NCBI GenBank assembly: GCA_937919685.1
Contig: CALFOM010000201.1
Location: 1 to 45,964, forward strand
Direction of reading: 5' to 3'
Source of the DNA: an uncultured Phycisphaera sp.
Lineage (GTDB): Bacteria > Planctomycetota > Phycisphaerae > Phycisphaerales > SM1A02
Length of the DNA stretch: 45,964 bases
In this document: positions 1 through 45,964 of the stretch, one piece after another
How the letters are laid out: each line of letters begins with the position of its first letter
How positions within the stretch are numbered: position 1 is the stretch's first letter
The notes under the pieces: generated by a model
The model's database searches: none
Told to the model about the DNA's origin: nothing
The model's input: the letters and a program-made list of their open reading frames with translations, nothing else
Translations under genes and position numbers: made by a program

Positions 1-54
1 GGGATGACGCTGCGCGCGATCGAGCAGAATACGCGTGGCTTGGCGGCGAATTGA
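1..54 (+). CDS. C-terminal end of an unidentified gene (partial)
   Basis: Frame 1 is open from the window edge and ends with TGA at 52-54, giving a tail that reads GMTLRAIEQNTRGLAAN. Seventeen codons are too few to identify a family. It is consistent with a plus-strand gene whose transcript ends at the hairpin terminator near 332-382, though nearly 280 bases separate the two. It could also be a chance open frame. Confidence 0.35.
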   Translation, partial: GMTLRAIEQNTRGLAAN

Positions 55-641
55 CCGCTTATGCACATCGCGAGTGGACGTGTTTTTTATCACATCCTTC
101 ATCGCCCCCGGCATCGCCCCCTGAGAGCTGATTCGCCAGATCCGCAAGAGAAATTCACCTTTCAAGGCGGGCCCGAGCGACGTTGCCGCGAGGAATACTC
201 AAAATATCAACCATGAAATTACGTTTTGTTCTGCTTCCTGCAGATCTCAACGTGGTCATCCAACGTACTGTCTGATGGCTCACTCATTTTCGGTGAGATC
301 CCGAACCCGTTCGACATGTCAGATCTCTCTCGCCCACCCGGTTTCTCTTCTTGCTTGCAAGGAATAACCGGGTGGGCTTTTTCTGAAATACCCCGCGGGA
401 CAAAATTGCATCTGACTACGTCCTCGCGAATCTTGAATCATCGCGTCGTTCCTCTATAGATCTCGACCTCTCTGGGGTGAATGGAGGTCCGCTCCAGACC
501 ACGAAGCGCCCGCGGACGCGAACGTCCCCCGAACCAGAAGGATTCAGGGGACGAGATGATTCACTTGAGGTGCGGTAACTGGCGCAAGATCGGAAGTCGT
601 CACAACACGGGTTTCCGGTCAGACGATCAAGATCCTTGGGA
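55..641. other. Gene-poor stretch with one terminator
   Basis: I see no convincing gene here. The plus-strand terminator at 332-382 is the only strong signal. A 20-codon frame at 213-275 (starting MKLRFVLLPADLN) precedes it but lacks a Shine-Dalgarno, so it is only a candidate leader peptide or chance frame. The distance between the upstream stop at 54 and the terminator leaves room for a small RNA or long 3' UTR. No known RNA family was recognised. Confidence 0.4.
332..382 (+). terminator. Rho-independent terminator
   Basis: A perfect 12-bp GC-rich stem (GCCCACCCGGTT at 332-343 paired with AACCGGGTGGGC at 366-377) is followed directly by TTTTT. The T-run lies only on the plus-strand side, so it terminates plus-strand transcription coming from the left edge of the window. 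Confidence 0.8.
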
Positions 642-764
642 TCAATCCTCTTCGAGGTAGCCCGTTCCATTCTTCCGATCCTTGCCTGCCTGCCAGAAGT
701 AGAGCCCCCCGTAGGTCAGACAGACGACGAGCCAGATTGCATTCGAAATGAGAACGGGAACCAT
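642..764 (-). CDS. Small single-span membrane protein, 40 aa
   Basis: This 40-residue frame (starting MVPVLISNAIWLVVCL) has one hydrophobic span at about residues 3-24 and a charged C-terminal tail ending GTGYLEED. A GGAG motif lies 6 bases before the ATG at 764, which supports this start over longer readings that would run antisense through the neighbouring acetyltransferase. The size and layout recall small accessory subunits of membrane complexes such as CcmD-like or symporter small subunits, but no family can be assigned. It is divergent from the GNAT gene, about 100 bases away. Confidence 0.5.
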   Translation of the reverse strand: MVPVLISNAIWLVVCLTYGGLYFWQAGKDRKNGTGYLEED

Positions 765-866
765 GTCGAACTCCAGAAGACCGTTGGTTTTACAAGCCGC
801 CCACGGGTTTTTCAGATCTGGAACAGGATCCAAACCACCGTCGGGGCCGAGAGTATAGTCGGCTCG

Positions 867-1439
867 ATGAGCTCCGTCTCCCCCGTCATAACCCTCCGAA
901 TCGGTCACGATCTCCGTCTGGAACCCCTCGGACCGGAACACGCCGAAGAGATCTTCCAGCTCATGGACGGCGATCGAACCCGGCTGGGAGCCCGACTTCC
1001 CTGGGTGCCGCTCACGAAGACGGTCTCGGACACCACTCGCTTCATCGAAGGGTCGATCGGTCGCCGGGATGTCGGCTCCGGAGGGGACGGCAGCGGCGAC
1101 TGGGCGATCGTGGTCACCATCGAAGGAATCCGACGGATCGTCGGCGTCGTCGGACTTCACGGAACACTTCTCGCCCACCGTCGGACCGCCATCGGCTACT
1201 GGGTCGCCGGCGAATTCGAAGGATGCGGCTATGTGACACGATCCGTCGAGGCCGTGACCGCACACTGCTTCGCCGTCGGACTGCATCGAGTCGAGATTCA
1301 TTGCGCCACCGACAACCGCCGCAGTCGATCGATTCCAGAACGACTCGGGTTCCGGCTGGAAGGCGAACTCAGACACGTCGAATGGATCCATGATCAACCC
1401 GTCGATCATGCGATCTATGCCCTGCTCGCCACTGACTGA
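867..1439 (+). CDS. GNAT family N-acetyltransferase (RimJ/RimL-like)
   Basis: This 190-aa protein has the order of a RimJ/RimL-type acetyltransferase. It has an N-terminal strand (LRLEPLGPEHAEEIF), a central IGYWVAGEFEGCGYVTR segment corresponding to the acetyl-CoA pyrophosphate-binding region, and the C-terminal VEIHCATDNRRSRSIPERLGF motif. The usual Q/R-x-x-G-x-G/A is degenerate (EGCGYV). Such enzymes transfer acetyl from acetyl-CoA to an N-terminal or side-chain amine of a protein or small molecule, and the substrate cannot be read from sequence. The ATG at 867 was chosen because upstream codons show no family similarity and overlap the antisense small gene. No strong ribosome-binding site is seen. 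Confidence 0.85.
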   Translation: MSSVSPVITLRIGHDLRLEPLGPEHAEEIFQLMDGDRTRLGARLPWVPLTKTVSDTTRFIEGSIGRRDVGSGGDGSGDWAIVVTIEGIRRIVGVVGLHGTLLAHRRTAIGYWVAGEFEGCGYVTRSVEAVTAHCFAVGLHRVEIHCATDNRRSRSIPERLGFRLEGELRHVEWIHDQPVDHAIYALLATD

Positions 1440-1451
1440 TCACCGGTCGAT

Positions 1452-3791
1452 TTAGCGACGGTTCGCATAGTCGTTGGTTCGATCGATCCCGGGAATGGGA
1501 TCGTCATGATCCGTCAACCACCAGAGTGGGAATCGGTCCGGGACGCCGGTCGGCCGCGTCCAAGATGCGGCCCAGATTCGGTACCGCGGTTCGACGGAAT
1601 CCTCACGCGCGATCTCGCGGACCTTCTCCACCCACCAACCCTCGTCGTATTCCCCACTGCCGAATGCCTCGATCCAATGCCACCGATGATCGACGGGGTC
1701 GTACACCTCTACCCAGGTGTGATTGTCTCCCGTCGGCCACTCCGGAATGCCTGCAATGCGTGCTGGAATTCCCGCAGCGCGGCATGCGTTGGCAAGGAGA
1801 ATCGACAGCCCGGTGCAACTGGCGCAGTTCTGATCGATCGTCTGGTATGGACTCTGCTCGTTTTTCAGCCGTTTATTCGAATCAAAAACGACGTCGAACG
1901 TCTCATACACCGTTTGATTCAGCAACTGGACGGCCGCGGCCTGAGATGCCGCGCCGTGCGCAACATCCCGGAACCGACGAGTGAAATCGGCTCGCCAGTC
2001 ATCTCGACGCTCGTTGATGTGTGCGTACGGGAGAACCGCCTCGAGAAAAACGGCTCGGGGGACACCTGCGGACCATGGAGATGCGGCGAACGACGCACGC
2101 GCGGAGGCGACGTTCTCCAACAAGACCGTCGCGGGCATCATCCGAAGATCGCGGGCGGGCATATTTGAGATCAGAAAAGCCATCGACTCGCGTTGGTCGG
2201 CTGGCACATCTCGGATCGCCGCGACGATCTCCGATGCGTTTTTCTTCGACGCCTGAATCGCTGCACGAAGCGGCGAACGATCATCAGCGGCATGCAGGGC
2301 GATCGCCGTGTCGACCGCATCCGCAGTCGGCACTTCTGAATGATCGTCGCTTCCTGCCAAAGGCGCGATCAACTCAACCTGGAACTTCGCGCCGGGCACC
2401 TTTCCGCGAAGTCCCGGAAGGAACACAAGATCCGGAGTGACCACCGGTCCAAGTTCCTTTCCGGCGACCACGACCCCGGGAATCACGCGGTCCTCGAAGA
2501 TCACCACGGGCGTCGAGACCTCGGCAAGTTCGGAGTTCACCGTGATATTGATCAGAAGGCGATCTCCGATCCTCTGAACGTCACTACTCCACGGAAGCGG
2601 TCCATCGGGCATCCGAACCGACCATTCGGGATCGCCGAGAAGAACAATGGCATCGCGATCCCAGAGATACCCGGCGAGGTCCCTGAACCGCGGATCGCTC
2701 CTCGGCATGCCGGTCGCTTCGGAAATCGCGAATTGGAATTCCGGTACGTCCCGCTCGCCGAACCCTTCCGTGCTGAACTCCTCGAAACCGGGGAATTCAT
2801 CGCGGAATCGTCGGATCAACTCCTGTTGCGCCAGCCATGTCGATTCGGAGAGCGTCCATCGACCGGGTTCCTCGAGAAAACGATGGAAGACATCCCAACC
2901 ACCGGCGCCGTGCCAGGTCGTCGATGCGTACCCGACGATCTGTCTGGCACCCGCGTCGTGGATGAAGGCGAGCGGAAGCACGCGGTCGTTGGGGACGAAT
3001 CCGAGGAGGCAACTCCCGGCGCCCAGCATCGCCATGGGTCCGGGATTCCGGAGTGGAATCTCCGAGCCATCGAGTCGACGCGCTCGCAAATCCCCTTCCT
3101 CGCTGACCACCACCCGGCCGCCGTCGAAGAGATAACCGAGCATCCAACGTTCTTCGTTGGTCCGCCCACTGGTCACCAGGAGATCGGGAGGGGCATCGTT
3201 GAACGCCGCGGCGAAGTCGTCGGCGATCTCCGCGTCCCCCAGAATCTCTTGAGGATCGCCTCCACCTGACCGTTCCATCCTGCGGCCCGCGATGCCCTCA
3301 TCGAACCAGACACCGTCGGCGACGTTCTGAAACGGAATGGGCGTGTTCGCAAGAACGCGCGAGATGACCAGAGGCGAGGTGGTTCGGACGACCTCCATGG
3401 CGTCCGCCCAGCTGGCACCAGTGACCAGGCCCCAGCGAACGTCGAGCCACGGATCATCGTTGATCCTTCGAAAGACCCTGTTCAGTGCACCGACTCGATC
3501 ACGGCCGGCTTCGTCCGGCATGGCCACCATTCCGATGACCCGAGGCGACCGGCGCCGGAGTTCGGGGAGGAGTTCATCGGGGGATTCAACGAAGAAGATC
3601 ATCTCCGCGGCATGCTTCGCCGCGAGCGCGCCCACGACCTGTCGCCAACCATCCGTGGCACGACAACGCTCGCTCGCCACGACCAAGTAATCCGAATTCG
3701 GACGAACCGGTCCCTGACCGAAAGCGATGCTCGGCCGGAGACCGACCACGGCGATCAATGTCAGCATCAAAACCAGCCATGAACGATTCAT
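1452..3791 (-). CDS. Exported transglutaminase-like domain protein
   Basis: This 779-aa protein begins with a clear signal peptide (MNRSWLVLMLTLIAVVGLRP, cleavage near SIAFGQG), so it should act outside the cytoplasm. The C-terminal 150 residues form a transglutaminase-like cysteine protease fold. They carry the likely nucleophile in NCASCTGLSILL (about residue 660) and the histidine in GDNHTWVEVYDP (about 690), followed by WHWIEAFGSGEYDEGWW, where the third triad residue would lie. The preceding 600 residues are not recognised. The start at 3791 is preferred because it gives the signal peptide; an upstream in-frame ATG at 3902 would overlap the EF-G-like gene. It sits 97 bases downstream of that gene on the same strand, so the two may be cotranscribed. 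Likely a peptidase or amide-processing enzyme; substrate unknown. Confidence 0.8.
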   Translation of the reverse strand: MNRSWLVLMLTLIAVVGLRPSIAFGQGPVRPNSDYLVVASERCRATDGWRQVVGALAAKHAAEMIFFVESPDELLPELRRRSPRVIGMVAMPDEAGRDRVGALNRVFRRINDDPWLDVRWGLVTGASWADAMEVVRTTSPLVISRVLANTPIPFQNVADGVWFDEGIAGRRMERSGGGDPQEILGDAEIADDFAAAFNDAPPDLLVTSGRTNEERWMLGYLFDGGRVVVSEEGDLRARRLDGSEIPLRNPGPMAMLGAGSCLLGFVPNDRVLPLAFIHDAGARQIVGYASTTWHGAGGWDVFHRFLEEPGRWTLSESTWLAQQELIRRFRDEFPGFEEFSTEGFGERDVPEFQFAISEATGMPRSDPRFRDLAGYLWDRDAIVLLGDPEWSVRMPDGPLPWSSDVQRIGDRLLINITVNSELAEVSTPVVIFEDRVIPGVVVAGKELGPVVTPDLVFLPGLRGKVPGAKFQVELIAPLAGSDDHSEVPTADAVDTAIALHAADDRSPLRAAIQASKKNASEIVAAIRDVPADQRESMAFLISNMPARDLRMMPATVLLENVASARASFAASPWSAGVPRAVFLEAVLPYAHINERRDDWRADFTRRFRDVAHGAASQAAAVQLLNQTVYETFDVVFDSNKRLKNEQSPYQTIDQNCASCTGLSILLANACRAAGIPARIAGIPEWPTGDNHTWVEVYDPVDHRWHWIEAFGSGEYDEGWWVEKVREIAREDSVEPRYRIWAASWTRPTGVPDRFPLWWLTDHDDPIPGIDRTNDYANRR

Positions 3792-3888
3792 AACCCGAGC
3801 GTAGCGATTTGGAGGATCGATCGGACTCATTCGGCTCCGTTCAACGCCGAAATTTCCCAGAGTCGATCCGAACGACGCCGGAAGGCGG

Positions 3889-5946
3889 TCAGTCCTCGCC
3901 ATGACTCGGCTTGAATGAGGCGACGACCGCCGACTGCACCGTCGCAGGCGTCGGCGCGTCGTGGCTGTATTCCATGTGAAAAGAACCCGCTCCGCCGGTA
4001 ATTGACTTCAGTTGATTGGCGTAGTTCATGACTTCCGAGAGAGGTGCTTCGGCGTGGATCACCGCCAGTCCGCCCGCAACCATGTCGGTTCCGTTGATTC
4101 GGCCGCGTTTTCCGGAGATGTCGCTGGCGATGTCACCGATCAATTCGGCGCCGACCGAGATCTCGAGGGACACCACGGGCTCGAGCAGCGAGGGACGAGC
4201 TTTCGCGACAGCGTCAACGAACGCCTTCGATCCTGCCTTCATAAAGGCGATCTCCTTCGAGTCGACGGGATGAAACTTGCCGTCATAGACGATCACCCGG
4301 ATCCCCTGCATCGGATATCCCGCGATGACGCCGTGATCGAGAACATTCCGAATCCCTTTTTCAATCGCCGGCATAAACTGTTTCGGAACGCTCCCACCGA
4401 CCGTCTCGTCGACGAATTGGAAGTACGGCGGCGGGATCTCCTCGCTCGGGGCCAACGGCTCCACTCGCAGGAACACCTCACCAAACTGCCCTGACCCGCC
4501 GCTCTGCTTCTTGTGCCGATGATGTCCCTCCGCTCTGGTCGTCACCGTTTCTTTGTAGGAAACCTTTGGCGGCTCCATGACGACATCCACCCCATAGCGG
4601 TCCTTCAGAAGGCGAATTTTCGTCTTGACGTGCATGTCACCGAGACCGCGAAGCACCGTCTGATGGGTGGCCGCGACCTGTTCGAGTACGAGCGTCGGGT
4701 CCTCTTCCAGAAGTTTGCGCATCGCCTCGCCGAGTTTCGCCTCCGCGTTCCGGTTGGCCGCCTCGATGGCGACCCCGAACATCGGGCGAGGCAACGGGAG
4801 CGGCCGGAGATGAATATGGTCTCCGATCGAGCCGTCGTGAAGCACGCTGTTGTAGTGAAGATGCTCAATCTTGGCGACGGCGCCGATGTCCCCGGCGACC
4901 ATGCGATCGGTTCCCGAGTGCTTGTCCCCCTGGATCTTGAACACGTGCGCGACCCTGATCGGCTTACGCCCGTCGTCGGCCTTCGGCTGTGATGCGGCCG
5001 CCAGAGTTCCTTGGTGCACCTTGAAGACGCATAGTTTCCCGACGTAGGGATCGCTTGAGACTTTGAAGACGTGAGCGAGCAGATGATCATCGCAATCCAT
5101 CGAGGGGAGCATCTCCTCCTCGACCCCCTCCTTCTCATACCGGAAGGCCCGTGGATTTCCCTCCATCGGACTCGGGCAGAGCCGTACGATTGCATCGAGA
5201 AACTCGGGGACGCCGGTTCCCGATGCCGCAGCGGTGAAACAAATCGGGATGAGGTGGGCTTCGCGCAGCGCCTTCTCGAACGGAGCGTGCAAGGCCTCCG
5301 GCGACACCTCGCCGGTCTCGAGGTACCCGGCCATGAGTCCCTCGTCGACTTCGACCACCTGATCCACGATGCGATCGTGGAACATCGAGACCGGCCCGAG
5401 ATCACTTTCGCCGTCGTTCCGACCAAAACAATCGATCACTTCGGTTCCACCGTTCGCAGGTAGATTGATCGGCTGACAGACGTTCCCGAACATCTCCTGA
5501 ATCGAGGCGAGCAAATCTTCGAGATCTCCTCCATGATCGATCTTGTTGATCACGATCATCCGTGGGAGGTTGCGTTCCGCAGCGATCCGCATGATTCGCC
5601 GAACCACGGTGTCGATCCCGTTGTCTGCATCGATGACGACGACGACCGTCTCGACCGCGGGCAACACGCTGATCGACTTGCCGAGAAACTCCGCATTGCC
5701 GGGGGTATCGATGAGATTAATGTGTGCCCCTGCGAAATCAAAGTGGACCAGAGACGAGTCGACGCTGTGACCAAGTTCACGTTCGAGGGGATCATGGTCG
5801 CAGATCGTGTCGCCCTTCTCGATCGTGCCGGCGCTCGGAATCACGCCTGACCTCACGAGCAACTGCTCCACCAGCGTCGTCTTTCCGGCCCCGCTGGGGC
5901 CGGTGAGCGCAAGGTTGCGAATGTCCGCGGTGCCGTAGGTTGTCAT
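3889..5946 (-). CDS. EF-G-like translational GTPase (EF-G2 type)
   Basis: This 685-aa protein has the full EF-G architecture. The GTPase domain carries a P-loop GPSGAGKTT (16-24), G3 DTPG (80-83) and G4 NKID (134-137). These are followed by a beta-barrel domain, domain III, domain IV (YKETVTTRAEGHHRHKKQSG) and a C-terminal domain V. The P-loop reads GPSGAGKTT rather than the canonical AHIDAGKTT, and switch I is diverged (ELGHSVDSSL for the usual RGITI). Both mark it as a paralogue of the EF-G2 / EF-G-like group rather than the housekeeping FusA. Family members bind GTP and ribosomes, but their roles vary and are often unknown. GGGAG lies 7 bases before the ATG at 5946, supporting this start over an in-frame ATG 63 bases upstream. 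Confidence 0.88.
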   Translation of the reverse strand: MTTYGTADIRNLALTGPSGAGKTTLVEQLLVRSGVIPSAGTIEKGDTICDHDPLERELGHSVDSSLVHFDFAGAHINLIDTPGNAEFLGKSISVLPAVETVVVVIDADNGIDTVVRRIMRIAAERNLPRMIVINKIDHGGDLEDLLASIQEMFGNVCQPINLPANGGTEVIDCFGRNDGESDLGPVSMFHDRIVDQVVEVDEGLMAGYLETGEVSPEALHAPFEKALREAHLIPICFTAAASGTGVPEFLDAIVRLCPSPMEGNPRAFRYEKEGVEEEMLPSMDCDDHLLAHVFKVSSDPYVGKLCVFKVHQGTLAAASQPKADDGRKPIRVAHVFKIQGDKHSGTDRMVAGDIGAVAKIEHLHYNSVLHDGSIGDHIHLRPLPLPRPMFGVAIEAANRNAEAKLGEAMRKLLEEDPTLVLEQVAATHQTVLRGLGDMHVKTKIRLLKDRYGVDVVMEPPKVSYKETVTTRAEGHHRHKKQSGGSGQFGEVFLRVEPLAPSEEIPPPYFQFVDETVGGSVPKQFMPAIEKGIRNVLDHGVIAGYPMQGIRVIVYDGKFHPVDSKEIAFMKAGSKAFVDAVAKARPSLLEPVVSLEISVGAELIGDIASDISGKRGRINGTDMVAGGLAVIHAEAPLSEVMNYANQLKSITGGAGSFHMEYSHDAPTPATVQSAVVASFKPSHGED

Positions 5947-6462
5947 CTCGACGCTCCCATTTCTGCGACCGCCATCGCGGCAAAGGGAGTCGACACATCC
6001 CGTGCTCATACGACGGAGGTCTCGAATCGAATGGAATCTGTTCTGAAGGAACCTGATCCAGCGGCGATTCCGAGGCCGACTTCATCGTAGGACCCGGCGC
6101 CCATTCCCGGAATCAAACCCGCCTGAATTCGACGCATTTCCAGATCGATCCCCCAACTCGCGGCGATTTCAGGGTTTTTGCGTCAACCGAAGATCCAAAA
6201 CCCGGCCAGCGACATCGGCGAAACCGAGGCCTCGATGACTGATCACCAGGCGTGGACACCGCGGCGAAGGGTCCGCCTCGGCGTCTTGAGTCACGAAGAC
6301 CTTCTTTCCCCCCAAAGTTCTCAGGCTCCGCGATACGATCAAGAACCAGCACGCAAGGCGTGCGTCATTCCGCTCATGATTTTTCGAGGAAGAGTCCGCA
6401 CCCACAGATCCATACGTGGCATCGACCCGAATCATGGCGGCATTTCAAAGCAACCCCCGTTG
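5947..6462. other. Divergent intergenic region between EF-G-like gene and trmL
   Basis: About 500 bases separate two divergent genes, presumably holding both promoters. A small perfect hairpin (GCACGC-AAG-GCGTGC, about 6352-6366) is the only structure seen. Minus-strand frames here contain a phrase like the SpoU methylase VLDRIAEPENFG, but no frame continues it, so no gene is called. Confidence 0.4.
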
Positions 6463-6978
6463 ATGGCACCCTCCATGGCTCAAGCCCATTCCAACCGTCC
6501 GAAGTTCGAGATCATCCTGCTTCAACCCGAGATCCCCAACAACACCGGGAACATCGGTCGAACCGCGGCCGCAACCGGCTGTCGATTGCATGTGGTTCAC
6601 CCGATCGGGTTCGACATGGATGAGAAGGCACTGCGACGGGCAGGACTCGACTACTGGAAGCACGTGGACTGCCTAGAACATGATTCATGGCCCGCCTGCG
6701 AGGCGGCCATCTCGACGCCTCCGTGGTTGTTGACCGCTCGCCGAGGAAGGCCCGTCTGGGATGCCGACCTCCAACACGGTGACCGACTGATTTTCGGTCG
6801 AGAGAGCAATGGTGTCGGCCCCGAGTTCACGGATGCCTTTGAAGCCGAGCATGGAGCGGATCGAATCCTCAGTCTTCCCATGGTGGACGCCCCCGGGATC
6901 AGAAGCCTCAACCTCGCGACCGCCGTCGCCGTGGTCGTCTACGAGGGGCTCCGCCAACTCGAGAAACGAGATGGTTGA
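6463..6978 (+). CDS. trmL: tRNA (cytidine(34)-2'-O)-methyltransferase TrmL
   Basis: The protein (171 aa; family usually about 155-170) is a compact SPOUT methyltransferase. All signature motifs are present in order: PEIPNNTGNIGRTAAATG near the N-terminus, FGRESNGVGPE in the middle, and LPMVDAPGIRSLNLATAVAV forming the knotted S-adenosylmethionine site. TrmL methylates the 2'-hydroxyl of the wobble base (C34 or cmnm5U34) of tRNA-Leu isoacceptors, affecting codon-anticodon pairing. The start is uncertain: ATG at 6463 or at 6475, neither with a strong Shine-Dalgarno. The conserved core begins at FEIILLQPEIP, so either start leaves a short N-terminal extension. Confidence 0.93.
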   Translation: MAPSMAQAHSNRPKFEIILLQPEIPNNTGNIGRTAAATGCRLHVVHPIGFDMDEKALRRAGLDYWKHVDCLEHDSWPACEAAISTPPWLLTARRGRPVWDADLQHGDRLIFGRESNGVGPEFTDAFEAEHGADRILSLPMVDAPGIRSLNLATAVAVVVYEGLRQLEKRDG

Positions 6979-7278
6979 TCGCCCTGGAGATTGCCTCAGC
7001 GGTGATCCGGCGTATCAGTCGTAAGGAATCGTGAAAATCCAGGATGATCAGGCAACTACCCGGCCCATGGACCTCGTATGCTTTGTTCGGACGAGCGTGG
7101 CGAGGATCGTGATCCCGCCTCCTATGGGATCGCTGCGCGGGCCAACGGGCTGGCCGGTCATCCACCGCCTCCCGAAACGAGTTGAAGGCGTTTCCGGCGT
7201 CAGTTGCCGGAAGACTTCGATCGACGGTCGATCGAAAGCCGTCCGTTCGTTCCCGGCAGATACCCGTCGAGGATTCGC
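6979..7278 (+). other. Intergenic region upstream of pseudopilin gene
   Basis: No gene, RNA or terminator is evident. The 3' end holds the ribosome-binding site GAGGA at about 7269-7273, six bases before the first ATG of the pseudopilin gene. A small inverted repeat GATCGACGGTCGATC lies near 7218-7232. Confidence 0.4.
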
Positions 7279-7323
7279 ATGACCAGCATGACCAGCATGA
7301 CCAGCATGACCCGCATGACCCGC
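7279..7323 (+). repeat. 9-bp tandem repeat forming five start codons
   Basis: Three perfect copies of ATGACCAGC (7279-7305) are followed by two of ATGACCCGC (7306-7323). Each unit encodes Met-Thr-Ser or Met-Thr-Arg, so copy-number change keeps the frame and only alters the number of potential start codons and the length of the N-terminal leader. Confidence 0.95.
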
Positions 7324-8358
7324 ATCAACTCCATCCGTCGTCGCCTTCGAGCATTCACCATCACCGAACTGCTCGTGGTGATCGGAATCATCACGCTCCT
7401 GATTGGAATTCTCCTGCCTGCCCTAGGCAAGGTCGTGGAGAAGTCGAAAGTCACCGAGACCACGTCCGTGATGGAAGAGTTCGCCAAAGCCTGCGACGCC
7501 TTCGCCCAACAGTTCGGGTACTACCCGGGCATCGTGCCCGAGGAAGTGCTCGCCAACGATCCGCTGATCTCGCCGATGGAGAACGCGGTCCTCCATCTTG
7601 CCGGTGGCGCCGTACGCGAAGACGAGCTTCCGATCTACATCAACGGCGAGCGCTTCGATAACCTTGCCGACATCGATTTCGATTCTGAAGAACCCGGCCA
7701 ACAGGGTGAAGTCATCACCTTCGCCGGCCCCGACGGGCCCTTCCGCATCGCGCTGTACGCCGGATCGGTGGGTGACGGCCCCTTTATTCAGGGCAAGCGA
7801 TACGCGCCGTTCTTTAGCCCAAAGGGCTCGCAGTTCGCGCCGGTGAAGTACGACACAGACGACTCTGGAGTGTTGGAAGAGATCCGCTATATTCCGACCG
7901 TGCTCGACGGCTGGGGCAACCCGCTCATCTACATCCGTCGACTTCGCTCCAACGGACCGATGGTCGGAACCGACATCTATTCGACTCAATTCTCTCTGGC
8001 GTCGCAGGCGCGAACCCTGAACGCGACCGCGTTGGGCGACCTCGCTCAGGATCAGACGGACGCATTCATCGGGAGCATCATCAACAGGACGACTACCACT
8101 GGTGCCACTCCGCGAGAAGACACTCTCGCGCAGATCATACGAACGCCCGCAATCGGTGCCGCCAGACAGCCACAGTCCGGAGCCCCGCGTGGCGAGTACA
8201 TCATCATCTCGGCTGCGAAAGACGGCATCTTCTTCAGTATTGCCGACGGCCCCGGCGGTCCGGGCAGTCTGGTCACCGATATCGTGAACAGCAGTCAAAA
8301 TGGAACGCCGACGGTGATTCGCGAGTACGACGACATCATCGTCGCTGGCGGCGGCTGA
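7279..8358 (+). CDS. Prepilin-type (type II pseudopilin-like) secreted protein
   Basis: This 359-aa protein starts MTSMTSMTSMTRMTRINSIR, followed by the prepilin signature RAFTITELLVVIGII and a single N-terminal hydrophobic helix ending LLPALGK. The cleavage-site Gly is replaced by Ala (AFT...), with Glu at +5 of the mature form, a common variation in this phylum. The remaining 310 residues are not recognised and include YPGIVPEEVL and GEYIIISAAKDGIFFSIADG segments. Proteins of this kind are processed by a prepilin peptidase and assembled or held in the membrane by type II secretion/type IV pilus machinery. The GAGGA at 7269-7273 favours the first of five in-frame ATGs, all generated by a 9-bp tandem repeat. 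Confidence 0.8.
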   Translation: MTSMTSMTSMTRMTRINSIRRRLRAFTITELLVVIGIITLLIGILLPALGKVVEKSKVTETTSVMEEFAKACDAFAQQFGYYPGIVPEEVLANDPLISPMENAVLHLAGGAVREDELPIYINGERFDNLADIDFDSEEPGQQGEVITFAGPDGPFRIALYAGSVGDGPFIQGKRYAPFFSPKGSQFAPVKYDTDDSGVLEEIRYIPTVLDGWGNPLIYIRRLRSNGPMVGTDIYSTQFSLASQARTLNATALGDLAQDQTDAFIGSIINRTTTTGATPREDTLAQIIRTPAIGAARQPQSGAPRGEYIIISAAKDGIFFSIADGPGGPGSLVTDIVNSSQNGTPTVIREYDDIIVAGGG

Positions 8359-8411
8359 GGGAACTCGGCTTTGAATCCACCTCGACGCGAGACCGTCGAC
8401 CTGCTCAAACC

Positions 8412-8446
8412 ATCGACGCCTTGAAACTTGATTCCAGGGCGTCGAT
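8412..8446 (+). terminator. Possible terminator hairpin after pseudopilin gene
   Basis: A 9-bp inverted repeat (ATCGACGCC / GGCGTCGAT) lies 54 bases after the pseudopilin stop, between it and the convergent gene. There is no clear T-run, so it may be a weak bidirectional terminator or simply a structured spacer. Confidence 0.3.
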
Positions 8447-8500
8447 CGTTCTGATGCGTGATACGTGAATCCGTCGGGCAGATCCCACCCGAAATTCAAA

Positions 8501-9223
8501 TCACTTCACGAAACTCCACGGGAGTTCCTTCTTGACTTCCACGTTCTCGGGAGTCTTCTTGGGATCACCTTTTTTCGGACCGTCGACCGTAGATTCGCCC
8601 GCTGGCTTCTGCGGTGAATCTTGAAGTGCATCCCCCGATTCAGGCGCTTGCTTGATCGGTACGGCCCGCCTCGCACGATCGGCGTTGGCTCGCAATTGAT
8701 CTGCGATCTTGAGCTCCTGAACGTTCTCGAGGAGCGACTCCTGCTGGACCATCGTAAGCCGGGCCCCGATCGCCTCCTGCACCACGCGGAGCCGGGGAAG
8801 TTGCATTCGGAGTGATCTGATCCTGGCCATCAGTTCCGGGGGGACCACGCCACCATCGGTGCGGATCCGCGTGATTTCCCTGGCGAGTCCCGTCAGTTCA
8901 ACGCTTTCCTTTTCACGCCACGCCTTCGACTTCGCGAGGTAGTTCCGAACCAACGGCGTAATCGACTCGCGTTGCTCGGCCGTGACGTGGACTCGACTCA
9001 GCGCATCCAACCAGACGACTTCGCTGACCCCGCCTCGAATATCCATGACCCCACTCGCCACCTTCTTTGGCTGCCCTTCCACGGGCATGTCTGAATTTTC
9101 GACCTTCCCACCCTTCGGTGGCGTGGCGACCGCGATGGTCGAAACCGCCAGGGCCATCACGAATGCGATGCCAGCGGAGGCGGTGAGCGCCGCGAAAAAA
9201 GGCGAGGTGTTGCGATTCTTCAT
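8501..9223 (-). CDS. Exported protein of unknown function
   Basis: This 240-aa protein begins with a signal peptide (MKNRNTSPFFAALTASAGIA, then FVMALAVSTIAVATPP). The mature part is mostly helical and charged at about residues 65-185, with repeated hydrophobic positions (LTGLAREITRIRT, ELMARIRSLRMQLPRLRVV). It ends in a low-complexity Pro/Lys-rich tail (PKKGDPKKTPENVEVKK). The helical core recalls small periplasmic metal-resistance or Spy/CpxP-like sensors, but no LTxxQ motif is seen, so no family is assigned. The start at 9223 was chosen because it exposes the signal peptide directly; an upstream in-frame start would add 21 residues. Confidence 0.65.
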   Translation of the reverse strand: MKNRNTSPFFAALTASAGIAFVMALAVSTIAVATPPKGGKVENSDMPVEGQPKKVASGVMDIRGGVSEVVWLDALSRVHVTAEQRESITPLVRNYLAKSKAWREKESVELTGLAREITRIRTDGGVVPPELMARIRSLRMQLPRLRVVQEAIGARLTMVQQESLLENVQELKIADQLRANADRARRAVPIKQAPESGDALQDSPQKPAGESTVDGPKKGDPKKTPENVEVKKELPWSFVK

Positions 9224-9572
9224 GTGAATGGAGTCCAGAAAGTCCCAGCGAAAGATGAAAACCACGGATCGAGCCCTACTCCCCATCCCGCACGCTTGAG
9301 CCCCCGTTCGGGCCCTGATCTCTCATCCCTGCGGTACCGGGTGAGAACGCCTTTCCGTCCGGCAGGTTGCAGCAGAAGGAAGTTCCCCTCGAAACCGTGG
9401 GAACAACGCCTTCGGGGACGTATCATGATCGGCCTCTCTTCCCACCGAGGTGAACTTCTCGATCAGACGTTCACCGGAGCAAGGTTCCCGGACCTGCACG
9501 ACCCGGGTGCTCCTCAGATCCCGTCCTCGGTCCCTCGTCCCCCATCCACCCATCTCCCCCTCTGGCGAATCA
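9224..9572. other. Divergent region between exported protein and mrp
   Basis: About 350 bases without a convincing gene. It should hold promoters for both flanking divergent genes. An inverted repeat GGTGAAC...GTTCACC lies near 9448-9476; its role is unknown. The last 60 bases before the mrp start are C-rich and lack an obvious Shine-Dalgarno. Confidence 0.35.
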
Positions 9573-10670
9573 ATGCCTCTCACTTCAGAACGTGTCCTCG
9601 AAGCACTCCGCACCGTCCGTGATCCCGATCTCGGGAAGGACCTGGTGACCCTCGGCATGGTCAAACGACATGACGTCGAAGGTCCGAAGGTGCTCATCAC
9701 CGTCGAGCTCACGACGCCGGCGTGCCCGATGAAGGACCGCATTCGGAACGACATTGAACAGGCGGTGAAGGATGCCGCGAGGGAGACCGCTCATCAAGTC
9801 GACTCCATCGAAGTCGAATTCACCGCGGACGTGAGACGCCCCAACCAGAAGACTCAGGATGGCGAGAGTCCCCTGCCCGGTGTCCGGCAGATCATTGCCG
9901 TGGGCGCGGGCAAGGGTGGCGTCGGAAAGAGCACGATCGCCACGAACCTCGCCGTTGGGCTGGCTCGCCACGGTGCCCGAGTCGGTCTACTCGACGGCGA
10001 CATCTATGGTCCGTCGCTTCCCACCATGCTCGGCCTTGAAGATGTGCAGGTCGTCGCCCACGGCTCGATGCTGCTTCCCTTTGAAGTGCACGGAATCAAG
10101 GCGATGTCAATCGGAAAGCTCGTCGAGCCCGACAAAGCCCTGATCTGGCGTGGTCCGATGGCTCATGGCGCCTTCAAGCAACTCGCGCTTCAGACCGAGT
10201 GGGATGAGCTCGACTACCTCATCGTTGATCTTCCGCCGGGGACCGGCGACGTGCCATTGACGCTCGCACAACTCCTTCCCCTGACCGGCGCCGTCGTGGT
10301 CTGTACGCCGCAACGAGTGGCCCAGGACGATGCTCGACGCGCGGTGCGAATGTTCGAAAGTCTCGGAGTCGAGATTCTCGGCATTATCGAGAACATGAGT
10401 TTCTTTGTCGGCGATGACGGCAAGGAGTACGACCTCTTCGGACGTGGCGGTGCCGAACTCCTCGCCCGGAACATGGACCTCCCGTACCTCGGCGGCATCC
10501 CCATCACCCAGAATCTTCGAATCAACTCTGATCGCGGCACCCCACTCGCGAACTGGGACGATCCGGAACTCGCCGTCGCGTTCGATGCGATGGTCACCCA
10601 GACCGCCGCGAGAATCTCCGTGGCCTCCATCCAGGGCAAGTTTCAGATGCCCACGATCAGCGTCTCCTGA
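9573..10670 (+). CDS. mrp: Mrp/ApbC-type iron-sulfur cluster carrier ATPase
   Basis: This 365-aa protein has an N-terminal MIP18/DUF59 domain (residues 1-90, with the conserved Cys in TTPACPMKD) joined to a ParA/MinD-like ATPase with the deviant Walker A GAGKGGVGKST (111-121). Walker B lies in YLIVDLPPGTGD, and the family motif IENMSFF follows. Such proteins bind a [4Fe-4S] cluster at a dimer interface and transfer it to apo-enzymes. The C-terminal CxxC that normally follows ENMS is absent; the sequence reads FFVGDDGKEYDLFGRGG. Some Mrp proteins in other lineages also lack it, so cluster binding may differ or be lost. The ATG at 9573 fits the usual N-terminus of the DUF59 domain. It is followed by a separate PDZ gene 160 bases downstream. 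Confidence 0.92.
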   Translation: MPLTSERVLEALRTVRDPDLGKDLVTLGMVKRHDVEGPKVLITVELTTPACPMKDRIRNDIEQAVKDAARETAHQVDSIEVEFTADVRRPNQKTQDGESPLPGVRQIIAVGAGKGGVGKSTIATNLAVGLARHGARVGLLDGDIYGPSLPTMLGLEDVQVVAHGSMLLPFEVHGIKAMSIGKLVEPDKALIWRGPMAHGAFKQLALQTEWDELDYLIVDLPPGTGDVPLTLAQLLPLTGAVVVCTPQRVAQDDARRAVRMFESLGVEILGIIENMSFFVGDDGKEYDLFGRGGAELLARNMDLPYLGGIPITQNLRINSDRGTPLANWDDPELAVAFDAMVTQTAARISVASIQGKFQMPTISVS

Positions 10671-10829
10671 CCGATAAAACGATGCCGAGGGAATCAAGGC
10701 GCCGCTCCTGTGCAACCTGCAAGACCGTTCACCCTTAAGCCAACAAGTTGAAGGCACTTTGCCCTGCTCGAATTCGAGACCCTAGACGAGAGACCTCCGC
10801 CGTCACTTCCTATTTAGGAGTTCCAGACT

Positions 10830-12482
10830 ATGAACCCCCGCTTCTCCACCATTCGCCCCTTCATCATCAGCACCGGCGTCTTCGGGGCGATCTTCGCCGG
10901 TTCCGTCACCCAGGCCGCCTGCGTGACGGCGGGAACAGAAAAGACGACGTCGGAAACGCAGATTCAAGAAGCACCGGTCCACGTCGAAAAGAAGATCGAG
11001 GTGCGGGTTGATGGCAAAGATGTCCGGATGATGATTGACGGAAAACACGTTCCGGCCGGTCAGATCCGCGACATGGACGGAGTGATCGTGATCGTGGGTG
11101 ACGATGGCACGGAACTGCAACGGATCGAACTCGCCGGCATGCGGGGCGGAGGCGACGCGCCCGTGATGGTTCGAAAAATGATGGTCAAGCAGGATGACGG
11201 TCGGTCGGAGCCCCCCCGCGGGATGCTCGGTGTGATGATGGCGGAGAACGACCGTGGCGTCGTGATTCAAAGGGTGATTCCGGAAACACCCGCCGCGCAA
11301 GCGGGGTTGAGAGAGGGCGACATCATCATCAAGATCAACGGCCGACCCGCCAACGTCGAAGCGCTCGCGAACGTCGTCGCCGGGACCCGCCCGGGCCAGT
11401 CAATCGAAGTCAATGGCCTGCGCGACGGCCAGAATTTCGACCGCGAGATCGTGCTCGGCCGATGGGATCCAGAAGTGATGGATGCCAGCCAGAACCGAGA
11501 ACGAGAAGGTGACCACGATGAGAATCGTGAGATCCACATGGAGTGGAACGGCGACGATGACGGCGAACTCGGCATGGAAGCGATCGAATCCTTGATCGAA
11601 CGCCTTATGACGATGAATGGCAACGGCGACGGCGATGTCGAATTCGACGTCCAGGTCGAGATGGAAGGTAATCGTGACGGTCGGGAACGCCGGGTCAAGA
11701 TCCGCCAAGGTGACATGGTCTTCCACGCCGGCGGAGAGGGCTCAGAGTTCATCATCCAAGGAGGCGAGTTGCATGGCGATGCCATTCACGATGAACAAGG
11801 CAACATGTTCTTCTCCCGCGACGAGAGCGGCGAACGCGATGATCATGTGATGGATGTGATGGATGTGATGGAAAAGATGATGCGGGATGGCCGGCACGAG
11901 ATCGAGGCATGGATGGGCGAGATGTCCGACGAGGCCGGCCGATGGGCGCAGGACGCCGAACATCAGATGCACGACTTCGCTGAAATGTTCGATGACCGCA
12001 TGGGCGAGATGGCGGCAGCCTTCGAGCAGGAACTCCATCGGGTCATGGAGCGACAGGATCACGGTCGCCGGGAGACTGAGATGATGTTCCGCGAGCGGGA
12101 CATCCAACTCAAAGAGGGTGGCATGATGCTCCAGCAGAGACTCGGCGAGTCCCGTGGAAAACTACAGGAGACTCTCCAGAAGTTCGCAGAGGGCCATCAG
12201 CGACTCGCTGAACAGAATCAGAGGCTCACGGAACGCGTCGAACGGCTCGAGCAAGCCCTTCGCCGCATGATGGAAGGTGGCCGCGACGTCGGTCGGGATT
12301 CTGAGGCGAGGAATCGGAACCAGGATCAAGTTGAAGATGCACCGCGAAAAGCCGAAAAGCGGAAGGACCGGGCGGCGGAGGAATCGGAGCAGGACCGCCG
12401 CAAAGCGTCGGACCGACCTCGCCGTCAAGGCGGCGAGCGCGGCGACGCACCCGCGAAAGGCTCCGAACGCGACCGTGATTGA
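10830..12482 (+). CDS. Exported PDZ-domain protein with long charged coiled coil
   Basis: This 550-aa protein starts with a signal peptide (to about residue 30, SVTQAAC). A PDZ domain spans about residues 129-212 (GMLGVMMAENDRGVVIQRV, then PAAQAGLREGDIIIKINGRP). There is no protease domain. Residues 220-440 are extremely rich in Asp, Glu, Met, Arg and His. Residues about 430-490 form a strong heptad coiled coil (LAEQNQRLTERVERLEQALRR). The tail is a Lys/Arg/Glu-rich disordered stretch. PDZ domains in the cell envelope usually bind C-termini of unfolded or partner proteins, so a scaffold or chaperone-like role is possible but is inference. AGGAG lies 9 bases before the ATG, and a strong terminator follows the stop, so it is probably monocistronic. 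Confidence 0.8.
   Translation: MNPRFSTIRPFIISTGVFGAIFAGSVTQAACVTAGTEKTTSETQIQEAPVHVEKKIEVRVDGKDVRMMIDGKHVPAGQIRDMDGVIVIVGDDGTELQRIELAGMRGGGDAPVMVRKMMVKQDDGRSEPPRGMLGVMMAENDRGVVIQRVIPETPAAQAGLREGDIIIKINGRPANVEALANVVAGTRPGQSIEVNGLRDGQNFDREIVLGRWDPEVMDASQNREREGDHDENREIHMEWNGDDDGELGMEAIESLIERLMTMNGNGDGDVEFDVQVEMEGNRDGRERRVKIRQGDMVFHAGGEGSEFIIQGGELHGDAIHDEQGNMFFSRDESGERDDHVMDVMDVMEKMMRDGRHEIEAWMGEMSDEAGRWAQDAEHQMHDFAEMFDDRMGEMAAAFEQELHRVMERQDHGRRETEMMFRERDIQLKEGGMMLQQRLGESRGKLQETLQKFAEGHQRLAEQNQRLTERVERLEQALRRMMEGGRDVGRDSEARNRNQDQVEDAPRKAEKRKDRAAEESEQDRRKASDRPRRQGGERGDAPAKGSERDRD
11845..11871 (+). repeat. 9-bp tandem repeat inside the PDZ gene
   Basis: Three perfect copies of ATGTGATGG encode the Met-Asp-Val repeats in HVMDVMDVMEK. 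The period preserves the reading frame. Confidence 0.9.
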
Positions 12483-12506
12483 ACATCGCGTCTTTCTGTG
12501 AATGAA

Positions 12507-12556
12507 ATCGCGGCCCCGATCGATCTGATCGGGGCCGCGATGTTTTTTGTTTTGTT
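12507..12556 (+). terminator. Strong rho-independent terminator
   Basis: A perfect 15-bp stem (ATCGCGGCCCCGATC at 12507-12521 with its complement at 12527-12541) and a GATCT loop are followed by a T-rich tract (TTTTTT-G-TTTT-G-TTT). It ends the PDZ-gene transcript. The opposite strand has no T-run, so it does not serve the convergent kbl gene well. Confidence 0.93.
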
Positions 12557-12571
12557 TGGTCGAGAATGCTC

Positions 12572-13792
12572 TCAGAACTCGGTCTTGAGCACCTTGAGTT
12601 TCTCGAGGAAGGTGTCGAGGTGCGACTTCTCGTGGGCGGCGGAGATCTGACAACGGAGCCTCGCCTCGCCCTCCGGCACCACGGGATATCCAAATCCGAT
12701 CACGAAAACGCCGAGCTCTAAGAGCCGCTTGCTCATCGCGATCGCCTTCGCGGTGTCGTGCACAATGATCGGAAGGATGGCGGTGGGACTCTCGAGCACC
12801 TCGAATCCGGCGTCGCGGATTCCGTCACGAGCGTATGCGACGTTGTCGCGAAGTTTCGCAACTCGAGCCGGCTCGTTCATCAGGATCTCGATCGCCTTGT
12901 CCGCACTGCAGGCGACGGTGGCGGGAAGCGCATTTGAAAAGAGGGTCGGGCGGCCCCGCTGGATCATGAGGTCGATCATCTCCTTCGAGCCGGCCATGTA
13001 TCCGCCGGCACCTCCACCGAGGGCTTTCCCCAATGTACTGGTGAACAGGTCGATCTCACGACCCGACATGCCCCAGTGCTCGTGGGTCCCTCGGCCGGTC
13101 GGCCCCATCACGCCGGTACCGTGACTGTCGTCGACGATCAGCTTCGCGTCGTATTCGTCACAGATGGAGCGCAGGGTCCGAAGATCCGCGATGTCGCCTT
13201 CCATGCTGAAGACGCCGTCGGTCACCAGCCAGATCTGCCCGCTCACGTCGGGATTCGCCTTCGCGGCCTCAAGTCGCTCCCGAAGGTGATCGAAGTCACT
13301 GTGGCGATAGACCGTCTTGTGGACGCCCTTCTTGATCACCGAGGCGAGCCGGACCCCGTCGATGATCGACGCGTGATTGAGCGCGTCGGAGATGATTAGA
13401 TCGCCGGGTTCGCAGAGCGTCGCGAAGATCGCCTCGTTGGCGTTCCAACAACTGGTGAACGTGTATGACGCCTCCTGATCATGGAGCGAGGCGATGCGGG
13501 CCTCCAGCGCCTCATGGCACGCAAGGGTCCCGCAGATAAATCGCACGCTTGCGGTCCCTGCTCCGTATTTTCGCAGACCTTCGATACCTGCTTCGACCAC
13601 CTGTGGATCGTTCGCGAGTCCGAGGTAGTTGTTCGAACAGAAGCAGGCGACCTCACCGAATTCCCGCAACGTGATGCTGGGGCCCATGGGCCCGTCGATC
13701 ACCTGAAGGCCCTTCCGCTGTCCGGTCTGGTCGAGATGGCCGAGGATCGCCGTGGTACGGGCGCCGAAATCAGGTCCAGTCATGGTGCTCAT
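12572..13792 (-). CDS. kbl: Glycine C-acetyltransferase (2-amino-3-ketobutyrate CoA ligase)
   Basis: This 406-aa protein is a PLP-dependent alpha-oxoamine synthase. Characteristic segments are CFCSNNYLGLANDP, GTASVRFICGT, DALNHASIIDG, VDDSHGTGVMG and the PLP-lysine motif TSTLGKALGG (Lys256). The ASVRFICGT and LNHASIIDGVRL wording matches Kbl better than 8-amino-7-oxononanoate or 5-aminolevulinate synthases. Kbl cleaves 2-amino-3-oxobutyrate with CoA to glycine and acetyl-CoA. The gene for the preceding step, a threonine dehydrogenase, lies upstream on the same strand, separated by about 470 bases. Start alternatives are GTG at 13816 and ATGs at 13792 and 13783; 13792 is a compromise and the GGAG at 13813-13810 is somewhat far from it. 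Confidence 0.92.
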   Translation of the reverse strand: MSTMTGPDFGARTTAILGHLDQTGQRKGLQVIDGPMGPSITLREFGEVACFCSNNYLGLANDPQVVEAGIEGLRKYGAGTASVRFICGTLACHEALEARIASLHDQEASYTFTSCWNANEAIFATLCEPGDLIISDALNHASIIDGVRLASVIKKGVHKTVYRHSDFDHLRERLEAAKANPDVSGQIWLVTDGVFSMEGDIADLRTLRSICDEYDAKLIVDDSHGTGVMGPTGRGTHEHWGMSGREIDLFTSTLGKALGGGAGGYMAGSKEMIDLMIQRGRPTLFSNALPATVACSADKAIEILMNEPARVAKLRDNVAYARDGIRDAGFEVLESPTAILPIIVHDTAKAIAMSKRLLELGVFVIGFGYPVVPEGEARLRCQISAAHEKSHLDTFLEKLKVLKTEF

Positions 13793-14261
13793 GGGCAGAA
13801 TGGTAACTCCCCGCACCCTGCCTCCGCCATCTCAGTCGGCGGAACAGTGACGAATTTCGACCATCGGTCAGGGGAGGCATCCCGCGAGGAAGCCTTCTTC
13901 CAAGGCCCCGCTGCGTCGATCCGCCGATGCGTCGTAGCGTGGTAGCGTGGTAGCGTGGTAGCGTTGTAGGGCGGACTCCTTGCCGAAGCCGATCGACTCG
14001 TGCCTGATACCGCGCGAACCCGAGATCGCGGTCCTGCAGCATTGGATTGACCAGAGTGAAGGAATCCCCAGTGCTGGTCGGCATTCCCTGATCGACGTAG
14101 AGATCGAGCAGGACACCATATCGCCAAACGGGGCGATTCAGCGATTCTTCCAACAACTGCTTTAGCGTCTTGAGCGCGTGAAGCGGTGGTACTCCGGAAC
14201 GACACGCACGGCCTCGGTTTCAGAACCGACCACCAGATCACGGGGCGTTCCGTCACTCAGT
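13793..14261 (-). other. Gap between tdh and kbl, possible degraded gene plus repeat
   Basis: No intact gene is visible. On the minus strand, two overlapping frames read like protein: DGTPRDLVVGSETEAVRVVPEYHRF ends at a stop near 14163. In a shifted frame, LKQLLEESLNRPVWRYGVLLDLYVD continues to about 13985, where it runs into an 8-bp repeat. This pattern suggests a frameshifted gene remnant, but no family is recognised and chance cannot be excluded. Confidence 0.3.
13934..13969. repeat. 8-bp tandem repeat in intergenic DNA
   Basis: Three perfect copies of GTAGCGTG (13934-13957), one copy with a single change (GTAGCGTT) and a partial unit GTAG. It lies in the gap upstream of kbl; the period does not preserve a reading frame. 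Confidence 0.95.
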
Positions 14262-15371
14262 TCACGCGATTCCGTAGTGTGCTCTCAAGCCGGGAATGAG
14301 GTATTCATCAAGGGCTGAATCGAGGGTATGCGTCGGTACCCAGCCCCAATCTATTCGAGCGGCGGCGTCGTCGACGTCGGCAGGCCAGCCGTCGACGATC
14401 CGTTGACGCCCGGGCGTCGGATCGAAGGCCACCTCGAGCGCGGGAAAACGAACTCGGATCGCTTCGGCCAGCTCCGCAGCGGTGGGCGCAAAACTTCGGA
14501 CGTTGTAGGCACCGCGGGTTAAATTGGCACGAGGCGCATCAGTTAATTCCAAAATGGCGCGGATCGCTTCCGGCATGGTCATGAACGGCAATTTCGAGTC
14601 GGCCCGTACGAAGGATATGTATGCCTCACCGCGGGCGGCCGCATGAAGCATCTCAGGGCCGTAGTCGGTGGTGCCACCGGTTGGTAGCGTTTCGGCCGAG
14701 ATGATTCCGGGGAATCTGATTGACCTGAAATCGAGCGAACCAGGCGACTCGCTCTCGAACTGACCGTGGTGGCTGTTGAAGTAGCGGCCAAGGTGCTCCG
14801 CTGCGAGCTTATTGCACCCGTACATCGTGCGCGGCTCAAGAAATTCAGTCTCGCTGATCGTCCCCGCAGCAACCTTGGCTGCAAGAGACGGCAGACCGTA
14901 GACCGCGATGGTCGACGGAAGCACGACCATCGGGATCACTCCGGTGCGATCACGTTCCGCGAGCGCCAACCTGAGTAGATTCATGGTGCCTCCGACGTTC
15001 ACGTCGTACGCCACCAAAGGTGCCCGTTCGGCACTCGAAGATAACATGGCCGCGAGGTGGAAGATACGCTCGAAGCGATAGCGCCTCGCGAGATCCTCGA
15101 GCAGTCCGATGTCGCGAACATCGCCGGCCAGAGTCTCCACGCAACACGCGGCGATCGAATCCTTGATGGGCTGGAGATCGAGCCCCACGATCAAGCATTC
15201 TGGTTCCCGTTCAGCGAGGGCTTGAATCAGGCCGTGCCCCATCTCGCCGCCCGCTCCCGTGATCAGAATCGCTGCGTCGCGGCGGTCGTCACCCGAGGTC
15301 GAACTCGGTGCGCCACCACTCGATGGGTCGGAACTGCGACGAAGAGGTCTCGGTGAGGAGAAAGAGTTCAT
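14262..15371 (-). CDS. tdh: L-threonine 3-dehydrogenase, SDR/epimerase type
   Basis: This 369-aa protein is an extended short-chain dehydrogenase. It has an NAD-binding GAGGEMGHG (40-47), DVR (85-87), Ser/Thr at LPSTIAVYG (about 153) and the Tyr-x3-Lys catalytic pair Y184/K188 in MYGCNKLAAEHLGRY. The downstream motifs IRFPGIIS, PTGGTTDYG and LPFMTMPEAIRAI are those of SDR-type threonine dehydrogenases (as in trypanosomes and Cupriavidus) rather than sugar epimerases. It oxidises L-threonine to 2-amino-3-ketobutyrate, which Kbl, encoded just downstream, converts to glycine and acetyl-CoA. About 33 Ser/Pro/Arg-rich residues precede the Rossmann fold, so the true start may be internal. The rhodanese gene lies 64 bases upstream on the same strand. 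Confidence 0.85.
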   Translation of the reverse strand: MNSFSSPRPLRRSSDPSSGGAPSSTSGDDRRDAAILITGAGGEMGHGLIQALAEREPECLIVGLDLQPIKDSIAACCVETLAGDVRDIGLLEDLARRYRFERIFHLAAMLSSSAERAPLVAYDVNVGGTMNLLRLALAERDRTGVIPMVVLPSTIAVYGLPSLAAKVAAGTISETEFLEPRTMYGCNKLAAEHLGRYFNSHHGQFESESPGSLDFRSIRFPGIISAETLPTGGTTDYGPEMLHAAARGEAYISFVRADSKLPFMTMPEAIRAILELTDAPRANLTRGAYNVRSFAPTAAELAEAIRVRFPALEVAFDPTPGRQRIVDGWPADVDDAAARIDWGWVPTHTLDSALDEYLIPGLRAHYGIA

Positions 15372-15435
15372 TTCCGGATTCTAGCGGCAACCTGTCGGCC
15401 CGAGGAAAGGCCGTGCCGATCAAGGCCACGGGAAT

Positions 15436-16032
15436 TCAGCCGCCAACAGTGATCGCCTGGTCAGACGAATCCCGTTTCGGACCAGAACGGTTCCAAGGCA
15501 TTTTCTCGAGGACCACCGCGAGGCCACAGGTCCCCGTCAGGCCTGCGAAGCAGAGCCCGGCGCCCACGAAACCCGTCCCCAAGAGGAACCACGAATCAAT
15601 GAACGTCGCCAGACCCGTGAACCCCAGAATGGCCACTCCTGCCGCGATCTGAACTTGCCGCATCATGGGCAGACTTGCCGCCGGATCACGCTCGACTTGA
15701 AACCCCTGCTTGGCCCATGCACGAATGCCTCCGGAAAGGCTGACGGCGTCGGTTCGGCCTGCGGCGTGAAGCAAGTCGAGTGCGGAACGACTTCGTCGCC
15801 CCGACTCGCACTGCAGAATGGCTTTTTTCGACCCGACGATCTCGTCGATTCTTCTCGGATCGAGAGTCGAGAGAGGAACCGAGATGGCCCCTGGAATACG
15901 TTGCTTTCGATGTTCATCCGATTCCCTCACGTCGAGAAGGACCGCCGCATCGGACCGATGAAGTCGATCTGCCTCGGACGAATCGATCTCGAGGATCGAT
16001 GCATTGGTTTTTCCTTCGACGACTGCGGACAT
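15436..16032 (-). CDS. Membrane-anchored rhodanese (YgaP-like)
   Basis: This 198-aa protein has a rhodanese domain (residues about 12-115) with the catalytic loop QCESGRRS (Cys75) and the LSGGIRAWAKQGF closing motif. A C-terminal DUF2892-type hydrophobic hairpin (about 125-178) ends TGTCGLAVVLEKMPWN. This is the YgaP arrangement, in which a rhodanese faces the cytoplasm from the inner membrane and carries persulfide on its cysteine. GGAG six bases before the ATG at 16032 fixes this start over one five codons upstream. It follows the ECF sigma factor gene by 106 bases on the same strand, so a role in sulfur or redox response is possible by context only. Confidence 0.88.
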   Translation of the reverse strand: MSAVVEGKTNASILEIDSSEADRLHRSDAAVLLDVRESDEHRKQRIPGAISVPLSTLDPRRIDEIVGSKKAILQCESGRRSRSALDLLHAAGRTDAVSLSGGIRAWAKQGFQVERDPAASLPMMRQVQIAAGVAILGFTGLATFIDSWFLLGTGFVGAGLCFAGLTGTCGLAVVLEKMPWNRSGPKRDSSDQAITVGG

Positions 16033-16138
16033 GATCAGCTCCATCACTTCGACAAAATCGATTGGCGTGACAGTAGGTGTCGCTTCGCATGCTCTGGGTT
16101 CCCGAAAAAAGAGAACTCAAACTCAGGATCGAAATCGA

Positions 16139-16942
16139 CTACTCGGACGCCCGGTGAAGGAGAAAATCTCGAATCGAGGCGGGCGGCTCCATCCCGGTGA
16201 AGTCCCGGCACAGATCACGCGTCAGATCAAGTTCGTCGAAGACGGAAGTACATCGTTCGCACAGAAAGTCGTCATCGACGGGAAACCCGCGGCCCGCGTC
16301 CATCGCCGTGAGTTTCGCATTGATGAGATCGATGCACGTTTGCCGGTCGAACGCCGGATCCACCGCCGCCATCTGCGGGACCACTGATCGCATGGCACTA
16401 CGCACCTTCAGGCGAGCACGGTGGAGCCTCGTCTTGACCGTCTGCTCGTTCAGATCCAGCGCCTCCGCCACTTCCTTCACCGAGAGCTCGATCATGTCCT
16501 TCATCACCAATGGCACCCGAAAATCATCGGGAAGCTCAAGGATCGCCCGGTGAACCGCGGTCACCGCCTCTTTCCGGATCGTCGCGTCGAGCGGTGATTC
16601 TCCGTGGCCAGGAATGATCGAACTCGTGTTCTCACCGAATGGCAGCAGAGATTCCAAAGAAGGAATGTTTCTCGGTTCCCCTGCTCGTCGTCGTTGCCGA
16701 CGCTGCCATTGTCGAATCGCGATTCCGCCCAGCCAAGTACTCGCCTTCGATCGACCTTCGAATTTCGACCAACTCTTAAAGGCCTCCAGGAACGTGTCCT
16801 GGAAAATCTCGTCTGCGAAATCCTCGGACCCGCTGATTCGCCACGCTAAGCCGCGGATCATTCCGGCGTGGAGGTCGTAGAGGATCGGGATCGCATCCGC
16901 AGCAGGCGTTCCCACGGGTGGTTCTTTCGTCGGGTCGAGCAT
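16139..16942 (-). CDS. ECF-type sigma factor with C-terminal Cys-rich tail
   Basis: This 267-aa protein has sigma region 2 at about residues 20-88 (SEDFADEIFQDTFLEAFKSW, then STWLGGIAIRQWQRRQRRR). Region 4 spans about 130-186 (LPDDFRVPLVMKDMIELSV, then EVAEALDLNEQTVKTRLHRAR). After region 4 comes an 80-residue extension with Cys203, Cys228, Cys231 and Cys245, including LCERCTSVFDELDL. This resembles the zinc-binding zf-HC2 fold of anti-sigma factors, but fused to the sigma itself. The protein would direct RNA polymerase to specific promoters; the tail may sense redox or metal state, which is inference. No separate anti-sigma gene is adjacent. The downstream same-strand genes are the rhodanese and threonine dehydrogenase. 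Confidence 0.87.
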   Translation of the reverse strand: MLDPTKEPPVGTPAADAIPILYDLHAGMIRGLAWRISGSEDFADEIFQDTFLEAFKSWSKFEGRSKASTWLGGIAIRQWQRRQRRRAGEPRNIPSLESLLPFGENTSSIIPGHGESPLDATIRKEAVTAVHRAILELPDDFRVPLVMKDMIELSVKEVAEALDLNEQTVKTRLHRARLKVRSAMRSVVPQMAAVDPAFDRQTCIDLINAKLTAMDAGRGFPVDDDFLCERCTSVFDELDLTRDLCRDFTGMEPPASIRDFLLHRASE

Positions 16943-16994
16943 CTCAGAATGATATCCAAGTCCTGCGGCGCCTTCTCAAGTAACGTATTTGCAT

Positions 16995-17429
16995 ATGTAT
17001 TCACAAGATCAACCTGACTCTCTTTGTGCCAAGGACCTCATCGATCGGCTTGAACTCCTTCCGCATCCGGAGGGGGGCTTTTATCGGGAAACGTGGCGGC
17101 ACAATCCCTCGACGGATGATCGCGGTCAGGGAACTGCGATCTATTTTCTGCTTCCCGGCGGAGTCACGAATCGCTGGCACCGGGTCGATGCCACCGAGAT
17201 CTGGCATCACTACGCCGGCGCCTCCCTCGAACTCAGTCTCTCCGCGGCGCCGCCCACCGCCGACCGCCTGATTCGTCTGGGACAGAACATCTTGGACGGC
17301 GAACGGCCTCAGGCGATCGTGCAACCACAGGAATGGCAGTCCGCTAAGAGCCTGGGCGAGTGGACATTGGTCGGATGCACCGTGTCACCCGCCTTCCAGT
17401 TCGAAGGATTCGAGTTGCTGGACGATTGA
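16995..17429 (+). CDS. DUF985-family cupin protein
   Basis: This 144-aa protein matches the DUF985 (Cupin_5) family: LIDRLELLPHPEGGFYRETW at the start, ATEIWHHYAGASLELSL with cupin histidines in the middle, and the end motif LVGCTVSPAFQFEGFELL. Family members are single-domain beta-barrels that probably bind a metal or small ligand; no general reaction is established. The ATG at 16995 is chosen; an in-frame TTG six bases earlier is less likely. It is divergent from the sigma factor gene, with about 50 bases between starts, and convergent with the symporter gene 20 bases downstream. Confidence 0.88.
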   Translation: MYSQDQPDSLCAKDLIDRLELLPHPEGGFYRETWRHNPSTDDRGQGTAIYFLLPGGVTNRWHRVDATEIWHHYAGASLELSLSAAPPTADRLIRLGQNILDGERPQAIVQPQEWQSAKSLGEWTLVGCTVSPAFQFEGFELLDD

Positions 17430-17448
17430 CGGGCCGCTGATCATTCCG

Positions 17449-19290
17449 TCATCCCGAAAGTTCGTGCGCTTCTCCAGCCCCCGCGGGAATTCGAATCGAG
17501 TCGACCAACGCCTGAACTTCCGCCGAGGGTGGTTTGGTGATCAAGGCGACCGGAATCGCGATTGCGAAGTTCAACAACATGCCGATCGTCCCGATACCCT
17601 CGGGAGAGATTCCGAACCACCAGTTCCCGGGAGTGTTCAGTTCGGCATGCATGAACTTGAACCAGATGATGTAGGCGGTCGTGAAGATGATCCCGACCAA
17701 CATGCCCGATACGGCACCGGCGGCGTTCATTCGTTTCCAGAAGATACCGAGCAGGATTGCCGGGAAGAAACTGCTTGCGGCCAGACCGAATGCGAACGCA
17801 ACGACGGCAGCGACGTAGTCCGGCGGATTGACCCCGAGATAGCCCGCAAAGAGCACGGCGATCGCGGCGGCGAATCGAGCCAGACGAAGCTCGCTCTTCT
17901 CCGTGATGTCCGGACTGATCATCCGCTTGAAAAGGTCGTGGCTCACCGCCGATGAGATGACCATGAGCAGTCCTGCCGCGGTAGACAATGCCGCGGCGAG
18001 ACCGCCGGCGGCGACCAACGCGACGACCCAGTCGGGAAGACCGGAGATCTCCGGATTGGCGAGCACCATGATGTCTCGATCGACGTGAAGTTCGTTGGGG
18101 TTGGAGAGATCGGGAACATTGCTCACCGCACGCTCGCCATGATCACCTCGAACACTCTCGCCCGCGTCGTCGAGCCGAAAGACGGGCTTCTTGGAATAGA
18201 CCGCGTCGATTGATCCCGCCTCGCCGTTCGCGGGCGATGACGCGAACACGCCACCGGGCGCGTGCTGAATCACGCCGTCGTGGTTCTTATCCAACCAGGC
18301 GACCAGACCGGTGTCTTCCCAGGTTCCGAGCCAACTCGGTGCTTCTGCGTAGGGAACGTTGGGGACGGTGGCCAGAAGATTGGTTCGAGCGAACACCGCG
18401 ATGGCCGGCGCCGTGGTGTACAGGATCGCGATGAAAAGCAGCGCCCATCCCGCCGACGACCTCGCGCCTCGAACGGTCTTCACGGTGTAAAAACGGATGA
18501 TGACGTGCGGGAGCCCCGCGGTCCCGAGCATGAGCGCCGCGGTGATGCAGACCACATCGAGAGGGCTCTTGGTGTATTCGGTGTACTCACCGAAGCCCAG
18601 ATCGAGCAGCATCCCATTGAGTTTGTCCAGAAGTCCCACGCCCTCCGTATCCATGCCACCGAGCGCCGTTTGTGGCACCGGATTCCCCGTCACCATGAAG
18701 GCCAAAAAGACCGCCGGCACGGTATACGCGAAGATCAGGACGCAGTACTGGGCGACCTGGGTGTAGGTGATCCCCTTCATCCCGCCGAGAACCGCGTAGA
18801 AGAAAACCAGCCCCATCCCGATGACGACCCCGAGATTGATATCGACTTCGAGAAAACGGCTGAACACTACGCCCACGCCGCGCATCTGTCCCGCGACATA
18901 CGTGAAGGAGATGAAGATCGCACAGATGATCGCGACGAGCCGCGCATACTGCGATGCGTACCGATCCCCCATGAAGTCGGGGACCGTGAACTTACCGAAC
19001 TTCCGCAGGTACGGAGCGAGGAGGAGCGCCAGGAGCACGTAGCCGCCAGTCCAGCCCATGAGATAGACGGAACCGTCCATTCCCTCGAAGGCAATGATCC
19101 CCGCCATGGAGATAAATGATGCAGCACTCATCCAGTCGGCCGCGGTCGCCATGCCGTTGGCGAGCGGTGAGACGCCCTTGCCCGCGACATAGAACTCGCC
19201 GGTGGATCCCGCTCGCGACCGAATCGCAATGCCAATGTAGAGGGCGAAGGTCAGCCCCACGATGACGAAAGTCCAGGCCTGGACGTCCAT
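17449..19290 (-). CDS. Sodium/solute symporter large subunit (VC_2705 type)
   Basis: This 613-aa membrane protein of the sodium:solute symporter family has about 13 hydrophobic spans. Signature segments are FYVAGKGVSPLANGMATAAD, WMSAASFISMAG, AGLPHVIIRFYTV and AALSTAAGLLMVISSAVSHD. A long hydrophilic insert at about residues 310-410 lies between spans. The subfamily that pairs with a DUF4212 small subunit transports organic acids such as acetate, but the substrate here is not proven. GAGGGGAG lies 8 bases before the ATG at 19290. That ATG is one base beyond the stop of the small-subunit gene, indicating translational coupling; a GTG at 19299 has no spacing from the Shine-Dalgarno. Confidence 0.9.
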   Translation of the reverse strand: MDVQAWTFVIVGLTFALYIGIAIRSRAGSTGEFYVAGKGVSPLANGMATAADWMSAASFISMAGIIAFEGMDGSVYLMGWTGGYVLLALLLAPYLRKFGKFTVPDFMGDRYASQYARLVAIICAIFISFTYVAGQMRGVGVVFSRFLEVDINLGVVIGMGLVFFYAVLGGMKGITYTQVAQYCVLIFAYTVPAVFLAFMVTGNPVPQTALGGMDTEGVGLLDKLNGMLLDLGFGEYTEYTKSPLDVVCITAALMLGTAGLPHVIIRFYTVKTVRGARSSAGWALLFIAILYTTAPAIAVFARTNLLATVPNVPYAEAPSWLGTWEDTGLVAWLDKNHDGVIQHAPGGVFASSPANGEAGSIDAVYSKKPVFRLDDAGESVRGDHGERAVSNVPDLSNPNELHVDRDIMVLANPEISGLPDWVVALVAAGGLAAALSTAAGLLMVISSAVSHDLFKRMISPDITEKSELRLARFAAAIAVLFAGYLGVNPPDYVAAVVAFAFGLAASSFFPAILLGIFWKRMNAAGAVSGMLVGIIFTTAYIIWFKFMHAELNTPGNWWFGISPEGIGTIGMLLNFAIAIPVALITKPPSAEVQALVDSIRIPAGAGEAHELSG

Positions 19291-19291
19291 G

Positions 19292-19591
19292 TCAATCACT
19301 CCCCTCGTCGACGCCGAAGCGGCGATCGATCCGATTCATGGCCACGACATAGACCAAGATCACCAGCACGAAAATGTAGATCGAGCCCTGCTGGGCGAAC
19401 CAGAATCCGAGGGGATACTCGGTGAACGGAAGTTTGAAACTATTGAGCCAGGGGGCGAGCAGAATGCCACATCCGAAGGAGACAAAGGCCCAGATTAAAA
19501 GCAGCACCGCGATGAGACGGAGATTAGTCCGGAAGTAGTCGCGTCGATTCTCGGTATCCGTCGTGGAAACGCGTTTCGCCGGATCATCCAT
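19292..19591 (-). CDS. DUF4212 sodium/solute symporter small subunit
   Basis: This 99-aa protein has two transmembrane spans ([20 protein letters not shown] and [15 protein letters not shown]) with the family segment [17 protein letters not shown] between them. Proteins of this type occur next to VC_2705-type symporters and are presumed to be an accessory subunit. AGGAAAGG lies upstream of the ATG at 19591. The start overlaps the end of the TIM-barrel gene by 8 bases, and the stop is one base before the large subunit, so all three genes form one tight operon. Confidence 0.9.
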
Positions 19592-20570
19592 TCTCGGCCT
19601 TTCCTGCTGGCTTCTTCGCCTCGAACGGGCCGTCACCGGTTCGAGCGGCGACACAATCGCATCGTTCCAGCATCCGCTTGGTGAGCATGATGCCTTCGTG
19701 TTCGGAGGGCGAACCACCCTCCCACTCGATGCCGACCCAGCCGCGATATCCCGCGGCCCGCACGATCTTCATCATGCGGACGAAGTCGGTCTCAGATTCC
19801 GTTCCGGTCTCGTCGAACTTCCCGCTCTTCGCGCTCACCGCCTTGGCGAATGGCATCAACTGAGTGACGCCCTTATAGCGGTCGTACCACTTGCCGCCGC
19901 CGAGGCTGAAGTTGCCGAAGTCGGGAAGCGTGCCGCAGTTGACCATTGCCACCTTCGTCATTACGCCCGCCAGCCATTCACCGTTCGAGGAGAGCCCGCC
20001 ATGATTTTCGACGATGACGTTGAGTCCGTACGGCGCGGCCTTCTCAGAGAGCATTCGAAGGCCGTCGGCGGCTTGATCGAGTTGCTCCTTCCAGGTGCCG
20101 GCGGACTGGGCGTTCACTCGGATGGAGTGACATCCGAGAAACTTCGCGGCCTCGAGCCATCGTTGATGGTTGTCCACCGCCTTCTCTCGCTTCTTCTCAT
20201 CGGCATCCCCGAGGGCGCCCTCACCGTCACACATGATCAACACCGACGTGACGCCATGATCGTCCGCGACCTTCTTCATGCTCGCCAGATAGCCCGGCGT
20301 CCCGACCTTGTCCTTATAGAAACTGTTGACGTACTCGCAGCCTGCGAGGCCATACCGGCTCATGGTGACCTCGGCGAATCGCAGCGGATCGAGTTTTCCG
20401 CCGAAGATCTCCCGGTGCAGAGACCACTGGGCGAGTGAAATTGGGTTCGGGGGCATGAACTTCTCGGCGGTCGGCACCGCGAATGAGGCTCGTGAAAGCG
20501 TCGACGCCGCGGCAAGACCGGCGAGGCCTCCGAAGAAGGAACGGCGACGAGGATCGGCAGGTTGGGGCAT
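19584..20570 (-). CDS. Tat-exported sugar isomerase/epimerase-like TIM-barrel protein
   Basis: This 328-aa protein begins with a twin-arginine signal ([20 protein letters not shown]), then a xylose-isomerase-like TIM barrel of the AP-endonuclease-2 superfamily. Barrel motifs include [36 protein letters not shown] (Glu/His metal ligands) and WVGIEWEGG (Glu near the last strand). Family members are divalent-metal sugar or hydroxypyruvate isomerases and epimerases. The signal and its being first in an operon with a sodium/solute symporter suggest it processes an extracytoplasmic sugar-like compound that is then imported. That link is inference. GGAG lies 10 bases before the start. Confidence 0.85.
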
Positions 20571-20928
20571 GTCTGGAGTTCTCCAAAGAACCGGCGAAAG
20601 GCCAGTTGAGACCACCGTAACGGGGCTGTGGTCAAGGCACAATTCGCACCGATCCCGGTTTCAAGCCTTCCTGCAAGGGTCCAAGCCACCGGTCGAGCGA
20701 GAGATACCCGCGGATCCCGGCGTCACGGACGGGTTATCGGTGCATCAACCGGGTCGCCAAACACCGAAGAAACGGTCTGAATTTCCACACGCATGCCAGA
20801 ATCACAATGCCACGGCTCGAGGCGAACCTGATCGATGTTCTCGAATAAACGGTCGATCGGGGCATCGCTTTTTTCTAGATTCGGATGGCCTCTCACCGCC
20901 TCTCAAAGACCCACGGAACTCGATCATC
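20571..20928. other. Divergent region between TIM-barrel operon and esterase
   Basis: About 360 bases with no gene seen. It should hold promoters for both divergent units. A weak hairpin (GATCGA...TCGATC near 20831-20859) is followed about 9 bases later by TTTTTT, but the geometry is poor for a terminator. No RNA family was recognised. Confidence 0.35.
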
Positions 20929-22353
20929 ATGTCGCGGTTCCTCCTCCTTCAAGCGATCTCCCTTGCCAGCCTGATCCCCGCCGCTCCGGTGTACGGCCAG
21001 CAGCAGTTCTCCCGGAGGATCAACGTCGACGGCGTGAACCGGCGGTACCTCGTCTACCTCCCGGTGGGATTTGAGTCGTCGGAGCACATGCCGGTGATGT
21101 TCCATTACCACGGCGGCGATGGATCTCCCGAATCCGAGATCCAGTATGCGGATTACCGTTCACTTGCGAATCAGAATCGCTTCATTGCGGTGTATCCCGC
21201 GGCGTTGGTCGATCCCGACGACTGCACGTGCTGGAACAGCAAAGGCCCCTAGAGCAACGGCATCGATGAGCTTGGATTCACTTCGGCGATGATGGACGCG
21301 ATGACCGCCGAGTTCAATGCAGATCCCCGCCGCATGTGCGCCAGTGGGTTCTCACTTGGCGGATCCATGATGTACGACTTGTTCTGCCACCTGGGCGATC
21401 GGTTCGCGGGCATCGGGGCCATCGCCGCGAACATGTGGGAGTGGACGTATTCGGCGTGCGATCCGGCAGCCCCAACCGCCTTCATTCACATCTTGGGAAC
21501 CAGCGACTTCTACGCGCCCTACAACGGCAACAAGTATTCAATCTCGGTCAGCCAACAGAACGCATACCTCGTGTCGGTGAACGGCGCTGAGACGACATCG
21601 ATCGATACGCCACTCGATGGTAATGTCACCGAAATCCTCTTTCCCCAAGGCGAAGGCTGTCATACCGTCGTCCACTACCGGCGACAGGGCGGCGGGCATG
21701 ACGTGCCGTCCTTCGCGACCGCGGCCATCTGGGACGACGTCTCGCAGTTCGACATCGACGGCTTCATCGAATGTGAGGACGTCCGACCTCCGGTGAACGA
21801 CGACTGCACCGAAGCCTTGGAGGTGTCGCCAGGAAATATCACCTTCTCCACCGTCGGCGCGACCGACAGCGGAATTCCCAGCGCCTTGTTCTGCAGCGCT
21901 ACAAACGGCCCCGAAGTGACGTCTGACGTCTGGTTTTACGTGGTCGCCCCCTGCACCGGTACGTTCGCCATCTCGACCTGCGGTACCGATTTTGACAGCC
22001 GCATCGACGTGTTCGATGGCGGAAGCGGCTGCCCGAACCCCGGCAATTCGCCCTTCGCCTGTGGCGACCAAGAGTGTGGCGACGACGCTTCAGCCTCGAG
22101 CTTGACGATCGAAGGGCAGCTTCTCTTGGTCCGAGTCGGCAGCCCAGACGGATCCACGGGAAACGGGATCCTCCAGATTGATTGCGAACCCCTGAACCCG
22201 CCGAATCCCGCCGACTTCAACGGTGACGGCATCGTCGACTCTGCCGATCTCGGCCTGCTGCTCGCGGGTTGGGGCACGATCCAGGGCGACCTCAACGGAG
22301 ACGGGACCACGAACGGCATCGATATTGGCGAACTTTTGTCGCAATGGTCCTGA
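20929..22353 (+). pseudogene. PHB-depolymerase/feruloyl-esterase-like protein with in-frame TAG
   Basis: The single reading frame encodes an exported esterase but contains TAG at codon 108 (21250-21252), between CTCWNSKGP and SNGIDELGFTSAMMDAM. Before it are a signal peptide (MSRFLLLQAISLASLIPAAP) and the oxyanion segment FHYHGGDGS. After it, still in frame, are the nucleophile motif GFSLGGSM (Ser142), GTSDFYAPYNG (likely Asp) and GGGHDVPSF (likely His). A beta-rich domain with many Cys follows, and the end is a dockerin-like pair (DFNGDGIVDSADLGLLLAGW and DLNGDGTTNGIDIGELLSQW). All catalytic residues lie beyond the stop, so a terminated product would be inactive. A single TGG-to-TAG change would explain it; a sequencing error or recoding is also possible. 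The intact frame downstream shows decay is at most recent. Confidence 0.8.
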
Positions 22354-22402
22354 GTTGGCCCCGCGGAACACGTCGCGAATCACCCTGCGAATCGCTCGGT
22401 CT

Positions 22403-25384
22403 TCAGAGTACGGTGACTCGAAGGCCATCCGGATCGATCTCCAAAGGAAATCGCCGAGCCAATCGGTTTGGGGGATGCCTGTCCACCCTCGCTTCAATCC
22501 GCCTCGCCGCCTGCTCATCCTTCGCCACCATCATGACGAACCCGCCGCCGCCGGCCCCCGGGAGTTCCCACGCGGCCAGATCCCGCCCGTGTGCGGCAGC
22601 GATCGCATCGATGCGTCGGTTGGTCGAACCAGGATGAAACTGTGTCTTGAGACGCCAGTACTCCGCAAGACGCTCGGTAAAGGCGTCGACGTCGCCGCAT
22701 CGCACCGCGTCCGCCATGGCCTCCGCTCCCGACTTCAACGCCGCCACGATCCGCATCGCCTCTGGCGCCCGCGAGAGGTAGCGGCCCAAGACCAGTTCGA
22801 GGATGTCGCGGGCCAGACGTTTTTCGCCGGAATACAGCAGGACCGAACGCGCTTCCAAGGTCTTGACGAACTCGACCGGAGGATCAAGCGGCGTCGCCAC
22901 CGGTCGCTGCACCGGCCCCGGTTCGGACCGGATGACCTTGATACCTCCAACCACCCCGCCGACTTGGTCCTGCCAGCCGCCACGTGTGGTCATGAGCTGT
23001 TCGAGCACGCTGGTTCGATCAATGAGCGCATCCTGATTCAGTTCGGATCGAACCAGTCGGTCGAGACATGCGAGTACCGTGGCACCGAGAATCGAAGACG
23101 TACCGAGACCAGAGCCCTTTGGTACTGCGGAATACATCGTGAGCACCACCCCGCCTCCGAGCCGTTCCAATCGCTTTCGCAACGAGGCCTGGGGATCGAC
23201 AGGAGTGATCCCCGCCAGCCGAAGCGCCGCTCGCGGAAGCGTCGTCCAGTCCGACGGATCGAAGGTCGCGAGCAATTCTCGGGTGGTCGTGAAGGTTCGG
23301 CTCGAACCGAGATCCACGCTATGCACCACGATCTTTGGTTCGTCAATAATCTTCGCCATCGCCTGAAGCGGCTGCTTCCCATGGAGCAACACCGCGGCGT
23401 TCACCACAACCCCGCCAAGATCTGAGCAGATCGGCGGGGTGTCACTCCAGCCGCCGGCCAGATCGATGCGAACCGGAGATGCCGCCCACACCGCCTGATC
23501 CGGGAGCACGACCGCCGTGGTGCGATCCGAGGATGATTCCAGCGGCGCTGCCACCGATCGACCCACGATTGAAAGGGCGAGCTGCATTCCACCGCCGCGG
23601 GGTTCCAAACCATGGGCCGCCGCCGCGAGACGGGCGGCGGTCGAGTCGGGTGGACGATCGACCGCGGCATCCCGAAGGGATTTCGCCATCCGACGCGCGA
23701 CTCGCACGCTCACCAGCGGAGCGATCGAATCCGCCGTGAGACGTGGCAACTCCTCGAAGATGCCCACCACGTTCCGCTCCAGATCCTTCGTTTGAAGATC
23801 CTCACGAAAGTCGAGCAAGCGATCATGATCGACCCGCTCCAGCGCTGACGCGAGCGAGATACAACCCTTTGAAGAAACGGCCTCGCCCCTCAGCACTCCC
23901 AGAGCGTGCGCGATGGTTCGAGCCGCCGATCCGATCAACCACAGGTCCTGCGATCGAAGCGTCGCGTCGGATTCTGCATCCATGATCGCGAACGGACCGG
24001 GTCGCTTCCGAATTGCCGCGCCCTTCATCATCCGTCCACCGAACGTGCCGCCATCGGCAATCGAAGTTTTGAAGTCGTCACCCTCGTGGTGGGCCACGGC
24101 CAGCCACGCCGGCCGATCACGATGATCTCGATGATCTCGATGATCTCGATGATCTCGAACCGGCAACACGAATAAACAACCACCTTTCGGGAGATCGATC
24201 CGAATTCCCCTCGCCCGCGGCACGCCACTGATCAGGTTGCGGCCGCGGAGGCGGACTTCGGCGCCGCGAAGATCGCAGCTTTCGATGATGCTGGTTCGCG
24301 CGATGACGGCATCACCGACGTCGGAGGTCAGCGACGTCCCTTGCCTGGATCGGTTCTGGGTTGAAACCAGGTCGATGTACTCTCGAGTGGTCCCCGGATG
24401 GAGGAATGGATCGGATCCTGCCACCGCCACGTGAAACCGGATGCCGCGGACCCCTCGTCGCCATTGCTTCAGCATCTTCCGCTGCGAGGACGGCAAAGAA
24501 TCACCGAGAATCTTCTCGTAGTCACGCCACGTCACAGACTTCGGAATGGCCTTGAGCATTTCGTGATAGAGCTCAATCGACCCAGCGGTTCCTGCTCGAA
24601 CCGACGCCAGCAAGCCTGGTTCGAGCGTGACCCGACCGGCACAGATCGTCACCCCGGCGGTCGACAGCCAACGAGCGATCGACGCCGGGTCGAAGGAAAG
24701 GACCCCGGTATCTACCAAGACCTGACCACCCCGCCGAACCGCACCGGCCGCTCGAGCGATCTTCGGGGTCGGCTTCTGCAACATGTCCTCAAGGGCACCA
24801 TCCGGCCCGGCGACATAGACCCCATGACGTCCGCCGCGTTCCAAGGGGGCGACCTGCGCGACCCCAGTCATGCCCTGCCGATCAAGACGAACCCCGGCAC
24901 CGGCCAGTTGCACCAGCGCGTCACCCGTGACCACCATGAACTGCCCGTCCACAGGGCCCGGTACGGAGATGCACGCCCCCACGATCGCTTCGAGCATCGT
25001 GAGTGAACCCCCTCGGGGGCCGATTCGAGACCAGGGGACCAGGATCTTCCCGAGGGCTGAGAACGCCGGCAGCCGTCGCGTCTCGCCGCCAGAGTGCACC
25101 ACCAAGACCCGCCGTCCTTGAAAGAGTGTCTTGATCGTCGGAACGATCGCCCGCCCCGCCAGAGACGCTGCCGCTCGAGCGGCGGCCTCGAGGGTCGCAC
25201 CGCCCGAACCAATCCGCCGCCCTCCCGGATCCGGGACCACCAAAAGTTTTCTGACCGGGAATGCGCCAGACTCGATCATCCGCCCGACCGCCCGCTGAAA
25301 CGTCGCCGCCTGACGGCGATTCGAGGCGGTCAGCACCAAGAGGTCGAATTGATCTTCCGAAGATTCAGATGCGGGAAGCGGCAT
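22403..25384 (-). CDS. fkp: Bifunctional fucokinase / fucose-1-phosphate guanylyltransferase (FKP-like)
   Basis: This 993-aa protein has the two-domain FKP layout. The N-terminal part carries sugar-phosphate pyrophosphorylase motifs (DPGGRRIGSGGATLEAA, VVHSGGETRRLPAFSALGK). After a linker, a GHMP kinase begins at about residue 636 with VRIDLAGGWSDTPPICSDLG and has the ATP loop PKGSGLGTSSILGA (about 752) and GGWQDQVGG. The kinase phosphorylates L-fucose at C1 and the N-terminal domain forms GDP-L-fucose from GTP. Close relatives act on D-glycero-D-manno-heptose, so the exact sugar is not certain. A 9-bp repeat encodes RDHRDHRDHRDHRD in the linker (about 409-422). The divergent neighbour is a sugar mutarotase. 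No clear ribosome-binding site marks the ATG at 25384. Confidence 0.88.
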   Translation of the reverse strand: MPLPASESSEDQFDLLVLTASNRRQAATFQRAVGRMIESGAFPVRKLLVVPDPGGRRIGSGGATLEAAARAAASLAGRAIVPTIKTLFQGRRVLVVHSGGETRRLPAFSALGKILVPWSRIGPRGGSLTMLEAIVGACISVPGPVDGQFMVVTGDALVQLAGAGVRLDRQGMTGVAQVAPLERGGRHGVYVAGPDGALEDMLQKPTPKIARAAGAVRRGGQVLVDTGVLSFDPASIARWLSTAGVTICAGRVTLEPGLLASVRAGTAGSIELYHEMLKAIPKSVTWRDYEKILGDSLPSSQRKMLKQWRRGVRGIRFHVAVAGSDPFLHPGTTREYIDLVSTQNRSRQGTSLTSDVGDAVIARTSIIESCDLRGAEVRLRGRNLISGVPRARGIRIDLPKGGCLFVLPVRDHRDHRDHRDHRDRPAWLAVAHHEGDDFKTSIADGGTFGGRMMKGAAIRKRPGPFAIMDAESDATLRSQDLWLIGSAARTIAHALGVLRGEAVSSKGCISLASALERVDHDRLLDFREDLQTKDLERNVVGIFEELPRLTADSIAPLVSVRVARRMAKSLRDAAVDRPPDSTAARLAAAAHGLEPRGGGMQLALSIVGRSVAAPLESSSDRTTAVVLPDQAVWAASPVRIDLAGGWSDTPPICSDLGGVVVNAAVLLHGKQPLQAMAKIIDEPKIVVHSVDLGSSRTFTTTRELLATFDPSDWTTLPRAALRLAGITPVDPQASLRKRLERLGGGVVLTMYSAVPKGSGLGTSSILGATVLACLDRLVRSELNQDALIDRTSVLEQLMTTRGGWQDQVGGVVGGIKVIRSEPGPVQRPVATPLDPPVEFVKTLEARSVLLYSGEKRLARDILELVLGRYLSRAPEAMRIVAALKSGAEAMADAVRCGDVDAFTERLAEYWRLKTQFHPGSTNRRIDAIAAAHGRDLAAWELPGAGGGGFVMMVAKDEQAARRIEARVDRHPPNRLARRFPLEIDPDGLRVTVL
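24121..24156 (-). repeat. 9-bp tandem repeat in the FKP linker
   Basis: Four perfect copies of GATGATCTC (plus strand) encode the Arg-Asp-His repeats between the two enzyme domains. The 9-bp period preserves frame; the repeat lies outside the conserved domains, so copy-number change would be tolerated. Confidence 0.95.
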
Positions 25385-25448
25385 CGCTTGATGGTAACGC
25401 CCCCCCGCCTCGGATCCGCAGCCGTATGCTGGTCCTTCGGAGAACCAC

Positions 25449-25799
25449 GTGAAGACCTTCGCTCAGACCCTCGACCTCATCGACGATCCCGAACGCATCG
25501 CGGAATACGACCGATATCACGTCGCGGCGTGGCCGGAGGTCACTCGGGGGCTTCGGGAGATCGGCATCCAACGCATGCTCATCTGGAGGACCGGCTCCCG
25601 GCTCTTCATGATGTTCGAGGCCCCCGACGGCTTCAATCCCGACCACGACTACCAGACGTACGCCGAGGATCCTCGTTGTCAGGAGTGGGACACACTCATG
25701 CGGACGTATCAGCAACGAATACCGAGTGCGTCAGAGACAGATCAGAGCTGGTGGACGTCCATGGACCTCGTCTTCGATCTGGAGGCACAGCGTCCATGA
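25449..25799 (+). CDS. L-rhamnose/L-fucose mutarotase-like protein (DUF718)
   Basis: This 116-aa protein belongs to the RhaM/DUF718 family of dimeric ferredoxin-fold sugar mutarotases. It carries the family histidine region YDRYHVAAWPEVTRGLREIG, the strand LFMMFEAPDGF and the tryptophan region near the end. These enzymes interconvert alpha and beta anomers of 6-deoxysugars. The divergent gene 64 bases away is an FKP-type fucokinase, which suggests fucose rather than rhamnose as the substrate. That is inference from context. Start is GTG at 25449 with CGGAG about 8 bases upstream. The stop overlaps the next gene's ATG by 4 bases. Confidence 0.85.
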   Translation: MKTFAQTLDLIDDPERIAEYDRYHVAAWPEVTRGLREIGIQRMLIWRTGSRLFMMFEAPDGFNPDHDYQTYAEDPRCQEWDTLMRTYQQRIPSASETDQSWWTSMDLVFDLEAQRP

Positions 25800-26548
25800 C
25801 TGATCCGAATTCACCATCTTCGCCCTCCGAAGGTCTGGTCTCCGCCCGTGCGGTCGCACGCCGACGCAAGCCTTTCCTCGGCAAGTTTCTCTTGATACTC
25901 GCTGCGCTCCTCGGACTCGCGTCGATCATCATGGCCACGCAAGTCTCTTGGTCGGAATTGAGTGATGCTCGGGCCGCCATGCGAAAACGTATGGAGAACG
26001 AGACGCCACATCGCTTTCTCGTGCCGGGACAGGCCTCGTTCGATTTTCCTGCGGGCCGCATTTTTGTTTCCTATCTCACCGACACCGAATTCGAAGAAAC
26101 TCGATACCTCGCGCCGACCGAACTGGTCTTCGAACTCGTGATCACAGATGCGCAAGGAGCCCTGGTCGACGTCGAAGTTGAGCCTACCCAGCGGGCCAAT
26201 CTTCAGTCATCACGACCAGGTCGCCCCGCATCCGCCGTGCTGGTCGGATCAGCGGTGCTTCCTGCGGAAGGCACCTATACGTTCGACCTCACTCTCGGAC
26301 CTCGCGAATCGAGCCGGGCGGTTGCCGACGTCTTCGTGATCAACGATGCTGAAGTGGCCGCCCTCGAATCGGCATTCGCGCCATTGATGGGCTTCTTCTG
26401 CAGCGGTGGCGGCGGACTATTCCTCGGCCTTCTCGGGGCGATCAGCCTCTGGATGGAACGTCGGACCGCTGCCGCCCTCGCCGCCATGCAGGACGGAGTG
26501 AGTGCCGCCTTCCCTCTGAGCGACGAATCGACTTCGAGCGAATTCTGA
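25796..26548 (+). CDS. Two-span membrane protein of unknown function
   Basis: This 250-aa protein has a hydrophobic span at about residues 29-47 (LGKFLLILAALLGLASIIMA) and a second near 200-222 (LMGFFCSGGGGLFLGLLGAIS). Between them lies a hydrophilic beta-rich domain of about 150 residues (PGQASFDFPAGRIFVSY, then GSAVLPAEGTYTFDLTLGP) that should face outside the cytoplasm. No family is recognised. Its ATGA start overlaps the stop of the mutarotase gene, indicating cotranslation, but a functional link to fucose use is unproven. Confidence 0.75.
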   Translation: MTDPNSPSSPSEGLVSARAVARRRKPFLGKFLLILAALLGLASIIMATQVSWSELSDARAAMRKRMENETPHRFLVPGQASFDFPAGRIFVSYLTDTEFEETRYLAPTELVFELVITDAQGALVDVEVEPTQRANLQSSRPGRPASAVLVGSAVLPAEGTYTFDLTLGPRESSRAVADVFVINDAEVAALESAFAPLMGFFCSGGGGLFLGLLGAISLWMERRTAAALAAMQDGVSAAFPLSDESTSSEF

Positions 26549-26578
26549 AGGTGACTTCCGCGGCGGAGCCGACGCGTC

Positions 26579-29560
26579 TCACGGAGCCGCCGGATCGCGG
26601 GCGACCGACTGCATGGCTTGTGCGATCAGGGTCGCGGGGTGGATGGCGCAGACCTCGGCGAGATCGTTGCATTGATGTCGACAACTCGTGCCAGCAGCGA
26701 CGAGCGGACCGGCCTCTGAGCGGTCAACCGTGTCGCCGAGTGACTGCTCGAAGATCCGTCGCGAGAGTTCCGCGTTTTCGGCAACGTATCCGAACGAGCC
26801 TGCGAGTCCACAGCAGCCTGAATCAAGAACTTCCGCGTCGACTGCCCCCAAGCGATCCAAGAGTCTTCCGAAAACGCCCCGGTCCACCTTGGCGTGACAG
26901 TGCGGGTGCACCGTGATCGAATCTGGAAGCGAGACTCGAGGACAACGAGGATGCGTGTCCCATCGCTGCTCCAAGAACATCTCGATCGACGTGGTCTCCT
27001 CGGCAAGCCGGCGAGCCGTCGCGGAGGGAACGCTGCTCTCGAGTTCCCGCCATTCCTCGTGGATGGCCGACAGGCAGGATGGCTCGAGCATGATCATCGC
27101 GATCGCCCCGCTCGATTCCAACTCCGATGCGAGCGGTCCGGCGGATTGCTCGACCAGCGATCGAGCCTCGCCTAGGAGTCCGGCCGAAATCTGCGGTCGA
27201 CCGCAGCATCCGACCAGTGACGTGCGACGCACCCGATAGCCAAAGGCATCAAGCACTCGTTCCGCGTCATCTTGCAGGCCCGGTTCGAGCGAGGTCGAGA
27301 AGCAGTCGCCCAATAAGAGCACCACCGGAGCGTCGATTTCGGCGGTGGGCGTGAAGGCCCGAGCAGCCGGAACGCATGGACGCGGTAGCGATCGCGTCGG
27401 ATCGAGCCCGAGCACTCGGGCGATGATCGCATCGGCGCCAGGAATAGAAGCCAGCGCTCGCGAGAGTCGCGGGATTCGGGCAGCTCGCTTCAGAAGCAAG
27501 CCGGCTCGTCCGAGCACCCGGGTGCGGATCGACTTGCGTCGTCCCTCGGCATAGGACTGCGCGAGATATTCCGACTTCAATTTCGCCAGATCGACGTTGC
27601 TTGGACATTCGTGCCGACACGCCTTGCAGGAGAGGCAGAGTGACAACGCCTCCTCGACATCTGGCCGGTTCCAGGGCGTCGATTCTTCGCCGACGCTCTC
27701 GTCACCCGCGAGTCGGCCGTCCAAAGCCAGACGAAGTGCATTGGCACGACCCCGAGTGGAATGCCTTTCATCGCGAAGGGCTCGGTAACTCGGGCACATC
27801 GCCCCGCCTTCAATCCGGCGGCACAGCGCATTTCCATTACAGGCCCGGGCTTCCGCCAGCGGCCCACCCTCCGGCCATCGGAAGAAGAAAGGACCAGTCG
27901 CCACGGAAGGACGATCTTGATCGACGCGGAGGTCGGCCAACGGATCACCCGCGACGACCTTGCTCCCGGGATTCAGGAGATTTCGAGGATCGAAGATCGT
28001 CTTGACGGCCTGGAACCCCTCGACGATCCGCTCCCCATACATGCGATGAACCAGATCGGTCCGAATTCGCCCGTCACCATGTTCTCCCGAGATGGTCCCT
28101 CCGTGCGCGAGAACGAGTTCGAGCGTCTCTTCCCGCAACGCACGAAAAGATGATCGATCGACCTCGCTCGACAGATCAATGCGAGGTCGGACATGCAGGA
28201 GTCCGACAGACGCATGCGCATAGAAGACGCCCGACCATCCATGACTTTCAATCAGCGCCTCGAAGGCCGGTTGGAATTCCGCCAATCGTTCAATCGGCAC
28301 ACCGCAATCCTCAAGGCCCGCCATCGGTTGCACCGAACCGGTGACTTTGGAGATCAGGCCGAGGCCGGTGGTTCGAATCGCCCAGAGTCGAGCCTGTTCC
28401 TTCGGGTCCAGGAAAATATGGGTTGCCTCATCGTCCAGCCCCGCCCGTCGCCGCGCCGAGTTCGCCGCTTCTTCCGCGATCGCCTGGTCCTCTGCGTGGA
28501 ACTCCACGAACAGGATCGCGCCTGCTCTCGCGCCCCGAACCGTTGGAAGCAGATCGACGTCCGCGGCGTAGACAGGCTGTCTCGCCGCGGCATCGATGAT
28601 GAACGCATCCATCAGTTCGACCGCGGCAGGTCCGGCTTCGACCAGCGACTCGACTCGCCCGCACGCATCGGTCACGCTGGCGAACGCCGCGACCATCAGC
28701 GCCCGACCCCGCGACGGTTCCACGAGTCGGACAGTCGCCTCGGCGGTAACGGCGAGTGATCCTTCGGTTCCGGAAAGAAATCGCCCGAGATTCACCTGAT
28801 CGACGCTTCCGGAGCCGCTCCGATCGAACATCGCGAGCAGATCGTCGAATCGATACCCCCCGACATTCCGCCGCACTTTGGGAAAGCGAGCCTCGATCTC
28901 CTCCCGAAGCGGCTCCACCACTGCTCGAAGTTCCTTGAGAATTCGAGCGACCACGGGATCATCGCCTGCGTCACCGATTCCAAAGCAATGGCACGTGCCG
29001 TCCGCGAGGACCCCTTCGATCGCGAGAACGTGCTCGTCGGTCATTCCGTGCACCAGAGAGTATGCACCGGCCGAAGCGTTACCGATCATTCCGCCGAGCG
29101 TCGCGTGAGTCGAGGTGGAGACATCCGGGCCGAAACCGAGACCCAACGGCTGCAGGGACCGCTTGAAGTCGTCGAGAACGAGCCCCGGCTGCACCCGCGC
29201 CGTTCGAGCGCCGGGATCAATCGAAACCACGCGGTTCATGAATGGTGTGAAATCGATAACCACCGCGGTGTTGACGGTCTGGCCCCCAAGACTCGTTCCA
29301 GCCCCTCTGGGAAGAACCGGCATGGAGTGCGACGAGCAAATCTCCATCGCCGTCGTCAGGTCCGAGGCATCCCGGGGCGCGACGACCGCGATCGGCATCA
29401 CGTCGTAAGGCGAGGCATCGGTGGCGTAGAGCCCCCGTTCAAGGACATCCCCTCGGACCGTGCCTCGGAGATTCGATTCGAGTTCACCGATCAGGCGTTC
29501 GACCCGAAGGGATTTCTCCCGGGTCGATTCGAGCGAGGATTCGATCACCGTCAATCGCAT
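26579..29560 (-). CDS. FAD-linked 2-hydroxyacid dehydrogenase with Fe-S domain (YdiJ-like)
   Basis: This 993-aa protein combines three parts. First is a PCMH-type FAD-binding domain (LPRGAGTSLGGQTVN; STSTHATLGGMIGNASAGA). Second is an FAD-oxidase C-terminal domain with GTEGSLAVTAEATV and GEHGDGRIRTDLV. Third is an iron-sulfur module with CNGNALCRRIEGGAMCPSYR and LCLSCKACRHECPSNVD, followed by two CCG motifs (GCCGRPQ and GCCGLAGSFGY). This order and length match the YdiJ family (D-2-hydroxyglutarate dehydrogenase in E. coli) and long D-lactate dehydrogenases. The enzyme oxidises a D-2-hydroxyacid and passes electrons through FAD and Fe-S centres, probably at the membrane. The exact substrate is not certain. 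The start at 29560 is assumed; no clear Shine-Dalgarno is visible. Confidence 0.88.
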   Translation of the reverse strand: MRLTVIESSLESTREKSLRVERLIGELESNLRGTVRGDVLERGLYATDASPYDVMPIAVVAPRDASDLTTAMEICSSHSMPVLPRGAGTSLGGQTVNTAVVIDFTPFMNRVVSIDPGARTARVQPGLVLDDFKRSLQPLGLGFGPDVSTSTHATLGGMIGNASAGAYSLVHGMTDEHVLAIEGVLADGTCHCFGIGDAGDDPVVARILKELRAVVEPLREEIEARFPKVRRNVGGYRFDDLLAMFDRSGSGSVDQVNLGRFLSGTEGSLAVTAEATVRLVEPSRGRALMVAAFASVTDACGRVESLVEAGPAAVELMDAFIIDAAARQPVYAADVDLLPTVRGARAGAILFVEFHAEDQAIAEEAANSARRRAGLDDEATHIFLDPKEQARLWAIRTTGLGLISKVTGSVQPMAGLEDCGVPIERLAEFQPAFEALIESHGWSGVFYAHASVGLLHVRPRIDLSSEVDRSSFRALREETLELVLAHGGTISGEHGDGRIRTDLVHRMYGERIVEGFQAVKTIFDPRNLLNPGSKVVAGDPLADLRVDQDRPSVATGPFFFRWPEGGPLAEARACNGNALCRRIEGGAMCPSYRALRDERHSTRGRANALRLALDGRLAGDESVGEESTPWNRPDVEEALSLCLSCKACRHECPSNVDLAKLKSEYLAQSYAEGRRKSIRTRVLGRAGLLLKRAARIPRLSRALASIPGADAIIARVLGLDPTRSLPRPCVPAARAFTPTAEIDAPVVLLLGDCFSTSLEPGLQDDAERVLDAFGYRVRRTSLVGCCGRPQISAGLLGEARSLVEQSAGPLASELESSGAIAMIMLEPSCLSAIHEEWRELESSVPSATARRLAEETTSIEMFLEQRWDTHPRCPRVSLPDSITVHPHCHAKVDRGVFGRLLDRLGAVDAEVLDSGCCGLAGSFGYVAENAELSRRIFEQSLGDTVDRSEAGPLVAAGTSCRHQCNDLAEVCAIHPATLIAQAMQSVARDPAAP

Positions 29561-29639
29561 GTTGCGATGGTAGTGCCTCACCGAATGGTGGGATCTCTCG
29601 GCGAGGGAAGACCGTCAACTGAAGCGGAAATCCCGGAGG

Positions 29640-29688
29640 AAAAAAGACAGGACGCACGCCCGCGAGTAGATCGCGAACGTGCGTCTGA
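29640..29688 (-). terminator. Terminator immediately after tRNA-Thr
   Basis: On the minus strand an 8-bp stem (GACGCACG/CGTGCGTC), with an inner 5-bp stem, starts 3 bases after the tRNA 3' end. A TTTTTT tract follows a few bases beyond the stem. It should form the end of the tRNA precursor. Confidence 0.8.
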
Positions 29689-29761
29689 AGCCACCAGCCG
29701 GACTCGAACCGGCGACCTAAGCTTTACGAAAGCTTCGCTCTACCAACTGAGCTATGGCGGC
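29689..29761 (-). tRNA. tRNA-Thr (anticodon CGT)
   Basis: The minus strand folds into a full cloverleaf. The acceptor GCCGCCA pairs with TGGTGGC (one G-T), the D arm is GCTC...GAGC, and the anticodon stem AAGCT/AGCTT has loop TTCGTAA, giving anticodon CGT. The T arm is GCCGG-TTCGAGT-CCGGC. It reads ACG codons. The discriminator base is T and no CCA is encoded, so the CCA end must be added enzymatically. Confidence 0.95.
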
Positions 29762-29853
29762 ATGAATCGAACTCGAACCCGACTTTCGGCAGGCCCCCGC
29801 TCAGGGGACGGATGGTAACAGACGCCGCCCTGATTGAAAACGCCGACAGAGAA

Positions 29854-29890
29854 GCACACCCCGGAACATCATGGATGTTCCGGGGTGTGC
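29854..29890 (-). terminator. Hairpin terminator of the HEAT-repeat gene
   Basis: A perfect 17-bp inverted repeat (arms 29854-29870 and 29874-29890) with a 3-base loop lies 67 bases beyond the HEAT-repeat gene stop. On the minus strand it is followed by a T-containing but not pure stretch (TTCTCT), so termination efficiency is uncertain. Confidence 0.6.
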
Positions 29891-29957
29891 GACTGATCAA
29901 ACTTGAATTCCAGAATCGGCGAGCCCGGCATTCCCGGTCCCGTGATAGCCCGAACGC

Positions 29958-32165
29958 TCAATCATTGGCGATGAGGCGAATCGCTTCGTCGGAGGACAGG
30001 TCAAGGGACCCATAGAGGCGTCCTGCGGCATTCGCAGTCGAGCTGTTTCCTTCGCCCGTACTGGATGCGATGAGCCTGCGGAGTGCCTCGACCTGGCGAC
30101 CGGCCGCCTTATTCCCGAAGGAACGGGCGCTGGAGGCGGCGAGATCGAGCAGCGAGATCTGCTCGTTGCTGGAGGCCGCCAGAGCGGCGTCGATCAACGC
30201 CTGCTGGCTCGCATCAGTGGCGATCAGGGAGACCACTTCCGCGACGAGCAGACGCATGCCGCCGGAGATGCTCGTCATCGCCGCGAGCAGGGAAGGCTCG
30301 GCGGCGGTGATGTCGTAGGGCCCCTTGCCGTGACGCGCGATGTTCGCGAGCGTCTGAAGCGCGTTTCGCGTGTAGGCCATCGAATCGTTCGCGGTCAGAC
30401 GACCTCCCGAGGCGACCTCCATCAGCGAGTTGACCGCCGATTGGAATTGCGCTTCGGTCCCACCGCTGATAAACGCCCCGGTGGCACGATCGCTGGTGAA
30501 TTCCCGATCCATGGCAATCTTGTCGATTCCGCTGCACATCAGCATGACCGGCGTCGCGCCGGTTCCGGCGAAGTTACGGATCTGACCGACGGTGGTGACC
30601 GCATCGGCCTCACCGGCATGAACGACCACCAGGTCGATTCCATTGGATCGGTTGATCTCGGACTCGAGGTCATAGAAACCAGGGCCGCTCGCCACGACGG
30701 TGAATCCGGCGTTGCCGAGCATCGCGGAGAGACTGTTTCGATCTTCGTCGGTGGAGGCCACGACGACCGCAAAGCTATCGTTGTTCGATCGGATGGCGTT
30801 CGCCAGAAGTGGCACCACTTGGTTGTCGCCAGCGAAGGCCTTCTCGGGCATGGCGGCCCCGAGAACCAATGCAGCGTCGTACTGGACGCGACGGTCGGGG
30901 TAGCGAAGACATTCCAGCAGCGGCTGCCGGCCGCCCGCGCCGACCATCCGGCCGCGTTCGACGGTCATGCCTAGGGCGGAGATCGCATCGCGAACGAGCG
31001 CGGTGTCGCTTCCGTCAATCGCCATCGCGAGCACGTCACGTGCGATGGAACTTCCGGCCGCGGTCGCAAAGAACTGCGGCGTGTACTTGGCATCAGCGGC
31101 GAACGGGTCGGTCTCTCCGGCCCCGATCTGATTCTCCCGACGGAGATCCGCGGCGACGAAAACGGCGAGCGCCATTCGATTCGAGGGATCCGCGGCGAGC
31201 GCTGTCCGTGCGCTCCGCATCGCCATCACCTGACAGAAGATCGAGGTGGGAACGGGTGTCTGCACCAGACCGGAATGCGGCCCGTAGTTCCAGACCATGT
31301 TGACCGGGTCGGCGGGATAGGCGATCAGTGACTGTTCCTGGGCGAAGAACTTTCGCCCGAGCGCGGTGAATGCCGCCGAGACGTCAGTCGACGTTCCTCC
31401 GAGGCGACGGAACGCGGTCATCGCGGCGTCCTTGACTTCTGGCGTGCTCTGCCGGGAAGTCGCGACCTTGAGGAGGTACGGAATGGCAGTGGGCCAGCCG
31501 ATCTTGGAAAGCATGCGGCAGACTTTGGTCTGAACCGTCGCCGAGAGTTCGGGAAGGGCAGCACAGAGCGGAAGAACCGCCTGTCGCTTGATCTCCTCGA
31601 TCACCTCGATGACTCGAATCTCGACTTCAGGGTCCTTCGACGCGACCAGAACATCGAGCAACTGCGGCACGGCGTACTCGCCTGCTTCAATCAGACGACG
31701 CTTTCCCATCATCTGGGCTCGAAGCGAACCATTGAGCATTCCGATGGCTTCTTGGATCCGATCTTGATTCCGAGCGAGCTCGAGTCGGCCTTCCTCAAGC
31801 CGTTTCTCGAACTCCGTGACCATGGGACCAACTCCAGCCATGCCGCGGCCACGGCTCAACGAACGATCGACCTTGTCGCCGAGATCGTTCTCGGAGACCA
31901 GTTCGGCCAACTGGGCGTCGGTGATGCCGCTCTCGAAGAGTTGTCGGCCTGCCGCTTCGGCGAGGTCCGGCTTCGCGATGAGCACGTAGTGCAGAAAGTC
32001 GCCGACCAGACGCGTTTGATCCGCGTCGTTCCCATCCTGCAAGGCGGGGGATGAGGCGAACGCAGGTTCGACTCGGTTGGCGGCGTCGAGCCCGATGATC
32101 AACAAACTTCCAATCGCGACGGCGCGGATGAAGCTGGTGTTCGAAGTACGGAACGTGCGATCCAT
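29958..32165 (-). CDS. Exported HEAT-repeat protein with a degenerate receiver-like segment
   Basis: This 735-aa protein starts with a signal peptide or anchor (FIRAVAIGSLLIIGLDAANR, up to ASSPALQDG). Residues about 130-290 and 330-450 are helical repeats of HEAT/Armadillo type (LLDVLVASKDPEVEIRVIEV; LLECLRYPDRRVQYDAALVL). Residues about 458-590 read like a CheY-type alpha/beta fold (FAVVVASTDEDRNSLSAML, NGIDLVVVHAGEADAV, TPVMLMCSGID). In that fold the expected phospho-Asp position is His-Ala and no Lys is seen at strand 5. A further helical region follows. HEAT repeats usually bind proteins; a role as an extracytoplasmic scaffold is inference. GGAGG lies 9 bases before the ATG. The gene is monocistronic, followed by a hairpin and the tRNA-Thr. 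Confidence 0.75.
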   Translation of the reverse strand: MDRTFRTSNTSFIRAVAIGSLLIIGLDAANRVEPAFASSPALQDGNDADQTRLVGDFLHYVLIAKPDLAEAAGRQLFESGITDAQLAELVSENDLGDKVDRSLSRGRGMAGVGPMVTEFEKRLEEGRLELARNQDRIQEAIGMLNGSLRAQMMGKRRLIEAGEYAVPQLLDVLVASKDPEVEIRVIEVIEEIKRQAVLPLCAALPELSATVQTKVCRMLSKIGWPTAIPYLLKVATSRQSTPEVKDAAMTAFRRLGGTSTDVSAAFTALGRKFFAQEQSLIAYPADPVNMVWNYGPHSGLVQTPVPTSIFCQVMAMRSARTALAADPSNRMALAVFVAADLRRENQIGAGETDPFAADAKYTPQFFATAAGSSIARDVLAMAIDGSDTALVRDAISALGMTVERGRMVGAGGRQPLLECLRYPDRRVQYDAALVLGAAMPEKAFAGDNQVVPLLANAIRSNNDSFAVVVASTDEDRNSLSAMLGNAGFTVVASGPGFYDLESEINRSNGIDLVVVHAGEADAVTTVGQIRNFAGTGATPVMLMCSGIDKIAMDREFTSDRATGAFISGGTEAQFQSAVNSLMEVASGGRLTANDSMAYTRNALQTLANIARHGKGPYDITAAEPSLLAAMTSISGGMRLLVAEVVSLIATDASQQALIDAALAASSNEQISLLDLAASSARSFGNKAAGRQVEALRRLIASSTGEGNSSTANAAGRLYGSLDLSSDEAIRLIAND

Positions 32166-32633
32166 CGAATCGATCCTCCATCGACGGCCGAGATCGGCCG
32201 ACGGGGTCTGCCGTGTCGCGGATCAATCGATCCGTTCGCGGCGGCGTGTGGTCCACTGGGGACCGTGCATGAATACGGCCTTAAGGCAAAGACGGCCGAA
32301 GAACGGGGACGAGAGGCCTGACCGTTCTAGTGCAAGAACGGTCGAATCCTCGGGTCTGTCCCCATGTCAGGGACTGGGACTGCGGACGCCCATTCCGGAC
32401 GACCGATCTTGAGCCAATGCCGGAGCATCGGGTGGGGTTCTCGGCCGAGCCGGGAATAGTTCCGCCTCCGCCGGAGCGAACGCGGAACGAGAAGAGTACC
32501 GGGCCGCGGGAAAGGGTGTCAACGCCAGCCGCATTCCGAGTTCGAAGCCTATCCCGGAGGAGAATGCCCGATATACTCCACCCGCACTTCGGGCCCCGCG
32601 GCGTTCCGCGGGCGGGGAAGCTGGCCGAAATCC
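32166..32633. other. Divergent region upstream of riboswitch operon
   Basis: No gene is seen in about 470 bases between the HEAT-repeat gene and the riboswitch. A 9-bp inverted repeat (GACCGTTCT at 32320-32328, complement at 32335-32343, 6-base loop) could be an operator or a structured leader. A TATACT at 32572-32577 could be the -10 element for the riboswitch transcript, but no good -35 is visible. Confidence 0.4.
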
Positions 32634-32810
32634 ACGGTCTGGATGCTTCTTCGAAGGGAAGGCGGTTGAAAGCCGCCGCGGACGCGCCGCCGTAACGGGC
32701 TTGATTCGGTCAAGAAGCCGAATCTCGCGAGTCATGAGCCACTGCAGGACCCTCTCAGGGCGATGTGGGAAGGCAGACTCGGGAATCGCTCGGAGCCGGA
32801 AGACCTGCCC
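32634..32810 (+). promoter_or_regulatory. Cobalamin (adenosylcobalamin) riboswitch aptamer
   Basis: The conserved core elements of the cobalamin riboswitch occur in order. GGGAAGGCGG with the hairpin GGCGG-TTGAAAG-CCGCC is at 32656-32677. GCGGACGCGCCGCCGTAACGGG follows to 32699. GCCACTG is at 32738-32744, GTGGGAAGGC at 32765-32774, and the B12 box AGCCGGAAGACCTGCC at 32794-32809. The P1 stem can form between CGGTCT (about 32635) and AGACC (32801-32805). Such aptamers bind B12 coenzymes and repress downstream genes when B12 is plentiful. The regulated gene is the exported dockerin-type protein 76 bases downstream and probably the whole operon behind it. I recognised this by eye; a covariance-model search would settle its limits. 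Confidence 0.88.
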
Positions 32811-32877
32811 GATCGATCTGGTGCCCGACGCGATCGGGCGCTCTTCCGACTGGCCGGCGCGAATCCGGCCTCCGGAG
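32808..32877 (+). promoter_or_regulatory. Candidate riboswitch expression platform
   Basis: Between the aptamer and the start codon lie a stem CCCGATCG (32808-32815) with CGATCGGG (32831-32838) and a second hairpin GGCCGG (32852-32857) with CCGGCC (32865-32870). The second hairpin ends three bases before the ribosome-binding GGAG (32874-32877). CTTCCG (32843-32848) could also pair with CGGAAG inside the B12 box. No T-run follows, so control is more likely at translation start than by termination. This is inference from pairing only. Confidence 0.45.
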
Positions 32878-32885
32878 TTTCTGTG

Positions 32886-33839
32886 ATGTCATCACCAATA
32901 ATGTCATCCCGACCATCCAAGCCGTCAACCCAAGGCGGCCTGATCAAGGTCCTGATTCCAGCCCTCTTCCTGAATACTTTTCCGATCTTCGGAGATTCGC
33001 CTTTTGCGGTCGAGGTGATTCACTTCGACCCAGGCATCGGGGCCATCCCTGGCTACGACCATCCCGAATCCGCGTTGGGTGAGCCGACCCGAACCACTGG
33101 CGGCGTCCTCTTCCCCGCCGCCGTGACCCCATTCCAGCCCGCCTGGCTGGCTTCAGAAGTGGTCTCTTTGGGCATCGGCGGAACGATCGAACTGGCCTTC
33201 GATCACCTGGTGCTTGACGACCCGGAGAATCCCTTTGGAATCGACCTCATCATCTTCGGCAATGCCTTCTGTACCGATACGAACGCACCATGGGGCATCG
33301 TCGGCGGCATCTACGAAGAAGGTGGTCAGGTCGAGGTGAGTCTTGACGGCCGCGATTGGGTGCTGATCCCAAACGTCATGGCCGACGGTTCCTTCCCCAC
33401 GCTCGGATGGCAGGACGCCGGACCGTATGCGGAAACACCCGGTCGGATACCCGCCGACTTCACGAAGCCGGTGAATCCCGCCCGGTACCCCAACGGCCTG
33501 ATCGGACTCGACTTCGACTCTGTCCTGCAGACCTACGACGGCGCCGGCGGTGGCGTAGGCATCGATCTTTCGAGCGTCGGCCTCACCGCGATTCGCCACG
33601 TCCGAATCACCAACACCGGCGTCGATTCCACGCCCGAAATCGATGCGATCGCTGATGTCGCCCCGGGGGACGCCGCTCGATTGCCCGGCGATCTCAACGC
33701 CGATGGCCTGGTGAACGGCATCGATCTCGGACTCCTCCTCGCGGCGTGGGGTACCAACGACGCCACCGCGGATCTGGACGGCGATCTTGTCGTGAACGGT
33801 CCGGATCTCGGCCTGCTTCTGGCGGACTGGACCGGATGA
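32886..33839 (+). CDS. B12-riboswitch-controlled exported protein with dockerin-like end
   Basis: This 317-aa protein has a signal peptide (LIKVLIPALFLNTFPIFGDS). The mature domain of about 225 residues has WLASEVVSLGIGGTIELAFD and NPFGIDLIIFGNAFCTD, then EVSLDGRDWVLIPNV and IRHVRITNTG. This pattern recalls cell-surface proteins found near B12-transport genes in Bacteroidota and Verrucomicrobiota. It ends with paired Ca-binding dockerin-like repeats (DLNADGLVNGIDLGLLLAAW and DLDGDLVVNGPDLGLLLADW). Being first behind a cobalamin riboswitch suggests surface binding or capture of corrinoids; that function is inference. GGAG lies 8 bases before the ATG at 32886; GTG at 32883 is an alternative. 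The stop overlaps the pseudopilin ATG by 4 bases, so the two are coupled. Confidence 0.85.
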   Translation: MSSPIMSSRPSKPSTQGGLIKVLIPALFLNTFPIFGDSPFAVEVIHFDPGIGAIPGYDHPESALGEPTRTTGGVLFPAAVTPFQPAWLASEVVSLGIGGTIELAFDHLVLDDPENPFGIDLIIFGNAFCTDTNAPWGIVGGIYEEGGQVEVSLDGRDWVLIPNVMADGSFPTLGWQDAGPYAETPGRIPADFTKPVNPARYPNGLIGLDFDSVLQTYDGAGGGVGIDLSSVGLTAIRHVRITNTGVDSTPEIDAIADVAPGDAARLPGDLNADGLVNGIDLGLLLAAWGTNDATADLDGDLVVNGPDLGLLLADWTG

Positions 33840-34669
33840 CCCTCGAACCAGACCGAATCTCGGCCGAACCACGACGCGTGCCGCAATCTCGGATCCGTGG
33901 GTTCACCATGATCGAATTGATCGTGACGCTCGGTATCATGAGCGCCCTCGTTGCCCTCGTCTCGACCGGAATCGCCTCCGCATCGACGATGGCGAGGAGC
34001 ACGGCGTGCCGAGCCAACCTCCGCCAACTGCATCTGGCCGCGGAGGCGTATCTCACAACGCAAGGCGGCTATCCCGCCGCAGTGCTCTACCGGATGGAGG
34101 AAGGCGACGTTCGCACTACGTCCTGGGACTTTGATCACCGCGCCGATGGGACGATCGACAAAGGGCCGATCTGGAACTATCTCGACGATCAAGACCGGGT
34201 CTTCCAATGTCCCGACTTCCGAGGCGCCAGCAACTTCGGCGACGATCCTTCGACCGGCTACAACTACAACACGTCGTTCGTGGGCGCCGAAGGACGGTTC
34301 CCCACCCTTGATCCCGACGGACGCCTGCTGGAGGGATGGGACCACTGCCGGCGTGCCGTGCCTGCGGCGGCCCACCGAAGGCCATCGACCACCGCCTTGT
34401 TCGGCGACGGCGGTTGGATCGCTGGCGCGAATAAGTTCATGCGGGCGCCGTCAAACATCGTCGAAGTCGATCTTGGACTGGTGCATGGAGGCACTCAGGC
34501 GTTTCGGCACGCCTCCTGCTCCAACTTCGTCTGTCTGGACGGCCACATCGAATGCTGCGACATGCCCTGCGAAGGCGTGAATCAGCACGAGGGGTTCCTG
34601 CGGACGATCACCGACTTTCCGCGAAACGGTTTCCTGAGCAACGACGACTCGAACTACGACCCCCGTTGA
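33836..34669 (+). CDS. Prepilin-type secreted protein (H-x9-D-G class)
   Basis: This 277-aa protein has the prepilin signature RGFTMIELIVTLGIMSALVA near residue 22, with the canonical Gly-Phe cleavage site and Glu+5. Its C-terminal third carries the H-x9-D-G motif (HASCSNFVCLDG), which is typical of planctomycete and verrucomicrobial type II secretion-like proteins. Between them are TACRANLRQLHLAAEAYL and many Tyr, Asp and Cys residues. It should be inserted in the membrane and processed by prepilin peptidase. The ATGA overlap with the preceding gene means it is translationally coupled to the riboswitch-controlled exported protein, implying that the two act together at the cell surface. Confidence 0.87.
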   Translation: MTLEPDRISAEPRRVPQSRIRGFTMIELIVTLGIMSALVALVSTGIASASTMARSTACRANLRQLHLAAEAYLTTQGGYPAAVLYRMEEGDVRTTSWDFDHRADGTIDKGPIWNYLDDQDRVFQCPDFRGASNFGDDPSTGYNYNTSFVGAEGRFPTLDPDGRLLEGWDHCRRAVPAAAHRRPSTTALFGDGGWIAGANKFMRAPSNIVEVDLGLVHGGTQAFRHASCSNFVCLDGHIECCDMPCEGVNQHEGFLRTITDFPRNGFLSNDDSNYDPR

Positions 34670-34733
34670 ACGCGGCGGTTCGCAATCGTCCCGGCTCGCT
34701 CCGCGGTGTTCCCCACCCCTCTATCATGGACTG

Positions 34734-35483
34734 ATGCCTCCCCCTGTCGTCACACCCAGGATCGAACGACGCGAGTACCTGGCCTTCGGATCGCTTCGAA
34801 CCGCGGAGATCCGGACGCCTGCTCGACCGGAGGGACAGGTGGCCGTGATCCTCGCCGGCGATGCGGTCTTCGGAATCGAAGTCAAACTTCCCGCGTCTCA
34901 ACGACTTCTCGAATTTGGCGATGAATTAGGCGAGGCACTTGTGGAATCCGGACGTCCCGTGATCCGCCCCGAACGGTTCGATGCCCGCCGCGACGCGGAA
35001 GGCTGCATCAAAGCGACCCGCCAACTGCTGGCGATGACGGCCGAGACGTTCCCGAACATGCCGCTGGTGGTAATCGGCCTCTCGGCCACAGCCCCCCTTC
35101 TCGCGGTCGCTGGTTCCAAACTCGCTGCCGCCGCCTTCATTCTCGTCTCGCCGCCGATTCTTGAGACCTACGGCAATCGGCCGGAACGGCTTGAACTCTC
35201 AATCGCCGCTGCCCTCGGCGTATCGCCGGAGATTGCCGCCGAACTCGGAACAAAGAATCCCATGCAATTGGGTGCGGGCGTGGCCCATCGAGCGCTGGTG
35301 GTCAACGGCGCGGCGGATACGGTAGTCCCTCCCGCCGACGCCATCGGATGGAGAGCGTCTTTGGCCGCCGGTGGCGTACAGACTGCCCGACTCGAAGTGG
35401 CCTTCGCCGGGCACGATCTTGATCCATGTCGCGAGACCGCCATCGATGGAATCCTCTCGTTCCTCGAGGATGAACCCCGGTGA
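34734..35483 (+). CDS. Alpha/beta hydrolase
   Basis: This 249-aa protein has the alpha/beta-hydrolase elements: the nucleophile elbow VIGLSATAP, an Asp in NGAADTVVPP and a His in AFAGHDLDP. Together they form a plausible Ser-Asp-His triad. The fold order and size match serine esterases or acyl-peptidase-like hydrolases. It has no signal peptide, so it is probably cytoplasmic. It starts 64 bases after the pseudopilin stop, with no terminator between, and its end overlaps the moeA start by 4 bases. It therefore may belong to the riboswitch-led transcript. Substrate unknown. Confidence 0.78.
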   Translation: MPPPVVTPRIERREYLAFGSLRTAEIRTPARPEGQVAVILAGDAVFGIEVKLPASQRLLEFGDELGEALVESGRPVIRPERFDARRDAEGCIKATRQLLAMTAETFPNMPLVVIGLSATAPLLAVAGSKLAAAAFILVSPPILETYGNRPERLELSIAAALGVSPEIAAELGTKNPMQLGAGVAHRALVVNGAADTVVPPADAIGWRASLAAGGVQTARLEVAFAGHDLDPCRETAIDGILSFLEDEPR

Positions 35484-36790
35484 CCGCGGACCCGTCGTCG
35501 CTCCCCCCGATCGAAGTCGAAGCGGCGGTCGATCGACTGATCGCCACCGCCGACGTGATCGCGAATCGTCCACCGGTCCAAGCGGACGTCCGCGACGATT
35601 CGATCCTCGGTGCGGTTCTGGCGGCGCCGATCAAGGCCGACCGTGACCACCCACCCTTCGATCGCGCGACGATGGACGGCTACGCCATCCGCGCCCGAGA
35701 TGCGAAACTCGCCTTGAACGTCGTGGCCACCGTTGCGGCGGGAACCCCGCCGCCCAACGAGGTCGCCGACGGCGGTTGTGTCGCGATCGCGACGGGAGCC
35801 GCGGTTCCGCCAGGACTCGATGCCGTGATCGAGCACGAGTCGACGGACCGGAGCAATCCGCTGACCATTCACCTTGATCGAGTCGATCCCGGCCGGAACA
35901 TCCATCCGAAGTCCGCGGATGCTCGGGCCGGTGACACGCTTCTTCCCGCCGGCACCCGCATCGATCACATCGCCCGGGGAATCGCTGTCGCGGCCGGCGC
36001 GGCCATCGGCGAAGGATTGGTCATGGTCCGCTCCCGACCTCGGATCTCCATCGTCACCACCGGTGACGAGGTCCGGCCGATCGATGATCCGCTTGACCGG
36101 CCCGAGGATGCCGTTCGAATCCGGAATTCAAACGGCTCGCTTCTGGCATCTCTCCTCGCAGACCGGACGACCTTCGGCGCCAACCTCTCCCCTCCGATGC
36201 ATGCCGCCGACGATGTCCAAGCGACCGCCGACGCACTCGATGCGGCCGCGGCGACCTCCGACTTGGTCATCACGGTCGGTGGCGTGAGTGCTGGCGTGCT
36301 CGACCTCGTCCCCGCCCATTGGGAAAGTCGAGGATGGTCCGCACTGATTCGAGGCGTCCGCATGCAGCCGGGCCGGCCGTTCTCGCTCTGGCGTTCGCCC
36401 GACGCGACGACGATCGCCATCGGACTTCCCGGAAATCCGGTCTCTGCGTTCGCCTGCGCCCAGATCTTTGTTCGTTCGTGGATTCGCGCGTCACTTGGCC
36501 TCGATCCAGATCCTGGATGGTGGCGTCTGCCACTCCTTGAAGCCGTGCGACCCAATCCCCAAAGACCAGCCTTCCGTCCGGCCACGCTCGTCATGGATGC
36601 ATCCGGGCGGCCAGCCGTCCGCGTGCCGACCTGGCAGGGATCCGGCGACCTTCCCCACCTCGCCGGGACTGACGGGCTCGCCCGCCTGAATCCCGGCGTC
36701 GATGACCTCCCCGCGGGTTCGATGGTGAGCTTTCTCTCCCATCACGATGTCGGGGGGGCATCGATGCGCCCAGGAGACCAACGATCATGA
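35480..36790 (+). CDS. moeA: Molybdopterin molybdenumtransferase MoeA
   Basis: This 436-aa protein has MoeA's motif series: HPPFDRATMDGYAIRA (domain III/I junction), VTTGDEVRPIDDP, IRNSNGSLLASLL, VITVGGVSAGVLD, RPFSLWRSP and GLPGNPVSAFACAQIF. It catalyses insertion of molybdate into adenylylated molybdopterin, the last step of Mo-cofactor synthesis. It starts at GTG 35480 within the stop of the hydrolase gene (GTGA overlap). Its own stop overlaps the ATG of moaD, so the three are translationally coupled. No other Mo-cofactor genes lie in the window. Confidence 0.92.
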   Translation: MTADPSSLPPIEVEAAVDRLIATADVIANRPPVQADVRDDSILGAVLAAPIKADRDHPPFDRATMDGYAIRARDAKLALNVVATVAAGTPPPNEVADGGCVAIATGAAVPPGLDAVIEHESTDRSNPLTIHLDRVDPGRNIHPKSADARAGDTLLPAGTRIDHIARGIAVAAGAAIGEGLVMVRSRPRISIVTTGDEVRPIDDPLDRPEDAVRIRNSNGSLLASLLADRTTFGANLSPPMHAADDVQATADALDAAAATSDLVITVGGVSAGVLDLVPAHWESRGWSALIRGVRMQPGRPFSLWRSPDATTIAIGLPGNPVSAFACAQIFVRSWIRASLGLDPDPGWWRLPLLEAVRPNPQRPAFRPATLVMDASGRPAVRVPTWQGSGDLPHLAGTDGLARLNPGVDDLPAGSMVSFLSHHDVGGASMRPGDQRS

Positions 36791-37062
36791 GCGACGCCCG
36801 GAAGGCGAATCCCGAGATCGAGATCAGCCTGCGGCTTCACGCGCAACTCCGCGAGATCGCGGACGAACCGCTTGTGGTCATCCGACTTCCTTCCGGATCG
36901 ACGGTCGCCGACGCATTCGAGTGCGTCATCGAGACCCATCCGGGACTCGCGCCATTTCGCGAGGTCGTCGCGTTTGCTCGCAACGACCTCTTGGTGACCA
37001 GAACCGCGACCTTCGAATCTGGTGATCGACTGGATGTCCTGCCCCCGGTCTCCGGCGGTTGA
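36787..37062 (+). CDS. moaD: Molybdopterin synthase small subunit MoaD
   Basis: This 91-aa ubiquitin-like protein ends in the required double glycine (DRLDVLPPVSGG). The C-terminal Gly is adenylylated and thiocarboxylated to donate sulfur to precursor Z. A beta-grasp pattern is visible: SLRLHAQLREIA, VIRLPSGSTVADAF, VVAFARNDLL, FESGDRL. The ATG overlaps the moeA stop, confirming an operon. It is convergent with mutL, 10 bases away, without an evident terminator between them. Confidence 0.9.
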   Translation: MSDARKANPEIEISLRLHAQLREIADEPLVVIRLPSGSTVADAFECVIETHPGLAPFREVVAFARNDLLVTRTATFESGDRLDVLPPVSGG

Positions 37063-37072
37063 GTCTTGCGGC

Positions 37073-38980
37073 TCAAGCGGGAGAACGGCCGAATCGACGC
37101 TCCAATTCCGCGATCGGAATCCGCAGATGCGTGGGTCGCCCATGCGGGCAACTCCCCTCCCGGTCGATGCGATCCCGCATGGCGAGCAACTCCGCGATCT
37201 CTCGCTCACCGAGGCGATCGCCGGCCTTGACCGCCGCCTTGCAACTCATCACGTCGAGCACGTCGGCCAGTGCGGCCTCGTGATCATCCCGGTCGATCTC
37301 GCCTTGCGCCGCCCGTTCGAGAAGTTCTGACAGGAACGGACCAGGATCCACACGACGTGTGAGGAGTAAGGTGGGGAATCCATGGATGGCGACCCCGCGC
37401 GGGCCGGCCGCCGTCGCATCGATGCCGAGCCGCACCAGCAAGGGTGCGAGCGATTCCAGCGCGGCGATCGACGCGGGATCCGCGTCAAAGACGATCGGAA
37501 CAAGTTGCCGTTGGGATTCGAGTGGTCCGGCCGCGCATCGATCGTGCAACTTCTCGAACATCACCCGTTCATGAAGGGCGTGCTGATCGATGATCACCAA
37601 GCCCTCCGCATCCTGAGTCACCAGAAAGGACTGATGAACCTGCAGCACAGCGTCGCTTCCAACCAACGTCGGCAGCACTTCCGCCGCGGACGTGATCGGC
37701 TGGCGGGGCGCGGCATTCGGCATGGGAACATCGCCGATTGCCTCGCGAATTCGATCTAGATTGACGCCCGATGCCGTTCGCGATCTGGCGACCTCACGTT
37801 CTTCCCTGAACCACGAAGAAGATGATGTCGAGAATGGCGAGGATGGCGAAGCGCCGCCGACCCCGGAGCCCGATCCCGGCGGGGGCATGCGGTGAGCGAT
37901 CGTCGCTCGTCCGGACGCCATCGACTCGTCCGCCGACGGATCACCCTTTGTTTTGAGGGTCAAGTTGCGTACGAGATCAGCCTCCTGCAAGGCCTCCTGA
38001 ACCGCGTGACGCACCAGACCGTGAAGAGGCCGGGCCTCCCGGAATCGAACTTCTGTCTTGGCCGGGTGGACGTTCACATCCACTCGTGCGGGGTTCATCT
38101 CGAGATAGCAGACTCCCACGGGATGCCGGCCGGGCTCGACCAGCCCGCGGAATCCTTCCTTCAAGGCGTGGGAGAGCGAACGATCGGTGATGGCGCGGCC
38201 GTTCAGAATAAACCGCTGATTCTTCGCGGTCGGTCGAGCGGTCTCCGGCAGACCGACAAGGCCCCACACGCTGGTGAGCGTCCCGTCCGCGGGCGAACCG
38301 ATCTCTCCGCGAACTTCGATCAATCGCCCGTCGAGTTCCTCGCCCAGCACACCGACGATCCGTCGTCGAGGGTCGTCGGTCGCGGGCAGATCGAGCAGAC
38401 ACCTTCCGTTCGACACGAGTCGGAATCCGATCGTCGGACGAGCCAGCGCGAGGAGGCGGACGACCTCGGCGATCCTCGCTGATTCCGCGGTCTCACTCTT
38501 GAGGAAACGCCGACGCGCGGGAACCGTATGGAAGAGGTTGCGAACCTCGACCCGGGTTCCCGGTGGACCAGCGGTCGGCGCGGGTGAGCCGATCACGCCA
38601 TCGGTGACTTCGATCCTCCAGGCTTCGTCTGAATTCTGCGTTCGACTCTCCAAGGCGAATCGCGAGACCGATGCGATCGAGGCGAGCGCCTCGCCCCGGA
38701 ACCCCATCGTGGAGACTTTCTCGAGATCGGCGACCGACTCGATCTTGCTGGTGGCATGCGCTTCGACCGCGAGTGCCAGTTCGTCGGCCGGAATCCCCGC
38801 GCCGTCGTCGGCGATGCGGATGAAATCACGCCCGCCGCCGGTGATTTCGATATCCACCCGACGGGCGCCGGCGTCGAAGGCGTTCTCCAGTACTTCCTTC
38901 ACGACGCTCGCCGGTCGCTCAACGACTTCGCCGGCGGCGATCTGATTCACGACGGAGGGTGCGAGGCGTCGGATGGGCAT
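37073..38980 (-). CDS. mutL: DNA mismatch repair protein MutL
   Basis: This 635-aa protein has the GHKL ATPase N-terminus with ENAFDAGARRVDIEITG, IADDGAGIP and GFRGEALASIASVSRF. The C-terminal dimerisation domain carries metal-binding endonuclease motifs: DQHALHERVMFE (matching DQHA-x2-E-x4-E, about residue 463), the CKAAVKAG segment (about 578) and CPHGRPT (about 612). It therefore belongs to the nicking MutL class found in bacteria without MutH. AGGA is 9 bases before the ATG at 38980, supporting this over a start 22 codons upstream. No mutS is adjacent. It is divergent from a metallophosphoesterase gene. Confidence 0.95.
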   Translation of the reverse strand: MPIRRLAPSVVNQIAAGEVVERPASVVKEVLENAFDAGARRVDIEITGGGRDFIRIADDGAGIPADELALAVEAHATSKIESVADLEKVSTMGFRGEALASIASVSRFALESRTQNSDEAWRIEVTDGVIGSPAPTAGPPGTRVEVRNLFHTVPARRRFLKSETAESARIAEVVRLLALARPTIGFRLVSNGRCLLDLPATDDPRRRIVGVLGEELDGRLIEVRGEIGSPADGTLTSVWGLVGLPETARPTAKNQRFILNGRAITDRSLSHALKEGFRGLVEPGRHPVGVCYLEMNPARVDVNVHPAKTEVRFREARPLHGLVRHAVQEALQEADLVRNLTLKTKGDPSADESMASGRATIAHRMPPPGSGSGVGGASPSSPFSTSSSSWFREEREVARSRTASGVNLDRIREAIGDVPMPNAAPRQPITSAAEVLPTLVGSDAVLQVHQSFLVTQDAEGLVIIDQHALHERVMFEKLHDRCAAGPLESQRQLVPIVFDADPASIAALESLAPLLVRLGIDATAAGPRGVAIHGFPTLLLTRRVDPGPFLSELLERAAQGEIDRDDHEAALADVLDVMSCKAAVKAGDRLGEREIAELLAMRDRIDREGSCPHGRPTHLRIPIAELERRFGRSPA

Positions 38981-39092
38981 GGCTTGAATCCTAAGGGAGA
39001 GACCGGTTCGAATTCGTGTTTCGGATCGTTTACCGACATGATTCACACCATTTCATCGAACCAAAAACGGCGGTTGGACCGAAGATAGTCGG

Positions 39093-39860
39093 GTGAAGAT
39101 CACGACGAACATCCCATCTGCGGTCATCGGAGACGTCCACGGCTGTGCCGAGGAACTCCGTGAACTCGTCGAGGTCCTCCAAGAGACCCGACCCGGGATT
39201 CGAATCGTTCTCACCGGGGATCTCCTCACGAAGGGACCGGATCCGTGTGGCGTGGTTCGATCCATCCGCGACTTCCGGCAAGCAGGCGTCGATCTCAATT
39301 CAGTCTGTGGCAATCAGGATCTTCGAGCATTCGCGATGCTGGTTCGCCAATCGACGGGATTCAAGACGGCAACTACCTCCAAGGCCGACCGATCCCTGAT
39401 CTCCCGACTCGAGGCGGAGGATCTGATCCCCGCCACCCTCGACCTGCTCAGCGAGACCGTCGATCGAGTCCAGACCAAAGTCGGGAGCGCCACCGTCGTC
39501 CATGCGGGTATCCGTCCCGAGGCCGGCATCGCGGGTACGACCACCCATGACAAGATCCATCTCAAGGCTGCAGGCGGAGCCCCCCCTTGGTGGCAGACGT
39601 ATGACGGGCGCGATGGATTGGTGGTCTGCGGTCACCGGCCCGTCGAGGTCCCGGTCAGAACCGGCGATGCCGACCAAGCCTTCGCGGTGAACGTCGACAC
39701 CGGCTGCGCGGGTGGAGGTCATCTCACGGCATACGTGGTCGAAGAAGACACGTTTCTCTCGGTGGAGTCGCGGCAGATCCCTTCGCGGCACCGAGGTGGT
39801 CACGAGGTCGTTCCGGTGCGGGTCGAGTCCAAGGTTCCGGACGCCGGTCTCTCCGTCTGA
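39093..39860 (+). CDS. Calcineurin-like metallophosphoesterase
   Basis: This 255-aa protein has the metallophosphoesterase motif series GDVHG (near residue 15), GDLLTKGPD (about 42) and, in place of the usual GNH[D/E], GNQDLRA. It ends with VVHAG and CGHRPVEVPV. The closest pattern is the PrpE/ApaH-like group that cleaves dinucleoside polyphosphates or protein phosphoesters. The Gln in place of the active-site His of GNHE is unusual and could alter catalysis. The start is GTG at 39093. It is convergent with nadE, 27 bases apart. Confidence 0.85.
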   Translation: MKITTNIPSAVIGDVHGCAEELRELVEVLQETRPGIRIVLTGDLLTKGPDPCGVVRSIRDFRQAGVDLNSVCGNQDLRAFAMLVRQSTGFKTATTSKADRSLISRLEAEDLIPATLDLLSETVDRVQTKVGSATVVHAGIRPEAGIAGTTTHDKIHLKAAGGAPPWWQTYDGRDGLVVCGHRPVEVPVRTGDADQAFAVNVDTGCAGGGHLTAYVVEEDTFLSVESRQIPSRHRGGHEVVPVRVESKVPDAGLSV

Positions 39861-39887
39861 TTCGACCGGGCTCGGCGGGTTCGAGGT

Positions 39888-41594
39888 TCAACCTCCGTCC
39901 GCGGGCCCCTCATTCCATCGGGCCGCCACCGGCATCTCACGACCACGGCCGAAGGTTCGCGGCGAGAGTTTCGGAATGATCGTCGCCTGATACCGCTTGA
40001 ATTCGCTGATCGCAAGCAGACGCTCCATCCGCGCGACGAGCTCCGGCTCAAGGCCGAGCGTGGAACCGATCCTTGCCGGCGACTGGTGTTCGTCGATTCT
40101 TGCCCGCAGATACGCATCGAGAATCTCGTAGGAAGGCAGCGAGTCATCGTCGCGCTGATCCGGACGCAATTCGGCCGACGGCGGCTTTTCGATGCTCGAC
40201 TCGGGAATCGGCGGACTGTCGAAACCGATCGATTTGTGTTCCCGATTCATCCAACGCGAGAGTTCGAAGACCTCGGTCTTGTACAGATCCCCGATCGGGG
40301 CGTAGCCCCCACACATGTCGCCATAGAGGGTCGAGTAGCCGACCGCCAGTTCGCTCTTGTTGCTGGTCGAGAGCAGCATGTGCCCTCGGCCGTTGGAGAT
40401 CGCCATGAGAAGCAACCCTCTCGAGCGGGCTTGTACGTTCTCATCGGCCACGCCTTCGAGCCCCGCACCGTCCTTCCGCAGCACCGGATCAAGCGTTGCG
40501 GCGACCGTCGAGTGCATCGACTCAATGGAGATCTCCTCGGTCCGGATGCCGAGTCGTTCTCCGAGTTCGAGGGCATCGGATCGTGATCCTTCGGAGGAGT
40601 ACCTGCTCGGCAGAAGCACGCCGAGGACCGCGTCCGGGCCCAGCGCCGCGACCGCAAGGGCCGCCACCAGCGCGGAATCGATGCCCCCGGATAGACCAAG
40701 CAGCACAGACTTGTGTCCGGTCCGGCCGCAGTATCCGGCAATCGCGAGACGGATCGCCTCGAAGCGTTCGGCTTCCGGAGAGAGGTCATCGGCTTCCCAG
40801 AGTCTGGCGGCCTCGGAAGCGGACTCCTCGAACGCCACCGTCGAGGTTCCAGGCTTGAATCGAGGTCGTCCGCCGATCACCCGGCCTTCGGACGAGATGA
40901 CCAGGGAACCTCCATCGAAGACCAGATCGTCGTTGGCGCCGAACTGATTCACCATCGCGACCGTGGCGCCGCAACGTCGTGCGACTTCCATGAGGATCGC
41001 TCGATGCCGATGGCTCTTCCCCACGACAAAGGGGCTGGCGCTCGGACTCACAATCAGGTCGCAGGCGGCGTCCGCGAGCATCGCAACCGGATCGACGTCG
41101 TAAGGGCGATTGAATCCGACGTCCTCGGCTCGCCAGAGATCCTCGCAGATCAAGACCCCGACTCGATGACGCCGCCCCTGAACCTCGAGATCAAACACCA
41201 GCGGTCGATCACCGGGTTGAAACCATCGAGCCTCGTCGAAGACGTCGTAGGTAGGAAGCAACATCTTGTCATGCCACGCCTCGACTCGGCCATCGCGACA
41301 GAGCGCGACGCTGTTGCAGAGCCGTCTCGATCCGCTCTGGATGCGACGAGGCGTGCCGATCAGGGTCGGGAGGGGCAGATCACGCGCGAGTTCGTCGATC
41401 AATCTCTCGCATGCCGGGACGACCTCTTCGCGAAGAAGAAGGTCCCGCGGCGGGTAGCCCAGCAGACAGAGTTCCGGGAGCACGAGCAGATCCGCACCTT
41501 CGGCCGCCGCCTCGGCAGCCGAGGACCTAATGGCGGCGGCGTTCCCCTCGAGGTCACCGACCACCGCATCGAACTGGGCGAGTGCGATTCGCAT
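39888..41594 (-). CDS. nadE: Glutamine-dependent NAD+ synthetase
   Basis: This 568-aa protein has an N-terminal nitrilase-type glutaminase domain with the catalytic triad Glu41 (LPELCLLGYPP), Lys110 (WHDKMLLPTYDVFDE) and Cys150 (VLICEDLW). It is followed by the NadE synthetase with the ATP-pyrophosphatase loop LSGGIDSALVAAL and STSNKSELAVGYSTLYGD. The glutaminase channels ammonia to amidate deamido-NAD with ATP. The ATG at 41594 fits the family start; the frame extends 17 codons further upstream. A perfect AAGGAGGT at 41626-41633 (minus strand) lies 31 bases before the assigned start, too far to act on it directly. A strong terminator just upstream separates it from the receiver gene. Confidence 0.95.
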   Translation of the reverse strand: MRIALAQFDAVVGDLEGNAAAIRSSAAEAAAEGADLLVLPELCLLGYPPRDLLLREEVVPACERLIDELARDLPLPTLIGTPRRIQSGSRRLCNSVALCRDGRVEAWHDKMLLPTYDVFDEARWFQPGDRPLVFDLEVQGRRHRVGVLICEDLWRAEDVGFNRPYDVDPVAMLADAACDLIVSPSASPFVVGKSHRHRAILMEVARRCGATVAMVNQFGANDDLVFDGGSLVISSEGRVIGGRPRFKPGTSTVAFEESASEAARLWEADDLSPEAERFEAIRLAIAGYCGRTGHKSVLLGLSGGIDSALVAALAVAALGPDAVLGVLLPSRYSSEGSRSDALELGERLGIRTEEISIESMHSTVAATLDPVLRKDGAGLEGVADENVQARSRGLLLMAISNGRGHMLLSTSNKSELAVGYSTLYGDMCGGYAPIGDLYKTEVFELSRWMNREHKSIGFDSPPIPESSIEKPPSAELRPDQRDDDSLPSYEILDAYLRARIDEHQSPARIGSTLGLEPELVARMERLLAISEFKRYQATIIPKLSPRTFGRGREMPVAARWNEGPADGG

Positions 41595-41643
41595 GGATCG
41601 CAAGGGTAGCAGCCCCGGCGATCCGACCTCCTTGAAATGGAAC

Positions 41644-41679
41644 ACGCCCCGTCGAAGCCCTGGGGCTTCGACGGGGCGT
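41644..41679 (-). terminator. Terminator between receiver gene and nadE
   Basis: A 17-bp perfect inverted repeat (arms 41644-41660 and 41663-41679) with a very short loop lies 54 bases after the stop of the HTH-receiver gene. On the minus strand it is followed by GTTCCATTTC, so a weak T-rich tail. It should end that gene's transcript before nadE. Confidence 0.65.
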
Positions 41680-41733
41680 ACTCGCGTCCATGCGAGGCAT
41701 TTCCGACAAACGGAGATGCGGTTCCGTCATGAC

Positions 41734-42330
41734 TCAATAGACGACGGCATGGGCCGAGTCGACGGCCTCGATGACCTGTCGAACGGTGAACGGCTTCCGG
41801 AGAACGCCGTCGAAACCACACTGCATGAGCTGAGTGGTCTGGCCGTCGGTGATGCGACTGCTCATCGCGATGATTCGAGTGACCTGAAGTTCTTCGTTGC
41901 CACGGATCATGCTGCAGAGTTGACGGCCGTCATCCTGGGAGACGCCAAGCTCGTAGAGCATGACGTGAGGACGGAACCGTTCGCATTCCATACCGGCCGC
42001 GAAGAGGCTGTCGCAGGTATGGATGTCGAAATTGGTCTGCTCTCCAAGTACGGTAGTGAGCGTGTCGATGACCCCTTTGTCCTGATCGCAGATCAGAACT
42101 CGAGGGCGACCACTCATCAGACCGTCCATCGGAATGTGATGCTCTCGCATGAAGGTCAACAGGTTGCCAACTGGGATTCGACGGTCCTTGGAGCCAGGGA
42201 TGCGATATCCCTTGAGCTGTCCGGAGTCGAACCACTTGCTCACGGTGCGGCTTGCGACGTTGCAAATCTTCGCCACCTCGCCGGTGGTGAGGACATCCTT
42301 GTCGAGAAGATTGAACTGTTCGTTGCTCAT
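41734..42330 (-). CDS. Excisionase-type HTH protein with pseudo-receiver domain
   Basis: This 198-aa protein has a MerR/excisionase-type helix-turn-helix at residues 14-66 (LTTGEVAKICNVASRTVSKW, then FDSGQLKGYRIPGSKDRRIP) and a CheY-like receiver at 77-195. The receiver keeps the acidic pocket (Asp82, Asp84) and Lys179 of the LRKPF motif. The phosphorylated Asp, however, is replaced by Glu127 (HVMLYELG). A Glu at that position can mimic phosphorylation, so the protein may be permanently active or regulated without a kinase. It is a likely DNA-binding regulator; its targets are unknown. The start at 42330 was chosen at the conserved N-terminus (MSNEQFNLLDKDVLTTGEV); the long upstream extension is not family-like. 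Confidence 0.85.
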   Translation of the reverse strand: MSNEQFNLLDKDVLTTGEVAKICNVASRTVSKWFDSGQLKGYRIPGSKDRRIPVGNLLTFMREHHIPMDGLMSGRPRVLICDQDKGVIDTLTTVLGEQTNFDIHTCDSLFAAGMECERFRPHVMLYELGVSQDDGRQLCSMIRGNEELQVTRIIAMSSRITDGQTTQLMQCGFDGVLRKPFTVRQVIEAVDSAHAVVY

Positions 42331-42662
42331 AAGTGTTGCGTCCGAAGTTCCCTGACTCGCGATCGTTCCCGCGTCCTGCGGGGCGTCGCTGCACAAGACA
42401 TCGGCCCGACGACACCGCGAATTCAGCTCGTCAAGCAAGGTTCCCGCGCAAACTTTGAGGATCAAACGCACGGCACTGCGTCAATCGGTCCCAAAGCCGA
42501 TAAACAGGGGATTCAGCGGTTGTGCGGACCGATTTCATGGCCAGAGGACCGAGAACGCGATGTGTGACGCCGCGCACGCCATCCGATGGATTCTCTCGAG
42601 TCGTTCTTGATTTACCAGAAGGGGCATCGCCGTCCCGAGGAATTCCCTCCGACTCCGCAAGC

Positions 42663-42692
42663 GTCGGAGTCGGGGTCGGGGTCGGGGTCGGC
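42663..42692. repeat. 6-bp tandem repeat
   Basis: Five GTCGGN units (GTCGGA, three GTCGGG, GTCGGC) in tandem. Confidence 0.9.
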
Positions 42693-42763
42693 GCCATCGA
42701 CGGACCCCCAACTCAAGAACAGGCCGGCACCTTCCGTGGGAGGGCCGGGGCTTTCGTGAGAGG

Positions 42764-42793
42764 GTGGGCTCGAGTGGGCTCGTGTGGGCTCAT
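42764..42793. repeat. 10-bp tandem repeat
   Basis: Three copies of GTGGGCTCRN: GTGGGCTCGA, GTGGGCTCGT and GTGGGCTCAT, ending just before the next repeat. Confidence 0.9.
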
Positions 42794-42795
42794 GA

Positions 42796-42827
42796 ACGGT
42801 CGGACGGTCGGACGGTCGGACGGTCGG
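42796..42827. repeat. 8-bp tandem repeat at the pckA stop
   Basis: Four perfect copies of ACGGTCGG, ending two bases before the pckA stop codon. Copy-number change here would not alter the pckA protein but would alter its 3' UTR. Confidence 0.95.
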
Positions 42828-42829
42828 AC

Positions 42830-44413
42830 TCAGCCGGTCGGCCCAGCCTCGCGGACGGCGTCAGAGATCTTGAACTTGGCATCGTTCTCGCGGAAACTTC
42901 CGGCAAGCTTCCGAGCCATCGCGTCGTACGCGTCCTTGTCCGCCCATGTGTTCCGAGGATCAAGAACTTCGCTGGGCACACCGTCGACCGCGACGGGCAT
43001 GTGCAGACCGAAGATCGGATGAACCATGGTCTCGACGGTCGAAAGGCCGCCGTCCAGGATCCGGTCCACGAAGGTCCGGGTCCACTTGAGGCTGAACCGT
43101 TCTCCAGTGCCGTATGGGCCGCCGGTCCAACCCGTGTTGAGGAGCCAGACGTTGGCGTTCTGCTCCGCGATCCGCTTCTGGAGCCACTCCGCGTAGACCA
43201 TGGGTGGTCGGGGCAGAAACGGACCACCGAAGCACGGGCTGAACCCTGGCTGTGGTTCGGTGACGCCGGCCTCGGTACCCGCCAGTTTCGAGGTGTACCC
43301 GTTGATGAAGTAGTACATCGCCTGCTCCGGAGTCAACCGGGAGACGGGGGGCAGCACCCCGAAGGCATCGGCGGTCAGAAAGACAACATTCTTCGGATGG
43401 CCCGCCATGGAAGGGCGGCGGGCATGGTCGATGAATTCCACCGGGTAGGTCACCCGAGTGTTCTCGGTCTTGGAACCGTCGGCGTAGTCGGGGACCCGAT
43501 CGCCGTCGAGGACCACGTTCTCCAGCACGCTTCCGAATCGGATCGCGTTCCAGATCTCGGGCTCGCCCTCCTTAGAGAGGTTGATGCACTTCGCGTAGCA
43601 GCCGCCTTCGATGTTGAAGACGCCGTCATTGCTCCAGCCGTGCTCATCGTCACCCACCAGATCCCTGGCGGGATCCGCGGAAAGCGTGGTCTTGCCGGTG
43701 CCGGAGAGACCAAAGAAGACTGCGACGTTCTCGGGGTCTTCATGATCGACGTTGGCGGAACAGTGCATCGGAAAGACGTTCATGTCCGGCAGGTCATGAT
43801 TCATCGCGTAGAAAATCGACTTCTTCATCTCGCCCGCGTATCGGGTCCCGATGATGATGACCTTCCGCTGTTCGAGACTCTGAATCACGGCGAGCCCGTT
43901 CTTGACGCCGTACTTCTCGGGATCGTCGATCTTCAGGTTGCAGGCGTTATAGATGACCCAGTCCGCTTCGAATCCCGCACGCTCGTCCTTGGCCGCGTTG
44001 ATAAACAGCGTCGCCGCGAACAGTGAGTGCCAGGCTTCCTCGGTCACGACCGAGACCTTCAACCGGTACTTCGGGTCGGCGCCGGCGAATCCGTCGAAGA
44101 GATAGAGGTCGTCGCACCCGCGGAGATGATCGATCGCGAGCTCCTCGAGCGCCGCGAAATTCTCCGTACTGATCGGCTGATTGACCTTGCCCCAGTCGAT
44201 GGAGTCGTGGATTCCCGGCGTGTCCTCGAGGAACTTGTCCCCCGGACTGCGACCGGTGCGTTCGCCGGTATCGCACATCAAGGCGCCATTGGCGGCGAGA
44301 ACACCCTCCCCACGCCTGATCGCATGTTCGACCAGACTGGCGGAAGGTAGATTTCGATGAAGCTTGGCCTCGCCGAGGTTGGCGATACGATCGACGGATA
44401 CAGTCGTGCTCAT
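42830..44413 (-). CDS. pckA: Phosphoenolpyruvate carboxykinase (ATP)
   Basis: This 527-aa protein matches ATP-type PEP carboxykinase (usually about 540 aa). The N-terminal substrate loop is TGERTGRSPGDKF (49-61). It has NVFPMHCSANVD, the nucleotide-binding loop FFGLSGTGKTTLSADP (about 233-248), GDDEHGWSNDGVFNIEGGCY and the later NTGWTGGPYGTGER. It converts oxaloacetate and ATP to phosphoenolpyruvate, CO2 and ADP, the entry to gluconeogenesis. The ATG at 44413 matches the usual start of the family; earlier in-frame codons are not conserved. A TATCAT about 40 bases upstream (minus strand) could be its -10 element. The tRNA-His gene is divergent. Confidence 0.95.
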   Translation of the reverse strand: MSTTVSVDRIANLGEAKLHRNLPSASLVEHAIRRGEGVLAANGALMCDTGERTGRSPGDKFLEDTPGIHDSIDWGKVNQPISTENFAALEELAIDHLRGCDDLYLFDGFAGADPKYRLKVSVVTEEAWHSLFAATLFINAAKDERAGFEADWVIYNACNLKIDDPEKYGVKNGLAVIQSLEQRKVIIIGTRYAGEMKKSIFYAMNHDLPDMNVFPMHCSANVDHEDPENVAVFFGLSGTGKTTLSADPARDLVGDDEHGWSNDGVFNIEGGCYAKCINLSKEGEPEIWNAIRFGSVLENVVLDGDRVPDYADGSKTENTRVTYPVEFIDHARRPSMAGHPKNVVFLTADAFGVLPPVSRLTPEQAMYYFINGYTSKLAGTEAGVTEPQPGFSPCFGGPFLPRPPMVYAEWLQKRIAEQNANVWLLNTGWTGGPYGTGERFSLKWTRTFVDRILDGGLSTVETMVHPIFGLHMPVAVDGVPSEVLDPRNTWADKDAYDAMARKLAGSFRENDAKFKISDAVREAGPTG

Positions 44414-44571
44414 GGTCGAAACAGCCCTATTTTGGTTCCCCGGAGCGAATTCCAGATGATAACACAACCCACATCGGCCAATCACGCGCGAAACCATCGA
44501 ATGGGCTGAAAAAACCATGGAATCACTCGCCCGCTCGGACCCTTCCTGCGGATTCTCCACGGGGGGCGGGG

Positions 44572-44600
44572 TTGAGCCGCAGCATGGTCCGCGATACGCT
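44572..44600 (+). promoter_or_regulatory. Sigma-70-type promoter of tRNA-His
   Basis: TTGAGC (44572-44577) and TACGCT (44595-44600) are separated by 17 bases and end 16 bases before the tRNA-His 5' end, the expected spacing for a transcript with a short leader. Confidence 0.7.
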
Positions 44601-44616
44601 CTGCGACTCTTCAGAT

Positions 44617-44689
44617 GGCGGCTGTAGCTCAGGGGTAGAGCACCTGGTTGTGATCCAGGACGTCGCGGGTTCAAATCCCGTCAGTCGCC
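44617..44689 (+). tRNA. tRNA-His (anticodon GTG)
   Basis: The cloverleaf is complete. An extra G at -1 (44617) pairs with C73 (44689), the identity element of histidine tRNA. The acceptor is GCGGCTG/CAGTCGC, the D arm GCTC...GAGC, the anticodon stem CCTGG/CCAGG with loop TTGTGAT (anticodon GTG), and the T arm GCGGG/CCCGT with TTCAAAT. The CCA end is not encoded. Confidence 0.97.
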
Positions 44690-44703
44690 CTTTTCGCCCG
44701 AAT

Positions 44704-44740
44704 CGCCGCCGAACCCCCACAACGGGTTCGGCGGCGTTCT
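44704..44740 (+). terminator. Terminator of the tRNA-His transcript
   Basis: A 13-bp GC-rich stem (CGCCGCCGAACCC at 44704-44716 and its complement at 44724-44736) follows the tRNA by 14 bases and ends in a short TTCT. The T-run is weak, but a TTTT also lies directly after the tRNA at 44691-44694. Confidence 0.6.
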
Positions 44741-44925
44741 GCATCCCGGCGGCCGATACCCAAAAGGCCGAGTCGATGATGTGATGTGAGGCGACGCGAG
44801 ACGACGCCTCGGGACCCCAGCCGACTCACGCGACGTGATTCATGGCATGATCACGGGGAGCAGGCACTCCGGCGACGCACGCCGCACGCCGCAAGGTGCT
44901 CCAGCACACGAAAGGAGCCTTTCCC

Positions 44926-45729
44926 GTGAAGGTCTTCGGGTTTCAATTTGCTCCGGTCAGGCACCGAAAGGAAGAGAGCCACGCGATCGTCGAGAAGATG
45001 CTCGAGGACACCGCGCCCCCACCCGGCTCGTTCGTGGTTCTTCCGGAGATGTTCGATTCGGGTTGGACCTTCGACGTCGATGCCGCCACCGAGGGCGATT
45101 CGCCGGCTTGGGCGGCCCGCATCGCGACGCGATTTCAGATCCATCTGCAAATCGGGTTCGGCCGAAAAGTGTCCCGCCCCCCCGGCGCCGCGAATGCGAC
45201 GGTGATCGCCCACCCCGACGGACGGCTGGGAGCGGTGTACGAGAAAATGCATCCCTTCGGTTTCACGGAAGAACCTCGCTATTACGCAGCCGGAACGCAA
45301 CTCGTGCTCGACCGGGTCGGCCCTTTCAAGATCGCTCCCACGATCTGCTACGACCTCCGCTTTCCGGAGTTGTACCGCCACGCGGTGTTGGCTGGGGCGG
45401 ACTTGATCACGGTCATCGCCAGCTGGCCTGCCCCCCGCATCGCCCACTGGCGGGCCCTGCTGATCGCCCGCGCCATCGAGAATCAGGCATTCGTCGTCGC
45501 GGTGAATCGGGTCGGTACCGATCCCGACCATGAATACGGCGGCGAATCGCTGATCGTCTCGCCCCAGGGCGAAATCCTCGCGGAGGCGGGCCCGAATACT
45601 GCGGTGATCTCCGCGGACATTGATCCCCGGACCACGGCGAGTTGGCGAACGGCGTTCCCGGCACTCCGCGATCATCGGACCGACTTGCTAAAGCCAATCC
45701 CGGAAGCGCAGTTTGCCGTCGACCCTTGA
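44926..45729 (+). CDS. Nitrilase-superfamily amidase (omega-amidase/YafV-like)
   Basis: This 267-aa protein has the C-N hydrolase triad Glu41 (VLPEMFDSGW), Lys107 (AVYEKMHPF) and Cys141 (ICYDLRFPELYR), with the nearby ASWPAPRIAHWRALLIARAI and VVAVNRVGTDP segments. The pattern most resembles omega-amidases of the Nit2/YafV type, which hydrolyse 2-oxoglutaramate or 2-oxosuccinamate; the exact substrate is not certain. AAAGGAG lies 8 bases before the GTG at 44926, which decides this start over upstream in-frame codons. The gene stands alone between the tRNA-His terminator and the promoter at 45791. Confidence 0.9.
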   Translation: MKVFGFQFAPVRHRKEESHAIVEKMLEDTAPPPGSFVVLPEMFDSGWTFDVDAATEGDSPAWAARIATRFQIHLQIGFGRKVSRPPGAANATVIAHPDGRLGAVYEKMHPFGFTEEPRYYAAGTQLVLDRVGPFKIAPTICYDLRFPELYRHAVLAGADLITVIASWPAPRIAHWRALLIARAIENQAFVVAVNRVGTDPDHEYGGESLIVSPQGEILAEAGPNTAVISADIDPRTTASWRTAFPALRDHRTDLLKPIPEAQFAVDP

Positions 45730-45790
45730 GAGTCCAGCGAGTTTTCGGACGGAGGGGCCGCGAAAAAACGATGTCGACCTCGGTCCCTGA

Positions 45791-45818
45791 TTGACGTGCC
45801 GGTTCATCGACGTAGGAT
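45791..45818 (+). promoter_or_regulatory. Sigma-70-like promoter
   Basis: TTGACG (45791-45796) and TAGGAT (45813-45818) are spaced by 16 bases. It would drive a transcript into the right end of the window. Confidence 0.55.
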
Positions 45819-45840
45819 GTGAAGCGCAGGTGATCAGGTG

Positions 45841-45864
45841 TCAGTTTGATCAGTTTGATCAGTT
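45841..45864. repeat. 9-bp tandem repeat
   Basis: Two perfect copies of TCAGTTTGA and a partial third, in the likely leader of the transcript from the 45791 promoter. Confidence 0.85.
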
Positions 45865-45882
45865 GGTGCCGGATCGACCGTC

Positions 45883-45964
45883 GTGAATTCCGATCCCCCG
45901 AAGATCCGTCGTCAGAGAGCCGAGCGCGAGACCGCTACTCAGGTCATCATGTCATCATGTCATC
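45883..45964 (+). CDS. Possible start of a truncated gene
   Basis: From GTG at 45883 an open frame (MNSDPPKIRRQRAERETATQ...) runs to the window edge. It follows the 45791 promoter at a plausible distance, but the ribosome-binding site is weak. ATGs within the following 8-bp repeat are alternative starts. The evidence does not allow a family call. Confidence 0.3.
   Translation, partial: MNSDPPKIRRQRAERETATQVIMSSCH
45943..45964. repeat. 8-bp tandem repeat at window edge
   Basis: GTCATCAT is repeated at least 2.75 times and is cut by the window end. Each unit contributes an ATG, and neighbouring ATGs are in different reading frames. Confidence 0.85.

Follow-up and report, generated by a model that had tools for sequence, protein, structure and literature searches.

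This locus raises the question of why a cobalamin riboswitch should stand in front of an exported protein and a pseudopilin. The window, meaning the whole stretch of 45,964 nucleotides analysed here, is one entire contig from a metagenome-assembled genome of 3.45 Mb, which is 97% complete and has its closest named relatives in the Phycisphaerales (Planctomycetota). A first-pass annotation had read a B12 aptamer on the plus strand from position 32634, an exported dockerin-type protein (P0001) and an H-x9-D-G pseudopilin (P0002) whose ATG overlaps the preceding stop codon. It had guessed at corrinoid capture and proposed checking whether homologues of P0001 recur behind B12 riboswitches, whether a pseudopilin neighbour recurs with them, and whether a model of the domain shows similarity to corrinoid-binding proteins. 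Our analysis indicates that the locus is probably a corrinoid-acquisition operon induced by B12 starvation, in which a surface capture protein is combined with a dedicated pilin in the place where BtuB usually stands. The features are collected in Table 1.

Table 1 Features of the riboswitch, putative capture protein and pilin locus, in window coordinates
Feature	Position	Strand	Basis
Cobalamin riboswitch aptamer (RF00174)	32605..32826	+	cmscan; kept upstream of orthologues
Predicted expression platform, two hairpins	32820..32877	+	RNA fold and near-invariance in six congeneric loci
P0001, putative exported capture protein, 317 aa	32886..33839	+	Signal peptide, BtuH-type domain, dockerin-like C-terminus
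BtuH-type H-domain of P0001, residues 37-260	32994..33665	+	AlphaFold2 model, structure matches, bridging profile
Dockerin-like C-terminal domain of P0001, residues 267-316	33684..33833	+	PF00404 and NF041540 below cut-off; 2Y3N structural match
Pseudopilin P0002, 277 aa	33836..34669	+	N_methyl above cut-off; start overlaps P0001 stop
C-terminal signature of riboswitch-linked pilins, NGFLSNDDSNYDPR	34625..34666	+	Comparison of 12 linked with 18 other pilins

The aptamer was confirmed by a cmscan search, in which it scored 56.4 bits against the RF00174 gathering score of 31.5 (E 1.7e-11) and covered model positions 1-189, its full length; its start had to be corrected to about 32605. A chance match is ruled out by this score and by conservation upstream of homologues, and a whole-genome search found no other RF00174 match above cut-off. 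The predicted RNA fold that follows contains two hairpins (32820-32842 and 32844-32877), and the 3' arm of the second is predicted to pair the GGAG Shine-Dalgarno sequence at 32874-32877. This fold is weak taken alone (z -1.5), while the platform sequence is near-invariant across six congeneric loci, which also conserve the ATG at 32886 and, a few nucleotides 5' of it, the GGAG. No rho-independent terminator clearly exceeding chance was found after the aptamer. The pairing of the GGAG within the predicted hairpin suggests that the riboswitch acts on translation by sequestering the ribosome-binding site.

No Pfam family covers the core of P0001, and an assignment to DUF4465 (PF14717) was rejected after no match was obtained at E up to 1. 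An AlphaFold2 model generated with 61 homologues had a mean pLDDT of 91, with a core of about 98. A Foldseek search of the PDB returned BtuG1 from Bacteroides thetaiotaomicron as the sole match below E 0.001 (E 2.3e-6). Upon re-alignment BtuH2 (7BIZ) came out on top (Z 11.8, rmsd 2.4, 138 residues, 27% identity) and BtuG1 (8BLW) second (Z 11.0), with an identity to the two proteins of 26-27% over 138-148 residues. Unrelated jelly-rolls reached Z 9.9 and below, and CBM32-type sugar-binding modules about 8.6. The part of BtuH2 and BtuG1 that aligns to P0001 is the BtuH-type domain, which binds B12 in both proteins (PMC8941943, PMC10404256). Sequence comparison led to the same domain: a profile including order-level homologues from other families found BtuG1 8BLW at E 4.9e-12 (hmmsearch), and P0001 itself matched these bridging homologues with E-values from 2e-10 to 2e-8. 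Against our reading, own-family profiles alone did not find BtuH or BtuG1 in the PDB, and hhalign of the family-level alignment gave weak probabilities of 33% for BtuH2 and 14% for BtuG1. The homology to BtuH rests on the bridge and the fold because the own-family profile is weak against both proteins.

The GNAF motif of P0001 contains an invariant Asn126 and a common Phe128, which align with BtuH2 Asn399 and Phe401 (by alignment, with no superposed ligand); Asn399 contacts the B12 phosphate in BtuH2 (PMC8941943). The corrin-ring and ribose contacts of BtuH2 are Gln333, His476, Tyr510, Trp511 and Trp577. Gln333 aligns with Ala53 of P0001, and the other four belong to loops that in P0001 are short or gapped, so that alignment does not place equivalents for them. 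Because the corrin-ring contact loops are short or missing, the P0001 pocket appears remodelled relative to that of BtuH2, which counts against our reading. The earlier guess is nevertheless strongly supported by the sequences and models: the BtuH2 match, the bridging profile to BtuG1 and the riboswitch association described below all point to P0001 carrying a candidate corrinoid-capture domain, and from this we infer that P0001 binds B12.

The description of P0001 as an exported dockerin-type protein held in part. Its N-terminus is signal-like and its C-terminus is dockerin-like, as judged by a match of type II dockerin 2Y3N to the model (Z 9.6), but the dockerin scores fall just under the curated cut-offs, both for PF00404 (22.5 bits against 22.9) and for the GC-type dockerin NF041540 (22.1 bits against 29). 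Allowing E up to 0.1, PF00404 was found in 45 of 61 P0001 orthologues. Similar C-terminal domains occur in dozens of proteins of the same genome (37 scored matches, most of them to residues 232-317), and relatives carry PEP-CTERM-like ends in their place (L024, L098/L119). Because the domain is lineage-wide in dozens of proteins and is swapped for PEP-CTERM, it is uninformative about a cellulosome, and a cellulosome-type dockerin was ruled out on the same grounds.

The reported gene overlap was borne out, the stop of P0001 sharing an ATGA at 33836 with the start of the pilin gene. P0002 has the H-x9-DG motif and matched N_methyl (PF07963) at 24.0 bits against a cut-off of 21.2, and it stayed under the cut-off for DUF1559/SBP_bac_10 (PF07596; 15.8 bits against 23.3). 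Its model (pLDDT 90.5) matched the pilin PilA4 best (Z 5.8), and the fold search returned weak pilin matches only, with no corrinoid-binding domain. Variants of a C-terminal signature (NGFLSxDDxxYDPR or GWFGxDxNxLFD) were present in all 12 riboswitch-linked pilins compared, 11 fitting the pattern and the twelfth having a small insertion, and in none of the 18 other pilins compared. In a pilin tree the riboswitch-linked proteins grouped together, with 2 label changes against 9.7 when shuffled (0 of 500), a grouping that does not imply a single origin. Pilin-like genes are numerous, with 18 in the window's genome and a highest count of 134 in G056, which weighs against our reading. G056 also has two B12-riboswitch operons (L162, L163) with different exported proteins and with pilins from two different riboswitch-linked clades.

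Both proposed recurrences were found. Within an order sample of 61 genomes, 32 of 36 strong P0001 orthologues had RF00174 above cut-off within 1.5 kb upstream. From a phylum-wide search of 244 genomes with a protein profile, in which the RNA played no part in the choice, we took 20 loci that lie beyond the closest relatives; each of the 20 had a gathering-level RF00174 match upstream of the gene and on its strand. In 74 of the 80 named loci the capture gene was overlapped or directly followed by a prepilin-type gene. When the riboswitches were counted instead, 43 of 55 in 52 order-level genomes were followed by a related pilin no more than 4 kb away, against a chance of about 1-5% per locus for a right-strand pilin (an estimate from pilin counts); the loci in these pairing counts share ancestry and are not independent. 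A strict pilin pattern matched in 73 of 80 loci and found no pilin ORF in 827 kb of control DNA taken from the flanks. The pilin is kept while the preceding exported genes vary among BtuH-type, propeller-like, ~190-230-aa and DUF4465-fusion proteins, and in other orders of the class it was present in 8 of 8 loci with different exported genes in between.

The clearest operon tying the pilin to B12 import is that of G109 (L231, G109:C60:59000-70000, minus strand), where a riboswitch, a DUF4465 gene (E 2e-56), an H-domain/dockerin gene, a pilin gene, BtuF, BtuD and BtuC follow consecutively. DUF4465 shares operons with these systems in G109, G167, G200 and G049. Outside the class Phycisphaerae the H-domain was found behind a riboswitch with no pilin seen, which counts against our reading in that the pilin is not required for capture everywhere. 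In family f45 of another class (L230, L232, L234, L235, L236), the riboswitch is followed by a 450-620-aa propeller-like protein and then an H-domain protein, with no pilin. One propeller-like protein was tested and had no Pfam match; the two are possibly a BtuG-like pair.

At about 1,355 Da, B12 exceeds the size that ordinary porins let through, and well-studied Gram-negative bacteria import it through a TonB receptor. The genomes under study appear from their gene content to depend on B12 without making the corrin ring: the corrin-synthesis marker CbiC was found in 0 of 61 order genomes and the B12-dependent methionine synthase (MetH) domain in 56 of 61. The window's genome holds a BtuFCD-like cassette elsewhere, without a riboswitch above cut-off, and no TonB plug domain was found in this 97% complete assembly. 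Secretins are present in all 61 order genomes. In G048 (G048:C22; L154 2454-4773) the riboswitch is immediately followed by a gene for a BtuB-like TonB receptor (TIGR01779, E 2.7e-80) in place of a capture-pilin operon. This BtuB was matched in only 3 of the 37 genomes that belong to the family of the window's genome (G016, G028, G031), and no relative of it was found in the window's genome. Against our reading, some relatives hold TonB receptors and the pilin operon together.

The acquisition operon that we propose would work as follows. At low B12 the unliganded riboswitch would leave the ribosome-binding site free and the two overlapping genes would be translated, the direction of the switch being the one we infer. 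P0001 would be exported, and its lineage-specific C-terminal domain would keep it beyond the inner membrane, probably on the cell surface; its BtuH-type domain would bind corrinoids. The dedicated pilin would enter a type IV-pilus-like or type II-like filament, which would pass the loaded protein or the corrinoid through the outer-membrane secretin or present it there, and BtuFCD in the inner membrane would finish uptake. The pilin may serve in retrieval or, as the first-pass annotation had suggested, in secretion or display. A bolder version, in which B12 uptake in Phycisphaerae is TonB-independent and pilus-powered, the loaded BtuH-type protein being retrieved through the secretin by a riboswitch-induced filament of the dedicated pilin, is offered tentatively and is rather less than probable. 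This gene set recurs in many planctomycetes that seem unable to make B12 and for the most part lack the usual importer of the vitamin in the outer membrane; they may therefore fetch it by an undescribed route linked to pili.

The strongest rival accepts the capture protein as proposed and makes the pilin only a secretion or assembly partner, a pseudopilin in a type II-like piston by which P0001 is exported or anchored; the corrinoid would then pass the outer membrane through a porin unrelated to the operon or through a receptor that escaped detection. This is a serious possibility, although it falls short of being probable. Type II secretion pseudopilins push folded exoproteins through a secretin, and every genome of the order has secretins. 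The translational overlap of the two genes suggests a fixed stoichiometry, and the pilin is kept where the exported partner appears to be of an unrelated family (a 190-230-aa type in G056a, to which a PQQ propeller is added in f2). Against a role in secretion only, exported dockerin-type proteins number in the dozens in these genomes, the signature pilins stand only beside the riboswitch among the pilins compared, and the G109 pilin lies between the capture genes and BtuFDC.

A B12-controlled adhesion system, in which the protein and the pilin would tether the cell to algae or bacteria that produce B12, with no corrinoid bound, is improbable. Adherence is common among pili and the jelly-roll also resembles CBM32-type modules, but BtuH2 and BtuG1 outrank every CBM32 match at the identities given above, and in relatives the operon is shared with DUF4465 and with BtuF, BtuC and BtuD. 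An accidental pairing, in which abundant pilin-like genes and vertical inheritance of a neighbourhood that is conserved within the family have placed a pilin of no B12 role beside the capture gene, is most improbable given the excess of pairings over the estimated chance, their persistence across families and other orders with different exported genes between, and the empty control DNA.

Comparison of the proposed acquisition operon with known systems places its novelty in the operon design, a BtuH-type capture protein with a dedicated pilin in a genome without a TonB plug. P0001 shares with BtuH2 and BtuG1 a homologous B12-binding domain, export, an operon under a B12 riboswitch (PMC8941943, PMC10404256) and the aligned Asn/Phe contacts on the phosphate side. 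It differs in not being a lipoprotein by sequence, having instead a signal peptide and a dockerin-like (in relatives, PEP-CTERM) C-terminus, in its shortened corrin-ring loops, and in its partner, which is a pilin and not BtuB. The DUF4465 and BtuJ jelly-rolls bind B12, do the same kind of job and occur in the same operons in relatives (PMC13398666, PMC12751083), one DUF4465 protein that binds B12 coming from the Phycisphaerae member Mucisphaera (PMC13398666), whereas P0001 has no DUF4465 match. BtuBG import is alike in its riboswitch-controlled surface capture feeding BtuFCD and unlike in its TonB dependence, the window's genome lacking both the TonB plug and a relative of the G048 BtuB. P0002 has the N-terminal methylation motif, long helix and pilin-like model of type II pseudopilins and type IV pilins, and is set apart from them as a distinct subfamily by its link to B12 riboswitches and by a C-terminal signature of its own.

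In planctomycetes of other genera, dextran has been shown to attach to pili-like fibres, with its passage across the outer membrane left unexplained (PMC5394234). These fibres resemble our proposal in the filament-linked capture of a large nutrient and differ in genus, in the polysaccharide substrate, in having no gene identified and in having no connection to B12; they make a filament route plausible and are not evidence for the riboswitch-pilin operon. The operon serves as a specific, testable candidate for B12 acquisition in planctomycetes without corrin synthesis and offers a gene set for unexplained filament-linked uptake in this group. It would also give members of a pilin group whose purpose is unknown a likely role, and it would widen the range of the BtuH and DUF4465 capture proteins from the gut Bacteroides in which they are best known to planctomycetes of aquatic habitats. 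We found no report of planctomycete cobalamin riboswitches, or of a pilin in B12 uptake, in the open-licence literature.

Two further observations concern the surroundings of the riboswitch and its relatives. A riboswitch-like match elsewhere in the window's genome (C97:31305-31431; L179 5306-5432) scored 23.9 bits, below threshold, and was hence not counted as a riboswitch; it precedes a 189-aa PEP-CTERM-like exported protein (L179 5572-6141). The ~190-230-aa exported family to which this protein belongs (WxGxGxNxAxVxxDF) has relatives behind full riboswitches in G193, G260, G233, G040, G056 and G044 and, for this reason, may be another corrinoid-handling family; no PDB sequence match was found for the ~190-aa proteins. 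Within the window, the divergent neighbour of the operon (29958-32165, minus strand) encodes an exported HEAT-repeat protein of 735 aa that shows no evident link to B12; synteny in relatives takes in this gene together with the downstream MoeA and MutL genes.
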